Shown here: in pieces, positions 1 to 64,000 of the stretch
How positions within the stretch are numbered: position 1 is the first letter of the stretch
Layout: every line of letters starts with the position of its first letter
Assembly: GCF_018885305.1 (NCBI RefSeq)
Contig: NZ_CP076544.1
Coordinates: 2,728,001 to 2,792,000, forward strand
Length of the DNA: 64,000 bases
Direction of reading: 5' to 3'
From: Curtobacterium sp. L6-1
GTDB taxonomy: Bacteria; Actinomycetota; Actinomycetes; Actinomycetales; Microbacteriaceae
Program-made: the position numbers and the translations under genes
Notes under the pieces: generated by a model
Databases searched by the model: none
What the model saw: only the letters and a program-made list of their open reading frames with translations
What the model was told of the DNA's origin: nothing

Positions 1-1494
1 CTCGGTGAGCTTGAACACCGGGATGCCCGTGGCCTGCGCCAGGACCTCGGCGATGATGCCCTCGTCGACGGTGCCGGACGCGGCGACGTCACCGGCACGC
101 CACTGCTTCTCGAGGCGGAGACGCTCGCCGAGGAGCTTCTTCTCCTCGTCGCGCAGGCTCGCTGCCTTCTCGAAGTCCTGCTCCTCGATGGCCGCTTCCT
201 TCTGACCGCGGACCGTCGAGATCTTCTCGTCGAACTCGCGGAGCTCCGGCGGTGCGGACAGGATCGACAGGCGCAGGCGGGCGCCGGCCTCGTCGATCAG
301 GTCGATGGCCTTGTCCGGCAGGAAGCGGTCCTGCACGTAGCGGTCCGCCAGGTTCGCCGCGGAGACGATCGCCCCGTCGGTGATGGACACCTTGTGGAAC
401 GCCTCGTACTTGTCGCGGAGGCCCTTGAGGATGTTGATGGTGTGCGGCAGCGACGGCTCGTTGACCTGCACCGACTGGAAGCGGCGCTCGAGTGCGGCGT
501 CCTTCTCGAAGTGCTTGCGGTACTCGTCGAGCGTGGTGGCACCGATGGTCTGGAGCTCACCGCGGGCGAGGAGCGGCTTGAGGATGGAGGCCGCGTCGAT
601 CGCACCCTCGGCAGCGCCGGCACCGACGAGCGTGTGGATCTCGTCGATGAAGACGATGATGTCGCCGCGGGTGCGGATCTCCTTCGTGACCTTCTTGAGG
701 CGCTCCTCGAAGTCACCGCGGTAGCGGGACCCGGCGATGAGCGACCCGAGGTCGAGGGAGTAGAGCTGCTTGTCCTTCAGCGTCTCGGGCACGTCGCCCT
801 TGACGATCGCCTGGGCGAGGCCCTCGACGACGGCGGTCTTGCCCACGCCGGGCTCACCGATCAGGACGGGGTTGTTCTTGGAGCGGCGGGAGAGGATCTG
901 CATGACCCGCTCCATCTCCTTCTCGCGCCCGATGACGGGGTCGAGCTTGCCGTCGCGCGCAGCCTGGGTGAGGTTCCGACCGAACTGGTCGAGGACCTGC
1001 GAACCCTGCTGGGCATTCTGCTGCTGCTCGCCGCCGACGGCGACCGCTTCCTTGCCCTGGTAGCCGGACAGGAGCTGGATGACCTGCTGACGGACCCGGT
1101 TCAGGTCGGCGCCGAGCTTGACGAGGACCTGGGCTGCGACACCCTCGCCCTCGCGGATGAGGCCGAGCAGGATGTGCTCGGTCCCGATGTAGTTGTGGCC
1201 GAGCTGCAGCGCTTCGCGCAGGGACAGCTCGAGGACCTTCTTGGCGCGCGGCGTGAACGGGATGTGCCCGGTCGGCTGCTGCTGGCCCTGCCCGATGATG
1301 TCCTGCACCTGCTCGCGGACGGCATCGAGGGAGATACCGAGCGACTCCAGCGCCTTGGCGGCGACGCCCTCGCCCTCGTGGATGAGGCCGAGGAGGATGT
1401 GCTCCGTACCGATGTAGTTGTGGTTGAGCATCTTCGCTTCTTCTTGAGCGAGGACGACAACACGACGGGCCCGGTCGGTGAATCTCTCGAACAT
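1..1494 (-). CDS. clpC: ATP-dependent Clp protease ATP-binding subunit ClpC (C-terminal part outside window)
   Basis: Hsp100 unfoldase that feeds substrates to ClpP in the cytoplasm. The visible 498 codons begin [20 protein letters not shown]. Residues 1-145 form the Clp N domain with its two internal repeats, both containing [14 protein letters not shown]. Next comes the first AAA+ module, with Walker A GEPGVGKT near residue 212, Walker B IIIFIDEIH near 280 and a UVR-type segment near 435 that is typical of ClpC rather than ClpA or ClpB. The second AAA+ module lies beyond base 1. The start is ATG at 1494. A perfect inverted repeat lies 39-58 bp upstream of it. The gene is divergent from the NAD-kinase-like gene. 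Assignment is secure; only the 3' end is missing. Confidence 0.97.
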
Positions 1495-1532
1495 GTGCTC
1501 TCCCTTGGCCCCGTTGGATCGGGGGCCGACAG

Positions 1533-1552
1533 CCGGACTCGTGTGAGTCCGG
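1533..1552. promoter_or_regulatory. Perfect inverted repeat in the clpC upstream region
   Basis: CCGGACTC-GTGT-GAGTCCGG, an 8-bp perfect dyad with a 4-nt spacer, lies 39-58 bp upstream of the clpC start. A second weaker hairpin (GGCCCC/GGGGCC, 1507-1527) lies between it and the start codon. It could be an operator for a heat-shock or ClgR-like regulator, or a 5'UTR stem. It does not match the ClgR or HspR consensus I know, so the regulator is unknown. Confidence 0.4.
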
Positions 1553-1719
1553 TCACGTACATCGAGACTAACCAGCGCTCCCCGTCAGGGCTGCCCCTGT
1601 TCGCCGTGGGCGTGACCTCGGTGCGCACGGCGCACCACGACCGTCCGGGAGGCCCGCCCCGGCTGCGGCAGGCAGCCCCCACCCGACGGTTCCCGACCCC
1701 GCCGGGTACGATCCGCAGC

Positions 1720-2652
1720 ATGGAGCAGCCCGTCGTCGGCCTCGTCGTCCACCCCTCGAAGAACGTGCAGGAGTCCGTCGACATCCTGGACCGCTGGAAC
1801 GCGTCCGGCGCCGGGCGGCTGATGGCCCGACGGATCGACGCAGCCCGGCTCCGGAGCGACATCGACGTGGTCGACGACGACGAGTTCACCGACCGGGTGG
1901 ACCTCGTCGTGGCCCTGGGCGGGGACGGCACCATGCTCGGGGCGATGCGCCTCGTCGCCCGGCGCCCGGTCCCGGTGCTCGGGGTCAACTACGGCAACGT
2001 CGGCTTCCTGGTGGAGATCGAACCGCCGGAGCTCGAGGCCGCGCTCGAACGGCTGTCGGCGGGCGAGTACCAGCTCGAGCCGCACCACGCCCTCGAGGCC
2101 CGTCTGTCCTGGGGTGGCGCGCGGACCGACTACCTGGCGTTCAACGACATCACGATCGTCCGTCGTCCGGGAGCGGGCCAGGTGTCCGCCGACCTCAGCG
2201 TGGGCGGGCTCGGCTACGGCTACTACCGGGCCGACGCGATCGTGGCCGCCACCCCCGCGGGCTCCACCGCCTACAACTACGCCGCGGGCGGCCCCGTCCT
2301 CTCCCCCGCGCTCTCCGGGTCCGTCGTGACCCCGGTCGCCCCGATGGCCGGCATCGACCGCTCCGTCGTGCTCGCCGCCCGGGAGCGCTACCGCTTCGAC
2401 ATCGCCGAGGGCACCCGCAGTGCCGCCCTCGAGGTCGACGGGCTCGTCGTGGGCGAGGTCGCGACCGGAGCCCAGCTCGAGGTCCGCCTGCGGAAGGACG
2501 CCGGCAGCGTGGTCCGGCTCGACGCCGAGCGGCACGGACGCACCGGGCGACTCAAGCTCGGCCTCCTCGACCTGCCCCTGCGTCCCGACCAGCTCATCGA
2601 GCTGATCCCGCACGACCTGCGGCAGAAGCTCCACCGCGAGACCGAGGACTGA
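1720..2652 (+). CDS. NAD kinase family protein
   Basis: Predicted ATP-dependent NAD(H) 2'-phosphorylation giving NADP(H), in the cytoplasm. The product is 310 aa, the usual size. It has the phosphate-binding GGDGTML motif near residue 66 and the second family signature TPAGSTAY near 180. The usual Asn-Glu pair of the nucleotide site reads FNDITI here (Asp for Glu). ATG at 1720 is chosen because the conserved N-terminal strand (VVGLVVHPSKN) begins immediately after it; the frame stays open far upstream, but that part is antisense to clpC. Most actinobacteria carry a more canonical ppnK beside recN, so this may be a second, divergent copy. It faces the sigma gene, with a hairpin between them. 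Confidence 0.85.
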   Translation: MEQPVVGLVVHPSKNVQESVDILDRWNASGAGRLMARRIDAARLRSDIDVVDDDEFTDRVDLVVALGGDGTMLGAMRLVARRPVPVLGVNYGNVGFLVEIEPPELEAALERLSAGEYQLEPHHALEARLSWGGARTDYLAFNDITIVRRPGAGQVSADLSVGGLGYGYYRADAIVAATPAGSTAYNYAAGGPVLSPALSGSVVTPVAPMAGIDRSVVLAARERYRFDIAEGTRSAALEVDGLVVGEVATGAQLEVRLRKDAGSVVRLDAERHGRTGRLKLGLLDLPLRPDQLIELIPHDLRQKLHRETED

Positions 2653-2703
2653 CGCGGTCCGCGCCTCCCGGCCCGGCCGTGCCGGAGCGGACGGGAGGCC
2701 CGT

Positions 2704-2750
2704 GGGACGACGGAAGGCCCGCCCGGTTCGCACCGGACGGGCCTCGTCCC
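2704..2750. terminator. Bidirectional terminator-like hairpin between convergent genes
   Basis: The outer arms GGGACGA and TCGTCCC enclose an inner stem AGGCCCG-C-CCGG / CCGG-A-CGGGCCT with a 6-nt loop. It lies between the NAD-kinase-like gene (+) and the sigma factor gene (-), so it could end both transcripts. There is no T-tract, as is common in high-GC actinobacteria. Confidence 0.55.
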
Positions 2751-2830
2751 ATCACCCCAGGGTCGTCTTCCCACGGATCGACCCGGATCCCCGCGCCGAC
2801 CCCTGACGGGGTCGGCCGAAGTCCGCTGAC

Positions 2831-3883
2831 CTACTCGGTCAGGTACAGCTGCATGTCCTGCGAGACCGCCTTGGCGAACAGACGCAGCTTGGCGCGCGAC
2901 TCGACACGGCTCACGGCCTGACGGGTCGTGTGCACGATCTTCGAGATCTCGTCGAGCGTCATCGGCTTGTCGTCGTCCAGGCCGTAGCGCATGCGGATCA
3001 CGTTGGCCTCGTCGCTCGGCAGTTCGGCGACGATGGAGCGGATGTCGCGGTGCAGGAGCGTCGTCTCGGTGAGCTCGTTCGGGCTCGCGGCGTCCTCGTC
3101 CTCGATGAAGTCACCGAGTTCGCTGTCGTCGGAGTCGCCGACCACCGTGTGGATCGAGACGGGCTCGTGCGAGCGGCCCTTGAGGTCGACGAGTTCCTCG
3201 ACGCTCATGCTCAGCTCGGCGGCCACTTCCTCCGGCATCGGCGCACGGCCGAGGTCGACGGTGAGGTCACGCTCGGTGCGCGAGATCTTGTTGATCAGCT
3301 CGACGGTGTGCACCGGGATGCGGATCGTGCGCGCCTTGTCGGCGAGACCACGCGAGATCGCCTGGCGGATCCACCAGGTGGCGTAGGTGGAGAACTTGTA
3401 GCCCTGCGTGAAGTCGAACTTCTCGACCGCACGGACCAGGCCGAGGTTCCCCTCCTGGATGACGTCCATGAACGGCAGCCCGCGCTGCGAGTAGCGCTTG
3501 GCGATGCTCACGACGAGGCGGAGGTTCGAGGTGATCATGCGCTCCTTGGCGCGCTCACCGTCGCGGACCAGCCAGCGCAGTTCGCGCTCGAGGGACTTCT
3601 CGAGGCCCGGCTCGGTGTGGAGCTTCTCCTCGGCGAACAGGCCGACCTCGATGCGACGGGCGATGTCCGCCTCTTCCTCGGCGGTGAGGAGCGCGAGGCG
3701 GCCGATGTGGCGGAGGTAGTCGCCGACCTGGTCGACGGAGGCTCCGCGGACGCCGGCGAGCTGCTCGTCCGCCTCGACCTCGGCGACGGTGTCGAGCGTG
3801 GTGGCCTCGGCGGAGGTGGTCTTGGTCGCTGCCTTCTTGGTGCGGCGCGAGGTGGTGCTGGGTGCGGCCGTTGCGATCGCCAT
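2831..3883 (-). CDS. RNA polymerase sigma-70 factor, SigB/HrdB-like (region 1.2-4)
   Basis: Product of 350 aa. After a low-complexity Ala/Thr/Lys-rich N-terminus of about 50 residues come region 1.2 (GDYLRHIGRLALLTAEEEAD) and region 2, with YKFSTYATWWIRQAI for -10 recognition and melting. Region 3 follows, then region 4.2 (TLDEISKIVHTTRQAVSRVE) for -35 contact. The absence of a long region 1.1 and the small size fit the group 2 sigma factor of actinobacteria (SigB-like) better than the primary SigA, though the primary factor of some Microbacteriaceae is also short. ATG at 3883 is preceded by GGGAG at good spacing; an upstream in-frame start adds 25 residues without family similarity. Dyads lie upstream at 4085-4098 and 4129-4138. 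Confidence 0.92.
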   Translation of the reverse strand: MAIATAAPSTTSRRTKKAATKTTSAEATTLDTVAEVEADEQLAGVRGASVDQVGDYLRHIGRLALLTAEEEADIARRIEVGLFAEEKLHTEPGLEKSLERELRWLVRDGERAKERMITSNLRLVVSIAKRYSQRGLPFMDVIQEGNLGLVRAVEKFDFTQGYKFSTYATWWIRQAISRGLADKARTIRIPVHTVELINKISRTERDLTVDLGRAPMPEEVAAELSMSVEELVDLKGRSHEPVSIHTVVGDSDDSELGDFIEDEDAASPNELTETTLLHRDIRSIVAELPSDEANVIRMRYGLDDDKPMTLDEISKIVHTTRQAVSRVESRAKLRLFAKAVSQDMQLYLTE

Positions 3884-4227
3884 GGTGACTCTCCCTGCCT
3901 GTGACGGTGATGGTCCTTCGTGGGCTGAGACCGAGTTTGGCGGGCCGGGGGTGTACCCCACAAACCCGCTGGATCGATTCCCAGCCTTCTCCGTGCTTCG
4001 TCATCGGGGGACAGGCGGCCGGGGCGCGGGTCGGGGCGCGGCAGCGTGCTCCTGATCGCCGTCACAGCGCGGATCGGCCGGGAATCACACGGGTGTGAGT
4101 CGCTGTGCACCCCGATCAGGGTCCGTGTACCCCGGGGTGCAACGTCATCCGGACAAGTGGAACGGGGTACGTCGTGCCGGATCGTGCGATCCGGCCGACG
4201 TACCCCGTTGAGGATGCCGCGGTGGTG
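3884..4227. other. Upstream region of the sigma factor gene, no gene seen
   Basis: About 340 bp without a convincing ORF. It holds TCACAC-GG-GTGTGA (4085-4098), a 6-bp dyad, and the 10-bp palindrome ACCCCGGGGT (4129-4138), both possible operators for the leftward sigma gene, plus the large hairpin listed separately at 4161-4209. Confidence 0.4.
4161..4209. terminator. Very strong 23-bp hairpin
   Basis: AACGGGGTACGTCG (4161-4174) pairs exactly with CGACGTACCCCGTT (4196-4209), and the interior GCCGGATCG/CGATCCGGC pairs as well. The result is a stem of about 23 bp with a single bulged T. It lies just 3' of the small minus-strand ORF ending at 4228 and upstream of the sigma gene, so it may be a terminator. 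It lacks a U-tract on either strand. Confidence 0.5.
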
Positions 4228-4359
4228 TCACCAGGACGGTTCGAGCCACCCGTCCCTGGCCTTGGAGACCTCGAGGTCGGCGTCGCGGTCGAACTCGTCG
4301 TACTCGCTCTCGATGTCGCCGACGAGGCTGCGTGATGCGGAGGGATGCAGGATGGACAT
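4228..4359 (-). CDS. Small acidic hypothetical protein, 43 aa
   Basis: No family recognised. The product starts MSILHPSASRSLVGDIESEY and is rich in Asp/Glu, with a Trp-containing C-terminus. Third codon positions are almost all G or C, as in real genes here, which is the main support. ATG 4359 has no good ribosome site, and a GTG at 4374 is an alternative start. A strong hairpin follows the stop. The open frame continues upstream across the 18-bp repeat array, but that part looks non-coding. Confidence 0.4.
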   Translation of the reverse strand: MSILHPSASRSLVGDIESEYDEFDRDADLEVSKARDGWLEPSW

Positions 4360-4456
4360 GCCGACGATGCTCACACCGGGGTGCGACGACGGCGTGAACG
4401 CGGGGTGACCGGCACACCACGGACCGGTGGCGGGACCGGTCGTGCGCAGGTGTGGC

Positions 4457-4510
4457 CCGGACGGGCCCGGGTCACCGGACGGGCCCGGGTCACCGGACGG
4501 GCCCGGGTTA
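4457..4510. repeat. Three tandem copies of an 18-bp unit
   Basis: The unit is CCGGACGGGCCCGGGTCA, at 4457-4474, 4475-4492 and 4493-4510. The last copy ends TTA instead of TCA, and that TTA is the TAA stop of the adjacent minus-strand membrane-protein gene. The array therefore begins inside the gene's stop codon and extends downstream of it. Confidence 0.9.
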
Positions 4511-4711
4511 CTCGGCGCTCGTGGGGGCTGAGGTGGTGACGCCGCGCTCGCGCTCGAAGCGGGCGCGCTCCTCGGCCTCGATCTTCGCGTAGGCGGTGCG
4601 CTCGCTCCGGTCGGCACGGATGATCGCGCGCATGATGAACCAGAAGATCAGCCCGAGCAGGACGGTCGGGGTCAGGGCGAAGACGATCCCACTCACGAGT
4701 CCATTCGGCAC
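4508..4711 (-). CDS. Small single-pass membrane protein, 67 aa
   Basis: One hydrophobic helix spans about residues 8-30 (IVFALTPTVLLGLIFWFIM). A charged cytoplasmic tail rich in Arg and Glu follows (residues 31-58), likely helical, and then a Thr/Ser/Pro end. Small proteins of this shape are common next to lysS in related actinobacteria, but I do not know a function. It starts 40 bp downstream of the lysS stop in the same direction and is probably cotranscribed. Confidence 0.75.
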   Translation of the reverse strand: MPNGLVSGIVFALTPTVLLGLIFWFIMRAIIRADRSERTAYAKIEAEERARFERERGVTTSAPTSAE

Positions 4712-4750
4712 GCGATCATCGTACCTCGCCCCGCCCGGGGCCCGGCTGCG

Positions 4751-6277
4751 CTACTTGACGAGCGGGAACAGGATCGTCTCGCGGATGCCCAGGCCCGTGA
4801 TCGCCATGAGCAGGCGGTCGATGCCCATGCCCATGCCACCCGACGGCGGCATCGCGTGCTCGAGCGCGCGGAGGAAGTCCTCGTCGACGCGCATCGCCTC
4901 GGGGTCGCCGTTGGCGGCGAGCCGTGCCTGCTCGACGAAGCGTTCGCGCTGCACGACCGGGTCGACGAGCTCCGAGTACGCGGTGCCGAGCTCGAAGCCG
5001 CGGACGTACAGGTCCCACTTCTCGACGACGCCCGGACGGGTGCGGTGCTGCCGGGTGAGCGGCGAGGTGTCCACCGGGAAGTTCATGACGAAGGTCGGGG
5101 CGTGCAGCCGGTCGCCGTTGAAGTGCTCCCAGAGCTCCTCGACGTACTTGCCGTGCGTGGCGTGCGCGACCTCGACGCCCTCGGCCGCGGCGAGCGCCTG
5201 CAGCTCGGACAGCGGCGTCTCGGGCGTGATCTCGCGACCGGCGGCCTCGGACAGGGACCCGTACATGTCCATCCGGGCCCACTCGCCCCCGAGGTCGTAC
5301 TCCGAGCCGTCGGGCAGCGTGACGACCAGCGATCCGCCGGTGACCGCGCGCGTGGCGTTCTGCACGAGTTCCTGCGTCAGGTCGGCCATCTGCTCGTAGT
5401 TGCCGTACGCCTGGTACGCCTCGACCATCGCGAACTCGGGCGAGTGCGACGAGTCGGCGCCCTCGTTGCGGAAGTTCCGGTTGATCTCGAACACCCGGTC
5501 GATGCCGCCGACGACGGCGCGCTTGAGGAACAGCTCGGGTGCGATGCGGAGGAACAGCTCCGTGTCGAAGGCGTTCGAGTGCGTGACGAACGGCCGGGCC
5601 GAGGCGCCACCGTGCTGGGTCTGCAGCATCGGGGTCTCGACCTCGAGGTACTCGTGCGCGGCGAAGGTCGCCCGGAGCGAGGCCATCACGGCGGCGCGGG
5701 CACGGACGGTCCGACGGGCGTCGTCGCGGACGATGAGGTCGAGGTACCGCTGGCGGACGCGGGTCTCCTCGTTGAGCTCGTTGTGCAGGTTCGGCAGCGG
5801 CAGGATCGCCTTGGCCGCGATCGCCCACTCGTCGACCATGATGCTCAGCTCGCCGCGGCGGGAGGAGATCACCCGTCCGTGCACGAACACGTGGTCGCCG
5901 AGGTCGACGAACTCCTTCCAGCGGGCCAGCGACTCGTCGCCGACCTCGGCCAGCGAGACCATCGCCTGGACGCGGGCCCCGTCGCCGGACTGCAGCGTGG
6001 CGAAGCAGAGCTTGCCGGTGTTGCGGGAGAACACGATGCGACCGGCGACACCGACGACGTCCTCGGTCTCCTGGCCGGTCTCGAGGTCGGCGTACTGCTC
6101 GCGGACCGCGGGGATCGTCGTCGTGAGGGGCAGCTCGGCCGGGTAGGCCTCGACACCGGACTCGAGCAGCCGCGCACGCTTGTCGAGGCGTACCTGTCGC
6201 TGCTCGCTGGTCTCCTGTTCGACCAGGGCGGCGGCGTCGGCGATCGCGGTCTCGGTGGGGGCGGTCTCGTCGGTCAT
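4751..6277 (-). CDS. lysS: Lysyl-tRNA synthetase, class II
   Basis: Charges tRNA-Lys with lysine in the cytoplasm. At 508 aa it has the normal bacterial LysRS length. The N-terminal OB-fold anticodon-binding domain (about 60-170) contains [20 protein letters not shown]. The class II catalytic core follows, with motif 2 [19 protein letters not shown] near residue 275 and motif 3 [16 protein letters not shown] at the C-terminus. The start is ATG at 6277. The 70-bp gap to the DUF2520-type gene upstream and the same strand suggest it ends the long folate-operon transcript, as in mycobacteria, where lysS lies between the panC region and clpC1. Confidence 0.98.
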
Positions 6278-6348
6278 GCGGGTGCGGCTCCGGAGGTCGT
6301 GGGGGATCGCGTCGATGCTACCCGTCCGGCCGCACTCCCCCGGCGCGC

Positions 6349-7041
6349 TCAGAGCACCGACTGCCCGTCGGCCGCGGTCAGCGCGTTGTCGACGGCCGAG
6401 CGCACGAGCGCGCCGAGCACGCGCCCGGGGTGCTCCACGCCGATGCCGGCGAGCGTGCCGGCGGACTGGTCGACGATCGCGGTCGAGAAGCTCACCGCCG
6501 CGCGGACGGCGTCGGCGTACGCGGGGCGGTCCTGCTCGGCGACGACGAACGGCTCGGCACCCATCTCGACGACGAGCGCTTGGGCGATGGGCAGCACCGG
6601 TGCGGGGGCGGTCACGGCGCAGTAGGCGTCGCGGAGCCGGGCGAGGTCGACGCTCGTCCCGGTGAACGCCATCGCCGGGTGGATCGCGAGGGGGATGGCG
6701 CCGGACCGCATCGCCGGCGCCAGGACGTCGACGCCGTGGTCGGGGCTCGTGTGCACGACGAGCTGCCCCGGCTGCCAGATGCCCGCGTCCGCCAGGCCCT
6801 GCACGAGCGACGGCAGCTGGTCGTCCGAGACGGCGAGGAGCACGAGCTCGCTGCGCTCGACGAGCTCGGGGGTGCCGAGCACGGGTGCGCCGGGCAGCAT
6901 CGCCTCGGCGCGGTCGCGGCCGGCCGCGGAGACGGCGGTGATCCCGACGACGGCATGCTCGGCGTTCGCGAGCGCGGCGCCGAGCACGGGGCCGACCCGT
7001 CCGGCGCCGACGATGCCGACGCCGAGTCGTCCCGCCCTCAC
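6349..7041 (-). CDS. Rossmann-fold and DUF2520 domain-containing protein
   Basis: 230 aa. The N-terminal Rossmann domain has [17 protein letters not shown]-terminal helical DUF2520-type domain follows, with the family's [10 protein letters not shown] segment. Members resemble pyrroline-5-carboxylate and ketopantoate reductases and sit next to panC in many actinobacteria; the substrate is unproven. The start is GTG at 7041, overlapping the TGA of the PH-domain gene by 4 bp, which implies translational coupling. No panC or panD follows here, unlike in mycobacteria. Confidence 0.85.
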
Positions 7042-8807
7042 CGGACGGCTCCCGGCCACGGGACCCCGTGCCAGTCGGGAGGCCCGTCCTGCGTCAGCCA
7101 CGCGGGCCTCGGCCGGCCGTCGGGCCGGCCTCCCCAGCCCGGCCCGGCCACCAGGTGACCGTGCGCCGACGTGTCGGTGGCTGGGCGGGCCTCCTGGCCG
7201 TCGCGCCAGCGGTGCGTGGTGTCGGCGGCCGCGGCCTCGACCGCGCGCTCCGTCGTGCCCGACCAGAGGCGCTGCGCGTCCCCCGCGTCGAGCGCACCGA
7301 CGCGGGCGGACACCGGACCCGACACGGTGTGCACGTGCACCGACGCCAGCCGGAGCGCCCGCTCCACCGGCCCCTGCGTCACCTTGACGCTCTGCACGCG
7401 CGGCAGCGGGACCACGACGAGCGAGCGCCAGACGGCACCGAGCCGCAGCAGCACGGCACCCGGCACGAAGCGGTACCCGTTCCGCGACGCCGAGAACGGC
7501 CGCAGCCACCGGCCACGGCGCGGCGAGTGCACGAAGCCGCCGCGGTCGCCGGTGGTGGTGAGGCTGTCGTCGACGACGCCCACCGCCTCGGCCGAGCCCT
7601 CGCGCAGACGCTCCATCGACGCCGCCGGGCCGACGACGGCCGAGCCGACCAGCTCCGGCAGGATGATCTCGAGCACCTGACGGACGTCCGCGGCCGTGCC
7701 GACGGGCAGCACGATGGACGACACCTGCTGGTTCGTGGAGGCCCCGTTGCCGGCGTTCGTCGCCCGGTTGATGCGGACGTCCCACCAGCCGAACGGCCGC
7801 CAGAGCAGCGGCTGCGCGACGCTCACGGCGTGGATGCGTCCGGGCGGCAGCGTCTCGTTCGAGGTCGAGAACAGCCCGAAGCCGATCCGGATGCCGTCGC
7901 GGGTCTCCGCGATCGTGTACCGGAGCGACTTCGAGAACTTGCGGACGTAGTAGCCGCCGGCGCCGATGACGGCGGGGAACAGCGACACGAGCAGGAAGTA
8001 CTGCCCGGTCAGGCTGATGCTCACGATGATCGCGACGACGAGCAGCAGGATGACGACCGTCGTGCCGGAGAGCAGCATCGACGCGATGAGGCGACCGGGG
8101 TGCACCCGGACGACGCGGCTCGCGTGCACGGCCTCGGGATCGAGCTCCGGGGCGAGGAAGTCGTCGACGCGCCCCTGGAAGACCCCGCCGGCGGCCGCGG
8201 CGGACCGGGACTGCTCCGGGTCCTTCGCGCCCGAGGCCAGCACGAGGATGCGCTGCCGCAGGTCGTCCGCCGCCTTGGCCCCGAGGTAGGCGAGCTGGAC
8301 GTTCGCGTCGTTGCCGGCCTGCGCGATCTCGAGCTTCGCCGTGCCGAACAGCCGCGGGACGAGCGGGCGGGAGATGTTGATGCCCTGGATGCGGTCGAGC
8401 CGGGCCTTGCGGTGCGTGCGGAACACGACGCCCGAGCGGACCTCGACGATCTCGCCGGTCACCCGGAACTCGTGCATCCGCCAGGAGAGGGTGAAGAGCC
8501 CCAGCAGCACCAGGAGGAGCACGACCACGCCGAGCAGCACCCAGCCGACGACCCCGTGCTCGTAGACGTAGCGGACCGGGTCGCCGTCCTCCTGCGGGCC
8601 GCCCTCGCCCGGGATGAAGACCTCGACGATCTGGTCGCGCAGGTTGTTGAGCACGTAGCCGAGGATGACGACGAGGAAGATGCCGCCCTTGAGCAGCGGC
8701 GTGAGCGGGTGCAGGCGGTGCCACTCGCCGTCGGTGAGGGGCGCTGCCGCCACCGCGTCGCCCTTGCGGGGCGGCGCGGGCAGGGGCGCGTCGGGCCGGA
8801 ACGTCAC
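7038..8807 (-). CDS. PH domain-containing membrane protein, YdbT-like
   Basis: 589 aa integral membrane protein. A hydrophobic helix lies at about residues 40-60, with a second near 85-105, a central hydrophobic pair at about 240-290, and three bacterial PH (bPH2/DUF304) modules distributed between and after them. The first module includes [20 protein letters not shown], and later ones include [19 protein letters not shown]. YdbT/YdbS pairs are conserved in Gram-positive bacteria without a firmly known role. It starts 7 bp downstream of its smaller partner gene, and its stop overlaps the DUF2520 gene start. Confidence 0.88.
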
Positions 8808-8814
8808 GGTGGGC

Positions 8815-9336
8815 CTACAGTCCGGCGCGCCGGGACTCGGCGAGCTCGACCAGCCGGTCGCGCAGCTCGTCGGCCTGGCCGGCGGGGATGCCCGGGATGC
8901 GGATGTTCGACGACGCCGCCGCGGTGACGAACTTCAGCTCGCTCATCCCGAGCGCCCGGTCGAGCGGTCCCCGGTTCACGTCGACGAGCTGCAGGCGGCC
9001 GTAGGGCACCGCGGTGAAGCGCTGCCACATCAGCCCGCGGCGGAGGACGAGGTCGTCGTCGCGCAGCGCGTAGCCGATGGAGCGGATGCGCCGCGGGGTG
9101 AGGAGGGCGGTGACGAGCGTGACGATGCCGACCGCGGCCCCGATGAGGAACCAGACGAGGCCCGCCGTGCCGCCCGTGCCGCCGCTCGCGACACCGAGGA
9201 GCACGAGCCCCGCGGTCACGATGCCGCCCACCAGGACGGTCCCGACCAGGTCGGTCCAGACCAGCTTCGCGGAGACCCGCGTCCAGCTGACGTCGTGCAG
9301 GCCGAGGCCGCTCTCGTCGAGTCGTTCGCGCGGCAT
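8815..9336 (-). CDS. PH domain-containing membrane protein, YdbS-like
   Basis: 173 aa. Two transmembrane helices span about residues 30-52 and 62-84, then comes one bPH2 domain with the typical YALRDDDLVLRRGLMWQRF and VPYGRLQLVDVNRGPLDRAL. It forms a pair with the 589-aa YdbT-like gene 7 bp downstream, and the two probably act together at the membrane. Family assignment is good; biochemical role unknown. The 49-bp gap from the DUF3180 gene and shared strand place it in the folate operon. Confidence 0.88.
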   Translation of the reverse strand: MPRERLDESGLGLHDVSWTRVSAKLVWTDLVGTVLVGGIVTAGLVLLGVASGGTGGTAGLVWFLIGAAVGIVTLVTALLTPRRIRSIGYALRDDDLVLRRGLMWQRFTAVPYGRLQLVDVNRGPLDRALGMSELKFVTAAASSNIRIPGIPAGQADELRDRLVELAESRRAGL

Positions 9337-9385
9337 CGGGGTCTCCTGGTCTGCGGTGATCGGTCCTCGTCGACCGGCAGGACGG

Positions 9386-9862
9386 TCACGCCGTGGTGGT
9401 GCCCCGCCCGTCCTGGTCGTCCTCGTCCGGTGGCGGGGCGATGCACATCCGCTCGGCGACGAGGGCGCACACGGTCAGCACGATCCCACCGCCGAAGGCC
9501 ACCGCGTTCGGCAGGGTCGAGCCTAGCGAAGGCAGGACCGAGCGGGTCAGGAGGTACACGAGCAGCCCGAGCGCGAACGCACCGAACAGGGCGCCGCAGA
9601 TGCTCGACGCCTTCGCGAGGAACACCACCCGCGTCGCGTACATCGGGTCGACCCGGCGTTCGGCACGCCCCCGGGTCTGCCGGCGGATCGGCGCGGCCAT
9701 GAACAGCAGCGCGATGCCGATGAAGGCGAGCGTCAGTCCGAGGGGCACCGACATGAGGAGGGTCGGCGACTGCCGTGCGGTGAGCGCCGTGTCGAGGGCG
9801 AACCCCGCGACCGCGGCGACGACCGCGACGCTGACCAGCGTAGAGGCCCGGGTCGGCTTCAC
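9386..9862 (-). CDS. DUF3180 family membrane protein
   Basis: 158 aa with four predicted membrane helices (about 10-28, 35-57, 82-106, 115-140) and an acidic C-terminal tail. DUF3180 proteins directly follow folK in actinobacteria (Rv3605c in Mycobacterium tuberculosis), as here. The start GTG at 9862 shares 4 bp with the folK stop. Function unknown. Confidence 0.85.
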   Translation of the reverse strand: MKPTRASTLVSVAVVAAVAGFALDTALTARQSPTLLMSVPLGLTLAFIGIALLFMAAPIRRQTRGRAERRVDPMYATRVVFLAKASSICGALFGAFALGLLVYLLTRSVLPSLGSTLPNAVAFGGGIVLTVCALVAERMCIAPPPDEDDQDGRGTTTA

Positions 9863-10395
9863 GAGGTCGTCTCCGGTCGGGCGTCGGCCGGCTCGAGCAG
9901 GCGCGGCTCGTCCACCCGGACGGTGTCGTCGCCGAGCGCCGCGAGCAGGTCGACCACCGGTCCGTGGCCGGGCAGGACGGCGCCCGGGTCCGCGTCGGCC
10001 CAGGGTGCGAGCACGAAGGCCCGTTCGTGCGCCCGGGGGTGCGGGACGGTCAGCGTGGCGGTGTCGATCCGCTCGTCGCCGAACGTGACCACGTCGAGGT
10101 CGAGCGTGCGGTCGCCCCAGCGGACCTCGCGCGTGCGACCGTGCTCGTCCTCGATGCCGTGCAGGGCGTCGAGGAGCTCGTGCGGCGCGAGGTCGGTGTC
10201 GACCACGACGACGGCGTTCCGGTAGCGGGGCTTCGCCGTGTCGGGGCCGTCGAGGGTGACGGCGACCGACTCGACCTCGCGGCTGGACGACACCGGCCGG
10301 ACGCCGGGCAGCGCGGCGACCGCGGCAGCCGCGGCGCGGAGGGTGCTCCCCCGGTCGCCGAGGTTGGCGCCGAGGGCGATGACGGCCCGGGTCAC
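9859..10395 (-). CDS. folK: 2-amino-4-hydroxy-6-hydroxymethyldihydropteridine pyrophosphokinase
   Basis: Transfers pyrophosphate from ATP to 6-hydroxymethyl-dihydropterin, the step before dihydropteroate synthase. The product is 178 aa. HPPK motifs are clear: IALGANLGDRGSTL at the N-terminus, RYRNAVVVVDT, then RWGDRTLDLDVVTF with the catalytic Asp pair, and HPRAHERAFVLAPW. Its start overlaps the folB stop by 4 bp and its stop overlaps the DUF3180 start by 4 bp. Confidence 0.96.
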   Translation of the reverse strand: MTRAVIALGANLGDRGSTLRAAAAAVAALPGVRPVSSSREVESVAVTLDGPDTAKPRYRNAVVVVDTDLAPHELLDALHGIEDEHGRTREVRWGDRTLDLDVVTFGDERIDTATLTVPHPRAHERAFVLAPWADADPGAVLPGHGPVVDLLAALGDDTVRVDEPRLLEPADARPETTS

Positions 10396-10778
10396 TCCTC
10401 TTCCTCCGCGGGGGTGCCGGTGCGCTCACGGCGGATGGTGATGGAGACGTCCGTGAACGGCACCGTGATGGGTGCCTGCGGCTTGTGCACCGTCACCTCG
10501 GTCGCGAGGGCGGCCCGGTGCGTGAGGACGGCGGCGGCGATGCGCTCGGCGAGGGTCTCGATGAGGTCGACCGGGTCGCGCTCGATCTCGGCGACGACCT
10601 GCTCGGCGAGCACCCCGTAGTGGACCGTCTCGCCCAGGTCGTCCGCGTCGGAGGCGGCGGTGGCGTCGAGCTCGACCGCGACGTCGACGACGAAGTCCTG
10701 TCCGTCGGTACGTTCGTGGTCGAAGACCCCGTGGTGGCCGCGTGCGCGGACCCCGACGAGGCGGATGGTGTCCCTCAT
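10392..10778 (-). CDS. folB: Dihydroneopterin aldolase
   Basis: Converts 7,8-dihydroneopterin to 6-hydroxymethyl-dihydropterin and glycolaldehyde. 128 aa, standard length. Visible family features are IRLVGVRARGHHGVFDHERT at the N-terminus with the conserved His-Gly and Glu, the DLIETLAERIA helix and the C-terminal VTVHKPQAPI segment with its catalytic Lys. It is translationally coupled on both sides by 4-bp overlaps with folP and folK. Confidence 0.95.
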   Translation of the reverse strand: MRDTIRLVGVRARGHHGVFDHERTDGQDFVVDVAVELDATAASDADDLGETVHYGVLAEQVVAEIERDPVDLIETLAERIAAAVLTHRAALATEVTVHKPQAPITVPFTDVSITIRRERTGTPAEEEE

Positions 10779-11737
10779 GATCGAGCTGCCCTCCAGGCGT
10801 CCCAGACGTCGAGTACGGCGCGGGTCGGCGCCGGGTCGTGCACGCGGACGCCCCAGGCGCCGCGTTCGGCCGCGAGCAGGCTGATCGCCGCCGTGGCCGT
10901 GTCCCGCTCGGCCGGAGGTGCTCCGGCCGGGCTGCCGACGCCGTCGAGGAACCGCTTGCGCGACGCGGCGACGAGCACCGGCAGACCGATGGACGCGAAC
11001 CGGTCGTAGCCGGCCAGGATCTCCCAGTTGTGCCGCCCCTGCTTGGCGAAGCCGAGGCCCGGGTCGATGACGACCTGCTCCTGGCGGACGCCGAGCACGA
11101 TGAGCTCGGCCACCCGCATCTCGACCTCGCGCCGGACCTCCTCGACCGCGTGCACGTACTCGGCGTTGCGGTGCATCCGGTCGCTGTGCCCGCGCCAGTG
11201 CATGACGACGAACCCGACACCGGTCTCGGCGACCACGCGGACCATGTCCGGGTCTGCGAGCCCGCCGGAGACGTCGTTCACGATCGCGGCGCCCAGGTCC
11301 ACCGCGCGTTCGGCGGTGCCGGCGTTCATCGTGTCGACGCTGACCGGGATGCCCTCGGCGACGAGCTGCTGCACGACCGGCAGGACCCGCTGCTGCTCGA
11401 CCTCGACGGGGACCCGGTCGGCTCCGGGTCGGGTGGACTCCCCGCCGACGTCGACGAGGTCCGCCCCGGAGGCGACGAGGTGCCGGGCGTGCTCGACCGC
11501 GGCGTCGACGGCCAGGTGCAGGCCGCCGTCGCTGAACGAGTCGGGCGTCACGTTGAGGATGCCCATCACCCGGGTGGCGTCCCCGGTGGTGCGGTCACGG
11601 CGACGGCCGGTCACGACCTCCGGCACCGGTGCTGGTGCTCGGAGGTCGATCGCGACCGTCGCCGGCTCTGCTGCTGCTTCGCGCGCCCGGCTCACCTCGG
11701 CGAGCCGACGCGACCGTCTCGTCGGCAGGTCGGTCAT
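10775..11737 (-). CDS. folP: Dihydropteroate synthase
   Basis: Condenses p-aminobenzoate with the hydroxymethyl-dihydropterin pyrophosphate; the sulfonamide target. 320 aa, including a non-conserved N-terminal extension of about 55 residues rich in Arg, Ala and Glu. The core begins RVMGILNVTPDSFSDGG (pterin signature 1). DVGGESTRPGA follows, and later come SVDTMNAG, NDVSGG and IDPGLGFAKQ. Only 6 bp separate it from ftsH. In most relatives folE sits between ftsH and folP; no folE is present in this window. Confidence 0.96.
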   Translation of the reverse strand: MTDLPTRRSRRLAEVSRAREAAAEPATVAIDLRAPAPVPEVVTGRRRDRTTGDATRVMGILNVTPDSFSDGGLHLAVDAAVEHARHLVASGADLVDVGGESTRPGADRVPVEVEQQRVLPVVQQLVAEGIPVSVDTMNAGTAERAVDLGAAIVNDVSGGLADPDMVRVVAETGVGFVVMHWRGHSDRMHRNAEYVHAVEEVRREVEMRVAELIVLGVRQEQVVIDPGLGFAKQGRHNWEILAGYDRFASIGLPVLVAASRKRFLDGVGSPAGAPPAERDTATAAISLLAAERGAWGVRVHDPAPTRAVLDVWDAWRAARS

Positions 11738-11743
11738 GCCGGC

Positions 11744-13732
11744 CTACGCGGGGGCGATACCCGGGTTGCCGAACGGACGGTGACGACGCGGCTTGGAGGC
11801 GTCGATGCCGACGGGCTCCTCGGCGATCGCGGCGGCCTTGCCGGGCACCGCGATGGCGGGCAGGTCGCTCACCGGACGCTTGTCGCTCGAGAGCCACTGC
11901 GGGCGCTCGGGCAGCTTGCGGACGTCCTTGAAGATCTCCACGAGCTCCGGGGCGTCGAGCGTCTCCTTCTCGAGGAGCTCGCCGGCCAGGCGGTCGAGGA
12001 TGTCCCGGTTGGCGTTGAGCACCTGGTAGGCCTCGTCGTGCGCGGCCTCGAGCAGGGCACGGGTCTCGGCGTCGACGGTCTCGGCGATGTTCTCCGAGTA
12101 GTCGCGCCCCGTGCCGCCGCTCATGTCACGGCCGACGAAGGGCTCGCTCGAGCCGGAGCCGAGCTTGACCGAACCGACCGCGCGGCTCATGCCGTACTCG
12201 GTGACCATCTTGCGTGCGGTGCCGGTGGCCTTCTCGATGTCGTTCGACGCACCCGTGGTCGGGTCGTGGAAGACGATCTCCTCGGCGACGCGGCCACCCA
12301 TGGCGTACGTCAGCTGGTCGAGCAGCTCGTTGCGGGTGACGGAGTACTTGTCCTCGAGGGGCAGCACCATCGTGTACCCGAGCGCACGGCCACGCGGCAG
12401 GATCGTGATCTTCGTGACGGGGTCGGTGTGCCGCATCGCAGCCGCCGCCAGGGCGTGTCCACCCTCGTGGTAGGCCGTGATGAGGCGCTCCTGGTCGGAC
12501 ATGATCCGCGTGCGACGCTGCGGGCCGGCCATGACACGGTCGACCGCTTCGTCGAGTGCGCGGTTGTCGATGAGCTGCGCGTTCGAGCGGGCGGTGAGCA
12601 GCGCGGCCTCGTTGAGCACGTTCGCCAGGTCGGCACCGGTGAAGCCCGGCGTCTTGCGGGCGAGGAGCTCGAGGTCGACGCTCGCGGCGAGCGGCTTGCC
12701 CTTCGCGTGCACCTCGAGGATCTGCTTGCGGCCCTGCAGGCTCGGCGCGTCCACACCGATCTGACGGTCGAAGCGGCCCGGACGGAGCAGCGCGGGGTCG
12801 AGCACGTCGGGGCGGTTCGTCGCGGCGATGAGGATGACGTTCGTCTTGCCGTCGAAGCCGTCCATCTCGACGAGGAGCTGGTTCAGCGTCTGCTCGCGCT
12901 CGTCGTTGCCGCCGCCGATGCCGGCACCGCGGTGACGACCCACGGCGTCGATCTCGTCGATGAAGACGATGGCGGGCGAGTTCTGCTTGGCCTGCTCGAA
13001 GAGGTCGCGAACGCGGCTCGCACCGACACCGACGAACATCTCGACGAAGTCCGAACCGGAGATCGAGTAGAACGGCACACCCGCTTCGCCCGCGACGGCG
13101 CGGGCGAGGAGCGTCTTGCCGGTCCCGGGAGGGCCGTAGAGCAGGACGCCCTTGGGGATCCGGGCACCGACGGCCTGGAACTTCGCGGGCTCCTTGAGGA
13201 ACTCCTTGATCTCGTGCAGTTCCTCGATGGCCTCGTCCGAGCCGGCGACGTCCGCGAAGGAGACCTGCGGGTTCTCCTTGTTGTTCATCTTCGCCTTGGA
13301 CTTGCCGAACTGCATGACCTTCGAGCCGCCGCCCTGGGCGCTCGAGAGCAGGAACCAGAACAGGGCGCCGATGAGCAGGAACGGCAGCAGCGTCAGCAGG
13401 AGCGACACCAGGACGTTCGACTGCTGGACGTGGTCGTTGTAGCCCTTCGGCAGGTCCGCCTGCGAGACCGCCTCGACGACCTCGGTGCCGCGCGGGGTCG
13501 AGTAGTAGAACTGCTCGGTGCCCCCGTCGTTCCGGAGGGTCAGGTCCACGCGCTGCTCGGTGGAGTTGATGACGGCGGACGAGACCTTGCCGTCGGAGAG
13601 CTGCTCGAGGCCCTTCTGCGTGGAGATCTCCTGGGTGCCGGACTGGGCGATGAACGTCCATCCGACGAAGATCCCCACGAGCGCGACCAGTATCCAGATG
13701 TACGGCCCGCGGAGGATGCGCTTGAAGTCCAT
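11744..13732 (-). CDS. ftsH: ATP-dependent zinc metalloprotease FtsH
   Basis: Membrane-anchored AAA+ protease for quality control of membrane and soluble proteins. 662 aa. TM1 spans about 9-30, a periplasmic-side domain about 31-105, and TM2 about 107-130. The AAA module has Walker A GPPGTGKT at 200-207, a Walker B with [11 protein letters not shown], and the second region of homology. The zinc site HEGGH lies near 421. The disordered C-terminus ends with [16 protein letters not shown] plausible promoter lies 55-83 bp upstream. It heads the folate operon transcript. Confidence 0.98.
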
Positions 13733-13786
13733 GTGATCCGGGCCCGACGGCCCGACACCTTTCTCTGCCGGAAGTGCGTGCCCGTC

Positions 13787-13815
13787 AGCATACGGCCGTC
13801 ATTCTGTGGCGAGAA
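13787..13815 (-). promoter_or_regulatory. Candidate promoter of ftsH
   Basis: Read leftwards, TTCTCG (13810-13815) and TATGCT (13787-13792) are separated by exactly 17 bp and lie about 55 bp upstream of the ftsH start. The -10 hexamer is the same as in the tRNA promoter at 19384; the -35 is weak. Confidence 0.45.
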
Positions 13816-13901
13816 TGGGTGTCCTCTGCGGGCGAACTCCACGGTTGCCCGGTGACGTCCAGTGGATCACCCGGGCGGCGCTGGCCGGGCTGCGGGGAGG
13901 G

Positions 13902-14453
13902 TCAGGAGTAGACGTGCGGCGCGAGCACACCGATGCCCCGCAGGTTGCGGTAGCGCTCGTCGTAGTCGAGGCCGAACCCGACCACGAAGGCGTCGGGGAT
14001 CTCGAAGCCGGCGTACTTCACGTCGACCTCGACCTTGGCGGCCTCGGGCTTGCGGAGCAGGGCGACGATCTCGACGCTCGCGGCCCCGCGTGACTCGAGG
14101 TTCTGCTTGAGCCAGGACAGCGTCAGTCCGGAGTCGATGATGTCCTCGACGATGATGACGTCGCGGTCGTGCAGGTCGGTGTCGAGGTCCTTGAGGATCC
14201 GCACGACACCGGACGACTTCGTGCCGGAGCCGTACGACGACACGGCCATCCAGTCCATGCGCGCCTGCATCTTGAGGTGCCGCGAGAAGTCGGCCATCAC
14301 CATGACCGCGCCCTTGAGCACGCCCACGAGCAGCGGGTCACGCCCGGCGTAGTCCCGGTCCACCGCGGCGGCGAGTTCGGCGATCTTGTCGTCGATCTGC
14401 TCGGGGGTGAAGAGCACTTCGGAGAGGTCGTCCTGCACGTCGGAGAGTTCCAC
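13902..14453 (-). CDS. hpt: Hypoxanthine phosphoribosyltransferase
   Basis: Purine salvage enzyme converting hypoxanthine or guanine plus PRPP to IMP or GMP. 183 aa, standard. The PRPP-binding loop DVIIVEDIIDSG is at 98-109, the flexible catalytic loop SSYGSGTKSSG at about 72-82, and the C-terminal base-binding segment FVVGFGLDYDERYRNL is present. The gene lies 9 bp downstream of tilS, an association conserved across actinobacteria and firmicutes. Confidence 0.97.
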   Translation of the reverse strand: MELSDVQDDLSEVLFTPEQIDDKIAELAAAVDRDYAGRDPLLVGVLKGAVMVMADFSRHLKMQARMDWMAVSSYGSGTKSSGVVRILKDLDTDLHDRDVIIVEDIIDSGLTLSWLKQNLESRGAASVEIVALLRKPEAAKVEVDVKYAGFEIPDAFVVGFGLDYDERYRNLRGIGVLAPHVYS

Positions 14454-14462
14454 CGGACCAGC

Positions 14463-15503
14463 CTAACGTCCTGGCTGCGCCTGCCCCGCGGCGAAGAGCA
14501 CCCGGTCCCCGACGCGGGTGGCGGTGACACCCGGCAGGGTGATCGGCCCCTGCCCGTGCCAGTCCGTGACGAGCCGGCACACCTCGAGCGTCTGCGTCCG
14601 CGAGAGCGTCACGCCGAACTCCCCCTCGACCGCCAGCCGGACGAGTCGCTGCCGCAGGGCGGGCGGGTTCGCCGCGAGCCCCGGCACCGAGAGCGAGATG
14701 CCCGCCTCGGAGTGCTCGGCCAGGTCCTCCGCCATCTCCTCGGCGAAGTGGTCGAGGGCGGCGGCGTCCTCGCGGAGCTGGTCGGCGGTGCGGGCCAGGG
14801 CCTCGGGCACGCCGGTGCCGAGTTCGCGTTCGAGCACCGGCATGAGGGCGCTGCGGACGCGGACCCGCGTGAACGCCGGGTCCTCGTTCTGCGGGTCGTC
14901 CCACGGCACCAGCCCCGCGGCCGCGCACGCCTGCCGCGTGGTGGCCCGGCGGAGGCCGAGCATCGGTCGGCCGAGCGACGGACCCGGGCGGTCGGGACGG
15001 ACGAGCGGAGCCATCCCGGACAGGCTGTCCGGCCCGCTGCCGCGGAGCAGCCCGAGCAGCACCGTCTCCGCCTGGTCGTCGAGGGTGTGGCCGAGCAGGA
15101 CGAGGGGTGACCACTCGCTCGCCGCGACCCGCGCGATCGACGCGTGGCGGGCCTCCCGGGCGGCGGCCTCCGGCCCTCCCGCGGTGCCGACCGCGACCTG
15201 GTCGACGACGACGGGCGCCAGTCCGAGCGCGGCGGCCTTCCGGGAGGCCCGTTCCGCGACCGCCTCGGACCCGGCCTGGAGTGCGTGGTCGACGACCACC
15301 GCTCCGGCGAGCAGGCCCTGCTTCGGCGCCTCGAACGCGGTCGCGGCGGCGAGCGCGAGCGAGTCGGCCCCGCCGCTGAGGGCGACGAGGACCAGGTTGC
15401 CGTCGGCCAGGACCCCCTCGTCGCGGGCTCGGGTCAGGTGGGTGCGGACCGCCAGACGGACGGCGGCGACGGCCGGGTCCAGCCGGGGGCGCTCGGAGTT
15501 CAC
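14463..15503 (-). CDS. tilS: tRNA(Ile)-lysidine synthase
   Basis: Modifies the wobble cytidine of tRNA-Ile(CAU) to lysidine, changing codon and charging identity. 346 aa with an N-terminal PP-loop ATPase ([15 protein letters not shown] at 43-48), [20 protein letters not shown], and the tRNA-contacting PLV and [19 protein letters not shown] segments. The C-terminal half is a shorter, divergent TilS substrate-binding region. Two copies of the dispersed 11-mer CGGGAGGCCCG lie inside the gene (15148-15158 and 15241-15251). It is divergent from ppa by about 70 bp. Confidence 0.95.
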
Positions 15504-15572
15504 CCGGTAACGTTAGCCGGGCCGTCCCGACGGCGGACAGACCCATCACGACACCAGAACCAAGGAGTGCAC

Positions 15573-16064
15573 ATGGCCGCGTACGACGTCGTCGTCGAGA
15601 TCCCCAAGGGCAGCCGCAACAAGTACGAGGTCGACCACGAGACCGGTCGCGTGTACCTGGACCGCGTGCTCTTCACCTCGTTCGTCTACCCGACGGACTA
15701 CGGCTTCTTCGAGAAGACCCTGGCCGACGACGGCGACCCCGTCGACGCGCTGCTCCTGCTCGAGTACCCGACCTTCCCGGGCGTGGGCGTGAAGGTCCGC
15801 CCCGTCGGCGTCTTCAAGATGAGCGACGAGGCCGGCAACGACGCGAAGGTCCTCGTGGTCCCCGCGAAGGACCCGCGCTGGGCGCACATCCAGGACATCT
15901 CGGACGTCGACGACCAGACGAAGGCCGAGATCGCGCACTTCTTCGAGCGCTACAAGGACCTCGAGCCGAACAAGTGGGTCAAGGCCGAGGGCTGGGGCGA
16001 CGCCGCCGAGGCCGAGGCCATCGTGCAGGCCGGCCAGGCGGCCTACGTGCCCGCCGGTCACTGA
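15573..16064 (+). CDS. ppa: Inorganic pyrophosphatase
   Basis: Hydrolyses pyrophosphate to phosphate and so drives biosynthetic reactions. 163 aa, family I. Signature residues are visible in [25 protein letters not shown] and the metal-binding [16 protein letters not shown] (15562-15567) lies 5 nt before ATG 15573, fixing the start despite an open frame upstream. A strong hairpin follows the gene. Confidence 0.98.
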
Positions 16065-16090
16065 CGCCGGGGCCTCGCGCCCCGCAACGC

Positions 16091-16122
16091 ACAACGCGCC
16101 CCGTTCCGACGGGGCGCGTTGT
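16091..16122 (+). terminator. Terminator hairpin after ppa
   Basis: ACAACGCGCCCCG (16091-16103) pairs perfectly with CGGGGCGCGTTGT (16110-16122) around a 6-nt loop, followed by CCTTTG. It lies between convergent ppa and the NlpC/P60 gene and may serve both. A further half-copy of the right arm (GGGGCGCGTTGT) repeats at 16130-16141. Confidence 0.8.
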
Positions 16123-16168
16123 CCTTTGTGGGGCGCGTTGTGTCCGTGGTGCGCCGTGGCGGGTCGCG

Positions 16169-17680
16169 TCAGACCGCGCCGGAGGGCCGCGCCACGTAGG
16201 GCAGGAGCTGGCTCGGCGTCCAGATCGGGCGCTCGACGACGCCGACCCGGGGGTTCGCGGCCTCGACCATCATGCCGCCGCCCGTGTAGATCGAGTCGTG
16301 GTACCCACCGGAAGCGGCACCGTTGTTCGAGTAGAACAGGATGTCGCCGGGCTGGCGCTGGGACATCGGCACGAGTCGGCCGATCGAACCGAAGTAGTTG
16401 TACTGCCAGACGACGTTGTGGCCGCCGGTCGCGATGCCCTGCGAGTTGTACGCCATCATCACGAGGCCGGAGCAGTCCCACGTGCTCGGGCCGGCGCCGC
16501 CCAGGACGTACGGCTTGCCGAGCTGCCCGCGCGCGTACGAGATCGCTCCGGCGGCCTTCGACGGGCTGCTGATCGGCTTGGGCGCCGGGGCGGGCGCGGG
16601 TGCCGGCTTCGGCGCGGCCGGCTTCGGCGCCGGGGCGGGAGCGGCGGGTCGCGGCGCTGCCGGCTTCGGCGCGGCGGGCTTCGGCGCGGCGGGCTTGGGC
16701 GCGGAGGGCTTGGGCGCGGCCGGCTTCGGGGCAGCCGGGGCCGGGACAGCGGGGTTCACCGGGTCCGAGGACGGACCCGAGCCCGTCGAGCCGCCGTCGC
16801 CGGAGTTGCCGCCGGTGCCGGCGTTGCTGTCGCCGTCGGTGTCCCCGGTGGTCGCGGCGGGACGAGACGCACCGCCGGATGCCCGTGCGGCGTCACGCTT
16901 CGCCTGCGCGGCGAGCGCGATCTCGGCCTGCTTCGCCTGCTCCGCCGTCCAGTAGGCCTGCTCGGTGGCGACCGTGGTGCCCTTGAGGAAGGCGAGCTGC
17001 TCGAGCACCTCGTCCTGGGCCTCCTGGCCGGCCTGCAGGTCTGCCTGTGCGTCGGCGGCGACGTCGTTGGCGGCGTCGAGGGCGCGCTTCGTGGCGGTCG
17101 TCGCGTCCGCGAGGGCCGTCGTGGCCTGGCGCTGCTGCGCCGCGAGGGAGTCGACCGTGCGCTGGTCGGCCTGCGCCCGCTCGAGCACGGTGGCCGACCG
17201 CTCGGACAGGTGCGACATCGTGCCGACCTGGTAGAGCAGGTCGTCGGCGTCGGTCGAGTCGACGAGCATCGAGGTCGACAGGTCGCCACCGCCGGAGCGC
17301 GAGAGCTCGACGACGAGTGCGGCGACCTGGCCGGCGGACCGGTCCGCCGCTGCCTGTGCCCGCTTCGACCGCGCGGTGAGGGCGTCGAGGGTGTCCTTCG
17401 CCTCCTGCTGCTCCGAGGCGGCGAGGGCGTACGTCTGCCCGGCTTCCTGCACCGTCGCGCCCGTGCGGTCGACCTTGTCCTGCAGCGTCGACATCCGGGC
17501 GGTGAGCGCGTCGACCGTGCGCTGCTGCTCCGCCTGGTCGTCCTTGGCGGCCTGCACGTCCTTCCACGACGGAGCGGAGGGTGCTGCCTGCGCCGGCACG
17601 GCGACCGCGAGGGACAGCCCCAGGCTGAGCATCGAGACGGTGGCGAGACCACAGGCGAGGGAACGTGCAGGCTTCTTCAT
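16169..17680 (-). CDS. Secreted coiled-coil NlpC/P60 peptidoglycan endopeptidase
   Basis: 503 aa. A signal peptide spans residues 1-32, with AQAA before the cleavage site. A long coiled-coil region (about 38-280) is followed by a Ser/Gly/Asp linker. Residues about 310-370 form a Pro/Ala/Lys-rich hinge built of AAPKP repeats. The NlpC/P60 catalytic domain has the nucleophile Cys403 in STWDCSGLVMMAYN and the base His461 in GGYHDSIY. The layout is that of CwlO/RipA-type D,L-endopeptidases, in which the coiled coil keeps the enzyme off until FtsEX or a partner acts. The gene is 31 bp downstream of the M23 hydrolase, with which it shares an N-terminal PxWxDVQAAK motif and the DLLYxxGxMSxLxE segment. 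Confidence 0.93.
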   Translation of the reverse strand: MKKPARSLACGLATVSMLSLGLSLAVAVPAQAAPSAPSWKDVQAAKDDQAEQQRTVDALTARMSTLQDKVDRTGATVQEAGQTYALAASEQQEAKDTLDALTARSKRAQAAADRSAGQVAALVVELSRSGGGDLSTSMLVDSTDADDLLYQVGTMSHLSERSATVLERAQADQRTVDSLAAQQRQATTALADATTATKRALDAANDVAADAQADLQAGQEAQDEVLEQLAFLKGTTVATEQAYWTAEQAKQAEIALAAQAKRDAARASGGASRPAATTGDTDGDSNAGTGGNSGDGGSTGSGPSSDPVNPAVPAPAAPKPAAPKPSAPKPAAPKPAAPKPAAPRPAAPAPAPKPAAPKPAPAPAPAPKPISSPSKAAGAISYARGQLGKPYVLGGAGPSTWDCSGLVMMAYNSQGIATGGHNVVWQYNYFGSIGRLVPMSQRQPGDILFYSNNGAASGGYHDSIYTGGGMMVEAANPRVGVVERPIWTPSQLLPYVARPSGAV

Positions 17681-17711
17681 ACGGGTCGGTGCCTCCTGGC
17701 AGTGCTCGTGC

Positions 17712-19022
17712 TCATACCGAGATCCCCCGCGCTGCCATGAAGGGGACGGGGTCGACGGCGGCGCCGTTCACCCGGGTCTCGAAGTGCAGGTGGCAGCCGG
17801 TCGACCACCCGGTCGAACCGACCTGGGCGATCTGCTGCCCGGCGGTGACGTGCTGCCCGGCGGACACCATGATCCCGCCGTCGACGACGTGCCCGTAGGC
17901 CGTCGAGATGCCGCCGCCGTTGTCGAGGATGACCTCGTTGCCGTAGCCGCCGCCGTTGCCCGCGAACGTCACGGTGCCGGACGCCGCCGCGTAGATCGGG
18001 GAGTAGCAGGCCGGTGCCAGGTCGACGCCCGCGTGCAGCGTGTAGACGTGCGTGTACGGGTCGACGCGGAGGCCGTAGGGGCTCGACTGGAAGCCGGCTG
18101 CCGGGCGGACCCACCCGGAGGCGGCCGCCGCGCCACCGGCGGGAGGACCGCCGGCCGCGGGGACGCCGCCGGTCGCGGCCGGCGGGAGGGCCTTCGCGGC
18201 CTCCGCCGCAGCCGCCGCACGGGCGGCCGCCAGGCGGGCCTGGCGCGCCTTCTCGGCGCGGACGCCCTTCTCGTAGCCGGCCTGCGTCGTCTTCGTCCGG
18301 GACGTCAGGAGGGCGAGCTGCGCCTCCAGACGGTCCTGGTTGGCCGTCTGCGCGGCGACCGCGGCCTGCGCCTGGTCGGCAGCGCCCTGGGCGGCGCGCA
18401 TCTTGGTCTGCGCCTCGTCGGCGAGGTCCCCGAGCGCCTGCTCGGCCACCTTCGATTTGTCGGCGAGCGACTGGGCGGTGCCGCGGTCCTGGCTCGCCTC
18501 GGAGTAGATGCCGTCGGCCTGCTCGGTGAGCTTCGACATGGCGCCGAGTTCGTAGAGCAGGTCGCCCGACCCGGACGGCTCGGTGAGGAGGTCCGTGGTC
18601 ACGCTGTCGGAGCTGGCCCGGCCGAGCTGCGCGGCGAGCTGGCCGGCCTGCGCCTCGGACGCGTCGGCGGTCGTCTCGGCCGCGTCGGCCTGCGACTGGA
18701 GCTTGCGCTGTTCGAGGGCCTTGCGGTCGTAGTTCGTCTGCGCGGTCTGGTACGCGGTACCGGCAGCGGCGGCGGCCTTCCGCTTCGCGGAGGACTCGGA
18801 CTCGAGCTGCCCGATGAGGTCCTCGATCTCGGACACCTTCGACGCCTGTGCGGCCTGCGAGTGCTTGGCGGCCTGCACGTCGTCCCAGGTCGGGTAGCTC
18901 GCTGCCGAGGCGGCACCCGTCGGCACGAGCGCCACGAGTGCCCCGGCCGCGAGCACGACGGTGACCCCGGCGGCCAGGAAGCGGCGACGGGGACGAGCGG
19001 GGAGGGAGGAGGGGATCGTCAT
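17712..19022 (-). CDS. Secreted coiled-coil M23 (LytM) metallopeptidase
   Basis: 436 aa. A signal peptide spans about 1-41 (Arg-rich n-region, AAGVTVVLAAGALVALV core, ASA cleavage). A coiled-coil domain (about 45-270) is followed by an Ala/Gly/Pro linker and a C-terminal LytM domain. The zinc-site motif HAGVDLAP and the catalytic HLHF, in GCHLHFETRVNG, are both present, so it looks active. It likely cleaves peptidoglycan cross-bridges. ATG 19022 is chosen because the signal peptide begins there; an open frame continues upstream. The N-terminal domain is clearly paralogous to that of the NlpC/P60 gene behind it, so the two may respond to the same activator. Confidence 0.92.
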   Translation of the reverse strand: MTIPSSLPARPRRRFLAAGVTVVLAAGALVALVPTGAASAASYPTWDDVQAAKHSQAAQASKVSEIEDLIGQLESESSAKRKAAAAAGTAYQTAQTNYDRKALEQRKLQSQADAAETTADASEAQAGQLAAQLGRASSDSVTTDLLTEPSGSGDLLYELGAMSKLTEQADGIYSEASQDRGTAQSLADKSKVAEQALGDLADEAQTKMRAAQGAADQAQAAVAAQTANQDRLEAQLALLTSRTKTTQAGYEKGVRAEKARQARLAAARAAAAAEAAKALPPAATGGVPAAGGPPAGGAAAASGWVRPAAGFQSSPYGLRVDPYTHVYTLHAGVDLAPACYSPIYAAASGTVTFAGNGGGYGNEVILDNGGGISTAYGHVVDGGIMVSAGQHVTAGQQIAQVGSTGWSTGCHLHFETRVNGAAVDPVPFMAARGISV

Positions 19023-19360
19023 GGTCTCGATTTCGTAACGGTGCGGTGCGGCGCGCGTCACACTGTCAACAGACGCAACAGTAACAACACGACTCAGCGC
19101 ACGGACACCCCCGACGAGGGGGAGAGGACGCGGTCGATGCTCCCATCGGGGAGGTCGGCCGCTCGGGACCCCGCTCCGGGAGCAGCCTGAGGGTCCGTCG
19201 AGGTGCGTCGTCGAGGTCCGGACAACGGGCCGGACAGCGGACCGGACAGTGGACAGGACAGCGGACCGGCCGGTGGTGCTGGTGGCCGCGTCCGCCGCGG
19301 CGCCTCTGCCCTCCGCTCGGCGCCGCGACACGCCGAAGGACACCGTTCCGCGGGCTCGAT
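19023..19360. other. Upstream region of the M23 gene with 12-bp tandem repeats
   Basis: About 340 bp without a credible gene. GTAAC pentamers occur at 19035-19039 and 19081-19085, in an AT-richer stretch just upstream of the M23 start. Four tandem 12-bp units of the type CCGGACAGCGGA lie at 19218-19265. The right end runs into the tRNA promoter. Confidence 0.5.
19218..19265. repeat. Four tandem 12-bp repeats
   Basis: CCGGACAACGGG, CCGGACAGCGGA, CCGGACAGTGGA and CAGGACAGCGGA follow one another without gaps, ahead of the tRNA cluster. Copies differ by one to three bases. Role unknown. Confidence 0.85.
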
Positions 19361-19389
19361 TTGGCAAGAGGGCCGACCGTCCGTATGCT
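19361..19389 (+). promoter_or_regulatory. Promoter of the tRNA cluster
   Basis: TTGGCA (19361-19366) and TATGCT (19384-19389) are spaced by exactly 17 bp and end 30 bp before the tRNA-Glu gene. This is the best sigma-70 type promoter seen in the window. Confidence 0.8.
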
Positions 19390-19419
19390 TGTCCATCGGT
19401 AGCGCACTGCACTGCTTGC

Positions 19420-19492
19420 GGCCCCATCGTTTAGTGGCCTAGGACACCGCCCTTTCACGGCGGCAGCACGGGTTCGAATCCCGTTGGGGTCA
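19420..19492 (+). tRNA. tRNA-Glu (anticodon TTC)
   Basis: 73 nt. The acceptor stem GGCCCCA/TGGGGTC pairs with one G-U. The anticodon stem is CCGCC/GGCGG around the loop CTTTCAC, giving anticodon TTC. The T arm is ACGGG-TTCGAAT-CCCGT. CCA is not encoded. Confidence 0.95.
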
Positions 19493-19555
19493 CTCCTCAT
19501 CTGGGGACAGCAAGCAGAACAGAACGAGACTAGAGCAACACAAGTAATTCCACAT

Positions 19556-19632
19556 GGCCCTGTAGCGCAGTTGGTTAGCGTGCCGCCCTGTCACGGCGGA
19601 GGTCGCGGGTTCAAGTCCCGTCAGGGTCGCCA
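19556..19632 (+). tRNA. tRNA-Asp (anticodon GTC)
   Basis: 77 nt including an encoded CCA (19630-19632). The acceptor stem is GGCCCTG/CAGGGTC. The anticodon loop CTGTCAC is flanked by CCGCC/GGCGG, and the T arm is GCGGG-TTCAAGT-CCCGT. It lies 63 bp after tRNA-Glu and one base before tRNA-Phe. Confidence 0.96.
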
Positions 19633-19633
19633 C

Positions 19634-19706
19634 GGCTGGGTAGCTCAGTTGGTAGAGCGTTCGACTGAAAATCGAAAGGTCCGCGGATCGACGCCGCGTC
19701 CAGCCA
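19634..19706 (+). tRNA. tRNA-Phe (anticodon GAA)
   Basis: 73 nt. The acceptor stem is GGCTGGG/TCCAGCC, the anticodon loop CTGAAAA gives GAA, and the T loop reads ATCGACG with stem CGCGG/CCGCG. CCA is not encoded. A terminator follows 7 bp later. Confidence 0.95.
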
Positions 19707-19712
19707 CGGTGA

Positions 19713-19746
19713 AGAGCCCCTCACGAGAGTGAGGGGCTCTTTTTTG
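19713..19746 (+). terminator. Rho-independent terminator of the tRNA cluster
   Basis: AGAGCCCCTCAC and GTGAGGGGCTCT pair perfectly (12 bp) around GAGA and are followed by TTTTTG. It is a canonical intrinsic terminator. Confidence 0.92.
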
Positions 19747-19871
19747 TTGCCAGGTGGCCGGGCGGCGTGGATCGACGCAGCACACCGGGGTGGCCCGAAC
19801 CACGGGGATCCGCGGTTCGAGCCACGTCCGGTCGTGCGAGACCGGGACGCTCGACTCGGCCGGGCGGCGGG

Positions 19872-20882
19872 CTACGCCTCGCGGGTCTTCGGGCTGCTGT
19901 CGTTCGTCTTCGCCGGGTCGCGCTCCACGACGGCGCCGAGGGCGTCGTCGATGCGGGACATCAGCTCGGCGGGGATCTGCACCCCGGCAGCGCCGGCGTT
20001 GTCGTGCACCTGCTCCGGGCGCGAGGCGCCGATGATGGCGGACGCGACGTTCTCGTTCTGCAGCACCCACGCGACGGCGAGCTGCGCCATCGACAGGCTG
20101 AGTTCGTCCGCGACCGGCTTGAGCTCCTGCACGGCCGAGAGCACCTCGTCGTTCATGAAGCGGGAGATCATCTTCGCGCCGCCCTTGTCGTCGGTGGCGC
20201 GGGAGCCCTCGGGCAGCGGCTGACCGGGCTGGTACTTGCCGGTGAGCACGCCCTGGGCGATCGGCGACCAGACGATCTGCGAGATGCCGAGCTCCTTCGA
20301 GGTGGGGACGACCTCCTCCTCGATGACCCGCCACAGCGCGGAGTACTGCGGCTGGTTCGAGACGAGCTGGAAGCCGAGGTCCTTCGCGAGCGCCGCACCG
20401 GCACGGAGCTGGTCCGCGGTCCACTCCGAGACGCCGACGTACAGCACCTTGCCCTGGCGCACGATGTCGGCGAACGCCTGCATCGTCTCCTCGAGCGGGG
20501 TCTCGTGGTCGTAGCGGTGCGCCTGGTACAGGTCGACGTAGTCGGTCTGCAGACGGCCGAGCGAGCCGTCGATCGACTCGAGGATGTGCTTGCGCGACAG
20601 CCCGGTGTCGTTGTGCCCCTTGGGGCCGGTCGGGCCGAAGACCTTCGTGGCGATCTCGAGCGACTGACGGCGCTCCCCCTTGAGCGCCTCACCGAGGACG
20701 GTCTCCGCGCCGGTGTTGGCGTAGACGTCGGCGGTGTCGAACGTCGAGATGCCGACGTCGAGCGCTGCCCGGACGCAGGCGATCGCCGCGTCGTTCTCGA
20801 CCTGGGAGGCGTGGGTGAGCCAGTTGCCGTACGTGATCTCGGAGACCTTGAGGCCCGAGTTGCCGAGGTAGCGGTACTCCAT
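19872..20882 (-). CDS. Aldo/keto reductase, potassium-channel beta-subunit-like
   Basis: 336 aa NADPH-dependent oxidoreductase of the AKR superfamily. The N-terminus MEYRYLGNSGLKVSEITYGN and the catalytic tetrad regions DTADVYANTGAE (Asp, Tyr), KVF (Lys) and QAHRYDHETPLEE (His) are present. The NADPH-binding end SAIIGASRPEQV is also there. Among AKRs it looks closest to the AKR6/14 type, judging by the WTADQL and SPIAQGVLTGKY segments; the substrate is unknown. The start is ATG at 20882; a longer open frame upstream is antisense to the epimerase gene. Divergent from the epimerase-like gene. Confidence 0.93.
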   Translation of the reverse strand: MEYRYLGNSGLKVSEITYGNWLTHASQVENDAAIACVRAALDVGISTFDTADVYANTGAETVLGEALKGERRQSLEIATKVFGPTGPKGHNDTGLSRKHILESIDGSLGRLQTDYVDLYQAHRYDHETPLEETMQAFADIVRQGKVLYVGVSEWTADQLRAGAALAKDLGFQLVSNQPQYSALWRVIEEEVVPTSKELGISQIVWSPIAQGVLTGKYQPGQPLPEGSRATDDKGGAKMISRFMNDEVLSAVQELKPVADELSLSMAQLAVAWVLQNENVASAIIGASRPEQVHDNAGAAGVQIPAELMSRIDDALGAVVERDPAKTNDSSPKTREA

Positions 20883-21005
20883 GTGCGTGTCACTCCTGTC
20901 GTGGCCGCGTCGGTGCGGCACGCCCGTGACGGTACGCGGCGTCGACGGTGCAGGATCGCAAGGGACGCGGTGCGCAGTTGCACCGCCGGGAGCAAGGGAG
21001 CATCC

Positions 21006-22007
21006 ATGACCGGACCGAGCGTGCTGTTCATCGGCGGGAGCGGCGTCATCAGCGCCGCCTGCGTGCGCGAGGCGGTGGACCAGGGCTTCGACGTGTCGGT
21101 GCTCAACCGGGGCACGACGGAGAAGCGGGCGATCCCGGATGCGGTGACGCGCCTCCAGGCCGACGTGTCGGACCGCGACGCCGTCGCGGCGGCACTCGGC
21201 GACCGCACCTTCGACGTGGTCGCGGACTTCGTGGCGTTCACGCCCGACCAGGTGCAGGCCGACGTCGACCTGTTCGCCGGGAAGACCCGGCAGTACGTGT
21301 TCATCAGCTCGGCTTCGGCCTATCAGACCCCGCCGACGCACCTGCCGGTGACGGAGTCGACGCCGCTGAAGAACCCGTACTGGCAGTACTCGCGCGACAA
21401 GATCGCGTGCGAGGACCTGCTCGTCGCGGCGTACCGGCAGGACGACTTCCCGATGACGATCATCCGGCCGTCGCACACCTACGACGAGACGCTGCTGCCG
21501 TTCGACGGCGGGTGGACCGTGGTCGACCGGATGCGCCGCGGCAAGCCCGTCGTCGTGCCGGGTGACGGGACGTCGCTGTGGACGCTCACGCACGTGCGGG
21601 ACTTCGCCGTCGCGTTCGTCGGGGTGCTCGACCGCGCCGAGGCGATCGGCGAGGCGTTCCACATCACCGGCCAGGAGTCGCCGACGTGGGACCGCATCCA
21701 CCAGGAGGTCGCGGCCGCAGCGGGAGCGCCGGAGCCGACGATCGTGCACGTGCCCTCGGACGCCATCATGGCCGCCGACGCCGAGTGGGGCGCCGGGGTC
21801 GTGGGCGACAAGGCGAACAGCATGGTGTTCGACAACAGCAAGGTGCGGACGCTCGTGCCGGGCTGGGCGGCGCGTACCACGTTCCGCGAGGGCGCCCGTG
21901 AGCTGGTCGCCTGGTACGACGCACACCCCGAGGCGCAGGTCGTCGACGAGGAGAAGGACGCGCTGATGGACCGCCTCGCCGAGGCGTACGCGCCGGGCCG
22001 CGTCTAG
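21006..22007 (+). CDS. NAD-dependent epimerase/dehydratase family protein
   Basis: 333 aa extended SDR. A Rossmann motif, FIGGSGVISAACV (GGxGxI variant), is at residues 8-20. The active-site Ser/Tyr region ISSASAYQ is present, and WQYSRDKIACEDLL contains the YxxxK motif. IIRPSHTYDE and HVRDFAVAFV follow further on. A nucleotide-sugar or other small substrate is likely but not determinable. It starts at ATG 21006, with GGGAG just upstream. Confidence 0.88.
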   Translation: MTGPSVLFIGGSGVISAACVREAVDQGFDVSVLNRGTTEKRAIPDAVTRLQADVSDRDAVAAALGDRTFDVVADFVAFTPDQVQADVDLFAGKTRQYVFISSASAYQTPPTHLPVTESTPLKNPYWQYSRDKIACEDLLVAAYRQDDFPMTIIRPSHTYDETLLPFDGGWTVVDRMRRGKPVVVPGDGTSLWTLTHVRDFAVAFVGVLDRAEAIGEAFHITGQESPTWDRIHQEVAAAAGAPEPTIVHVPSDAIMAADAEWGAGVVGDKANSMVFDNSKVRTLVPGWAARTTFREGARELVAWYDAHPEAQVVDEEKDALMDRLAEAYAPGRV

Positions 22008-22022
22008 CGGGCACCGACGGAC

Positions 22023-22056
22023 GGGAGGCGCGGGACTGATCGGTCCCGCGCCTCCC
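22023..22056. terminator. 14-bp hairpin between convergent genes
   Basis: GGGAGGCGCGGGAC (22023-22036) pairs perfectly with GTCCCGCGCCTCCC (22043-22056), with a 6-nt loop. It lies between the epimerase gene (+) and rocD (-). Its arms contain one copy of the dispersed CGGGAGGCGCG element. No T-run. Confidence 0.65.
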
Positions 22057-22106
22057 AATCGGTGCGGAGTGCGCTGCGGCGGCGGCCGAGGCGGCCGCAG
22101 GAGCCG

Positions 22107-23393
22107 TCAGGCCAGGTCGCGGATGACCGCGCCGAGGGCCTGCATCGCGGTGGCGATCTCCTCGTCGGTGACGACGAGCGGCGGGGCGAAGCGGATCGTC
22201 GACCCGTGCGTGTCCTTCACGAGCACGCCGCGGGCGGCCAGGGCCTTCGCGACCTGCTTGCCGGTGCCGAGCGCGGGGTCGATGTCGATCCCGGCCCAGA
22301 GTCCGGCGACGCGGTGGGCGACGACGCCCTCGCCGACGAGCTCGTCGAGGTACCCGCGGAGGACCGGTTCGCCCTCGAGTGCCCGCTGCTGGAACGTGCC
22401 CTCGGCGAGCATCGCGACGACCTCGGCCCCGACGGCCGCGGCGAGCGGGTTGCCCCCGAACGTGGAGCCGTGCTCCCCGGGGCGCAGGACCCCGAGCACG
22501 TCGGCGCGACCGACCACGGCGGACACCGGGACGATGCCGCCGCCGAGGGCCTTGCCGAGCGTGACGAGGTCGGGCGTGACGCCGACGCGCTGGACGGCGA
22601 GGGTGTGGCCGGTGCGACCGAGGCCGGACTGGATCTCGTCGGCGATGAACAGCGCACCGAACTCGTCGCAGACCTCGCGGACGGCGGGCAGGTAGTCGGC
22701 GGGCGGGATGACCACGCCGCCCTCGCCCTGGATCGGCTCGAGCAGCACGGCCACGACGGTGTCGTCCATCGCCGCTCGGAGAGCGTCGGCGTCGCCGTAC
22801 GGGACGGTGCGGAAGCCGGGCGTGTACGGGCCGAAGTCGTTCCGCGCGTCGGGGTCGTCCGAGAACGAGATGATCGTCGTCGTCCGGCCGTGGAAGTTCC
22901 CGCTCGCGACGACGACGGTCGCCTGCCCGGCCGGCACGCCCTTGACCCGGTAGCCCCAGGCGCGGGCGACCTTGATCGCGGACTCGACGGCCTCGGCCCC
23001 GGTGTTCATCGGCAGCATCATCTCGGTGCCGGTGAGCTCGGTGAGCCCGGCCGCGAACGGCCCGAGCCGGTCGTTCACGAACGCACGGCTCGTCAGCGTC
23101 ACCCGGTCGAGCTGGTCGCGGGCAGCGGTGAGGAGGCGCGGGTTGCCGTGGCCGAAGTTGACCGCCGAGTACGCGGCCAGGCCGTCCAGGTAGGTGCGGC
23201 CGTCGACGTCGGTGACGGTCGCCCCGTGGCCGGACGCGATGACGACCGGCAGCGGGCTGTAGTTGTGCGCGAGGGCACGGTCCTCGACGGCGAGCGCCGC
23301 CACCGTGGCCGGGCCGGGTGCGTGCGACGCGGTGGTGTGCGCAGTGTCCCGGCCGACGTCCTGGCCGGCGTGCCGGTCGGTGTCGCCGGACAT
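22107..23393 (-). CDS. rocD: Ornithine--oxo-acid aminotransferase
   Basis: PLP-dependent conversion of ornithine plus 2-oxoglutarate to glutamate semialdehyde and glutamate. 428 aa, class III fold. Visible features are YLDGLAAYSAVNFGHGNPR near the N-terminus, NTGAEAVESAIKVAR, EPIQGEGGVVIPP, the Asp-containing FIADEIQSGLGRTG, and the Schiff-base Lys281 in LVTLGKALGGGIVPVSA. The start ATG overlaps the ddaH stop by one base (TGATG), so the two are translationally coupled. The gene order Lrp-ddaH-rocD matches M. tuberculosis Rv2324-Rv2323c-Rv2322c. Confidence 0.95.
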   Translation of the reverse strand: MSGDTDRHAGQDVGRDTAHTTASHAPGPATVAALAVEDRALAHNYSPLPVVIASGHGATVTDVDGRTYLDGLAAYSAVNFGHGNPRLLTAARDQLDRVTLTSRAFVNDRLGPFAAGLTELTGTEMMLPMNTGAEAVESAIKVARAWGYRVKGVPAGQATVVVASGNFHGRTTTIISFSDDPDARNDFGPYTPGFRTVPYGDADALRAAMDDTVVAVLLEPIQGEGGVVIPPADYLPAVREVCDEFGALFIADEIQSGLGRTGHTLAVQRVGVTPDLVTLGKALGGGIVPVSAVVGRADVLGVLRPGEHGSTFGGNPLAAAVGAEVVAMLAEGTFQQRALEGEPVLRGYLDELVGEGVVAHRVAGLWAGIDIDPALGTGKQVAKALAARGVLVKDTHGSTIRFAPPLVVTDEEIATAMQALGAVIRDLA

Positions 23394-24283
23394 CAGGACC
23401 GCGCCACCGACGTGCCGGTGCCGATCGGGTGCAGGTCGAGCGTGCAGCACTTCACGCCGCCGCCGCCGAGGAGGAGCTCGGACAGGTCGACGCCGATCGG
23501 GTTGTAGCCCTTCTCGCGGAGCTGCTCCGCGAACCGGACGGCACGCGAGGCGATCACGACGTTGTACCCGTCGGAGTACGAGTTGAGGCCCAGGATGGCG
23601 GCGTCCTCCTCGGTGGCGATGATCGCGTCCGGGAAGCGCTCGCGCAGGATGGCCAGGGACGGCTCGTCGAAGGCGCTCTCGAGGTACGCGATGTTCGACC
23701 TGCCCTCGGCGTCGGGCTCCGGGTCGAGGGCGGCGATGGCGGTGTCGAGGTGGTAGAAGCTCGGGTTGATGAGCGTGAGGGTGACGACCTCACGGCCGTA
23801 CACACGGGCGAGCTCCTCGTGCGAGGTGCTGTCCGAGCGGAAGCCGGTGCCGGCGTAGATCGTGTCGCCGATGAGCAGGAAGTCGCCCTCGCCCTCGTTG
23901 GTCTCCTCGGGCTCGGCCACGGTCAGGCCGGCCTGGCGGAACCAGTCCATGTAGGCCGGGCCCTCGGGCTGCCGCTCCGGGTACTGGAACTTCGCGCCGT
24001 ACGCGACGCCGTCGAGCACGAAGCCACCGTTGGCCGCGTAGACCATGTCCGGCAGGCCCTCGATCGGGTCGATCTGGTGGATCTCGAAGCCGAGCTGCTC
24101 GTAGACCTCGACCAGGGACTGCCACTGCTCGACGGCCTTCGAGGTGTCGGTCGGCTCCTCCGGGTGCATCCAGGGGTTGATCCGGTAGCTGACCGTGTAG
24201 TGGGTCGGCTTGCACATCAGGACGGTGCGCTTGGTGGCCGTGCGCTGCGGAGCGGCGGCGGGCTGGGGTGCGGTGTTCGACAC
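23393..24283 (-). CDS. ddaH: Dimethylargininase-type amidinohydrolase
   Basis: 296 aa guanidino-group modifying enzyme fold. The start is GTG at 24283, preceded by GGAGGA at 6 nt. Conserved parts are NPWMHPEEP, VYAANGGFVLDGVAYGAKF, EGEGDFLLIGDTIYAGTGFR, and the C-terminal LGGGGVKCCTLDL with Cys279/Cys280, one of which should be the nucleophile. Annotated family members hydrolyse methylated arginine; the actual substrate in actinobacteria may be arginine or another guanidine. Its coupling to rocD suggests a route from arginine-type substrates through ornithine to glutamate semialdehyde. Confidence 0.85.
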   Translation of the reverse strand: MSNTAPQPAAAPQRTATKRTVLMCKPTHYTVSYRINPWMHPEEPTDTSKAVEQWQSLVEVYEQLGFEIHQIDPIEGLPDMVYAANGGFVLDGVAYGAKFQYPERQPEGPAYMDWFRQAGLTVAEPEETNEGEGDFLLIGDTIYAGTGFRSDSTSHEELARVYGREVVTLTLINPSFYHLDTAIAALDPEPDAEGRSNIAYLESAFDEPSLAILRERFPDAIIATEEDAAILGLNSYSDGYNVVIASRAVRFAEQLREKGYNPIGVDLSELLLGGGGVKCCTLDLHPIGTGTSVARS

Positions 24284-24491
24284 GAGGTCCTCCAGGACCG
24301 GGGCCCGAGCCTGCCAGGAACCACCACGGTGAGAGCTCCGACGAGACGCAGGCTCACTCGCCGGAGGCGGACCAGGTCGACGCCTGGGGGAAGTCAACCA
24401 CAGGAGGGAGGCCGAGCACAGCACCCCACCCCCGCTCTGGGCGCACGTTTCCTGCGTCGGACGGCCCGGACCCGCAAGGACCCCGCGTACG

Positions 24492-24938
24492 ATGGGGACA
24501 ATGGATTCGCTCGACCACCGCATCCTCGACCAGCTGCGGGAGAACGCCCGCGCCGGCTACGGCGACATCGGCTCGGTCGTCGGGCTCTCCGCCTCCGCGG
24601 TGAAGCGCCGCGTCGACCGCCTCGTGGCCGACGGCGTCATCCAGGGCTTCACGATCAAGGTCGACCCCGCCGTCGACGATCGTGGCACCGAGGCGTGGGT
24701 CGAGCTGTACTGCCGCGGCACCGTCTCGCCCGACGAACTCCGCACGCTGCTCGACGCCGTGCCCGAGGTCGTCGACGCCGGGACGGTCACCGGCAGCGCC
24801 GACGCCGTCGTGCACATGCGGTCGCGGGACCTGCCGGCCCTCGAGGAGGCGCTCGACCGCGTCCGCCTGGCGCCCCAGGTCGACCACACCCGCTCGGCGA
24901 TCGTCCTGTCGAAGCTCGTCAGCCGCGGCTCCGACTGA
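24492..24938 (+). CDS. Lrp/AsnC family transcriptional regulator
   Basis: 148 aa. The N-terminal winged helix is LDHRILDQLRENARAGYGDI plus a recognition helix region SASAVKRRVDRL. A C-terminal RAM ligand-binding domain follows (EAWVELYCRGTVSPDEL, TGSADAVVHMRS). It is divergent from ddaH-rocD across 208 bp and most likely controls them in response to an amino acid, as AsnC-family neighbours of rocD do. ATG 24501 is an equally possible start. Confidence 0.9.
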   Translation: MGTMDSLDHRILDQLRENARAGYGDIGSVVGLSASAVKRRVDRLVADGVIQGFTIKVDPAVDDRGTEAWVELYCRGTVSPDELRTLLDAVPEVVDAGTVTGSADAVVHMRSRDLPALEEALDRVRLAPQVDHTRSAIVLSKLVSRGSD

Positions 24939-24980
24939 CCCTCACCCTCGGCCCACGAGAGAGGGGCTAGGTTCGCGTGC

Positions 24981-25349
24981 ATGGGACGGGAGACGACAGC
25001 CGGGAGGCGCGGCGGGCCTCCCGGGTCGCCCACCGCCCGGCGGATGGTCACCGCCGCAGCCGCGGCCTACGTCGTCAACTGCCTGTGGGGCACCGCCGTG
25101 GCGGTGCGCCTGATCCGCACCCGGAAGCTGCGGATCGTGCACCACGGTCTGTTCGTCGTCACCGCGACCCTGACCGGCGTCGCCGCGACGACCCCCCTGT
25201 GGACCCGGTCGCGCGCGGGCCTGTTCCTGCTGCCGGCGCTCGTGCCCCTCGCGCTCGCTCCACGGACCAACCCCCGCAGCGGAGCACACTGGAGGACCGC
25301 GGTCGCCGCTGCGCCGTCCTACCTGGGGGCGGTCCTGCTCCGGCGCTGA
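24981..25349 (+). CDS. Hypothetical membrane protein, 122 aa
   Basis: Three or four hydrophobic segments (about 23-42, 53-70, 78-94, 105-118) follow a basic N-terminus. Two inverted copies of the dispersed 11-mer lie inside it (25001-25011 and 25013-25023) and encode the Arg/Gly/Pro-rich residues 7-14. It shares strand and spacing with the nitroreductase gene 32 bp downstream. No family recognised. Confidence 0.6.
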
Positions 25350-25381
25350 CCGCGTCCGCCGATCGAGCCCGAAGGACACCA

Positions 25382-26224
25382 GTGGAACTCGTCGAGGCCA
25401 TCCGCCGCCGCCGCACCACCAACGGGGCGTTCCTGCCCGACCCCGTCTCCGAGGAACACCAGCGGCTGCTGGTCGAACTCGCCGGCCGGGCCCCCTCGCA
25501 GCTGAACAGCCAGCCGTGGCGGTTCGTGCTCGTCGAGGAGCGCGAGACAATCGACCGGATCGCCGACATCAGCGGCAGCACCATGACGAAGACGATGTCC
25601 GAGGGCACGTTCTTCGAGCGGTACCGGCCCTACTTCCGGTTCTCGCAGGCCGAGATGGACGAGCGGCGCGACGGCATGCTCTTCGACAAACTGCCGGCAC
25701 CGCTGCGCCCCTTCACGAGCCAGGTGTTCACGAAGCGCGGGCAGTTCCTCATGAACGCGCTCCGGGTGCCGCAGACCCTCGGCGAGGAGAACCGGAAGCT
25801 CGTCGCCGGGTCGCCGCTGCTGCTCGGCGTGATGCTCGACCGTGACGAGTACCGGAAGGAGGCCCGCAACGCCTTCTACTCCGTGTTCAGCATGGGCGCT
25901 GCGATGGAGAACGTCTGGCTCGCCACCACCGAACTCGGCCTGGGGATCCAGTTCGTCTCGTTCCCGATGGAGATCGAGGAGTCGTGGCACCAGGTGGAGC
26001 AGCTGCTCGAGGTCCCGCCCGAGCTCGAGCTGATGGCCGTGTACCGGATCGGCTACACCCCGCCGGAGCGTCGGCGACCCGCGATCGACTGGGTCTCGAA
26101 CGAGCGGAAGCGTCCCTCGCAGTTCGTGTTCCGCGGCACGTGTGCCACCCCGCAGCAGGGGTGGGACGATCGATCGGCGGTCGGGCACATCACGCCCGAG
26201 GCGACGGACGGGAGCACGGCATGA
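25382..26224 (+). CDS. Nitroreductase family protein
   Basis: 280 aa FMN-dependent oxidoreductase fold. The start [18 protein letters not shown] is a typical nitroreductase N-terminus with Arg contacts to FMN phosphate. Next come [16 protein letters not shown] (classic PSxxNxQPW motif) and a C-terminal [19 protein letters not shown]. The family reduces nitro compounds, quinones or flavins; the substrate here is unknown. GTG 25382 has AAGGA 7 nt upstream. Its stop overlaps the next start (ATGA). Confidence 0.88.
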
Positions 26225-27006
26225 CGGCGACACGGACCGGGGACGGTGCACCGCGCCTCCAGCCCGTCACCCCCGGCGCGCCCGCGCTGCCGGGTCGGCC
26301 CTGGATCGAGCAGGCCTGGCGCGACGTCGTCTTCGTGCACTGGCGCGTCGACGTCTCCGCGGTCGCGCCGCTGCTGCCCGCCGGCACCCGGCCGGACACC
26401 ATCGCACCGGACGGCACCGACGACGGGGTCACCACGTGGGTGGGCCTCATCGCGTTCAGCTTCGAGGACACGCGGTTCCCGCCGTTCGGGCCCCTCGGCC
26501 GGACCGGCAGCGTCGGCGACTTCCTCGAGGTGAACGTCCGCGTCTACACCCGGGACGACACCGGTCGACGGGGTGTCGTGTTCCTGTCCCTCGACGCCGG
26601 GAGGTTCCTGCCGGCGGTCGCGGCACGGTTGGTCACCGGCACGCCGTACCACTGGGCGCGGGTGGCGCGGCGGCACGACGGGGACCGGATGGCGTACGCG
26701 GTCCGGCGGCACGGGACGCACCTGCGGTCGGTCCTCGACGTCGAGGTCGGCGCTCCCGTCGCGGAGCCGACGGCCGTCGAGTCGTTCCTCACCGCGCGCT
26801 GGGGCATGCACGTGGGGCGGGCCGGACGGACCTCGTGGTGGCCGAACGAGCACGACCCGTGGGTGCTGCACCGCGCCACGCTGCGGTCGGTGCGCGACGA
26901 CCTGGTCGGGGCGGCGGGACTGCCCCTGGCGCTGACGGAGCTCGAACCGGACTCGGTGCTGTACTCCCCCGGTGTCGTGACGCGGTTCGCGGGGCCGCGG
27001 GCCTGA
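26221..27006 (+). CDS. DUF2071 (YqjF-like) family protein
   Basis: 261 aa. It matches the DUF2071 pattern: [20 protein letters not shown] near the N-terminus, [13 protein letters not shown], then [20 protein letters not shown] and YHWARV. Structural relatives of acetoacetate decarboxylase, without known activity. The start ATG overlaps the nitroreductase TGA by 4 bp, so the two proteins are made together. Confidence 0.85.
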
Positions 27007-27079
27007 CGTCGCCGGCCCGTGGCGCACCCGGGGGACAGCGGCTGACCGCCGAGCGTCCGCCGTCGCGTACAACGGGTGC

Positions 27080-28078
27080 ATGACACGAGTGGCAGTGGTG
27101 ACCGGTGGATCGGCTGGACTGGGACGGGCCACGGTCCGGGAACTCGCGGCCCGCGGGTGGGACGTGGCCGTCCTGGCACGCGGGGAGGACGGGGTGCACG
27201 CCGCCGTCGCCGAGGTCGAGGCGGCCGGACGGCGCGGGCTCGCCCTGGTCGCCGACGTCGCGGACCGACAGGCCGTCGAGGACGCCTCGGACCGTGTCGA
27301 GGCCGAGCTCGGCCCCATCGACCTGTGGGTGAATGGCGTCATGGTCGGAGTGTTCGGGAAGTTCCTCGACACCGACCCGGAGGACTTCGAGCGCGCCACG
27401 CACGTCAACTACGTCGGCTTCGTGAACGGCACCCGCGCCGCCCTGAGCCGCATGGTCCCCCGCGACTCCGGGCACGTCATCCAGGTCGGCTCGGCCCTCG
27501 GCTCGCGCGGCATCCCGCTCCAGGGCGCCTACTGCGGGGCGAAGCACGCCATCGTCGGCTTCACCGAGTCCGTCGTGTCCGAGCTCATCGACCAGGGCAG
27601 CGCCGTGAAGGTCAGCCGCGTGGACATGCCGGCCCTCAACACGATCCAGTTCGGCTGGGTGAAGTCGACGCTGCCGCACCACGCCCAGCCCGTCGCACCG
27701 ATCTACCAGCCCGAGGTCGGTGCCCGCGCGATCGCCGCCACCGCCGAGCACCCCCGCCGCCGCACCTGGGTCGGCGAGTCCACCGTCTACACGATCCTGG
27801 GCAACCGCATCAGCGGCCGGTTCGCCGACTGGTACGCCGCGAAGACCCTGGTGTCGGGACAGCAGATCCCGGACAAGGACGGCGAGGAGATCGGCGTGAA
27901 CCTGTACGAGCCGGTCCCCGGTGACCACGGGGCGCACGGGGCCTTCGACGAGCAGTCGCACGCGTGGTCGCCGCAGACCTGGTGGGTCGAGCACCGCCGC
28001 CTGGGCAACGGGATCATCGGCGCTGCCCTCGGCGTCGCCGGGTTGGCCGTCGCCACCGCAGCGGGACGCCGACGATGA
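27080..28078 (+). CDS. SDR family oxidoreductase with C-terminal membrane anchor
   Basis: 332 aa. The classical short-chain dehydrogenase domain has VVTGGSAGLGRATV at 6-19, DVADR, a degraded NNAG equivalent (VNGVMVGVF), the catalytic Ser in VGSALGSRG, and YCGAKHA (YxxxK). Residues about 305-325 form a hydrophobic helix followed by RRR, so the enzyme is probably tethered to the membrane by its C-terminus. The next small membrane-protein gene overlaps its stop by 4 bp. Confidence 0.9.
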   Translation: MTRVAVVTGGSAGLGRATVRELAARGWDVAVLARGEDGVHAAVAEVEAAGRRGLALVADVADRQAVEDASDRVEAELGPIDLWVNGVMVGVFGKFLDTDPEDFERATHVNYVGFVNGTRAALSRMVPRDSGHVIQVGSALGSRGIPLQGAYCGAKHAIVGFTESVVSELIDQGSAVKVSRVDMPALNTIQFGWVKSTLPHHAQPVAPIYQPEVGARAIAATAEHPRRRTWVGESTVYTILGNRISGRFADWYAAKTLVSGQQIPDKDGEEIGVNLYEPVPGDHGAHGAFDEQSHAWSPQTWWVEHRRLGNGIIGAALGVAGLAVATAAGRRR

Positions 28079-28416
28079 GCCGCACGCGAGCGCAGCGCGC
28101 GGTCCTCGTCGAGGTGCTCCGCGCGGGCATCGGCGTCGCGCACCTGGCCGGTGCACGTCGTTCGCTCGGTCGGCCCGCCCTGCTCGGCCGCGTCCTCGGC
28201 GTCCGGCAGCTCACGCAGGCGGGGCTCCTCCTGCGCTCCGGCTCTCCCGACGCGCACACCGTCAGCGCGCTGGTGGACGCCACCCACGGCGTGACGATGG
28301 TGCCGCTGGCCCTGCTCGACCGGCAGTCCCGCCGCTTCGCGGTCCGGCAGCTCTGGATCGCGACCCTCCTGACCGTGCTCGAGGTCGCGCTCGTCGGTCG
28401 CGGTCGGAAGCGCTGA
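28075..28416 (+). CDS. Small hydrophobic protein, 113 aa, coupled to the SDR
   Basis: Starts MSRTRAQRAVLVEVLRAGIG and has two or three moderately hydrophobic helices (about 35-50, 63-80, 92-107) with a basic end. No known family recognised. ATGA overlap with the SDR gene implies coupled translation and probably a shared membrane site. A hairpin follows at 28437. Confidence 0.7.
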   Translation: MSRTRAQRAVLVEVLRAGIGVAHLAGARRSLGRPALLGRVLGVRQLTQAGLLLRSGSPDAHTVSALVDATHGVTMVPLALLDRQSRRFAVRQLWIATLLTVLEVALVGRGRKR

Positions 28417-28436
28417 GCCGGCCGCGCTGACGACGA

Positions 28437-28468
28437 CGCCCCCGCGGACCTGACGGTCGGCGGGGGCG
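28437..28468 (+). terminator. Hairpin after the SDR operon
   Basis: CGCCCCCGC (28437-28445) pairs with GCGGGGGCG (28460-28468), with an inner GACC-TGAC-GGTC stem. It lies 20 bp after the last stop codon. No T-run. Confidence 0.55.
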
Positions 28469-28480
28469 TTCGGCGTTCGG

Positions 28481-28540
28481 CGTCGGCCCATTCAGCGCTG
28501 GCCCGGCCGGCGCTGGCCCGTTCGGCGCTGGCCCGTTCGG
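28481..28540. repeat. Four tandem 15-bp repeats
   Basis: A degenerate copy (28481-28495) is followed by CGCTGGCCCGGCCGG and two exact CGCTGGCCCGTTCGG units. It lies between the SDR operon and a convergent small gene. Confidence 0.85.
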
Positions 28541-28559
28541 CCTTGGGGCGTCGCGGCCG

Positions 28560-28769
28560 CTACTCGACCTCGGACGCGGGGTCCTCGGCCTCGACACCCG
28601 TCTCGGCCATGCGGTCGCGCAGGTGGTCGGCCATGACGCCGGCGCCCTCGTGCCCGTGGTCCTGCGTCACCTGCTCGACGAGGCCGTGCAGCTTCTCGTC
28701 GTTGGTCGCATCGGTGGCACCGTCCATGATCGGCGCGGTCTGGACTTCGTCGTTCTCTGCTCCACTCAT
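28560..28769 (-). CDS. Small acidic hypothetical protein, 69 aa
   Basis: MSGAENDEVQTAPIMDG at the start, strongly acidic, with a His/Gly patch (HGHEGAGVMADHLRDRM) and no membrane segment. It looks like a small conserved soluble protein of Microbacteriaceae, but no family is recognised. Codon third positions are GC-rich. Confidence 0.6.
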   Translation of the reverse strand: MSGAENDEVQTAPIMDGATDATNDEKLHGLVEQVTQDHGHEGAGVMADHLRDRMAETGVEAEDPASEVE

Positions 28770-28884
28770 GCCTGGAACGCTACGCCGGGCAGGCGGCGGC
28801 CACCCGAGCGTCGCCCAGGTCCGGCGTGCAGCGGACGGCGGGCGCGCGGCTCGGGCGCGTGGCTCGGGCAGGAGGCGCGCGGTG

Positions 28885-28944
28885 CGGACGGGAGGCGCGG
28901 ACGACGTGGGCGACGCACCGGACGCTGGTCGGGCCTCCCGTCCG
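28885..28944. repeat. Inverted pair of the dispersed GGGAGGC element
   Basis: CGGACGGGAGGC (28885-28896) is the exact reverse complement of GCCTCCCGTCCG (28933-28944), with 36 bp between. It lies 50 bp downstream of the PutA-like gene stop. Confidence 0.8.
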
Positions 28945-28993
28945 TGACCCCGCGCGCCCGGCCCTGCGGCCGCGCCGGACGCGCCGCGCTCGG

Positions 28994-31900
28994 TCAGACG
29001 CGGAGCCGGGCGAACTCGGGGTCGACGTCGCCGTGCCGGTGGGCGGTGACGATCACCGTCTGCTCCCGGAGGAAGTGCCGCATCTCGACCACCCCGGCCT
29101 CGACGACGGGGGCGTCGTGGATCGCGGTGTCGATGCTCGCACCGAGCGCTTCCTCGAGTGCGAGCGGATCACCGCCGAGCAACCGGATGCGCGACCCCGG
29201 GCCGCTGAAGGCCGTGTGGGCCCGTGGCTCGTACCCCTGCGACAGCACGATGTCGATGGCGTCCCGCGGGTCGTCGGGGGCGCTCGACCAGTCCTCGCGG
29301 AGGAGTGCACCGGACGCTGCCCGGGCCAGGAACTCCTCGTCCGTCTCGACCAGGTGGTCGACGACGTCGAGCGGTGACCGGCTGCTCGCGAGCAGCTGGG
29401 TGAGCGGACCCGGCAGCGCGCGGGCGGTGCTGAGCAGGACGTGGGCGCGGGCGGCGGTCGCGGCGGCGAGGACGCGCACGAGGTCGCCGGTGCTGACGCC
29501 CTCGGACTGCCGGACGACGACGGACTGCGAGCGGTAGCGCAGGACGTTCCGTTCGACCCGCAGGTCGGCGGTGTCGCGGGACCGGCCGAACTGCGTCTCG
29601 CGGGCGCGGGCGTCGCTCTCGGCGCCGGCGCGGACCTGGTCGAACTCCTCGAAGGACAGCCCGCTGCGGGCCGCCTCGATCAGGGCCGTGACCCGCGGGG
29701 GCAGGCCGTGCAGCTGGATGCTCTTGTGGACGGACCGGGGGACGGGTGCCCAGTGCCCGAGCACGGCGACGGACTCGGGCCCGCCGCTCTTCGCGGTCGC
29801 GCCGACGGCGGACGGCCCCCACCCGCCGGTCGGCTGCCGGCCGACGACCGTGTCGGTGGTCGGGCGGTTCACCACGAGGGTGCCCGCGGCGACCCGGTCG
29901 GTCCAGGCCGCGACCTCGTCGACGTCGAGCGTGTGGAGCGCCTCGACCAGCCCGTGCTCGCTGCCGTTCTGGACCGCGACGGCCTGGTCGAGGGTCTCGA
30001 CCCGCACGACGCCGAGCACCGGGACGGCGGCCGCGGTCTGTGCGAACGCGCTGCCGGGACGGACACCGACGCGGACGCCCGGGGACCAGAGCCGTCCGGA
30101 CTCGTCGAGGACCCGCGGTTCGACGAGCCACGACTCCCCCGGACCGAGTTCGGTCAGCGCGGCCCGGGCGACCCCGGTCGGTTCGACGACCAACGGCCCG
30201 ACCTGCGCGGACGGGTCGGTCGGCCACGCAACCCGCAGTGCACGGGTGGCGTCGGCGAGCTGGCGGAGGAACCGGTCGTCCTCGCCGACGGACCCGACGA
30301 GCACGACGAGCGAGACCGCCTGGGTCGCCTGCCCGGCCTGGCTGAAGGCCGAGGCGACGACGTCCCGGACCGCCTGGTCGAGGTCGGCGGCGGGGGTGAC
30401 GACGGCGGCGTTCACGGCACCGGTGTCGGCGACGAGGGGCAGGCCCGCGCGCCACCACCGGAAGGAGCGGGCCGTGTCGGGCGACCCGGTGAGCAGGACC
30501 CGGTCCACCGCGGGGTGGGCGACGAGGTGGCGACCGAGTTCGCTGACGTCGAGGTCGACGAGCTGCAGGAGGGAGTGCGGGACCCCGGCGTCCCAGAGCA
30601 CGTCGGCGAGCACGGCGCCGGACCGCTTCGCGAGCGGGGACGGCTTGAGCACCACCCCGCTGCCGGCGGCGAGCGCGGAGAGCACGCCCTCGGCGGGGGT
30701 CGCGACGGGCGCGTTCCAGGGGGCGACGACGACGGTCAGGCGCGGTGGGACGAAGTCGGCGCCCTCGACGTCGGCGAGGTGCCGGGCGCGGTCGGCGGCG
30801 TGGTGTGCGGCGTCGACCGCGCTGCTGACCTGCCGGTCGGCCTCGTGCAGGGTCATCGCGGTCTCGGCGACCACGACCTCGACCAGTTCGGCACGGCGCG
30901 CCTCGAGGGCGTGCGCGACGAGGTCGAGCAGTTCGGCGCGGTCCTGCGGGTCCTGCCGCCCCCAGTTGACGCCCGCCTGGGCCGTGCGGGCGACCGTGCG
31001 TTCGAGGCGCTGCCGGTCGGTGACGCGGGCGCCGCGGATCGTCGAGGTGCCCAGGCGTGACCCGGGGACGCGGCGGAGCAGGTCGGCCGCCCACTCGCGG
31101 TTCGCGGCGACGGTCGGGTCGGTGTCGGCGGCGGCCGGGTGCACGGCGAGGATCTCCGGGGCGCCGAGCGGCACGCGGCGGTCCTGCGTGCGGAGCGTCG
31201 CCGGCGTCGGCCCGTCCACCGCGTCGACGGCGGCCAGCACGCGGTCGCGCTCCCGGTCCTGCACGGTGTCGTCCGTGCCGATCGTGAAGGCGGTCGAGGT
31301 CGCGCTCTCGCGCAGGCGCCGGGCGAGGTACGGGATGGCGGCGTCGAACTCGTCGGGCTGCACGACCGGGGTGCCGAGCGTGACCGTGCCGACGTCGGCG
31401 CGGACGGCGTCGAGGGCGGTGCCCGTCATGCCGAGGAGCATCTCGACCTCGAGCGCGTCCGACACCCCGCGTCGGTCGGCGAGCACCCGGGCGAGGGCGA
31501 TCGCGTGGAGGTCGTGCCCGGCGAGCGCGACCCGGACGGCGTCGGTGTGCTCGGGGGTCAGCGCCGCGTCGAGGAGACGGAGGAGCGCGGCGTCGGTCTG
31601 CTGCCGGGTGGCGTACGTCGCGAGGGGCCGGTCGTGCACCAGGGCGTCGGCGAGCTCGGTGGCGCGAGACGAGCCCTTCACGAGCCGCACCCGGATCGGG
31701 GCACCACCGCGGAAGCGGCGGGCGCGGGCCCACTCGGTCACCGACGTGAGCACGCCCACGCTCTCCGGCAGGGACGCGGGCAGGGTGATGCCCGCGGTGA
31801 GGTGGGCGAACTCGTCGAGGTCGAGCAGGGTGCGGAACACGGCGACGGTCCGGTCGAGGTCGCGCGGGTCCCCGGTCTGCAGGGTGATCGTGGCGTCCCC

Positions 31901-32530
31901 GGCCACGGCGGCGCGGAACACCGGGACGAGCTGGTCGACCGCGTGCGCGACGGCGGTGTCGAACGCCCACGGGGACGTCGGCGGCAGGACCTCGGACACG
32001 GCGAACGAGACCGCCGGGACGTCGGTTCGGCCGAGCAGGTCGGTGATCCACCGCAGCCGTCGTGCGCTCTCGTCCGGGCCGAGCACCGCGGGGCCGAGGG
32101 GTGCGACGTCGAGCCGGGTCCCCCTGCCCCCCACCTTCGCCAGGGCCGACCCGAGCCGCGCGGGCGGGGCGTCGACGACCAGGTGTCCGGCGAGTCGACG
32201 CAGCACCCGGCGTGCGGACGGGATGACCGCCCACGGTGCCATCGTGGCGAACCCGCCGCCGACCGTCACGGCGCCGCGGAGGTACCAGGCGAGGAAGTCG
32301 GGGACGTCGCGGCTCGCCTTCTCGAGGTTGCGGGCGGCGACGCGCGGGTCGTCCGGGCGGATCACCTTGTCGACGAACCCGCGCGCGAAGTCGAGGCCGC
32401 GCTCGTCGCGCAAGACCTCGGCCAGCCGGGCGGCACCGGGGTCGGGCTTCGCGCCGCGGGAGGCGTCCAGCCACCGCCGGACGAGGGCGAGCGCGTCGTC
32501 GGTGCAGTCCTGGAGGCGGGCGCGCGGCAT
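28994..32530 (-). CDS. PutA-like protein (proline dehydrogenase plus aldehyde dehydrogenase folds) lacking catalytic residues
   Basis: 1178 aa. Overall layout is that of bifunctional PutA: a proline dehydrogenase barrel (about 100-450), an aldehyde dehydrogenase module (about 490-960) and a C-terminal extension. The ALDH fold keeps VVAPWNAPVATPAEGVLSA, VVLKPS and a C-terminal GGWGPSAVGATAKSGG. However, the position of the catalytic Cys reads GQATQA (Thr736, where the family has GQ[RK]CSA), and the general-base Glu position is Asp702 in ADTGAVNA, exactly 34 residues before. In the barrel, the family's V-x-[IV]-K-x-S reads VSFAVSE and the [LI]DMEE motif reads TLQTGD. The KGA motif reads KGSSR, while the late YLARRLRES is intact. 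By composition it is not a pseudogene: the frame is open throughout. A marR gene is divergent. It probably binds rather than turns over ligand, or has an altered activity. Confidence 0.85.
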   Translation of the reverse strand: MPRARLQDCTDDALALVRRWLDASRGAKPDPGAARLAEVLRDERGLDFARGFVDKVIRPDDPRVAARNLEKASRDVPDFLAWYLRGAVTVGGGFATMAPWAVIPSARRVLRRLAGHLVVDAPPARLGSALAKVGGRGTRLDVAPLGPAVLGPDESARRLRWITDLLGRTDVPAVSFAVSEVLPPTSPWAFDTAVAHAVDQLVPVFRAAVAGDATITLQTGDPRDLDRTVAVFRTLLDLDEFAHLTAGITLPASLPESVGVLTSVTEWARARRFRGGAPIRVRLVKGSSRATELADALVHDRPLATYATRQQTDAALLRLLDAALTPEHTDAVRVALAGHDLHAIALARVLADRRGVSDALEVEMLLGMTGTALDAVRADVGTVTLGTPVVQPDEFDAAIPYLARRLRESATSTAFTIGTDDTVQDRERDRVLAAVDAVDGPTPATLRTQDRRVPLGAPEILAVHPAAADTDPTVAANREWAADLLRRVPGSRLGTSTIRGARVTDRQRLERTVARTAQAGVNWGRQDPQDRAELLDLVAHALEARRAELVEVVVAETAMTLHEADRQVSSAVDAAHHAADRARHLADVEGADFVPPRLTVVVAPWNAPVATPAEGVLSALAAGSGVVLKPSPLAKRSGAVLADVLWDAGVPHSLLQLVDLDVSELGRHLVAHPAVDRVLLTGSPDTARSFRWWRAGLPLVADTGAVNAAVVTPAADLDQAVRDVVASAFSQAGQATQAVSLVVLVGSVGEDDRFLRQLADATRALRVAWPTDPSAQVGPLVVEPTGVARAALTELGPGESWLVEPRVLDESGRLWSPGVRVGVRPGSAFAQTAAAVPVLGVVRVETLDQAVAVQNGSEHGLVEALHTLDVDEVAAWTDRVAAGTLVVNRPTTDTVVGRQPTGGWGPSAVGATAKSGGPESVAVLGHWAPVPRSVHKSIQLHGLPPRVTALIEAARSGLSFEEFDQVRAGAESDARARETQFGRSRDTADLRVERNVLRYRSQSVVVRQSEGVSTGDLVRVLAAATAARAHVLLSTARALPGPLTQLLASSRSPLDVVDHLVETDEEFLARAASGALLREDWSSAPDDPRDAIDIVLSQGYEPRAHTAFSGPGSRIRLLGGDPLALEEALGASIDTAIHDAPVVEAGVVEMRHFLREQTVIVTAHRHGDVDPEFARLRV

Positions 32531-32647
32531 GCCCCGATCGTATGCCGCTCCCCCGACGTCTCCTCGGAGGACGCCGTGTGCCGTCGAGGAGTCAGCCGGA
32601 CGGATGATCCTCGGTCCGGCGCGCGCCACCGTCGATACGCTGACGGG

Positions 32648-33133
32648 ATGGTGGAGCACGGCGCTGACGGCCACGACTGGGCCACGTGGGACGCGTTCCA
32701 CGACGTCTGGCGCGGCCTCGACCGTGCGCTCGACCTCGCCGTGCAGCGCGGCGCCGGGATCTCGATCCCCGAGTTCGAGATCCTCATCGGCCTGCACCGG
32801 GACCCGGACCACCGCCTGCGGGTCCGCGACATGGCCGCCGGCATCGGCTGGGAGAAGTCGCGCGTCAGCCACCAGGTCACCCGCATGGTCGCCCGCGGGC
32901 TCGTCGCCCGGGCCGACTGCCCGACCGACGGGCGCGGCAGCTGGATCGTGATGACGCCCGACGGCCGTCGTGCGGCGCTCGCCGGCATCCGCGCGCACAC
33001 CGCGGCGCTCGACGAGCTGTTCTGGAGGCCCGTGGGCGCGGACGCGGACACCCTGCGGTCCGTCTCCCACCGCCTCCTGGACGCGCTCGGGCCCGTCGAC
33101 ACCGAGACGGACACCGCCGGAACGCACACCTGA
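32648..33133 (+). CDS. MarR family transcriptional regulator
   Basis: 161 aa. The winged-helix core is IPEFEILIGLHRDPDHRLRV then RDMAAGIGWEKSRVSHQVTR (recognition helix) and the wing DCPTDGRGSWIVMTPDG. It is divergent from the PutA-like gene across 117 bp and is the obvious candidate regulator of it. ATG at 32648; the open frame extends upstream but is antisense to the neighbour. Confidence 0.92.
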   Translation: MVEHGADGHDWATWDAFHDVWRGLDRALDLAVQRGAGISIPEFEILIGLHRDPDHRLRVRDMAAGIGWEKSRVSHQVTRMVARGLVARADCPTDGRGSWIVMTPDGRRAALAGIRAHTAALDELFWRPVGADADTLRSVSHRLLDALGPVDTETDTAGTHT

Positions 33134-33190
33134 CCGCACACGAGGGCCGTCGTGGGAGGATGCACGGGACCGACTGCACGGGGGAGGCAG

Positions 33191-34354
33191 ATGGACACCG
33201 ACGACTCACGGTCAGCACGTGCGGCCCTGGTCGCTGCGCTCGACATCGTCGACGCTCCCCCGGCCGAGCGCTTCGAACGGATCGTCCGCATCGCGCGGGA
33301 CCTGTTCGACGTGCGGTTCTCGTACGTCAACCTGCTCGACGACACCCTGCTGCACACGTTGACGCCGAACGTCCCCGGCGAGGCGGTGGCCGGTCCGCTC
33401 GAGTGGTCGTTCTGCCAACTCACCGCGCAGCGCCCCGGGCCGACGGTCATCCCGGACACCGCGGCCGATCCCCGCACGGCCGACCTGCCCGGTGTCGCGA
33501 GCCGCGGCATCCGCTTCTACGCCGGCGTCCCGCTGACCATGCCGGGCGACCTGGCGATCGGCAGCCTGTGCCTGATGGACGTCGAGCCGCGGGAGTTCAG
33601 CCCGCAGGACGAGGCCGCGCTCATCGACCTCGGGCGCTGGACGGAGCAGGCCCTCGCGAAGGGGCTGCACCACGACCGGTTGCTCGAGGTCGTCGAGGCC
33701 CTCGCCCCGCAGCCGGTCCACGTGCCGGGCTACCGACTCGCCGGCATCAGCGTGCCCTACGGCGACGTCAGCGGTGACGTGCACGACTGGACCGTGGCGG
33801 ACGACGCCGTGACGTTCACGCTCGCGGACATCATGGGCAAGGAGCAGCCGGCTGCGCTCCTGGCCGCCGGGCTCCGCGCCGCACTCCGCCAGCACGGGGA
33901 CCTGGATCCGGTCGACGCGGTGGCCGCCGTCGAGCCCCGCACGAGCGAGGACCTCGGCCGCGCCTCCGCCTTCGCCACCGTGTTCCACTCCCGGCTCACG
34001 CCGAGCACCGGTCGGGTCGACTTCGTGGACGCCGGGCACGGCCTCGTCCTGCACCTGCACGCCGACGGCACTTCCGTGATCCGGCGGTCGCGCGACCTGC
34101 CGCTCGGGCTGCACCCGGAGGGCGTGCCGTTCCGGAGTGGGTCGCTCGTCCTCGAGCCCGGGGACACCCTGATCGTGGCGAGCGACGGCGCGCTCGACCT
34201 CGGCGACGGGACGATCGACACGTTGACCGACATCGGACAGACCCTGCGTCGGGCGCCGAGCACCGAGGCGTTCCTCGAGACCGTCCGGCTGCGGGCGGCG
34301 GAGCACGCGGAGGACGACGTCACGGTCGCCGTGCTCGCACGCGACGCGGACTGA
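33191..34354 (+). CDS. GAF domain plus SpoIIE-type PP2C serine phosphatase
   Basis: 387 aa. Residues about 10-165 form a GAF sensor domain (ARDLFDVRFSYVNLLDDT, IGSLCLMDVEPREFS). Residues about 190-385 are an RsbU/SpoIIE phosphatase, with GDVSGDVHDW, FTLADIMGKEQPAALLAAGL, VDAGHGLVLHL and IVASDGALD holding the metal-binding Asp residues. It should dephosphorylate an anti-anti-sigma factor in a partner-switching stress pathway; no such partner gene is in this window. GGGGAGG 3 nt before ATG 33191 fixes the start. Confidence 0.92.
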   Translation: MDTDDSRSARAALVAALDIVDAPPAERFERIVRIARDLFDVRFSYVNLLDDTLLHTLTPNVPGEAVAGPLEWSFCQLTAQRPGPTVIPDTAADPRTADLPGVASRGIRFYAGVPLTMPGDLAIGSLCLMDVEPREFSPQDEAALIDLGRWTEQALAKGLHHDRLLEVVEALAPQPVHVPGYRLAGISVPYGDVSGDVHDWTVADDAVTFTLADIMGKEQPAALLAAGLRAALRQHGDLDPVDAVAAVEPRTSEDLGRASAFATVFHSRLTPSTGRVDFVDAGHGLVLHLHADGTSVIRRSRDLPLGLHPEGVPFRSGSLVLEPGDTLIVASDGALDLGDGTIDTLTDIGQTLRRAPSTEAFLETVRLRAAEHAEDDVTVAVLARDAD

Positions 34355-34356
34355 CA

Positions 34357-34442
34357 CCGGGCGACCGACGCGGCCGGGCGACCGACGCGGTCGATCGACC
34401 GGAGCAGCCGATCGACCGGAGCAGCCGATCGCCCGGAGCAGC
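34357..34442. repeat. Interlocked 17-bp tandem repeats
   Basis: Two copies of CCGGGCGACCGACGCGG (34357-34373, 34374-34390) are followed after one T by three copies of CGATCGACCGGAGCAGC (34392-34408, 34409-34425, and 34426-34442 with one change). They start three bases after the phosphatase stop codon. The second unit type resembles the first by rearrangement. Confidence 0.88.
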
Positions 34443-34509
34443 CGGGCGACCAGCACGCAGGGCGGTCACGGTGCGGTCGCGACGCCGCGGACGGGGCCCG
34501 GAACGGGGA

Positions 34510-34539
34510 GTGCTGGTACCCGCGGACGGGTACCAGCAC
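34510..34539. terminator. Perfect 12-bp stem hairpin
   Basis: GTGCTGGTACCC and GGGTACCAGCAC pair around GCGGAC. It lies between convergent genes (phosphatase + and serine hydrolase -), so termination of either is plausible. An operator cannot be excluded. Confidence 0.5.
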
Positions 34540-34661
34540 CAGCGCTCGTGTGCCTGACCCGAACAGGTACAGCGAACTGCTCCCCAGCCTGCACGAGACC
34601 ACCGACATCCGTCCCCAGGAGGGGTGGCCCGACGCCCGTTCCCGTCAGCGGACCGCCGGGA

Positions 34662-35540
34662 TCAGCCGCCGAGCTCCCCGAGCACCCGCGCCACGGACGC
34701 CGCCGTCGCGTCCGCCCCCGCGTGGTCGTCCGCCGTGATCGCCACGACGGCGTCCGCCGCCGCATCGAGGAGCAGCAGCTGCCCGTACGCCCCGTGCAAC
34801 CGCCACAGCCGCCCCGGACCGTCCCACCCGGCGAGCGCGTACCGCTCATAGCCGGGGTTCGTCCCCGCCACGCCCCAGTCCGAGTGCATGGCGTCCACCC
34901 ACTCCGGGGCCAGGAGCTGCCGACCGTCGACCGAGCCCCGGTCGCGGACGAACCGTCCGAGCCGTGCGACCTCGGCCGTCCGCAGGGACAGCCCGCCCCC
35001 GGCCGCGACGTACCCGTGCGGGCAGCGCTCCCACACGACGTCCTCGATGCCGAGCGGGGTGAACAGTCGGTCCTGCACGAAGCGGCCGACGTCACCGACC
35101 CGCGTCGCCAGGACCCGCATCGCCGTGTAGGTGCTCGCGTCCGCGTACTGGAACACCCGTCCTCGACTCGGCCGTCCGAGGAACTCCAGCGCCAGGTCGG
35201 GCCAGTCGGTGAGCGACGTCGGCGACCAGGGCAGGTCGACGCCGCTCGTCATGGTGAGCAGCTGCCGGACTGTCACCGCGTCCGTGCCCGCGCCGAACCG
35301 CGCCCCCGGCAGGACCGTGGACAGGGGCTCGTCCACGTCGACCACACCGTCGGCGACGGCGATCCCGACCGCGAGGACGCAGACGCCCTTCGCGATCGAG
35401 TGCACGTCCTCGCGGACGTCGGGGGTCCAGCGGTGCTCCGCGACGTCGTCGCCCACCAGGACGTGCAGCCCGTGCGCGCGGAAGCCGCTCCGGTCGACCT
35501 CGGTCACGACGGCGTCGCGGACGGTCTGCGCGGGTGTCAT
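34662..35540 (-). CDS. Serine hydrolase, class C beta-lactamase fold
   Basis: 292 aa, without a signal peptide, so probably cytoplasmic. The nucleophile motif HSIAKG (SxxK) is near residue 60, and a QYADAS segment (near 132) takes the place of YxN. LHGAYG near 255 replaces the third motif, and TMTSGVDLP is typical of the family. This belongs to the esterase/DD-peptidase-like beta-lactamase family rather than to resistance enzymes. Start ATG 35540 is chosen over an upstream in-frame start, as the homologous region starts there. Confidence 0.82.
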   Translation of the reverse strand: MTPAQTVRDAVVTEVDRSGFRAHGLHVLVGDDVAEHRWTPDVREDVHSIAKGVCVLAVGIAVADGVVDVDEPLSTVLPGARFGAGTDAVTVRQLLTMTSGVDLPWSPTSLTDWPDLALEFLGRPSRGRVFQYADASTYTAMRVLATRVGDVGRFVQDRLFTPLGIEDVVWERCPHGYVAAGGGLSLRTAEVARLGRFVRDRGSVDGRQLLAPEWVDAMHSDWGVAGTNPGYERYALAGWDGPGRLWRLHGAYGQLLLLDAAADAVVAITADDHAGADATAASVARVLGELGG

Positions 35541-35589
35541 CCCGCCATCCTCCCGTGCGGAGCACCGTGCCCGCACCGGTCCGCGACGG

Positions 35590-36297
35590 TCAGAGGTCGC
35601 CGCGTGCGAGCGTCCCCGTCTCCCCGCGCAGCCGCACCTCGACGCTGGCGATGTCCGTGCGCGGCACGTCCGTCGTGGCGGACAGGCCCCGCGCCTCCCG
35701 GCCGGCCGCCGTCCACGACGCGACCCGCTCGTCGGTCCCGTCGGTGCGCACGACCACCAGGTCGTACATGACCGACCCGTCCGCGGACCAGTCCCGGCCG
35801 CCGTACGAGCAGCCCCAGTCGAAGCGGGTCCCCCACGACTCGGTGCTGACCGCCAGGTCGACGTCGAAGCCGGACCGTCCGGTGAGCGCGATCCGGTCCG
35901 ACGCGGGCGCCGAGCGTGCCGCCTCGGTGCTCCCGGTCTGCGGACCGTCGGCGCGCAGGCCGACCCCGAGGCCGGCGAAGACGGCCAGGACGACCGCCGC
36001 CCCGGCGGTGACGCCGACGACCACGCGGCGGCGACGCCGCCGACGCCGGACGCGGTGCGCGACCGAGGCGAGCGTGCTGTCGGCGCCGGTGACGGGCCTC
36101 CCGTCCGGTTCCGCGATCTCGACGGCGGCGTCGGCCGGGAGGCGCCCCAGCAGCCCCGGCAGGCCGGCCAGCTCGGCGACGGCCGAGCGACAGGCGTCGC
36201 AGGTCTCGAGGTGTCGCTCGTACTCCAGGCGTTCCGCGGGCGGCAACGAGCCGAGGACGTACGCGGCGTCCCACTCGGCGTACCGGTCCTCGCTCAT
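35590..36297 (-). CDS. Zinc-binding anti-sigma factor
   Basis: 235 aa. The N-terminal ZAS domain has HLETCDAC (HxxxCxxC) near residues 29-36. A stretch of about ten Arg residues precedes one membrane helix (about 92-112), and the extracytoplasmic C-terminal domain resembles anti-sigma-K. The start overlaps the sigma gene stop by 4 bp. It should hold the cognate ECF factor at the membrane until an external signal appears. Contains two dispersed 11-mer copies (35690-35700, 36093-36103). Confidence 0.9.
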   Translation of the reverse strand: MSEDRYAEWDAAYVLGSLPPAERLEYERHLETCDACRSAVAELAGLPGLLGRLPADAAVEIAEPDGRPVTGADSTLASVAHRVRRRRRRRRVVVGVTAGAAVVLAVFAGLGVGLRADGPQTGSTEAARSAPASDRIALTGRSGFDVDLAVSTESWGTRFDWGCSYGGRDWSADGSVMYDLVVVRTDGTDERVASWTAAGREARGLSATTDVPRTDIASVEVRLRGETGTLARGDL

Positions 36298-36845
36298 CGG
36301 GTGACGCCTCTCTCCTGCAGGGCGAGCCGCAGGTCTCGCAGCCCGTAGTGCAGCCGCGACTTCGCGGTGCCCTCGGGGATGTCGTGTCGCCGGGCGATCT
36401 CCGGCACGGTGTGCCCGAGCCAGTATGCGTCGACGACCACCCGGCGGTGTTCCGCCGACAGGGACGCCAACGCGTCCGCGACGACGATGCGGTCGAGGAC
36501 GGCGTCGGTCCGGTCCGCCTCGACCCGGTCGACGGGTTCGTCGGTGCCGTGCTCACGGCGGTTGCGTGCCGACCGGGCGTCGTCGACCACCAGGTTGCGG
36601 GCGACCGTGAACAACCAGGCGCGGGCGGCGTCCGGCTCGCGTTCCAGGACCGCGGGCCGCTGCCAGGCGCGCACCATCGTCTCCTGGACGACGTCCTCGT
36701 CGTGGCCGGCGTCGCGGGTGAGGTGCCGCACGTACCGGAGCAACGCGTCCCCGTGGTCGCGGTACAGCGCGCCCAGCAGTTCGTCGGAGGTGCGCAGCGT
36801 CGACGCGCTCCGCACCTCGTCCGGTCCCGGTGCGGCCGGCATCAC
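36294..36845 (-). CDS. ECF sigma factor
   Basis: 183 aa. Region 2 (LYRDHGDALLRYVRHLTRDA, DVVQETMVRAWQRP, ARAWLFTVARNLVVDDAR) and region 4 (LSAEHRRVVVDAYWLGHTVP, IPEGTAKSRLHYGLRDLR) are complete. It belongs to the zinc-anti-sigma-regulated groups, with its anti-sigma factor directly downstream (4-bp overlap) and a YceI gene directly upstream (4-bp overlap), so all three are coupled. The regulon probably includes the YceI gene. Confidence 0.93.
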   Translation of the reverse strand: MMPAAPGPDEVRSASTLRTSDELLGALYRDHGDALLRYVRHLTRDAGHDEDVVQETMVRAWQRPAVLEREPDAARAWLFTVARNLVVDDARSARNRREHGTDEPVDRVEADRTDAVLDRIVVADALASLSAEHRRVVVDAYWLGHTVPEIARRHDIPEGTAKSRLHYGLRDLRLALQERGVTR

Positions 36846-37531
36846 TGCTGCAGGGCGAGGGAGAACTCGACCGAGCCCTTCCCGTCCACCGTCACGAAGC
36901 CGAGCGAGGGGGCCTCCACGCCGTAGTCCCGGAACGTGACCGGGACCGATCCGGCGACCTGCACGGTGCCGCCCTCGCCGACCGCGACCTGCGCGTCCGC
37001 CTGCACCGGCTTCGTCACGCCGTGCATCGTCAGGTCGCCGGTCAGGGTGACGTCCTGCGTCGACCCGTCGAGCGCGTCCGACACGTCCACCGGCTTCGTC
37101 ACCCGGAACGTCGCCGTCGGGTAGCGGTCGGTCTGGAGGGCGGTGTCACGGAAGTAGGCGTCGCGCGCCGACTCGGGGGTGCTGATCGAGCCCACCTGGA
37201 CGGTGACGGTCGCGTCGGAGAGGCGGCCGTCGTCGACGGTCGCCGTCCCCTCGACCTGCTTCGTGCGCCCGACCACGGTGACATCCTGCCCCTGCAGGAC
37301 CTCGTGCACGCGGTAGCCCGCGTACGACCCGCTGCCGGACCGCCACGTGCCGTCGGCGGAGGCGGCGTCGAGCGTGCCGGCGGCGCTCGGGGAGAGCGAG
37401 GGTGCGGCTGCGGCGGAGCCGTTCACGGCGTCCGCGTAGAGCCGTGGGCCGACGACGACGCCGACCCCTGCCACGACGACGATGCCCGCCGCGATGCCGG
37501 CGATGACCTTGGTGCGAGTTCGGAGTCCCAT
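36842..37531 (-). CDS. YceI-like protein with N-terminal membrane anchor
   Basis: 229 aa. A membrane helix lies at about 8-29 (VIAGIAAGIVVVAGVGVVV). A Ser/Ala-rich linker follows, then the YceI lipocalin-like barrel, with GSISTPESARDAYFRDTALQ, YPTATFRVTKP, GDLTMHGVTKPVQ and the closing VTFRDYGVEAPSLGFVTV. YceI proteins bind isoprenoid-type lipids outside the cytoplasm. First gene of a three-gene operon with an ECF sigma and its anti-sigma. ATG at 37531. Confidence 0.9.
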   Translation of the reverse strand: MGLRTRTKVIAGIAAGIVVVAGVGVVVGPRLYADAVNGSAAAAPSLSPSAAGTLDAASADGTWRSGSGSYAGYRVHEVLQGQDVTVVGRTKQVEGTATVDDGRLSDATVTVQVGSISTPESARDAYFRDTALQTDRYPTATFRVTKPVDVSDALDGSTQDVTLTGDLTMHGVTKPVQADAQVAVGEGGTVQVAGSVPVTFRDYGVEAPSLGFVTVDGKGSVEFSLALQQ

Positions 37532-37727
37532 ACCCAGGACACGAGGCTGCGGCGCCGATGGTTCACCGGCCGCAGGACTCCGGCGTGTCCGGTTCGTCGA
37601 GCTCGCGGGGAAGCGCCAGTAGTCTGAGCGATCGGACAGTGTCCGGCGGGCGGCACCGCCCGGGGAGCAGGCGACACCGCCTGTGGAGCAGGCACCCGAG
37701 CCTGCGGAGCGACGAGGAGACCACCAC

Positions 37728-38603
37728 ATGTCAGTCGGACTGCTCGCCGTCGTGGACGACATCCTCAGTGCGGCCCTCAAGGCCAGTGCGAAGACCGCGG
37801 GCGTCGTGATCGACGACGCCGCCGTCACCCCGCAGTACGTGCAGGGCCTCGCGCCGGCCCGGGAGCTGCCGGTCGTCGGCCGGATCGCCCTCGGCAGCCT
37901 GTTCAACAAGTTCGTCATCATCATCCCGCTGGCGCTCCTGCTGTCGGCGTTCGCGCCCTGGGTGCTGCCGTGGCTGCTCGTGGTCGGCGGCACGTACCTC
38001 TGCTTCGAGGGCGCCGAGAAGGTCACCGAGTGGTTCGGCGTCCACCACGAGGCCGGGGCCGAGGAGACCGCGACCGAACCGAAGCTCGTCTTCGGCGCGA
38101 TCCGCACCGACCTCATCCTGAGCACCGAGATCATGCTCATCGGCCTGGCGAGCCTGGACCCCGACCTGGGCTTCTGGCCGACGCTCGGCGCGCTCGCGGT
38201 CATCGGCCTCGGCATGACCCTGCTCGTCTACGGAGCGGTCGCGCTGCTGGTGAAGGTCGACGACATCGGCCTGCAGATGATGAAGAACCCGTCGCGGGGC
38301 ACCCGTCGCGCCGGCGCCCGGATCGTGCGGGCGATGCCGGCCGTCTTCCGGTTCATCAGCATCGTCGGCACCGTCGCCATGCTGTGGGTCGGTGGCCACC
38401 TGGTCATCGCGAACACGGCGGAGACGTTCTGGGCGGGGCCGTACGAGCTGCTGCACCACGTCGAGCACGCGGTCGAGGGTGCCGGGCCGGTCGTGACGTG
38501 GATCGTGGACACGGCGATCTCGGCGGTCGCGGGGCTCGTGCTCGGGATGGTCGTCGTGGGGATCGTGCTCGGCATCGGGCGGCTGCGGGGGCGCGCGCAC
38601 TGA
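37728..38603 (+). CDS. DUF808 family membrane protein (YedI-like)
   Basis: 291 aa. The family start GLLAVVDDILSAALKASAKT is followed by DDAAVTPQYVQGL. There are about six membrane helices (65-83, 86-104, 135-150, 160-185, 212-235, 262-285). The segments FEGAEKVTEW and TDLILSTEIMLIGLA are characteristic. Transport or antibiotic-related functions have been suggested for YedI, but none is established. ATG at 37728 with GACGAGGAG upstream. Confidence 0.9.
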   Translation: MSVGLLAVVDDILSAALKASAKTAGVVIDDAAVTPQYVQGLAPARELPVVGRIALGSLFNKFVIIIPLALLLSAFAPWVLPWLLVVGGTYLCFEGAEKVTEWFGVHHEAGAEETATEPKLVFGAIRTDLILSTEIMLIGLASLDPDLGFWPTLGALAVIGLGMTLLVYGAVALLVKVDDIGLQMMKNPSRGTRRAGARIVRAMPAVFRFISIVGTVAMLWVGGHLVIANTAETFWAGPYELLHHVEHAVEGAGPVVTWIVDTAISAVAGLVLGMVVVGIVLGIGRLRGRAH

Positions 38604-38640
38604 CCCCGGGGTGCTGCGGGGCGTCGTCGCCGCATCGCCA

Positions 38641-38721
38641 GGGTCGTGCGGGTCACGCGGGTCACGCGGGTCGCGCGGGACGTGCGGGTCGCGCCGGTCG
38701 CGCCGGTCGCGCGGGATCATC
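38641..38721. repeat. Nonanucleotide tandem array
   Basis: About eight units of the form GGGTC(A/G)CGC (one GGGACGTGC, two CGGTCGCGC) plus a degenerate ninth. It lies between DUF808 and the secreted beta-helix gene, in the upstream region of the latter. Confidence 0.85.
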
Positions 38722-38879
38722 CGCGCAACGAAGCCGGCCGGATCCGTCCCCCGCACGGGGGTCGGGCGGCGTTACGCTGCCGCCACCCCGAATCCAGCGC
38801 GGCCGTCGTCGTCCGCCCCGGTGACAGCGACGTCACCCGGCCCGGTGACGACCGCACATCTGCAAGGAAGCAGGTCCCG

Positions 38880-40757
38880 GTGACCCCCCTCACCCCCACG
38901 CCCCTCGGACGGGCCCGAGCCGGCAGGCGTGCCATCGGCGCCTCGGTCGCCGTCGGTGCGATGGCGCTCGGCGTCCTCGCCACGACGCAGACCGCCGTCG
39001 CGGCACCGCCCGCCCCGGCACCGAGCACCGACCTCGGCCAGAACGTCCTGGTCTTCTCGCCGGACATGGCGCAGGCCGACATCCAGGCGAAGGTCGACGC
39101 GGTCTACGAGCAGCAGGTCGACAACGAGATGGGCACGCAGCGGTACGCACTGCTGTTCATGCCCGGCACCTACGGCTCGGCGACGGACCCGCTCGACATC
39201 CGCGTCGGCTACTACACCGAGGTCGACGGCCTCGGGCAGGACCCGAGCGGGGTGACGATCAACGGCGGGGTGACCGCGACGGGCCGCAACGGCAGCGGGT
39301 CCCTCGACACCTTCTGGCGGTCGGTGTCGAACCTGACCATCAAGGTCGTCCCGACCGCGGATGCCTGCCACACCGGCAACGAGATGTGGGCGGTCTCGCA
39401 GGCTGCCCCGATGCGGCGCGTGCACGTGCGGGACTACACGTCGTTCATGCCCTACTGCGAGAGCCCGAACTACGCCAGCGGTGGCTTCGTCGCGGACTCG
39501 CAGCTCGACGGCGGGGCGCTGAACGGATCGCAGCAGCAGTTCTACGTCCGCAACACCGACCTCGGCGCCGGCTGGTCGAACGGCGTCTGGAACCAGGTGT
39601 TCTCCGGCGACCTGAACGCCCCCGCGCAGTCCTTCCCGGTCCAGCCGTACACGACGCTCGAGACGACCCCGGTGTCCCGCGAGAAGCCGTACCTGTACGT
39701 CGACGACCGCGGCGCCTACCGGGTCTTCGTCCCGAGCGCCGCGACGGACTCGGTCGGTACCAGCTGGGCGAACGGCCACACACCCGGCCGGTCGCTCCCC
39801 CTCAGCGACTTCTTCGTCGCGCACCCGTCCGACTCGGTCGCGACGATCAACGCCGCCCTGGCGAAGGGCAAGCACCTGCTCGTCACGCCGGGCGTGTACG
39901 ACGTCGCGAAGAGCATCACCGTCAAGCGTGCCGGCACCGTCGTGCTCGGCCTGGGCCTGGCGACGCTCACCGCGCAGCAGGGCGCCGTGCCGATGACCGT
40001 CGGCGACGTCCGGGGCGTCGACATCGCCGGCCTGACCTTCGACGCCGGCACCGTCACCTCACCGACGCTGCTCAAGATCGGCAGCGGGCACCACAAGGTC
40101 GACCGGAAACCGGCCACCGCCGGCAGCGCCGCCGACCCGACCGCCCTGCAGGACGTGTTCTTCCGGATCGGCGGTCCGCACGTGGGCAAGGCCAGGACGA
40201 GCCTTGAGGTCAACAGCAGCCACACGATCCTCGACGACATCTGGGCCTGGCGCGCCGACCACGGGGTCGCCGGCTCCGTCGGCTGGACCGTGAACACGGC
40301 GGACACCGGCGTGGTCGTGAACGGCGACGACGTCACCGCCACCGGCCTGTTCGTCGAGCACTACCAGAAGTACAACGTGGTCTGGAACGGCGAGCGCGGA
40401 CGGACCGTCTTCTTCCAGAACGAGCTGCCCTACGACGCTCCGGACCAGGCCTCGTGGCGACACCAGGAGACCGACGGCTGGGCGGCGTACAAGGTGTCCG
40501 ACAAGGTGAGGACGCACGAAGCGTGGGGCCTCGGCAGCTACATCTTCACGAACGTGGACCCGTCGCTGCACGCGACGCAGGCGTTCGAGGTACCGGACCG
40601 ACCCGGCGTGGTGATGCACGACCTCACCACCGTCGCGCTCAACGCCGACGCGGGGACGATCGACCACGTCATCAACGGACGGGGCTCCGCGGCGACCGGT
40701 GCGGTGTCCGGGCAGCCGCAGACCGTGACGCGGTACGCGGACGAGGTGGTGCAGTAG
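38880..40757 (+). CDS. Secreted right-handed beta-helix protein
   Basis: 625 aa. A signal peptide spans about 1-42 (RRAIGASVAVGAMALGVLA, cleavage after AVAA). The mature protein begins with QNVLVFSPDMAQADIQAKVD and then carries pectate-lyase-3-like solenoid repeats (MPGTYGSATDPLDIRVGYYT, VDIAGLTFDAGTV, LEVNSSHTILDDIWAWRADH). Similar proteins in actinobacteria are often labelled adenylyl cyclase or GH55-like, but I see no cyclase motif. A polysaccharide-binding or -cleaving role at the cell surface is plausible. GTG 38880 is preceded by AAGGA. Upstream in-frame sequence consists of the 9-bp repeats and is non-coding. Confidence 0.8.
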   Translation: MTPLTPTPLGRARAGRRAIGASVAVGAMALGVLATTQTAVAAPPAPAPSTDLGQNVLVFSPDMAQADIQAKVDAVYEQQVDNEMGTQRYALLFMPGTYGSATDPLDIRVGYYTEVDGLGQDPSGVTINGGVTATGRNGSGSLDTFWRSVSNLTIKVVPTADACHTGNEMWAVSQAAPMRRVHVRDYTSFMPYCESPNYASGGFVADSQLDGGALNGSQQQFYVRNTDLGAGWSNGVWNQVFSGDLNAPAQSFPVQPYTTLETTPVSREKPYLYVDDRGAYRVFVPSAATDSVGTSWANGHTPGRSLPLSDFFVAHPSDSVATINAALAKGKHLLVTPGVYDVAKSITVKRAGTVVLGLGLATLTAQQGAVPMTVGDVRGVDIAGLTFDAGTVTSPTLLKIGSGHHKVDRKPATAGSAADPTALQDVFFRIGGPHVGKARTSLEVNSSHTILDDIWAWRADHGVAGSVGWTVNTADTGVVVNGDDVTATGLFVEHYQKYNVVWNGERGRTVFFQNELPYDAPDQASWRHQETDGWAAYKVSDKVRTHEAWGLGSYIFTNVDPSLHATQAFEVPDRPGVVMHDLTTVALNADAGTIDHVINGRGSAATGAVSGQPQTVTRYADEVVQ

Positions 40758-40783
40758 CGGGCGCGCGCCGACGTACCCAGCTG

Positions 40784-40830
40784 GGGGCGGGCCTCCCGTC
40801 CGTCACGACGACGGACGGGAGGCCCGCCCC
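40784..40830 (+). terminator. 21-bp hairpin made of inverted dispersed elements
   Basis: A 21-bp left arm (40784-40804) pairs perfectly with 40810-40830 around ACGAC. Both arms contain the CGGGAGGCCCG element. It lies 27 bp after the beta-helix gene stop. No T-run. Confidence 0.7.
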
Positions 40831-40891
40831 ACCGCCGCCACGGACCGCGGCTCCGGACCGCGGCACGTCGCGCGAACTGAACCCGCTCACA

Positions 40892-40928
40892 CCTGCCGGC
40901 CCCGATCATGACGAGCGGGGCCGACAGG
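40892..40928. terminator. Hairpin upstream of the DUF2382 gene
   Basis: CCTG-C-CGGCCCCG (40892-40904) pairs with CGGGGCCG-A-CAGG (40916-40928), one mismatch, 11-nt loop. It may be a second terminator or a leader structure of the next gene. Confidence 0.4.
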
Positions 40929-40984
40929 CGTTCCCGCCCTCCCGCTCCCACACCGGAGCACCCCACGGCCCATCGGAGCAGACC

Positions 40985-41398
40985 ATGACCCCTCGACCCC
41001 CGCAGCACGCACCCGACGCTGACGACCACGTCGAGGTGGTCCGCAGTGAGGAGCGCCTCGCCGTCACCACCGAACGGCACGCCACCGAGCGGGTCCGGAT
41101 CGAACGGTACGTCGTCACCGAGCAACGGACGGTCACGGTCGACGTCAGCCGCGAGGAGATCCGTGTGACCCGCGAACCGGTCACCGGTGACACGCGTCTG
41201 TCCGGGAGCGTCGGTGACACCGGCCGCGACCCGGTCGTGGTCGTCCTCCACGAGGAACAGCTCGTCGTCTCGAAGACCGTCGTACCGGTGCAACGCGTCA
41301 CCTTCACCACGCACACCGTCACGCGCGACGAGGTCGTCGACGAGACCGTCCGCCACGAAGTGGTGGACATCGGCAACGTGGCCGGGTCGGGGGCCTGA
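40985..41398 (+). CDS. DUF2382 domain-containing protein
   Basis: 137 aa. The domain covers almost the whole protein: VEVVRSEERLAVTTERHATE, VRIERYVVTEQRTVTVDVSR, then a second half VVVLHEEQLVVSKTVVPVQR with VDETVRHEVVDIG. DUF2382 (YsnF/AvaK) proteins are linked to stress responses in actinobacteria and firmicutes; the mechanism is unknown. The usual N-terminal PRC-barrel domain is missing. ATG 40985. Confidence 0.88.
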   Translation: MTPRPPQHAPDADDHVEVVRSEERLAVTTERHATERVRIERYVVTEQRTVTVDVSREEIRVTREPVTGDTRLSGSVGDTGRDPVVVVLHEEQLVVSKTVVPVQRVTFTTHTVTRDEVVDETVRHEVVDIGNVAGSGA

Positions 41399-41418
41399 AC
41401 CGGCCCACCCGCTCGCAC

Positions 41419-41457
41419 CGAGCCTCCAGCCCGTCATCGTGACGGACTGGAGGCTCG
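41419..41457 (+). terminator. Terminator hairpin after DUF2382
   Basis: CGAGCCTCCAG-C-CCGTCA and TGACGG-A-CTGGAGGCTCG pair with one mismatch, loop TCG. It starts 21 bp after the stop. Confidence 0.7.
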
Positions 41458-41666
41458 TCTCGTCCCCGGCGGGATCGCGCGCTTGCAGAGGGGGTCGCCT
41501 CGCATCCACCGCCGGGCGCACCACGGCGAACGTGCTCGAGCACAGCGCGGGCGGAGGGGTCTGCTGACGTCGCGTTCCTCGGGGCGGACGGGTCCTCCCA
41601 GCGGATGGGAGCCATCATCCAGGAGAGCGATGCTGAGGAGCGGTCGACTCCGCCAGGCTCGGCCAC

Positions 41667-42845
41667 ATGCCCAACACAGCGCCGGCGACGAGCACCACCG
41701 CCGAACTGATCGTCCACGACGACGCCGTCCGAGCCAACACCGCGTGGTTCGCGGACCGCACCGCCGGGCGGCTCATGGCCGTCCTCAAGGCCGACGCGTT
41801 CGGGCACGGCTCCGTCGCCCACTCCGTGCTCGCCGCCGGAGCCACCTCGATCGGCGTGACGTCGGTCGCCGAGGCCCTGCGGGTGCGCGCCGACGGCGTC
41901 GACGTCCCGGTCCTCAGCTGGCTCAACCCGGTCGACGCCGACTTCGCCTCCGCGCTGTCGGCCGACGTCGACCTGGCCGTGTCCAGCATCGAACTCCTCA
42001 ACGCGGTGAGCCGTGCAGCCGCCCAGACCGGGCGCCGTGCCCGTGTGCACCTCCACGTCGACCTCGGCATGTCCCGCGACGGTGCGCCGCAGGACACCTG
42101 GTCGGCCCTCTGTACCGCCGCCGCACTCCTCGAGCGCCTCGGGACGGTCCGCGTGGTCGGCGTCATGGGACACATGTCGTGCGCAGACCGACCCGACGAC
42201 CCGCAGAACGTCCGCGAGGGCCTGCTGTTCGCCAACGCGGTCCGGACCGCACGGCGCCGCGGCCTGTCCGGGTTCGTCACCCACCTCGCGGCCACGGCGG
42301 CGACGATCACCGGCGTCGGCTCGGGCCACGGACTGCACCGCATCGGAGCCGGGCTCTTCGGGATCGACCCGTCGTCGACCTCGGACGCACTCATGCCGAC
42401 CCTGTCGCTCACCGCTCCGGTGGTCTCGTCCCGGACGGTCCTCGCCGGAGCGGGGATCGGGTACGGCCACGACCACGTCGTCGACCGCACCACGAACCTC
42501 GCACTGCTCCCCCTCGGGTACGCGGACGGACTCCCCCGTGCGGCCTCGGAGCGCGCTGAAGTCCACGTCCGGGGGCGCCGCAGGCCCGTCGTCGGCCGGT
42601 TCTCGATGGACATGGTCGTCGTCGACACCGGTGACGACCGCCTGCACCACGGCGAGACCGTCACGGTGTTCGGCCGTGGGACCGCGGGGGAACCGACGGT
42701 CGCCGACTGGGCACGCTGGGCAGGCACGATCGAGCACGAGATCGTCACCGGCATCGGCTCCCGTGTCGCCCGCGTGCACCGGTCCGTGCCGGACTCGACC
42801 GACGCTCGGAACGCGTCCTCCCGGAAGGACCACGCCCGTGCGTGA
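41667..42845 (+). CDS. alr: Alanine racemase
   Basis: 392 aa fold-type III PLP enzyme supplying D-Ala for peptidoglycan. The Schiff-base Lys lies in AVLKADAFGHG (family AVxKANAYGHG). MSRDG follows, then GHMSCAD and the second catalytic base Tyr in GIGYGHDH. GYADGLPR and GRFSMDMVVVD are also present. No membrane domain, so it is not a VanT-type serine racemase. It overlaps the ligase gene by 8 bp. A second alr elsewhere in the genome would be expected, since this copy sits with a lone ligase and a secreted protein. Confidence 0.93.
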   Translation: MPNTAPATSTTAELIVHDDAVRANTAWFADRTAGRLMAVLKADAFGHGSVAHSVLAAGATSIGVTSVAEALRVRADGVDVPVLSWLNPVDADFASALSADVDLAVSSIELLNAVSRAAAQTGRRARVHLHVDLGMSRDGAPQDTWSALCTAAALLERLGTVRVVGVMGHMSCADRPDDPQNVREGLLFANAVRTARRRGLSGFVTHLAATAATITGVGSGHGLHRIGAGLFGIDPSSTSDALMPTLSLTAPVVSSRTVLAGAGIGYGHDHVVDRTTNLALLPLGYADGLPRAASERAEVHVRGRRRPVVGRFSMDMVVVDTGDDRLHHGETVTVFGRGTAGEPTVADWARWAGTIEHEIVTGIGSRVARVHRSVPDSTDARNASSRKDHARA

Positions 42846-43869
42846 CCGGACACCGCTCCGCATCGCCGTGATCGGCGGCGGAGCCAACGACGAGCACGAG
42901 GTGTCGCTCGCATCCGCAGCGGCCACCGCCCGGGCCGTCATCGGACTCGGCCACGAGGTCGTCAGCCTTACCGTCACGCGTGACGGTCGATGGACGCACA
43001 CCGGCGGTGGGATGATGACACCGTCCGAGGCGGTCGAGGTCCTCACGACGTGCGACGCCGTGTTCCCGGTGGTGCACGGCGTCGACGGCGAGGACGGCAC
43101 GATCGCCGGGTTCGCGCGGATGATCGGCGTGCCGGTGGTCGGTTCGCCCGTCCGTGCCGGAGCACTCGGCATGGACAAGTGGGTCACGAAGACACTCGCC
43201 GAGGCGCTCGGCATCCACACCGCGCCGGGCGTCCTCGTCCGGCCGGAGGACTCCCCCGCACTCCCCCTCGCCGTGCCCGTCGTCGTCAAGCCGAGCACCG
43301 GAGGGTCCAGCAACGGCGTCTCGGTCGTCCGCGACGCCGCCGACTTCGCGGCCGCGCTGGTGACGGCACGCGACGCCGGCACGGATGTCCTGGTCGAGCG
43401 CTTCGTCACGGGTCGCGAGATCGACATCGCCGTCTTCCGCGATGCCACCGGCGCGCTCCGCACCGGTGCGACCCTCGAGATCGGCGTCCGGCCCGGCGAC
43501 GTGTTCGACCGGACGCAGAAGTACGACGGCACGGCCGCGTTCACGATCCCGGCCCGCACCACCCCGGCCGAGCACACCGAGGTGGAACGCGCCGCCACGA
43601 CGCTCTACGCCGCGCTCGGCTGTGCCGGCGTGGCCCGCTTCGACTTCTTCGTCACCGACGACGGGGTCGTGCTCAACGAGGTGAACACGGCGCCCGGGTT
43701 CACCGAGCAGTCGCAGGTCCCCCGGATGTTCGCGGCCGTCGGTCTTCCCTACGTGGAACTCGTCGGCGAACTCATCGCGGCGACCGTCGCCCGGGCACCC
43801 GAGCTGTCCCACACGCCTGACCCAGCGTCGCCCACCGGGCGACGCACCGACCGATGGAGATCATCATGA
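42838..43869 (+). CDS. ddl: D-alanine--D-alanine (or related) ligase
   Basis: 343 aa ATP-grasp enzyme. Signature segments: HEVSLASAAATAR, VFPVVHGVDGEDGTIAGFAR, VVVKPSTGGSSNGVSVV, ERFVTGREIDIAVF, and GVARFDFFVTDDGVVLNEVN with the Mg ligands. NTAPGFTEQSQVPRM closes the set. The omega-loop reads DRTQKYDG, a Lys-Tyr form as in D-Ala-D-Ala and D-Ala-D-Ser ligases and unlike VanA-type D-Ala-D-Lac ligases. GTG 42838 lies 8 nt after GGAAGGA and overlaps alr. The C-terminus overlaps the next gene start (ATGA). Confidence 0.93.
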   Translation: MRDRTPLRIAVIGGGANDEHEVSLASAAATARAVIGLGHEVVSLTVTRDGRWTHTGGGMMTPSEAVEVLTTCDAVFPVVHGVDGEDGTIAGFARMIGVPVVGSPVRAGALGMDKWVTKTLAEALGIHTAPGVLVRPEDSPALPLAVPVVVKPSTGGSSNGVSVVRDAADFAAALVTARDAGTDVLVERFVTGREIDIAVFRDATGALRTGATLEIGVRPGDVFDRTQKYDGTAAFTIPARTTPAEHTEVERAATTLYAALGCAGVARFDFFVTDDGVVLNEVNTAPGFTEQSQVPRMFAAVGLPYVELVGELIAATVARAPELSHTPDPASPTGRRTDRWRSS

Positions 43870-44429
43870 ACACGACTCGTGCCACCGTCACCCTCGCCGC
43901 CCTCGCCCTCGCGGCAGGGCTGGTCGCGACGACGACTGCGGCTGCCTCAGCTGCCACCGTCGACGAGCAGCTCGACCCGGTGGCGAACCCGCTCGTCTCC
44001 CAGGAGGCCTCGGGGTACCGAGGCGAGTGGGCCATCAGCGGCGGCTCCGTGCAGGAGGCGTTCGAGAAAGACGGCGTCGTCGTCTCGACCGGGAGCACCG
44101 GCCTCCGGAGCGGGCTCGCCGCCGACCAGGTCCTCTCGTTCGGGTACGTCGCCGGCTTCGGTGATCCCGTGACCGGCGTGGACTACTCCCAGCTCAGCGG
44201 ACAAGCCGGCGAGGACGTCACCGCCGTCCGCGTCGTCAGCGCTTCCGGCGTCACCACGACGGCAGATCTCGCTGACGGCGTCTGGGGCGCGGTGTGGGTG
44301 TCCGGCGACCACGCCGACGAGCACGGCGCGGCCACGATCGAGTACGACACCTCGACGGGGACCACGACGGTCTCCACCGACGCGGTCGACGTCATCGCCG
44401 CCGACCAGCGCGCGGCCGAGCAGGGCTGA
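43866..44429 (+). CDS. Secreted hypothetical protein, 187 aa
   Basis: A signal peptide spans about 1-30 (TLAALALAAGLVATTTAAAS, cleavage near ASA). The mature domain, about 155 aa, is acidic and beta-rich (YRGEWAISGGSVQEAFEKDG, VWGAVWVSGDHADEHGAATI), without Cys and without a known family. It is coupled to ddl by ATGA overlap, with GGAG 7 nt before ATG 43866. Being made with alr and ddl, it may act on or near the cell wall. Confidence 0.8.
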   Translation: MNTTRATVTLAALALAAGLVATTTAAASAATVDEQLDPVANPLVSQEASGYRGEWAISGGSVQEAFEKDGVVVSTGSTGLRSGLAADQVLSFGYVAGFGDPVTGVDYSQLSGQAGEDVTAVRVVSASGVTTTADLADGVWGAVWVSGDHADEHGAATIEYDTSTGTTTVSTDAVDVIAADQRAAEQG

Positions 44430-44436
44430 CTCCTCA

Positions 44437-44483
44437 AGGATGCGGCTGCCGGGGGGGGTCATCGTGCCCGGCAGCCGCGTCCT
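44437..44483 (+). terminator. Terminator hairpin of the alr-ddl operon
   Basis: AGGATGCGGCTGCCGGG (44437-44453) pairs with CCCGGCAGCCGCGTCCT (44467-44483) with one G-U, 13-nt loop containing a run of G. It lies 7 bp after the last stop. Confidence 0.75.
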
Positions 44484-44545
44484 GGCTCCGTCTCCCCGCG
44501 ACGGATCACCAGCCTTCTCCGCGGCGTCCGTGGAAGGGTCGAGGC

Positions 44546-45409
44546 ATGCTGCACCACCAGACCGTCGTCATCGCCGGCTGCGGCGACCTCGGCACCGAGG
44601 TCGCCCTCCGCTTCGCCGACCTCGGGTACCGCGTCGTCGGCCTCCGTCGTCGCGCCGAACTCCTGCCCGCGCCGATCGAGGGCCGGAGCACCGACCTCCG
44701 GCGCGACGTCCCCGAGATCGACGCCGACACCGCGATCGTCGTGGTCGCCCTCGCCGCCGGCAGCCGCGACCCGGCCGAGTACCGCGCCACCTACGTCGAC
44801 GGGCTCCGGAACGTGCTCGACGGCGTCGACCGCTCGGGTGCCACTCCGCGGATCGTCGTCGTCTCGTCCACCGCGGTCTACGACGTGTCCGACGGCAGCG
44901 AGGTCACCGAGGAGACGCCGGCGACCGGTGGCACCCCGACGGCGAAGGTGCTCGTCGAGGCCGAGGCGCTGCTGCGCGAGCGCGCACCCGGTGCGGTGCT
45001 CCTGCGACTGTCGGGGATCTACGGGCCCGGGCGCGAGCGGCTCATCGACCAGGTGCGGTCCGGCGCGGCCCGACTGGCGCCGGCGGACGGCACCTCGCCG
45101 CACACGAACCGCATCCACCGGGACGACGCCGCGGCCGCGATCGTGCACCTCGCCACGCTCGAGACCCCGGCGCCGACCTACCTCGGGACCGACGACGAAC
45201 CCGTGCGCCTGGACGACGTGCTCCGGTTCCTCGCCGACGAGCTGCACGTGCCGGCGCCGGAGTCCGGCCCGGCGTCGGACCGGCAGGCGGGTGGCGACAA
45301 GCGGCTGTCGAACGCGCTGCTGCGGTCGACGGGGTTCACCTTCCGGTACCCGACTCACCGCGAGGGTTACCGCGCGGTCCTCGCCGGGGAGGGCGACCGG
45401 CACGAGTGA
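44546..45409 (+). CDS. NAD(P)-binding epimerase-like protein
   Basis: 287 aa extended-SDR/Rossmann protein similar to YeeZ/YbjT-type proteins. It starts VVIAGCGDLGTEVALRFADL (GxGxxG variant), then has VVVVSSTAVYDVSDGSEVTE (catalytic Ser/Tyr region), LLRLSGIYGPGRERLIDQV and NRIHRDDAAAAIVHLA. Substrate unknown. It is the last high-GC core gene before the accessory island. Confidence 0.87.
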   Translation: MLHHQTVVIAGCGDLGTEVALRFADLGYRVVGLRRRAELLPAPIEGRSTDLRRDVPEIDADTAIVVVALAAGSRDPAEYRATYVDGLRNVLDGVDRSGATPRIVVVSSTAVYDVSDGSEVTEETPATGGTPTAKVLVEAEALLRERAPGAVLLRLSGIYGPGRERLIDQVRSGAARLAPADGTSPHTNRIHRDDAAAAIVHLATLETPAPTYLGTDDEPVRLDDVLRFLADELHVPAPESGPASDRQAGGDKRLSNALLRSTGFTFRYPTHREGYRAVLAGEGDRHE

Positions 45410-45593
45410 GTCCGAGGCTGACGGCACGGGACGGGACGACCGACCCAACGCGATCGCTCGACCGGGATGGGGTCGTCCTGCTCCGCCCCGACGGACTCCA
45501 TGCTGGATCAGCTACCGAGACTGTCCGCCGGGATCAAGGCGTTCGCAAACTACCGAGTCGAGCGTTCACCTACGCGCTCGACGAGAGGACAGC

Positions 45594-45704
45594 GTGGTTG
45601 CTGCGTTCACTGGCATGGGATCCGAACCGATCCCGTCGGCAATCGTCGCCGTACTGGCTGCTGTGATCGTCGTCAGCGCCATCATCAGGAGTCGCCGCCG
45701 CTGA
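45594..45704 (+). CDS. Possible 36-aa single-TM peptide
   Basis: A GTG start preceded by GAGAGGA at 4 nt opens a short frame whose product has one strong hydrophobic helix (SAIVAVLAAVIVVSAII) and ends RSRRR. The RBS and helix are the only support. It lies just inside the island boundary. Confidence 0.3.
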   Translation: MVAAFTGMGSEPIPSAIVAVLAAVIVVSAIIRSRRR

Positions 45705-45750
45705 GCGGTGCCTCATTGGCCGATCCGCTACCGCGACGCTTCTCTCACTC

Positions 45751-46083
45751 CTTCGACGGACCCTCGCTGGTCTCGGCAACGGCAGGCTCACGCAGTACGC
45801 GCCGGGCGACACCGCGCACCTGACCGGCGTGCTCGGCGCTGCTCCGGATATGGAGCACGGACACCCGCACTGGTACATCAAGAAGGTCGGCGGAGGCGCC
45901 TACAACTGGGTTCCCGAATCGCGCAGCCTTCGGGCAGGACCTCTTCCTCGACGCTTCGTAGAACGGCACCCTGGTGAAGATCGCGTACTTCCGCGAGTCC
46001 GACCACGCCCAGACAGCGACCTCGAACGTCCTGACCCTCGCCGTCGCGGCTTCCGCCGAGGAGCCGACGCCCTCCCGGCACCG
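45751..46083 (+). pseudogene. Broken remnant of a probable secreted or surface-domain protein
   Basis: One frame encodes RLTQYAPGDTAHLTGVLGA and HWYIKKVGGGAYNWVPE. A +1 shift is then needed near 45920 to continue with AAFGQDLFLDAS, a TAG stop, and NGTLVKIAYFRESDHAQTAT plus SNVLTLAV. Together these read like one beta-rich extracellular domain interrupted by a frameshift and a nonsense codon. No start or signal peptide is left. Family not identified. Confidence 0.4.
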
Positions 46084-46266
46084 GAATACATCCAGGTCAC
46101 TGATTCTGCACTTTCGCATTTCATCTTGATGCCTCAAACGGGCACCTCGTGGTTCCAGCCAACACTGGCGCGACGACCAGCCGTCCGATGGGCGGGTGGC
46201 TTGCAATCATGCAACTCTGCGGTGCGGCCCGGAGCACCCCCCAGTGATGCTCCGGACCCTCCGTGG

Positions 46267-47055
46267 TCACGGTGCGGGTCGGCTCGTCGGCGTAGCCGTT
46301 TCGAGAGAGTCCAGATCGTCTATGTACCGCCGGTCGAGAGGGACCTCGGGAAGGACAACGCCGACTTCGGCTTGGCCGATCACCGTCGTACCGTCTGATT
46401 CGTACACGTTCACCGTCTCAGGCTTCTCGGCTTCGTACCACTGGCTGAACAGCGCCCAACCTTTGCGCCCGTTGTCGGCTCTCGCGGGCACGAGGTCGGG
46501 GTGCCCTGATGCGTTCTCGACGCCGTACGTCTGCCCGTTTGCGTTGACGGCCCAGTCCGAGGTCGATGCGCTGGCATACTGCACCGTCGCCTTCCACTGT
46601 GTGCCTGGCGAGGCTCCGATGCTGATCGTCGTCGTACCTACGGCTGGGAGCTGACCGTTCAGGAAACGCGCCGTGCGGCCGCGGTTATCGCGGCAGTGGA
46701 ACCCGGCCTCGCCTTCGTCCGTTGGCGCGGTGACCATCCCGACGTCGTTCATGCAGGTGATGTCCACGATCACCGCATCAGCACCCTCGGGAGCTCGGCC
46801 GATGTCGATGAGTGCGGGGCCGGTATACGTCGTCGTCGTCGTCTTCCCGAATGCGCTCGTGGTGGTCGAGCCCGGTAGTCCGGCCGCGACGATAGCGGCT
46901 GCGCTTGTAGTGATGGCAACCGCGGCCACGGCGATCAATGAGCTGGTCACGCGCACTCGTCGCTGTCGCTGCTGGAGACGGCTCCTCCCCGTCCCGATCG
47001 CCGCCAGTTCTGCGCGGATGGTTTCGGCTGCCGCTGGGTGCATGTCCTGGCTCAT
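46267..47055 (-). CDS. Membrane-anchored putative anti-sigma or sensor protein
   Basis: 262 aa. A basic cytoplasmic N-terminus of about 37 residues is followed by one TM helix (LIAVAAVAITTSAAAIVAAG). The extracytoplasmic domain of about 200 residues has two Cys (VDITCMNDVG, GFHCRDNRG) that could form a disulfide. The start overlaps the ECF sigma gene stop by 4 bp. Position and topology suggest it controls the sigma factor, although no zinc HxxxCxxC motif is present. AAGGA precedes ATG 47055. Confidence 0.7.
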   Translation of the reverse strand: MSQDMHPAAAETIRAELAAIGTGRSRLQQRQRRVRVTSSLIAVAAVAITTSAAAIVAAGLPGSTTTSAFGKTTTTTYTGPALIDIGRAPEGADAVIVDITCMNDVGMVTAPTDEGEAGFHCRDNRGRTARFLNGQLPAVGTTTISIGASPGTQWKATVQYASASTSDWAVNANGQTYGVENASGHPDLVPARADNGRKGWALFSQWYEAEKPETVNVYESDGTTVIGQAEVGVVLPEVPLDRRYIDDLDSLETATPTSRPAP

Positions 47056-47630
47056 GAGAGGTGTCCTTCCGTCGTGGTGCGGACGTTTGGGCGGATGTCG
47101 TGGAGTTCGATCTGAAGGCGCTTGCGAATTCGATGGAGTCGCACGCGGGCTGCTGGTGGTTTCAGCCCGAGCGCTTGTGCTGCCTGCCAGATCGGAACGT
47201 CCTCGACGCCGGTCAAGACCAGGAGCGCGGCGTCGGTCGGTGCGAGGCCCCGCAGCGATGCTCGTAATCGGTCGCGATCCTCTATTTGCGTCGCCTCGAT
47301 AGCTGGTTCGGCTTCGTTCGATCTCGGCAGTCGACTGACGAGCTTCTGGTATCGGAGTGCTGCGCGTCGGTGATTTCGAGCGAAGTTCACGGTCGTCAAT
47401 AGCAGCCAGGGCACGATGGAGCCCGCGACGAGGGTGACGGCCTTCCGCTTCCGCCACAACTCGTAGAACGCTGCGGCGGTGACGTCTTCCGCGTCGTCGA
47501 CGCTGTCGGTCAGGCTCACCGCACGCCGGTAGACCCGCGCACGGTGACAGTCGAAGAGCACGGCGAAGGCGTCACCGTCGTTGTGGAGGGCCTCAGCCCA
47601 CAGCGGCCCATCATCCTGTTCGTTCGTCAC
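47052..47630 (-). CDS. ECF-type RNA polymerase sigma factor
   Basis: 192 aa. The region 2 portion reads LFDCHRARVYRRAVSLTDSV, DDAEDVTAAAFYELWRKR and SIVPWLLLTTVNFARNHRRA. Region 4 reads LAPTDAALLVLTGVEDVPIW then ALGLKPPAARVRLHRIRKRL. It is more divergent than the sigma at 36.3 kb. GTG start at 47630. It is coupled to the membrane protein gene downstream, forming a typical sigma/regulator pair inside the accessory island. Confidence 0.87.
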   Translation of the reverse strand: MTNEQDDGPLWAEALHNDGDAFAVLFDCHRARVYRRAVSLTDSVDDAEDVTAAAFYELWRKRKAVTLVAGSIVPWLLLTTVNFARNHRRAALRYQKLVSRLPRSNEAEPAIEATQIEDRDRLRASLRGLAPTDAALLVLTGVEDVPIWQAAQALGLKPPAARVRLHRIRKRLQIELHDIRPNVRTTTEGHLS

Positions 47631-47989
47631 ACTATGAAGTGTCCGGTCATCCTTGAAGCGTTACACGCAGTCACAGCCCAACCCGCGCCGAGCAAGCGAG
47701 TGGCCGCTGGCTGGTCGTACCCAGCATCGCAGCGCTTGGTCCTTGGTTCAGTCCGTGCCAACCGCAAGTGGGCGATACATTGCAGCACGGGGCTGCCGAT
47801 CGGTCTCGAATGCTCCACCCGTGACCGCATCAGCCAGACCATCTGCGAGGCATACAAACGCTGCACGTCGCTGCCGACGACGGTCGGCGCTCGGTGAGCG
47901 GTGCCGACCGTCCTCCTGCGCGCCGATAGTTCACTCTTATGTCAGCTGCGTCGACTCGCTACAGTCAGCGAACGAGTGCCGCAAGGGGT
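47631..47989. other. Intergenic region in the island
   Basis: About 360 bp. Should hold the promoter of the leftward sigma gene. One short open frame ends at its start codon, but codon use does not look real. No tRNA fragment or clear att repeat was recognised. Confidence 0.4.
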
Positions 47990-48595
47990 TCAAGGCGCCT
48001 TTTTGGTGGTCTCGCCGCGAACCTCAAGGTACTCGCGCACCGCAACAATGAAGGCGTCCTTGAATTTTTTATGACTCCGACGAACAAGCTCGCGCTCGGC
48101 ATCATTTTTCGGCGCCCTTTGCATGTCCCGAGACACATAGAAAAACAAGAACATAGACTTTCCGACTGCCTCATCGACAAGCAAGTTGAGTTGGTTCGCC
48201 TTCGAGAGCATCGTTTTCAGGGCGGGAATGAACTGCTTGAGCTCGTCGCGTTCGACAACAACCTTGTCATCGGGTATGGTGCCGTCCGGATCGCGGAGCG
48301 AATCGAGCACCCGGCCATGCCAGGCAAGGTCGTCACCCAACGCAACGATCTCGCCCGCAAGCTCGCGGACAGTATCGTGCCACCGAGTGCGGTCCTCTCG
48401 TGCACTTCGAGTTCGCTCTATCGAACGGTTAAATACGAAGCCCAGACACGCACCCGCCAACAGGAAAATTCCGGCGATCACGGGCACCCCCCACCAGGGT
48501 GGCCCCATTGCTGCGTGACCAGTCAATTCGACCAGGATGGGAGCTGGGCTCGGCGTGGATATTCCTGCATTAACCGATACGGTGATGGCGCTCAC
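47990..48595 (-). CDS. Single-TM protein with cytoplasmic helical domain
   Basis: 201 aa. A short external N-terminus precedes TM about 37-56 (VPVIAGIFLLAGACLGFVFN). A charged helical cytoplasmic domain follows (RSIERTRSAREDRTRWHDTV and onward), ending TTKKAP. G+C is lower than in core genes. It lies 149 bp downstream of the P-loop ATPase gene on the same strand and might be its partner. No family recognised. Confidence 0.6.
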   Translation of the reverse strand: MSAITVSVNAGISTPSPAPILVELTGHAAMGPPWWGVPVIAGIFLLAGACLGFVFNRSIERTRSAREDRTRWHDTVRELAGEIVALGDDLAWHGRVLDSLRDPDGTIPDDKVVVERDELKQFIPALKTMLSKANQLNLLVDEAVGKSMFLFFYVSRDMQRAPKNDAERELVRRSHKKFKDAFIVAVREYLEVRGETTKKAP

Positions 48596-48744
48596 GCGGC
48601 GACTCTAGTGCCCCGCCCGCTGACGCCGTACTGTCGCGCCAATGACGCTGTCCCCGAGCCCACTGACCGGGGCCTGGGTGGATCGTCACGACGCTTACGG
48701 TACGGCGTAGCCATCGACACTTGGCACTTATGCCAGCATCGCGG

Positions 48745-50382
48745 TCAATCGGTCGTTTTCACTTCAAGCGCTGAATGGTAGGCCCGCGCTACGAAGTAGC
48801 TGTCGAGAGCAGCTATCTGTCTATCAAACTTCAGCGCATTCGGGTCTTCGATGAAAAATAGAGGGTTCTTCCGAGGGGCACTGGCTACCCCTAGGAAACC
48901 GATGCTATAGAGCATCCTCAAGATCGGCCCGTAGCGTCTCTCCCATGTTTGCTCAGCGGACCCCGACAGCACCGCATCACTCAGGGGCGCCAGCCAGCCA
49001 TCTCCCGTGAATCCGTCTTCTGCAAGCAGCAGAATGCAATCGTCAAGCCTGTCTTGAACTTCCGCTCGGCTCATTTTGCCGTCGGCGTGTCTGAATGTTT
49101 CGAAGACACGATCGATGCCCGGGTAATTTAGCTTCCACTCGTCACGAAGGGCCAAAAGGCGCGCTTCGGAATAGCTTATCTCAGCTCGCTTGATTGCATC
49201 CCATGACACCTGCGTTTTTCCCTCACTCTGCACGAGACATTCGCGAACGAAGGCGAGGAGGTCGCGCGGTCGCATGAGGGTACGCTCGATCAGGTAATCA
49301 AAGGCGCTTCCTCGCTTCGGGTTTTGGTGAGGAAGAATCGTCGTGAGAGATTCTACGTCTGCCCCCTGCTTGCTACTGGCGATTTGCACTCGCTCGTCGA
49401 CCAGTATTTTGAGTTGCTCCTTAGTCCAGCTCATAGGAAGAACGAGCGAGCGATATTTTTCCTCCTGGCCTCCATTAGCTGCTCCAAAGTCTAAATACTC
49501 GAAGATATTTGTTCTCAGTGCTACCAGGATCTTCAAGTTCTTGACACGCTTGAGGTCGTGTACTGTTTTGAACAGCGCCATGATGAGGTCATTGACTAAT
49601 TCGGCATCGACCCAGTCTTTGTCCAAGTCGTCAATCACAATATAGGTGTAGTCCTGGACAGAGCCCAGAACATCCTCATCGAGAACGTCCATCATCTTAT
49701 TGAGCCGTGCGAGCTGAGTTTCGTTTATCACACGCTGGTACCGCTGCGTAAGCTCCTTACGCTCGGTCTCTGAAACTTCGACAGCGCCCGATCCGCTAGC
49801 GCTCCCGCCGACACCGGCAATTCCCGCCTTGAGTTCTGCATCGCCTTCAATGCGCTTCGTTAAAGATGACGTGATTTCCCGAACCCGTTCGTCCGTCTCC
49901 GCCCAGAAGCGACCCTCAAATTCATCCAAGTACGCAAGAGCTTGCTTCTTACCTTGGTTCCGCGAGATCTTTTCACGCAGACCACGCAATACATTCGCCT
50001 TTGCCTCAGGCGTATCGATACGGTAACGATGGCGGATCACTTCAACAATGAATACGTGCCGCCAAAGAGCTTTCCAGAACGACTGCAGGTCAACGTTCAA
50101 ATCTTGAAGTTTACGGACCACATCAAGATTAGTTATGTAGGGCAAAGACAAGTCTTCCGGTACAATCCGGATAACTTTCTCGGGGTAGTTCTCAGCAAGC
50201 CCCTTCAAGATTGCAGATTTGCCGGAACCCGTTCTTCCAACGACGAAGCAGCGTGGGTTTTGTCGGTCAACTATCGCCTCATACTGGCCAGAAGAGTAGA
50301 AGGCGTCATCGAGTAGCGGGTCGGCTTCTGCCTGATCGCCGCCAATGTTGAAGCCAGACCCCAGTCGCGCCTTCTTGCCCAT
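48745..50382 (-). CDS. P-loop ATPase (resembles the Sll1717-type family), candidate defence protein
   Basis: 545 aa. Walker A GRTGSGKS is at 49-56, in CFVVGRTGSGKSAILKGLAE. A long helical insert follows (about 90-230). Walker B YTYIVIDDLDKDWVDAELVN is near 244-260, and an NxxxR-type sensor region (ILVALRTNIFEYLDF) lies near 290-305. A C-terminal helical region (about 340-545) includes MRPRDLLAFVRECL. The architecture resembles KAP/STAND-like P-loop ATPases such as the Sll1717-type group, which I recall as frequent in genomic islands. Codon use is strikingly AT-richer than its surroundings, indicating recent transfer. Specific function unproven. Confidence 0.75.
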   Translation of the reverse strand: MGKKARLGSGFNIGGDQAEADPLLDDAFYSSGQYEAIVDRQNPRCFVVGRTGSGKSAILKGLAENYPEKVIRIVPEDLSLPYITNLDVVRKLQDLNVDLQSFWKALWRHVFIVEVIRHRYRIDTPEAKANVLRGLREKISRNQGKKQALAYLDEFEGRFWAETDERVREITSSLTKRIEGDAELKAGIAGVGGSASGSGAVEVSETERKELTQRYQRVINETQLARLNKMMDVLDEDVLGSVQDYTYIVIDDLDKDWVDAELVNDLIMALFKTVHDLKRVKNLKILVALRTNIFEYLDFGAANGGQEEKYRSLVLPMSWTKEQLKILVDERVQIASSKQGADVESLTTILPHQNPKRGSAFDYLIERTLMRPRDLLAFVRECLVQSEGKTQVSWDAIKRAEISYSEARLLALRDEWKLNYPGIDRVFETFRHADGKMSRAEVQDRLDDCILLLAEDGFTGDGWLAPLSDAVLSGSAEQTWERRYGPILRMLYSIGFLGVASAPRKNPLFFIEDPNALKFDRQIAALDSYFVARAYHSALEVKTTD

Positions 50383-50595
50383 GTAGCCCCCTCGCTGATT
50401 TCTGGAGATTCTAAGCGCTCGTCCAAGCTTTGAACAGCACGCATGGCGGAGCCACGCTCGGTTTACAGGATCAGCGCCGCGCAGCGTGGAGCTGAGGTAT
50501 ACCCCAACGCAGCGGCTGCGGGAGTGTCGATTCTGTGTCGTTCTGGGGTCCCCATCGACCCTTCTGCGACAGATGTGTGCGATGGTCTAGACCTG

Positions 50596-51216
50596 GTGCA
50601 ACACAAGACGCAGACCGTCGCCTACGTGCGGGTGAGCTCGGCGGACCAGAACCTCGACCGGCAGCTCGAGGCAATCGGCGAGGTTGATCGCGTGTTCGAG
50701 GAGAAGGTGTCGGGTGGCTCACGGGCGGACCGGGGAGCGCTGCTCGACTGCATCCGGTACGTCCGCGACGGAGACACTGTCCGGGTCGCTTCCATGGACC
50801 GGCTTGCTCGTTCGTTAGGTGACCTGCGCGACATCGTGGATGAGATCACTGGCAAGGGAGCTTCTGTCAAGTTCGTCAAGGAGCAGCAGACCTACAGTCG
50901 CGACACTGACGACGCGATCGGCCGACTCATGCTCAACCTCCTCGGCGCCTTCGCTGAGTTCGAACGCACCCTCATCCGCGAACGGCAACGCGAGGGCATC
51001 CGCATCGCCCGGACCGCCGGCAAGTACACGGGCCGCACCCGCAAGCTCACCGACGTCCAGATCGCCGAGGCGCACCGACTTGTGAGCACGGGAGTTCCGA
51101 AGGCCGCCGTCGCTCGCGAACTTGGCATCGATCGGACCACTCTCTACCGAATGCTCGCGATTCCCCTCTCCCCCGCTGCCGCAGCTGCAAAGAACGGCCA
51201 GGCCGCGGAGCTGTAG
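50596..51216 (+). CDS. Small serine recombinase (resolvase/invertase type)
   Basis: 206 aa from GTG 50596. The catalytic Ser lies in TVAYVRVSSADQNLDRQL (YxRVS), then come VASMDRLARSLGDLRDIV, the E-helix region LLGAFAEFERTLIRERQREG and IRIARTAGKYTGR. A C-terminal HTH reads VPKAAVARELGIDRTTLYRM. The size is that of Tn3-type resolvases or DNA invertases rather than large serine integrases. No transposase or cointegrate partner lies nearby. The frame remains open to 50443, but the added part has no similarity. It sits between the ATPase and the RHS toxin cassette. Confidence 0.9.
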   Translation: MQHKTQTVAYVRVSSADQNLDRQLEAIGEVDRVFEEKVSGGSRADRGALLDCIRYVRDGDTVRVASMDRLARSLGDLRDIVDEITGKGASVKFVKEQQTYSRDTDDAIGRLMLNLLGAFAEFERTLIRERQREGIRIARTAGKYTGRTRKLTDVQIAEAHRLVSTGVPKAAVARELGIDRTTLYRMLAIPLSPAAAAAKNGQAAEL

Positions 51217-51452
51217 CGCGGGGCGCTTCCGCACCGCCCCCTGGGAGGAGAGATGCTTACCTAGGCTTCGAGCATGACGCTGAGCTGGCCGGTTCGCTCA
51301 GCACAGACGCGGTGCTGACGCCTGCGACCGTGCGTACGGTGATCACGGGACATCGTTGTTGCCGGGCGTTCCATACGTGCAGCAGAATCAACAATCTGTG
51401 TGGGTATCAGAACTAGCGGCCAGACAAATACTGACGGAGGCTGGCTACGATC

Positions 51453-51641
51453 CTAGTTCTGGCTGCGCGAACGAAACATATAGACCACGTAACTCGCTGC
51501 TGCAATAACTGCACCCAGTAGAATTGCAATGCCAACTGGAATGCCAAACCATCCGGCAATGAAGATTGCCCCTAATCCCAGTAGCTGCCCAGTATGGAAT
51601 ATCCAAAGAGGCTTGCTTCTTGCGGCCTGCTGCCTGTGCAT
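51453..51641 (-). CDS. Two-TM small protein, candidate immunity factor
   Basis: 62 aa. Two hydrophobic helices (about 14-31 LWIFHTGQLLGLGAIFIAGW region and 33-54) and a basic end FRSRSQN. ATG 51641 has AAAGG at good spacing. It lies 22 bp after the 71-aa two-TM gene and in line with the RHS gene, at low G+C. Likely part of the toxin/immunity cassette; no family recognised. Confidence 0.55.
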   Translation of the reverse strand: MHRQQAARSKPLWIFHTGQLLGLGAIFIAGWFGIPVGIAILLGAVIAAASYVVYMFRSRSQN

Positions 51642-51663
51642 GACTTGCCTTTAAATTGAAGAG

Positions 51664-51879
51664 TTACCTAGGATCTTTGTTATTACGGCGCGAGCGCGTT
51701 CCTATACCCTGTACCACGAACAAGATACCGATTAGAACTAGCACGACGGCAATGACTATTTGCGTGGTCGGTCGGCCGTTGCCACCCGATGGATAAAGCC
51801 CGTAAAATACGCCAAATAGGGCAAAGAATATGCCGAGCACTATAACTACGGTCGGGCTTTTAGCGTTGAAGAACTTCAA
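51664..51879 (-). CDS. Two-TM small protein, first candidate immunity gene after RHS
   Basis: 71 aa. Helices at about 10-29 (VVIVLGIFFALFGVFYGLY) and 41-61 (IVIAVVLVLIGILFVVQGI), followed by a basic tail TRSRRNNKDPR. The start is TTG at 51879, supported by AAGGA at 7 nt. It begins 27 bp after the RHS stop codon, the usual place of an immunity gene. The AT-rich composition matches the other small gene. No family recognised. Confidence 0.6.
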   Translation of the reverse strand: MKFFNAKSPTVVIVLGIFFALFGVFYGLYPSGGNGRPTTQIVIAVVLVLIGILFVVQGIGTRSRRNNKDPR

Positions 51880-51906
51880 TTGACGTTCCTTGTCGGATCG
51901 ATGGGA

Positions 51907-54900
51907 TCAAATCGGAGACGGGTTACCAACCACGAGGTTACCTGCCCAGCCTCCGATGAAGTTACAGGCTACGGCTCCTGGGGCTGCCAGGGTGCCTCCT
52001 GACGCACCCGCGGCGATGCCCTCGCATGTCACCGCCGTGATCGTACTGACCGTGGTGGTTACGGCTTGCTCCGCGCAATTCGATGAGCTGCCAGAGGTGC
52101 ACGCAGTACCGAGCTCGTAGATGTCTCCGGCAGTTCCGTATAGATCACCAGGGCTAACCTTTCGACCTGTTGAGTCCGTCATATTGACGGGGTCGCCGCC
52201 AGCAAATGTATAGCGGTTGGCGTTGCCAGGGCTGAGGGGAGCGTCCAGGGTGTCGCGTTCAATCCATCCTCCGGTGGTGCTGGACTGCCACCGGTACCCA
52301 AACTTGGTAAGGCCGTTGTCTGTGCTGCTAGAGCGAATTCCGGTCCTAAATCCGTAGGGGTTCTGCTGCCACTGAATGCTGGTGTCGCCGTAGGAGACAG
52401 TCTCGCCGCCATACGGCGAGTAAGACACGACGTATGCCTTGGCGCCCTTGTCGGTAATTGCGGCGGCGGGGTTACCGATGCCGTCGATGACCCACATGCT
52501 CGTGGAGCCGTCCGTGGTGCGCAGATCCAGCGGCTGCCCCGTCACGGGGTCGCTGAGGACCGACGATGTCCCGACGCCGGAGATGGTGCGCGCGGTGATC
52601 ACCGGCACGCCGTTCTGGTCGTTGGTTCCATACGTGTACTGGTACGCCTTGCCGCTGTCGATGGCCTGGGAGAGCAGCTTGTTCATGTCGGCGCCGGCGT
52701 AGGTGTAGCTGGTCTTGACGCCGTCCTTCACAGAGGCGGTCATCTGCTGCGCACCGTTGTAGGTGAAGGTCTCCCCCGGTGCGGCGGTCAGGTTGCCGGT
52801 GCCGTCGTACTGGTAGCCGGCGGTGGTGATCTGGCCGACGGCGTTGAAGCTGAACTTCGTGTCGGTGGCCTTCCCAGTGGCGACGTCGGTTGCCGTTGCC
52901 TGGGTGCGGTTGCCGGCGTCGTCGTAGGTGAACTTCCAGTTCGTCGGCTTCGAGCCGCCGGTCTGCGTCACCGAGGTGAGCCGGTCAGTCGGGGCGTCGT
53001 CGTCGGACTTGTACCCATAGGACGTGATTTGACCTGAAGCGACCTGGTCGGTGGTGTTGTCCTTGGACCACTGCAGCTTGTCGCGGTCGTTGGCCTCGTT
53101 CGCGGCGCAGGTGCCGCCCGCGGTGGCACCAGCGATGTAGCAGTACGTGGTGTCGACGATCGGGTTCGACCGGTTCTCGTCGCCCCACGCTTGGATGCGT
53201 GTGATCTTGCCGGACTTGTCGTAGTCGATGTGCTGGTGTGCTTCCCACACCTCCGGGTCCTTCGACGTGTCCGTGTTGGGGACCGCGTTGAGCCAGATGT
53301 CGGTGCGGCGGCCGCTGTTCTTGTCGGTCTTGTACAGCTGCTTCGCGGTGCCGGCGCCACTCGGGTAGGTGGTGGCGGTCAGCGAGCCGGACGAGTCGTA
53401 GTCGTGCGTGACGGTGCCCTGCGCGTCGGTGACCTTGACGGTGTTGCCGGCGAGGTCGTAGCCGTAGCTGACCTGCCCGCCACCAGCGGTGTTCGCCGTG
53501 GCGGTAAGACGGTTCTGCTGGTCGTAGCTGTTGCTGACGGTGCCGCCGGCGGAGGCCTGACCAGTCTGGTTACCGTTCGCGTCGTATGTGTTCGTCACCG
53601 TGGCGGTGCGGTCACTGAACGACGTGGAGGTGAGTCGGTCGTTGTTGTCGTATCCGAACGTGGTCGTGTTGCCGCGGCCGTCGGTCTCGGTCTTGACCCT
53701 GCCGAAATCGTCGTACGTGTACGTCTTGACGCCGATCGTCGTACCGGTGGGCGCGGTGATCGTCTTCAGCTGCTTGTTCTCGTAGACGTAGGTCGTGCCG
53801 TTGTCCTTGTTACCGGGCGCGGTGGCCTTCTTGACGGTGCCGTCGTCGTTGTAGTCGATCGACGCCTTCGCGCCGGAGACGCCGGACTGCGAGGACTTCT
53901 GGTTGCCGTAGTCGTCGTACTCCATGCTCGTGCTCGAGCTGGAGCTCCCCGTGACCTTCGACGGTAGGTAGGTCGCCGCAGGCGAGGTCGAACCGTACTC
54001 GGCGGAGGACGAGGAGCCAGAGCCGGACTTGGATGCAGTCAGTGACTGGCTGTTGTTCTTGTCGTACTTGTTCGAAGTCGTGCCGGTGCTCTCTCCACCG
54101 GAGGCCCCGACCTGGGAGGTTGCGACACCGTTGTTGGCCGGGTTGTACGTCTTGGACCGCTCGCGTCCTTCAGGGTCGACGGTCTTGGTGACCAGGTCGT
54201 TGCCATCGAGGGTGTAGGTGGTGTGCTTGGCGTTGGCGACGGTCGCGCTCTGATCCGAGCGGGGGTCGGCGACCTGGGTGGAGGTACTGCTGACGTAGCC
54301 GACCCGTGTCACCGCGGTACCGGGCGAGCCGGCCGTGGTGTTCGACTGCGAGACCTTCGTGACCCGGTCGGAGCTGTCGTACGTGAACGCCGTGACACCA
54401 CCGTTCGGAGCGGTGATCGAGGTGAGGTCACCGCCCGTGTACCCGAAGGTGGTCTTCTTGCCCGTCGCGTCCGTGTAGGTCGTGATGTCCCCGGCGGTGT
54501 TCTTCACCCAGGAGATCGCCCGCGACGCGTTGCCGTTGGTCTGCGTGAACGTCTGCACCCCGTTCGCGTACGACGACTGCAACCTCTTCGCACCGTCCGT
54601 GCCGGCGGTGGAGACGATCGAGGTGAACGCGAAGGTCTTCGTGTTGTCGTACGTGAAGCGGATCGTGTTGCTGTTGCGGTCCTCGATCGACTTCGGCAGG
54701 CCGGCGAGGTTGAAGTGGATGATCTGGTTCGTCGTCCACCCCTTCAGCTGGTACTCATCCGTCGTGCTGAGCGTGCGGGTGAGGGTCTGCTGCAGCCCGG
54801 CCGGGGTGGTGAACGCGCCTGCGCCGGCACGCTTGAACTGCCAGGCCGTGCCCTGCGCGTCGAGGTACACCACACCGAGCGCGTTGGTCGTGAGGGTGCC

Positions 54901-56457
54901 TGCACCGGCGAGGCTGTACTGCCACCGGTTGGCGTCCATCGTCGCGGTGTTCGCCTCATGCGTGGACCGCGAGTTGTATGCGGCGCCGATCGGCGTCGAC
55001 GACGTTGCACCCGGCAGGCTCATCGCCGCGGTCGAGACCATCAGGTTGCCGGTCCCGACATCAACGGAGGCCGAGGTCTGGTCAGAGATGGTGAACGGCA
55101 GCCGCGTCGCGGAGGTGCGCTGACCGGTCTGGTTCGTGTCAGCGGGACCGCCGGGCAGGGAGTTGTAGGTGCCCTGCAGATCCAGGACGAAGTTCAAGGT
55201 GCCAGCGCCCTGGTTCTTGATCCGGATCGCCCCGTTCTTGCCCACCGGAGCGATCACGGTCGTCGACTGGATCGAACCCTCCTCACTGAACAGGGACTGG
55301 ATCTCCGGCTCGTCAGCGCCGTCAGCCCACACCTTCGCCGACGCGGGACGGGTGTCCTGGTTCACCGCAGTGACCGTCATCGCAACAGCGGACAGCCCAG
55401 CCTCGACCGTCGGGATACCCTCCCGAGCGCCAGCGATCGGCACGGCGAGCGTCCCACCCGAGGGGATGCTGTTGCTGTCACGCGTGTCCAAGAGTCGACC
55501 CGTCTGTGGCGTGAAGCCACCACCCGGGTTGTTCGGGACGAAGTATCCCTGAACGCTGACGACGAGATCGAACGTCGCGCCACTGGTGGTGTTGTCGACC
55601 GTCAACTTGCCTGCCGTACCGAGGGACACCTGCGACGAGAACGACGTGTTGCCCGGGTCGGACGAGTACGAGAGCCGGCCAGTGCTGCCCGCACCAGACG
55701 ACGGGAAGACACGGATCGCGCCGCTGCCACCGCTGGAGTTCCGGACCACGATGCTGACCTGCGCCGCAGCCGCATTATCGGGGATGCCGCCCTGACCGGT
55801 GACCTGGAACGTCACCTTCCCGCCGGCACCGATCTGCGCCTGCCGCACACCGGTCCCGGAACGAGTGTCAGCGACGAGGGTCGGCGAGATCGGCACGTAC
55901 CCACCAGCACCGACACCGTTCTTCGCGGACGTGTAGTAACCGGTGACATCGACGATGACGTGCGACTGCGCCGTCTGCGTCTGGATCTGGATCGAACCGT
56001 CATCATCGACTGCGAGCAACGACGAGTCAGATGCGTTCCGGTTGACACCCGCGCCGTAGATGACCATCAGCGTGTTGGGCGTCGAGCTGTTCGGACGGCC
56101 GACGAGCTGGCCCTGCGTCTCGGTCTGGTTGACCTGGACCATCAGCGTCACCGCGCCGATGTTCGACGCGGGCAGACCATCGACGCCGGCGATCTTGATC
56201 GTCTTCCAGCTCTTCGCGGCAGTCTCACCATTGAAGACACGGGAGTTGTTCGTCATCGGAACGAACTGCCCGCCGGTACCGGTCACTTCCGCCCGGGCGG
56301 CCTGTGGGGGTGCTATCACCGCCAACAACGACCCCAGCAACGCGACCAGCGTCACCAGCGCGAGAACCATCCAACGAGCACGACCGAACACCGGCGCAGC
56401 AAACAAGCCCAAGAACCCCTCAACAGCTGCAACCAGCACCAGTCCCCTTGACGGCAC
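51907..56457 (-). CDS. RHS/YD-repeat exported protein with short hydrophobic C-terminal tip
   Basis: 1516 aa. A signal/TM segment spans about 28-50 (RWMVLALVTLVALLGSLLAV), with cleavage likely after QAARA. Residues about 60-430 hold three copies of a beta domain common in secreted actinobacterial proteins (VIVDVTGYYTSAKN, DLVVSVQGYFVPNNPGGGF, TGRLLDTRDS). From about 450 to 1430 come YD repeats (YTYDDFGRVKTETDGRGNTT, FGYDNNDRLTS). These end with the RHS core closure NRYTFAGGDPVNMTDSTGRK. The last 83 residues are the variable tip: VSPGDLYGTAGDIYELG, four Cys, and a Gly/Ala-rich hydrophobic stretch TCEGIAAGASGGTLAAPGAV. No nuclease or deaminase motif is seen. GTG 56457 is used; GTG 56439, which follows AGGGGA, is an alternative. 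Two tiny TM genes follow. Confidence 0.88.
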   Translation of the reverse strand: MPSRGLVLVAAVEGFLGLFAAPVFGRARWMVLALVTLVALLGSLLAVIAPPQAARAEVTGTGGQFVPMTNNSRVFNGETAAKSWKTIKIAGVDGLPASNIGAVTLMVQVNQTETQGQLVGRPNSSTPNTLMVIYGAGVNRNASDSSLLAVDDDGSIQIQTQTAQSHVIVDVTGYYTSAKNGVGAGGYVPISPTLVADTRSGTGVRQAQIGAGGKVTFQVTGQGGIPDNAAAAQVSIVVRNSSGGSGAIRVFPSSGAGSTGRLSYSSDPGNTSFSSQVSLGTAGKLTVDNTTSGATFDLVVSVQGYFVPNNPGGGFTPQTGRLLDTRDSNSIPSGGTLAVPIAGAREGIPTVEAGLSAVAMTVTAVNQDTRPASAKVWADGADEPEIQSLFSEEGSIQSTTVIAPVGKNGAIRIKNQGAGTLNFVLDLQGTYNSLPGGPADTNQTGQRTSATRLPFTISDQTSASVDVGTGNLMVSTAAMSLPGATSSTPIGAAYNSRSTHEANTATMDANRWQYSLAGAGTLTTNALGVVYLDAQGTAWQFKRAGAGAFTTPAGLQQTLTRTLSTTDEYQLKGWTTNQIIHFNLAGLPKSIEDRNSNTIRFTYDNTKTFAFTSIVSTAGTDGAKRLQSSYANGVQTFTQTNGNASRAISWVKNTAGDITTYTDATGKKTTFGYTGGDLTSITAPNGGVTAFTYDSSDRVTKVSQSNTTAGSPGTAVTRVGYVSSTSTQVADPRSDQSATVANAKHTTYTLDGNDLVTKTVDPEGRERSKTYNPANNGVATSQVGASGGESTGTTSNKYDKNNSQSLTASKSGSGSSSSAEYGSTSPAATYLPSKVTGSSSSSTSMEYDDYGNQKSSQSGVSGAKASIDYNDDGTVKKATAPGNKDNGTTYVYENKQLKTITAPTGTTIGVKTYTYDDFGRVKTETDGRGNTTTFGYDNNDRLTSTSFSDRTATVTNTYDANGNQTGQASAGGTVSNSYDQQNRLTATANTAGGGQVSYGYDLAGNTVKVTDAQGTVTHDYDSSGSLTATTYPSGAGTAKQLYKTDKNSGRRTDIWLNAVPNTDTSKDPEVWEAHQHIDYDKSGKITRIQAWGDENRSNPIVDTTYCYIAGATAGGTCAANEANDRDKLQWSKDNTTDQVASGQITSYGYKSDDDAPTDRLTSVTQTGGSKPTNWKFTYDDAGNRTQATATDVATGKATDTKFSFNAVGQITTAGYQYDGTGNLTAAPGETFTYNGAQQMTASVKDGVKTSYTYAGADMNKLLSQAIDSGKAYQYTYGTNDQNGVPVITARTISGVGTSSVLSDPVTGQPLDLRTTDGSTSMWVIDGIGNPAAAITDKGAKAYVVSYSPYGGETVSYGDTSIQWQQNPYGFRTGIRSSSTDNGLTKFGYRWQSSTTGGWIERDTLDAPLSPGNANRYTFAGGDPVNMTDSTGRKVSPGDLYGTAGDIYELGTACTSGSSSNCAEQAVTTTVSTITAVTCEGIAAGASGGTLAAPGAVACNFIGGWAGNLVVGNPSPI

Positions 56458-56819
56458 TGTGCAACCCGCTCAGCACGCTATCGGCGCACCGTGAACAGAA
56501 GTGGCCGACCCGCACCCCAGTAGCGGGGGTAGCGAACAACACTCAGTTTCCGGTCTGCCTCCGCGGACACTGAAAGCGTGCACGATGCCGCCAAGCGCCG
56601 ACAGGGCTCACGCCACGGTGCGCCCACCGGCACGACGTGGACGGCGACCCCGCGTGTCCTCGAGTTGCGGGACGCGGTCCCGCCGGACCCTGTGGCCTGC
56701 GCAGCGACGAGCGCGAGTTCCATCGACACCCGCTCCGGGGCAACCGTTGCACGCGGGTCGAGACTGTCGGTGATCCGACTCGCGTGGCGGCCACCAGATG
56801 CACCACGAGGCGGGGGTGC
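56458..56819. other. Intergenic region upstream of the RHS gene
   Basis: About 360 bp at the right boundary of the island. It must hold the RHS promoter (leftward). Short open frames on both strands here lack ribosome sites or recognisable products. Base composition returns to core-like in the right half. Confidence 0.4.
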
Positions 56820-57863
56820 TCAGTGCCCCCGGTGGTCCTGGATCGTCATCCGCGGCCCGAACGTCGGCTTCCGGAACCCCGACCCCGCGATGAGCCGCAC
56901 GACCCGCTCCCGGTGCCCCCGCCACGGTTCGAGGAGCTCGAGCATGCCGTCGTCGTCGACCGGCCCTCCGGTGAGCGCCCACCCGACGAGCGCGGGCACG
57001 TGGTAGTCCCCGACGCTCGGGGAGTCCGGGTCGCCGTGCGCGCGCTGGGCTGTCTCGGCAGCGGTCCACGGTCCGACGCCCGGGATCGACTGCAGCCGAC
57101 TCGCGACGAGCTCGCCGCCACGGCCGAGGGTCAGCGTCCGTTCGAGTGCGGGTGCGACCTTCACGACGCGCATCACCGTCGCCGAGCGTCCGGGTTCGAT
57201 GCCGGCCTGGTGCCATTCCCAGCTCGGGATCCGCGCCCAGGTGTCGGCGTCCGGCGGGACGACCATGCCCTCCGGAGCAGGGCCGGGTGCGGGTGTGCCG
57301 AAGCGCCGGACGAGGTACCGCCACGCGCGCCAGGCCTGCCGCGAGGTGACCTTCTGTTCCATGATCGCGGGGACGAGCATCGCGACGACGGTGTTCGTGC
57401 GGAGCAGGCGTAACCCCGGCTGGCGGTGTCGCGCCTGTTCGAGGAAGGCGTGCGCGGAGACGTCGAGCTCCGTCCAGTCGTCGCCGCGCCCGACGAGGTC
57501 GGGTCCGTGCGCGACCGCCCACGACGCGCCGGCACCCCAGGCGCTGATCGCGACGGTCTCCCCCACCGGGCGGACGAGCACCGAGGCCGGCCCCTCGGGC
57601 GTGCGCAACGCGAGCCACACGTCCGAGCCGACCACCCGGTGTGCCGGGTCGCCGGAGCCGCGCGACAGGGGCCGCAGCGTCGCGATGACGTCCACCGGGC
57701 CTCCCGGCCGGTAGACGGTGTCGACGCGACGCCCGCTGTCCACCGGTTCGACGGCGCCCGGCGAGGTCGGCGGCGGGGCCGCCCCGAACCGGGCCGCGCC
57801 CGTCGGTCGGCCCCGACGGCGCGGGCCGTCCCACGAGGAGGCGACGGGACGGGCGGAAGGCAT
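56820..57863 (-). CDS. DNA-3-methyladenine glycosylase II-like (HhH-GPD) protein
   Basis: 347 aa base-excision repair glycosylase. An N-terminal AlkA-like beta domain (about 35-130) is followed by the helical HhH-GPD domain: TNTVVAMLVPAIMEQKVTSR, the hairpin LQSIPGVGPWTAAETAQRA, and the catalytic Asp in SVGDYHVPALVGWALTGG (near residue 286). It should excise alkylated purines. ATG 57863 preferred; an upstream ATG 57887 would add 8 residues. Contains one dispersed 11-mer (57696-57706). Divergent from pfkA. Confidence 0.88.
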   Translation of the reverse strand: MPSARPVASSWDGPRRRGRPTGAARFGAAPPPTSPGAVEPVDSGRRVDTVYRPGGPVDVIATLRPLSRGSGDPAHRVVGSDVWLALRTPEGPASVLVRPVGETVAISAWGAGASWAVAHGPDLVGRGDDWTELDVSAHAFLEQARHRQPGLRLLRTNTVVAMLVPAIMEQKVTSRQAWRAWRYLVRRFGTPAPGPAPEGMVVPPDADTWARIPSWEWHQAGIEPGRSATVMRVVKVAPALERTLTLGRGGELVASRLQSIPGVGPWTAAETAQRAHGDPDSPSVGDYHVPALVGWALTGGPVDDDGMLELLEPWRGHRERVVRLIAGSGFRKPTFGPRMTIQDHRGH

Positions 57864-57938
57864 GCAGGGATGGTAATCCGCAACCACCGTCAGTCATGAT
57901 GAGGGGGTCCCCCGAACCCGACATCGGAAGTCCTCTCC

Positions 57939-58967
57939 ATGCGCATCGGCATCCTCACCTCCGGCGGCGACTGCCCCGGTCTCAACGCGGTCATCCGGGC
58001 CATCGTGCTCAAGGGCATCGCGATCCACGGGCACGAGTTCGTCGGGTTCCGGGACGGCTGGCGGGGCGTGGTCGACGGTGACATCGTGCCGCTCGGACGC
58101 AAGGACATCCAGGGCATCGCGAAGCAGGGCGGAACGATCCTCGGCACGAGCCGGACGAACCCCTTCGAGGGCCCGAACGGCGGCGTCGAGAACATCACGA
58201 GGACGCTCGAGCGGCACGGCATCGACGCCATCGTCGCGATCGGCGGCGAGGGCACCCTGGCCGCCGCGAAGCGCCTCACCGACGCCGGGCTCAAGATCGT
58301 CGGTGTCCCGAAGACCGTCGACAACGACCTGGGGGCGACCGACTACACGTTCGGCTTCGACACCGCCGTGGCGATCGCGACCGAGGCGATGGACCGCCTC
58401 CGCACGACCGGCGAGTCCCACTCCCGCTGCATGGTCGCCGAGGTCATGGGCCGCCACGTCGGCTGGATCGCCCTGCACTCCGGCATGGCTGCGGGCGCGC
58501 ACGCGATCCTCATCCCGGAGCAGAAGACCTCGCTCGAGCAGATCGCCGAGTGGGTGCAGGCCGCCTACGACCGCGGACGCGCGCCGCTCGTCGTCGTCGC
58601 CGAGGGTTTCGTCCCCGACCACGAGGACACCGCCCACACCGAGCGCGGCCTCGACGCCTTCGGCCGCCCGCGGCTGGGTGGCATCGGCGAGCGCCTCGCC
58701 CCGCTCATCGAGGAGATGACGGGCATCGAGACGCGCGCCACGACACTCGGACACATCCAGCGCGGAGGCACGCCCACCGCCTACGATCGGGTGCTGTCCA
58801 CACGCCTCGGCCTGGCGGCGATCGACGCGGTCGTCGAGGAGCGCTGGGGGCGGATGGTCGCCCTGAAGGGCACCGAGATCGTGCACGTCTCGTTCGAGGA
58901 CGCACTGGGCGAGCTGAAGACCGTGCCGCAGGCGCGGTACGACGAAGCCGCCATCATGTTCGGCTGA
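57939..58967 (+). CDS. pfkA: 6-phosphofructokinase
   Basis: Phosphorylates fructose 6-phosphate to fructose 1,6-bisphosphate, the committed glycolytic step. 342 aa. RIGILTSGGDCPGLNAVIRA forms the nucleotide loop. GGEGT lies at 102-106 and PKTVDND at 124-130 (catalytic Asp), followed by EVMGRHVGWIA and GHIQRGGTP. Gly in GGEGT suggests ATP as donor, while Lys in PKTVDND is typical of the actinobacterial/pyrophosphate-related branch; streptomycete ATP-PFKs show the same combination. Confidence 0.95.
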   Translation: MRIGILTSGGDCPGLNAVIRAIVLKGIAIHGHEFVGFRDGWRGVVDGDIVPLGRKDIQGIAKQGGTILGTSRTNPFEGPNGGVENITRTLERHGIDAIVAIGGEGTLAAAKRLTDAGLKIVGVPKTVDNDLGATDYTFGFDTAVAIATEAMDRLRTTGESHSRCMVAEVMGRHVGWIALHSGMAAGAHAILIPEQKTSLEQIAEWVQAAYDRGRAPLVVVAEGFVPDHEDTAHTERGLDAFGRPRLGGIGERLAPLIEEMTGIETRATTLGHIQRGGTPTAYDRVLSTRLGLAAIDAVVEERWGRMVALKGTEIVHVSFEDALGELKTVPQARYDEAAIMFG

Positions 58968-59294
58968 CGCCGGCGGCACCGGACGCCGGCGCGCGGCGCG
59001 GGCGGGCGGGCGGTCGGGCGGTCGGGCGGCGCGAGTTTCGCGGTGGCCGACACGGCTCGCGCTGGCGGGCGCGAAGCGTGTCGCTCAGCGCGAGGACGGG
59101 GTGGGCGCACAGGCGGCGAGGGCGCACGACACGCCGCCCGCAGGCCGCCGAGGTCGCAGGACGCGCCGTCCGGGCCGGAGGTGAGCGGCAGGTCGTGCGA
59201 CCTCGGCGCGAGGACGGGGGGCCGAGCGCGCGGGGGCGCCGCCGCCGCACCCGCACCCGCACCCGGGCGGGAGGCCCGGGGTAGCGTCGCGCGC
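58968..59294. other. Intergenic region with inverted and direct repeats
   Basis: About 330 bp, over 75% G+C by eye, no credible gene. GCCGAGGTCGCA (59147-59158) is an exact inverted repeat of TGCGACCTCGGC (59196-59207). GCGCGAGGACGGGG occurs twice in direct orientation (59088-59101 and 59206-59219). A dispersed 11-mer copy is at 59268-59278, just before the next gene. Possibly a terminator region of pfkA plus a mobile or structured RNA remnant. Confidence 0.5.
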
Positions 59295-60272
59295 ATGACC
59301 CGCGCCGTCCTCGTGTCCCGTTCCGCCGCCCCCACCGTCACCGACGTCGACCTGCCCGCCCCCGGCGGCCGGGAGGCCCTGGTCACCGTAACGCGGTCCA
59401 GCGTCAACTACAAGGACGGCCTGGCCGTCGCCGGCGACCCCGGTGTGGTCCGCACCGATCCGCTCGTCCCGGGCATCGACGTGGTCGGCACCGTCGCCGC
59501 GGTCGGCCCGGAGGTGGAGGACGTGGCGGTCGGGGAGCGCGTGGTCCTCACGGGTGCGGGCGCCGGCGAGACCCGGCACGGCGGCTGGGCGGAGCAGTGC
59601 GTCGTCCCGGTGGACTCGCTCGTGTCGCTGCCGGACGCGGTCGACGACGACCTCGCGGCGGCGATCGGGACGGCCGGCTTCACGGCGATGCTCAGCGTCC
59701 TGGCCCTCGAGCGCGTGGTCGCTCCGGAGGACGGGCCGGTCCTGGTGACCGGTGCGTCGGGCGGCGTCGGCACGGTGGCGATCGCGCTGCTCGCGGCCCG
59801 CGGGTACCGGGTGACGGCGTCGACCGGTCGACCGGAGAACGGCGACTCGCTCCGGGCCCTCGGCGCGACCGACGTGGTCGACCGCGCGACCATCGCCGAG
59901 CCGGGCAAGCCGATGCAGCGGGCGGTGTGGGCCGGTGCGGTGGACAGCGTCGGCGGTGCGACGCTGGCGAACGTCCTCGCGTCGACGCAGTACGGCGGCG
60001 CGGTCACGGCGTGCGGGCTCGCCCAGGACACCTCGCTGCCGACGACCGTGCTCCCGTTCATCCTGCGCGGGGTGTCCCTGCTGGGGATCGACTCGGTCGC
60101 GGCGCCGCTCGACCTGCGGCAGCGGGCGTGGGCGCGGCTCGGGACGGACCTCGACCCGGCGCTGCTGCGCGGGGTCACCCGGACGGTCGGGCTCGGCGAG
60201 GCGATCGAGGTCGGCGCCGCGGTGGTCGCCGGGCGCGTGCACGGGCGGACGGTGGTCGACGTGGCGCGGTGA
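59295..60272 (+). CDS. Zinc-independent MDR oxidoreductase, AcuI/YhdH-like
   Basis: 325 aa NADPH-dependent reductase. The N-terminal GroES-like domain has SSVNYKDGLAVAGDPGVVRT, PGIDVVGTV and GETRHGGWAEQ. The Rossmann domain has LVTGASGGVGTVAIALLAA and DSVGGATLANVLAS. No zinc-binding Cys pattern. The NYKD and GGWAE segments match acryloyl-CoA reductase AcuI and quinone reductase YhdH. Role likely in removing reactive acrylyl-CoA or related enones. Confidence 0.92.
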   Translation: MTRAVLVSRSAAPTVTDVDLPAPGGREALVTVTRSSVNYKDGLAVAGDPGVVRTDPLVPGIDVVGTVAAVGPEVEDVAVGERVVLTGAGAGETRHGGWAEQCVVPVDSLVSLPDAVDDDLAAAIGTAGFTAMLSVLALERVVAPEDGPVLVTGASGGVGTVAIALLAARGYRVTASTGRPENGDSLRALGATDVVDRATIAEPGKPMQRAVWAGAVDSVGGATLANVLASTQYGGAVTACGLAQDTSLPTTVLPFILRGVSLLGIDSVAAPLDLRQRAWARLGTDLDPALLRGVTRTVGLGEAIEVGAAVVAGRVHGRTVVDVAR

Positions 60273-60333
60273 TCAGCGCCTCCCGACCCTGCGCGCCGAC
60301 CGTCGCCGACGGTCGCCGACCGATCGCCACTTA

Positions 60334-60345
60334 GCAAGCGTTTGC
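60334..60345. promoter_or_regulatory. Operator-like sequence ahead of the GntR gene
   Basis: GCAAGCGTTTGC, in the local context TTAGCAAGCGTTTGCACAAT, is a near-palindrome resembling LacI/GalR-family operators (AACG centre). The region is markedly AT-richer than its surroundings, as expected of a promoter. The binding protein is unknown. Confidence 0.4.
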
Positions 60346-60397
60346 ACAATGTCACGTTAGGATTTGAGTACCGAACACCTTCATTGAGGAGACCCGG

Positions 60398-61075
60398 ATG
60401 CCGGTACCCAAGTCGACCGTCGAGAACTCGCCCCGGAAGCTGCTCCGGGACGTCGTCCTCGAGAAGATGCTCACCGCCATCCAGGACGGCACGCTGCAGG
60501 CCGGCGAACGCCTCAACGACGACGAGCTCGTCGCCTGGCTCGGTGTGAGTCGCACCCCCATCCGCGAAGCGATCGCCAAGCTCGTCGACTACGGCCTGGT
60601 CGAGATGGAGGCGAACCGGTACACCCGCGTCGCCTCCCCCACCGCCGAGCAGTACGACGACGCGTTCCAGATGCTCTTCGGCGTCGGCGAGCTCGCCGCC
60701 CGTTGGTCGTTCCCCCGCTTCGAGGACGCCGACGTCACGGCGTTCGGGGCGATCCTCGACGACATGCGCGCACACGCCACGGCCGAGGACCGCGCCCTCA
60801 ACGACGACATCGACCGGGCGATCGCCTTCATGGTCGCCAGGTCCGGCAACGACCTGCTCGTGAAGACGAGCGAGTCGCTGCTCAACCGCGCCAAGTTCGT
60901 CCGCATCGGCGAGCCGGAGTTCGTGTTCTGGGACGTCGCGCAGGCCCTCGACGGGTTCCGTGCCGCCGCGAAGGGCCGCGACGGCGAGGCCGGCGGCGCC
61001 CTCGTCCGCGGTCTCGGCCGTGCGATGGCCGAGCACCTCGCGACGGCGCGGGCCGCGAAGGCCGCCGAGGCCTGA
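60398..61075 (+). CDS. GntR family (FadR/FCD-type) transcriptional regulator
   Basis: 225 aa. The N-terminal wHTH is RKLLRDVVLEKMLTAIQDGT then LQAGERLNDDELVAWLGVSR and TPIREAIAKLVDYGLVEMEA. A C-terminal helical effector domain (about 85-215) is of the FCD type, with reduced metal-binding signature. It may regulate the neighbouring reductase or ABC genes. A LacI-type dyad lies 52 bp upstream. ATG 60398. Confidence 0.9.
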   Translation: MPVPKSTVENSPRKLLRDVVLEKMLTAIQDGTLQAGERLNDDELVAWLGVSRTPIREAIAKLVDYGLVEMEANRYTRVASPTAEQYDDAFQMLFGVGELAARWSFPRFEDADVTAFGAILDDMRAHATAEDRALNDDIDRAIAFMVARSGNDLLVKTSESLLNRAKFVRIGEPEFVFWDVAQALDGFRAAAKGRDGEAGGALVRGLGRAMAEHLATARAAKAAEA

Positions 61076-61157
61076 TCCCGCACCCGCCCCGCACCAACCC
61101 ACCGGTCCCGTCACCCAGGTGGCGGGGCCGTCGTTCGTCCTGCGCGAGGATGGACGG

Positions 61158-61943
61158 GTGACCGACGTCCTCCTCCACGCCTCCGGCCTCCGCGTCACCC
61201 GGAGCGGCCGGGACCTGCTGCACGACGTGGACCTCACCGTGCGCAGCGGCGAGCACTGGGCGCTGCTCGGGTCGAACGGGGCGGGCAAGTCCACGCTGCT
61301 CGCGGTCCTCGGCGCCACCGGGCACCCCACCGCCGGGCACGTCGAAGTGCTCGGTCGACGGCTCGGTCGCGTCGACGTCCGAGAGCTCCGCGAGCACATC
61401 GGACACGTCGACCCGCGGCACCGGATGACCTCGCCGCTGACCGTCCTCGAGACCGTCCTGACCGGCGTCACCGGCACGACCGACCTCATGGTGCGGTGGG
61501 AGCCGACGGCCGAGCAGGTCGCCCGCGCGGAGCAGCACGTCGCCCACGTCGGACTCGCCGCACGCCGGGACGCCCGCTGGCCGGTGCTGTCCCAGGGCGA
61601 ACGGGGACGCGCGCTCATCGCCCGTGCCCTGATGGCGGAACCACGCCTGCTGCTGCTCGACGAACCCGCCACCGGGCTCGACGTCGCCGCACGCGAGCAC
61701 CTGCTCGAGACCGTCGACGCCCTGCGGGTCCGGCAGCCCGAGCTGGGCAGCGTGATGGTCACGCACCACCTCGAGGACCTGCCGGCGTCGACCTCGCACG
61801 CGGTGCTCCTGCGGGACGGGGGCGTCGTGGCGCAGGGCCCGGCCGACGAGGTCATCACCTCGGCGCGGGTGTCGGCCGCGTTCGACTTCCCGCTCGCCGT
61901 CGAGCGCAGCGGTGGGCGCTGGCACGCACGGCGGGCCGACTGA
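61158..61943 (+). CDS. ABC transporter ATP-binding protein
   Basis: 261 aa. Walker A LLGSNGAGKSTLLAVLG, signature VLSQGERGRALIARALM (LSQGE variant), Walker B RLLLLDEPATGLD and switch VMVTHHLEDLP are complete. Similar to iron-siderophore/ModF-like stand-alone ATPases (YlmA type). No permease or binding-protein gene is adjacent, so its partner is elsewhere. GTG 61158 is preceded by a GAGGA-type site. Confidence 0.9.
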   Translation: MTDVLLHASGLRVTRSGRDLLHDVDLTVRSGEHWALLGSNGAGKSTLLAVLGATGHPTAGHVEVLGRRLGRVDVRELREHIGHVDPRHRMTSPLTVLETVLTGVTGTTDLMVRWEPTAEQVARAEQHVAHVGLAARRDARWPVLSQGERGRALIARALMAEPRLLLLDEPATGLDVAAREHLLETVDALRVRQPELGSVMVTHHLEDLPASTSHAVLLRDGGVVAQGPADEVITSARVSAAFDFPLAVERSGGRWHARRAD

Positions 61944-62175
61944 GGCGGGCGGGCCTCCCGGCTGGCGCGGACCGGCCGCGAGACGGCGATCGTCGCGCGG
62001 CCGCGAGACGCCCCCGTCAGTGACGGACGCCGCCTTCGTCGCGGCACGCCGCCGAACAGGGCGGCGTCTCGCGCACTCGGCGGCGTCATGGGCAGACGCC
62101 GGCGTCTCGCACGCCACGGACGGACGGGAGGCGCGGCCCCCTCCGGACCCGCGCCTCCCGTCCGTCGTCGCCCGG
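61944..62175. repeat. Intergenic repeats between the ABC gene and hemL
   Basis: CGAGACG(C/G)C motifs occur in one orientation near 61980 and 62004 and as GGCGTCTCG inverted copies near 62063 and 62101, so several long-range stems are possible. A dispersed 11-mer copy lies at 61950-61960. No gene seen. Confidence 0.55.
62120..62165 (-). terminator. 17-bp hairpin downstream of hemL
   Basis: ACGGACGGGAGGCGCGG (62120-62136) pairs perfectly with CCGCGCCTCCCGTCCGT (62149-62165), 12-nt loop. Both arms are copies of the dispersed 11-mer family. It lies 11 bp beyond the hemL stop; likely terminator. Confidence 0.7.
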
Positions 62176-63510
62176 CTACTCCGTCGCCGCAGCCGCCGCC
62201 CTGGCCGCGGCGGGCAGCGCGTCGAGGATCTGCGACACCGCACGCTCGTCGTGGGCCGCCGTGAGGAACCACGCCTCGAACACGCTCGGCGGCAGGGTCA
62301 CGCCCGAGTCGAGCATGCTGTGGAAGAACGGCGCGTACCGGAAGACGTCCTGCGCGCGGACGTCGTCGTAGTTCCGCGGCGGGGTCTCCGTGAAGGCGAA
62401 CGAGAACAGGTTGCCGGCGTGCTGCACGGTGTGGGCGACCCCCGCGGCCGACAGCGCGTCGCTCGTGGCCCGCGACACGACGTCGGCGGTGCGGTCCAGG
62501 TGCGCGTAGACCTCGGGCGTCGCGGCCCGGAGCGTGGCGGTGCCCGCGGCGACGGCGAGCGGGTTCCCGGAGAGCGTGCCCGCCTGGTAGACGGGGCCGA
62601 GCGGGGCGAGGAAGTCCATGACCTCGCGCCGGCCGCCGAGCGCGGCGAGGGGCATGCCACCACCGATGACCTTGCCGTACGTGATGATGTCGGGCTTCCA
62701 CCCGGTGCCGTCGGGCACCGTGCCGTCGGCCTCGAGGCCCCACCAGCCGGCCGGTCCGACGCGGAACCCGGTGAGGACCTCGTCGACGATGAGCAGGGCG
62801 CCCTGCGCGTGCGTGATCTCGGCGAGCGCGCGGTTGAACCCGGGCTCCGGTGCGAGCACGCCCATGTTCGCGGCGGCGGACTCGACGATCACGGCGGCGA
62901 TGCGCTCCGAGTGCTCGTCGAACGCGGCGCGGACGGCGTCGAGGTCGTTGTACGGCAGGACGAGGGTCTGCGCGGCCGTCTCGGCGGTGATGCCCGCACT
63001 GCCGGGGAGCGCCAGGGTCGCGACGCCCGAGCCGGCCTCGGCCAGCAGCGAGTCCGAGTGCCCGTGGTAGTGCCCGGCGAACTTCACGAGCAGGTCGCGT
63101 CCGGTGTAGCCGCGGGCCAGGCGGATCGCGGTCATGGTCGCCTCGGTGCCGGTCGACACCATGCGGAGCTTCTCGATCGGCCCGTCGCCGTCGACCTGCA
63201 CGCGCTCCTTGACGAGCTCGGCGAGTTCGGTCTCCCCCGGCGTGGAGGCGCCGAACGACAGCCCGCGGGCCGCCGCTTGCTGCACGGCCTCGACCGTGCC
63301 GGAGTGCGCGTGCCCGAGGATCGCCGGACCCCACGAGGCGACGAGGTCGACGTACTCGCGGCCCTCGGCGTCGGTGACGGTCGCTCCCTTCGCGGACACG
63401 AGGAAGCGCGGGGTGCCACCGACGGACCCGTACGCACGGACCGGGGAGTTCACACCACCCGGGATGCTGTCCTTCGCGCGGCCGAACAGCTGGTCGTTGG
63501 TGGTGGTCAT
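62176..63510 (-). CDS. hemL: Glutamate-1-semialdehyde 2,1-aminomutase
   Basis: Makes 5-aminolevulinate for tetrapyrroles by the C5 pathway. 444 aa PLP class III enzyme. Segments [72 protein letters not shown] and the Schiff-base Lys in [14 protein letters not shown] (near 278) are all present. Its start overlaps the hemB stop by 4 bp. Confidence 0.97.
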
Positions 63511-64000
63511 TCGGGTGCCTTCCCGGTCGTGGCGATGCCGGCGACGTCCGCGGTGCTGCCGGAGGAGCGGAGGCCCGCCTCCTCGTTGAGCTTCCGGGCG
63601 ATGTCGACGGCGAAGTAGGTGAGGATCGCGTCGGCGCCGGCGCGCTTGATGCCGACCAGGGCCTCCATCGCGGCGGCGTCGCGGTCGATCCAGCCGTTCT
63701 GGGCGGCGGCGGTGATCATCGCGTACTCGCCGGAGATCTGGTACGCCCAGACCGGCACCGGCGAGGTGTCGGCGGTGCGGGCGAGGACGTCGAGGTAGCT
63801 CATCGCGGGCTTCACCATGACGATGTCGGCGCCCTCGGCGATGTCCTGCTCGACCTCGCGGAGTCCCTCGCGCCCGTTGCCGGAGTCGAGCTGGTACGTG
63901 CGGCGGTCGCCCTGCAGGGTGCTCGCCACGGCCTCGCGGAAGGGACCGTAGAACGCGGATGCGTACTTCGCCGCGTAGGCGAGCAGCGCGGTGCCGGAGT
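63507..64000 (-). CDS. hemB: Delta-aminolevulinic acid dehydratase (N-terminal part outside window)
   Basis: Condenses two 5-aminolevulinate molecules to porphobilinogen. About 164 C-terminal codons are visible. AFYGPFREA leads in, followed by [16 protein letters not shown] with the catalytic Schiff-base Lys, then [32 protein letters not shown] and the closing region. The start is beyond base 64000. Coupled to hemL by ATGA. Confidence 0.96.

What the first reader, a model, noticed from the sequence alone, without database searches (positions are those of the whole stretch)
28994..32530. PutA-like protein that appears catalytically dead in both domains
The protein aligns along the bifunctional proline dehydrogenase/aldehyde dehydrogenase PutA, but key residues are replaced. 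The ALDH nucleophile Cys reads Thr736 (GQATQA for GQ[RK]CSA) and the general-base Glu reads Asp702, with the canonical 34-residue spacing kept. In the barrel the conserved Lys (V-x-[IV]-K-x-S) reads VSFAVSE, the acidic [LI]DMEE motif reads TLQTGD, and KGA is followed by SSR. The frame is intact over 1178 codons and a MarR gene is divergent, so it is maintained. A PutA pseudoenzyme could act as a ligand-binding regulator or have gained a new reaction. Residue replacement is seen directly; the family motifs are from memory; the role is inference.
Basis: partly seen in the sequence, partly recalled or inferred. Interest (0 to 1): 0.75.

Follow-up and report, generated by a model that had tools for sequence, protein, structure and literature searches.

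The report
Catalytically dead second PutA, actively maintained
A large two-enzyme protein that normally burns the amino acid proline has lost key working parts of both its active sites several times over in related bacteria, yet natural selection still preserves the rest of it, so it appears to have a second job that needs no catalysis.

The parts
28994..32530 (-). putA2: 1178-aa PutA-fold pseudoenzyme (stop codon included)
   Evidence: translation; Pfam Pro_dh + Aldedh; 5ux5 best by sequence and fold; AF2 model
32000..32002 (-). codon 177, Ala in place of the PRODH active-site Lys (SmPutA Lys265 by motif)
   Evidence: role of Lys265 from PMC12398946
31865..31885 (-). codons 216-222, TLQTGDP in place of NLDMEEY
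31772..31780 (-). codons 251-253, PAS in place of QAY (LQAYLP motif); Q to P in 31 of 45 dead rows of the genus and in 11 of 11 Lys-less PutAs of another group
31664..31687 (-). codons 282-289, RLVKGSSR in place of RLVKGANL; Arg282 kept in 45 of 45 dead rows
31316..31321 (-). codons 404-405, Arg pair (SmPutA Arg488/Arg489 by motif); both kept in 41 of 45 dead rows
30425..30427 (-). codon 702, Asp in place of the ALDH Glu (SmPutA Glu810 by motif)
30323..30325 (-). codon 736, Thr in place of the ALDH nucleophile Cys (SmPutA Cys844 by motif)
29201..29308 (-). codons 1075-1110, PutA2-type insertion in the C-terminal domain, model confidence under 50 at 1085-1089 and 1095-1101; W1081, L1096 and F1108 are kept in 86 of 86 PutA2 rows, intact or dead; gap in 34 of 34 PutA1 rows
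32537..32542 (-). TACGAT, -10-like hexamer 6 nt before the start codon; TACGAT stands just before the start in 34 of 34 orthologues (suggests a leaderless mRNA, inference)
32592..32607 (-). inverted repeat TCATCCGTCCGGCTGA, likely MarR operator, starting 77 bp before the start codon; 29 of 34 rows hold a site within 2 mismatches of TCATCCGNNCGGATGA (26 at -77/-78, 3 at -88)
32648..33133 (+). divergent MarR-family regulator, 161 aa
   Evidence: Pfam; beside putA2 in 20 of 20 contexts examined
22107..23393 (-). ornithine--oxo-acid transaminase (TIGR01885 over cut-off), locus partner
23393..24283 (-). DDAH/arginine-dihydrolase family hydrolase (dimethylargininase model over cut-off), locus partner
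24501..24938 (+). Lrp/AsnC-family regulator, locus partner

Best explanation
PutA2 is an old second PutA, probably at first the P5C/proline-oxidising member of an arginine/ornithine degradation locus (DDAH-type hydrolase, ornithine aminotransferase, AsnC and MarR regulators). It gained a job that resides in its overall fold and in its N-terminal and C-terminal parts, not in its active sites. Since PutA1 can do the chemistry, both active sites became dispensable and were lost repeatedly, in the surviving half-way forms mostly the PRODH Lys before the ALDH Cys, while the folded protein, its regulator and usually its operator were kept. The most likely job is protein-protein: PutA2 assembles with PutA1 (or with ornithine-pathway enzymes) and tunes its assembly, stability or activity, expressed under MarR control. 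Shown: loss of catalytic residues, canonical PutA1 in the same genome, independent losses, purifying selection, shift of constraint, conserved locus. Inferred: absence of activity, the old role, the non-catalytic job, MarR control and the partner. My odds: catalytically dead at both sites 0.93; kept for a non-catalytic job 0.8; that job is assembly with or regulation of another enzyme 0.5; the partner is PutA1 0.35.
For: Single Cys (C9) in 1178 aa; no Cys in the ALDH domain of 38 of 45 dead rows, against 0 of 33 intact rows. PutA1 keeps all 21 scored sites in 34 of 34 genomes read, of 36; this includes 16 of the 17 genomes whose PutA2 lacks the Lys (G022 PutA1 not read). 34 of 36 genus genomes hold PutA2 as one open frame. 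Distinct PutA2 rows: 33 keep K and C, 45 lost both, 8 lost one; of these 8, 7 lost the Lys and kept the Cys. 52-row tree: 8 loss clades for Lys and 8 for Cys, AU test against one Lys-loss clade p 5e-65; on the 160-row tree I count 6 Lys-loss clades by eye, 5 if one unresolved fork is read kindly. dN/dS pooled over 5 dead-dead pairs 0.136, intact PutA2 pairs 0.088, PutA1 0.092 and 0.113 in the same genomes; neutral null means 1.24 and 1.60. By region in dead PutA2: N-term 0.082, CTD 0.091, ALDH 0.099, PRODH 0.241; PutA1 has PRODH 0.042 and 0.072 and CTD 0.232 and 0.226, so the pattern is inverted, and partly so already in intact PutA2 (PRODH 0.117, CTD 0.083). Ancient near-invariant columns kept in dead rows: CTD 0.92, N-term 0.89, ALDH 0.81, PRODH 0.68. 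A PutA2-only insertion keeps W1081, L1096 and F1108 in 86 of 86 rows. MarR divergent in 20 of 20 contexts; operator and -10 mostly kept. Same locus with an independently dead copy in a second genus (L185, L186), dN/dS 0.173. Outside the genus 4 of 90 copies read are decayed, and all 4 genomes hold an intact second copy.
Against: No activity, binding or interaction was measured. Partnership is inferred only from where constraint lies. PutA2 evolves about twice as fast as PutA1 between dead lineages (0.298 vs 0.132 differences per site), and the PRODH barrel is relaxed, which also fits decay. The operator is perfect in 12 of 17 copies with K and C but in only 1 of 17 of the others, and 5 of 34 rows have no site within 2 mismatches, 4 of them with intact K and C. 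One genome (G009) has PutA2 in two frames while its PutA1 is whole. 7 of 45 dead rows do have some Cys in the ALDH domain; whether it could serve was not modelled. The Arg pair of the PRODH site and Asn606 remain in the window protein.
Confidence: 0.5

Rival explanations
1. Ligand sensor or sink: PutA2 still binds proline, P5C, FAD or NAD without turnover and signals through MarR, AsnC or a partner.
For: Arg282 and Arg405 kept in 45 of 45 dead rows and the Arg pair, ligands of the substrate in SmPutA, in 41 of 45; Lys629 in 32 of 45 (its NAD role is recalled); dedicated regulator and an operator pattern with one exact match in the genome.
Against: Other ligand residues are lost in dead rows: Lys177, gate Glu147 (9 of 45 kept), Gln251 (14 of 45), Tyr386 (1 of 45), Lys285 (27 of 45), His339 (27 of 45), Lys706 (8 of 45). 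No DNA-binding domain was found by Pfam.
Confidence: 0.2
2. Slow pseudogene: PutA2 is redundant and decaying, with the frame still open by accident of GC-rich DNA.
For: Open frames can persist in this composition (68-113 of 300 simulations under one of two base models); relaxed PRODH; imperfect operators in dead lineages; one split copy, G009.
Against: dN/dS 0.11-0.23 in each of 8 dead-dead pairs against a neutral null of 1.2-1.6; 34 of 36 genomes intact; N-term and CTD nearly as constrained as in intact copies (0.082 and 0.091 vs 0.074 and 0.083); MarR and locus kept.
Confidence: 0.12
3. New enzyme: the old sites were rebuilt for a different reaction.
For: The fold persists; some new residues are shared within subclades (A177, and D702 in most rows, of the window's own clade).
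Against: The nucleophile position reads T, S, A, G or N among the closest ten proteins and R, S, A, T, G, N, P or V over 45 dead rows; no Cys beyond residue 9; none of the former Lys, Cys or Glu positions is fixed to one new residue over the dead rows.
Confidence: 0.1
4. Partly active PutA: one half-reaction survives at a low rate without the canonical residues.
For: Asn606, Lys629 and the Arg pair remain in the window protein.
Against: In BjPutA C792A abolishes GSALDH activity and in SmPutA Cys844Ser disables it (PMC5786444 and PMC12398946, passages); here Cys, Glu, Lys and the acidic motif are all replaced.
Confidence: 0.06

Closest known systems
Bifunctional PutA of actinobacterial type (PDB 5ux5, Corynebacterium freiburgense)
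   Different: 5ux5 reads VSIK, NLDMEEY, KGANL, AETSGKN and GQKCSA; the window protein has none of these intact and carries an extra C-terminal insertion
ALDH16A1, the human ALDH pseudoenzyme
   Same: ALDH fold lacking the catalytic residues, thought to work through protein interactions (PMC10650815, passages)
   Different: One ALDH-family protein; here a bacterial two-enzyme protein is dead at both sites, with several independent losses and intact orthologues in sister species
Prozyme-type dead paralogues (T. brucei AdoMetDC prozyme)
   Same: Catalytically dead paralogue kept beside an active one (PMC6221367, start of abstract in listing)
   Different: Prozyme pairs with its partner to form the active enzyme; for PutA2 a partnership is only inferred
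RocA-RocA2 model (PDB 9a6g)
   Same: The title reports an integrative model of ROCA with ROCA2, found as a fold match to the ALDH part (title only), so pairing of P5C-dehydrogenase paralogues is plausible
   Different: Not read further; no evidence that PutA1 and PutA2 pair

Membership tests
PutA (bifunctional proline/GSAL dehydrogenase) | PRODH barrel plus ALDH domain in one chain | tested here: met
   Pfam PF01619 105.7 bits, PF00171 240.9 bits; AF2 model and 5ux5 match
PutA (bifunctional proline/GSAL dehydrogenase) | NCBIfam PutA equivalog cut-off | tested here: not met
   NF008869 213.6 bits against a cut-off of 747. Little weight: the intact PutA1 was not scanned as a control
PutA (bifunctional proline/GSAL dehydrogenase) | PRODH active site: Lys (SmPutA Lys265) and the LDMEE acidic motif | tested here: not met
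   A177, Q218, G220
PutA (bifunctional proline/GSAL dehydrogenase) | Paired Arg binding the substrate carboxylate | tested here: met
   R404, R405
PutA (bifunctional proline/GSAL dehydrogenase) | ALDH Cys nucleophile and Glu | tested here: not met
   T736, D702; the only Cys is residue 9
PutA (bifunctional proline/GSAL dehydrogenase) | Proline and GSAL dehydrogenase activity | not testable with these tools
   needs purified protein
Pseudoenzyme (general) | Enzyme fold with essential catalytic residues lost | tested here: met
Pseudoenzyme (general) | Retained by selection (not a pseudogene) | tested here: met
   dN/dS 0.136 pooled, null 1.2-1.6
Pseudoenzyme (general) | A non-catalytic function | not testable with these tools
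   inferred from constraint in N- and C-terminal parts

The most novel reading that the evidence does not exclude
A catalysis-free PutA is a standing component of proline/arginine metabolism in Curtobacterium and relatives: the second PutA of an ornithine/arginine locus took on an assembly or regulatory job while still an enzyme, and lineages then discarded both active sites in parallel, some 5 to 8 times within one genus and again in further lineages of the family. It would be a natural replicate experiment in how a two-enzyme protein becomes a pseudoenzyme, with intact, half-dead and dead orthologues side by side.
Probability: 0.5. Interest if true: 0.8.

Novelty: new variant of a known kind. 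Interest (0 to 1): 0.66.

Why it matters
Pseudoenzymes are known, but a bifunctional metabolic enzyme dead at both of its active sites, with repeated independent losses inside one bacterial genus and many intermediates still living, was not in the papers found here. It lets one ask directly whether the non-catalytic function came before the loss of catalysis (the constraint pattern of intact copies says it may have), and which surface carries it. It also warns that such genes are being named 'proline dehydrogenase family protein' or 'bifunctional proline dehydrogenase/L-glutamate gamma-semialdehyde dehydrogenase' in databases (names) although, by sequence, many are unlikely to be those enzymes.

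Tried and rejected
Alternative catalytic residues: looked for another Cys or Lys; only C9 exists, and the PRODH domain keeps only K132 and K285. Sequencing or assembly error: rejected, as relatives share the pattern and a database protein from a separate contig (P0002) is 99% identical. Recent duplicate of PutA1: rejected, PutA1 and PutA2 fall in different parts of the family tree and are 47-48% identical. MarR regulon: searched the genome with the extended operator pattern; one exact site and two with 2 mismatches, no regulon seen. Paper searches whose listings (titles and starts of abstracts) showed nothing on this: 39, 40, 41, 77, 89, 90, 92; two gave the structural and pseudoenzyme papers used; one gave the AgrE-PutA letter (PMC8262935, passages), which is background only. 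One search read the canonical ORF on the wrong strand and was replaced. One search failed on a print format and was rerun, with K177 and C736 taken out of the test because they define the dead set.

Rows dropped: G009 and G025 PutA2 pieces and the G025 PutA1 pieces were left out of all residue counts (under 1000 aa); G022 PutA1 (contig edge) was not fetched; L055 (G012 PutA1) was cut short by a slip of mine in its coordinates and kept as a 1027-aa row. P0065 and P0067 (partial or frame-shifted looking) are outside the 86 rows. The 86 rows include near-identical pairs and are not independent. The 90 copies outside the genus were the 30 best hits plus 60 that I picked, many from two-copy genomes, out of matches in 173 genomes (199 searched, some of them of the genus), so 4 of 90 is not a rate. 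Of the 19 sites that I named, 3 were not near-invariant and fell out, leaving 16. The 52-row tree is my selection; it places PA2_L030/P0039/P0040 elsewhere than the 160-row tree does, hence 5 to 8 losses.
Full report

The active sites. Against the genome's own canonical PutA (1166 aa, G000:C1:1528196-1531696) the window protein reads VSFAVSE for VSIKVSS, TLQTGDP for NLDMEEY, RLVKGSSR for RLVKGANL, ADTGAVNA for AETSGKNA and GQATQAV for GQKCSAA, and P251 and S253 for the Q and Y of LQAYLP. In SmPutA the matching residues are Lys265 and Arg488/Arg489 at the PRODH site, the gate Glu225, and Cys844 and Glu810 of the GSALDH site (PMC12398946, passages). The match by motif and by the 34-residue Cys-Glu spacing is mine; I did not superpose active sites atom by atom. 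The one Cys of the protein is residue 9, so no alternative Cys nucleophile exists. Retained are the Arg pair R404/R405, R282, N606 and K629.

The paralogue family. All 36 genus genomes searched (G000 to G035) have matches to this protein. In 34 of 36 PutA2 is one open frame; G009 has it in two frames and G025 in three pieces, but G025 also has PutA1 broken. PutA1 was read in 34 of the 36 and keeps all 21 scored sites in 34 of 34. PutA2 in the 34 whole copies: 17 keep both Lys and Cys, 15 lost both, 2 lost the Lys alone. Adding database proteins gives 86 distinct rows: 33 keep both, 45 lost both, 8 lost one, of which 7 lost the Lys and kept the Cys. Only 23 of 86 keep all six of K, D, E, N, E, C, and 3 keep none. 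The own genome has just two Pro_dh domains, PutA1 and this one.

Independent losses. A 52-row tree built without the scored columns gives 8 loss clades for the Lys and 8 for the Cys, with the fewest changes also 8 and 8. Forcing all 30 Lys-less rows into one clade is rejected (log-likelihood 498.5 lower, AU p 5e-65). The 160-row tree gives 6 Lys-loss clades within the genus by my reading, or 5 if an unresolved fork is read kindly. Long decayed branches may attract each other, which would lower, not raise, these counts.

Selection. Nei-Gojobori dN/dS in eight dead-dead pairs lies between 0.11 and 0.23; pooled over five non-overlapping pairs it is 0.136, against 0.088 for five intact PutA2 pairs and 0.092 and 0.113 for PutA1 of the same two sets of genomes. 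A codon-model estimate with biased base frequencies gives 0.033-0.050 for nine dead-dead pairs. Neutral drift simulated from this very sequence gives means of 1.60 and 1.24 under two base models, minimum 0.98 over 200 runs. The open frame by itself is weaker evidence. By region, dead PutA2 is relaxed in the PRODH barrel (0.241) and linker (0.239) but tight in the N-terminal part (0.082), ALDH domain (0.099) and C-terminal domain (0.091); PutA1 shows the reverse, PRODH 0.042 and 0.072, C-terminal domain 0.232 and 0.226. Intact PutA2 already leans the same way (PRODH 0.117, C-terminal domain 0.083), which suggests, without proving, that the new function came before the loss. The ligand and catalytic columns that I named are kept in a median 32% of dead rows, other anciently near-invariant columns in 96%. 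PutA2 rows, intact or dead, share an insertion near 1075-1110 with W1081, L1096 and F1108 in 86 of 86; it is a gap in 34 of 34 PutA1 rows, and 3 of 55 other outside rows have different letters there.

Locus. MarR stands divergent to putA2 in 20 of 20 contexts examined, of 36 genomes; the ornithine aminotransferase lies in 15 and the DDAH-family gene in 17 of those 20 stretches of about 20 kb. Between putA2 and marR, 29 of 34 rows hold a site within two mismatches of TCATCCGNNCGGATGA (13 perfect; 26 starting 77-78 bp and 3 starting 88 bp before the putA2 start), and 5 do not. The extended pattern has one exact match in the genome. TACGAT precedes the start codon closely in 34 of 34 rows (by 6 nt in the window), which points to a leaderless message (inference). 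The same arrangement, OAT and DDAH with putA2 and MarR, occurs in two other genera: intact in L187 and L190, dead in L185 and L186. The dead pair has dN/dS 0.173 and its nearest relative in the tree, P0066, is intact, so this is a separate loss at the same locus. PutA1 has a LysR-type neighbour instead. The likely old role, oxidising P5C made from ornithine, follows from the known reactions of ornithine aminotransferase and PutA; whether the DDAH-family protein makes citrulline or ornithine is open (dimethylargininase model 408.7 bits over its cut-off of 300, but the nearest structures are Sll1336 and Alr4995, whose arginine dihydrolase activity is recalled for the first and, as AgrE, given for cyanobacteria in PMC8262935).

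Wider family. Of 90 PutA copies outside the genus that I read, 86 keep the four residues K, D, C, E and 4 do not: L164, L183 and L172 lost Lys and Cys, L124 lost the Lys and the Glu but keeps the Cys. The four genomes all hold an intact second copy (L143, L145, L170, L146). L172 has a higher dN/dS against its nearest intact relative (0.337), L124 0.149; these two values mix intact and decayed history. A second protein search, started from the decayed P0106, brought 104 new proteins; with P0106 and two others, 11 of 107 lack the Lys, 4 of these also the Cys and 7 not, and all 11 have the Q-to-P change in LQAYLP. Names nearby are Pseudolysinimonas, Protaetiibacter and Homoserinibacter-like; I could not check those genomes for a second copy.

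Mechanism. The best reading is a pseudoenzyme working through its surfaces. The case for assembly with PutA1 rests on the persistent fold, tight N- and C-terminal parts, the PutA2-only insertion, the presence of an intact PutA1 in 16 of 16 genus genomes with a Lys-less PutA2 whose PutA1 was read and of an intact second PutA in 4 of 4 outside, and precedents: dead paralogues that pair with an active one (prozyme, listing), ALDH16A1 (passages) and a ROCA-ROCA2 model in the PDB (title). But intact PutA2 also coexists with PutA1, so co-occurrence does not single out a partnership, and none of this is a measurement on PutA2. A ligand sensor remains the main rival because the Arg pair persists, though most other ligand contacts do not. 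A new reaction is unlikely because no new residue is fixed where the old ones stood.

Known or new. PutA, ALDH pseudoenzymes and dead paralogues are known kinds. A PutA dead at both sites was not found in searches of an open-access library that lacks most subscription journals. I class it as a new variant of a known kind.

Noticed in passing
window 22107-24938: Ornithine aminotransferase, a DDAH/arginine-dihydrolase family hydrolase and an AsnC regulator form a conserved arginine/ornithine module near putA2, also in other genera.
   Followed up: partly
window 33191-34354: A GAF-SpoIIE phosphatase follows marR; a match to it was seen in 5 of 20 contexts, the window's and those of four close relatives.
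   Followed up: no
L189:8472-10575 (genome G107): Behind a decayed second putA lies a HipA-like gene (Pfam HipA_C) and a small ORF, and beyond them a 96% identical copy of the last 72 residues of that PutA, as if the insertion had duplicated the gene's end.
   Followed up: partly
P0106, P0138, P0141, P0151, P0162, P0186, P0193, P0194, P0198, P0199, P0208: A second group of PutAs lacking the PRODH Lys (7 of 11 keep the ALDH Cys), all with the same Q-to-P change in the LQAYLP motif as the window protein.
   Followed up: partly
L071 (genome G009): PutA2 lies in two frames while PutA1 of the same draft genome is whole; real frameshift or assembly error not decided.
   Followed up: no
window 28560-28769, minus strand: Small 69-aa ORF with no Pfam match downstream of putA2; a match to it was seen in 18 of 20 contexts.
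   Followed up: no
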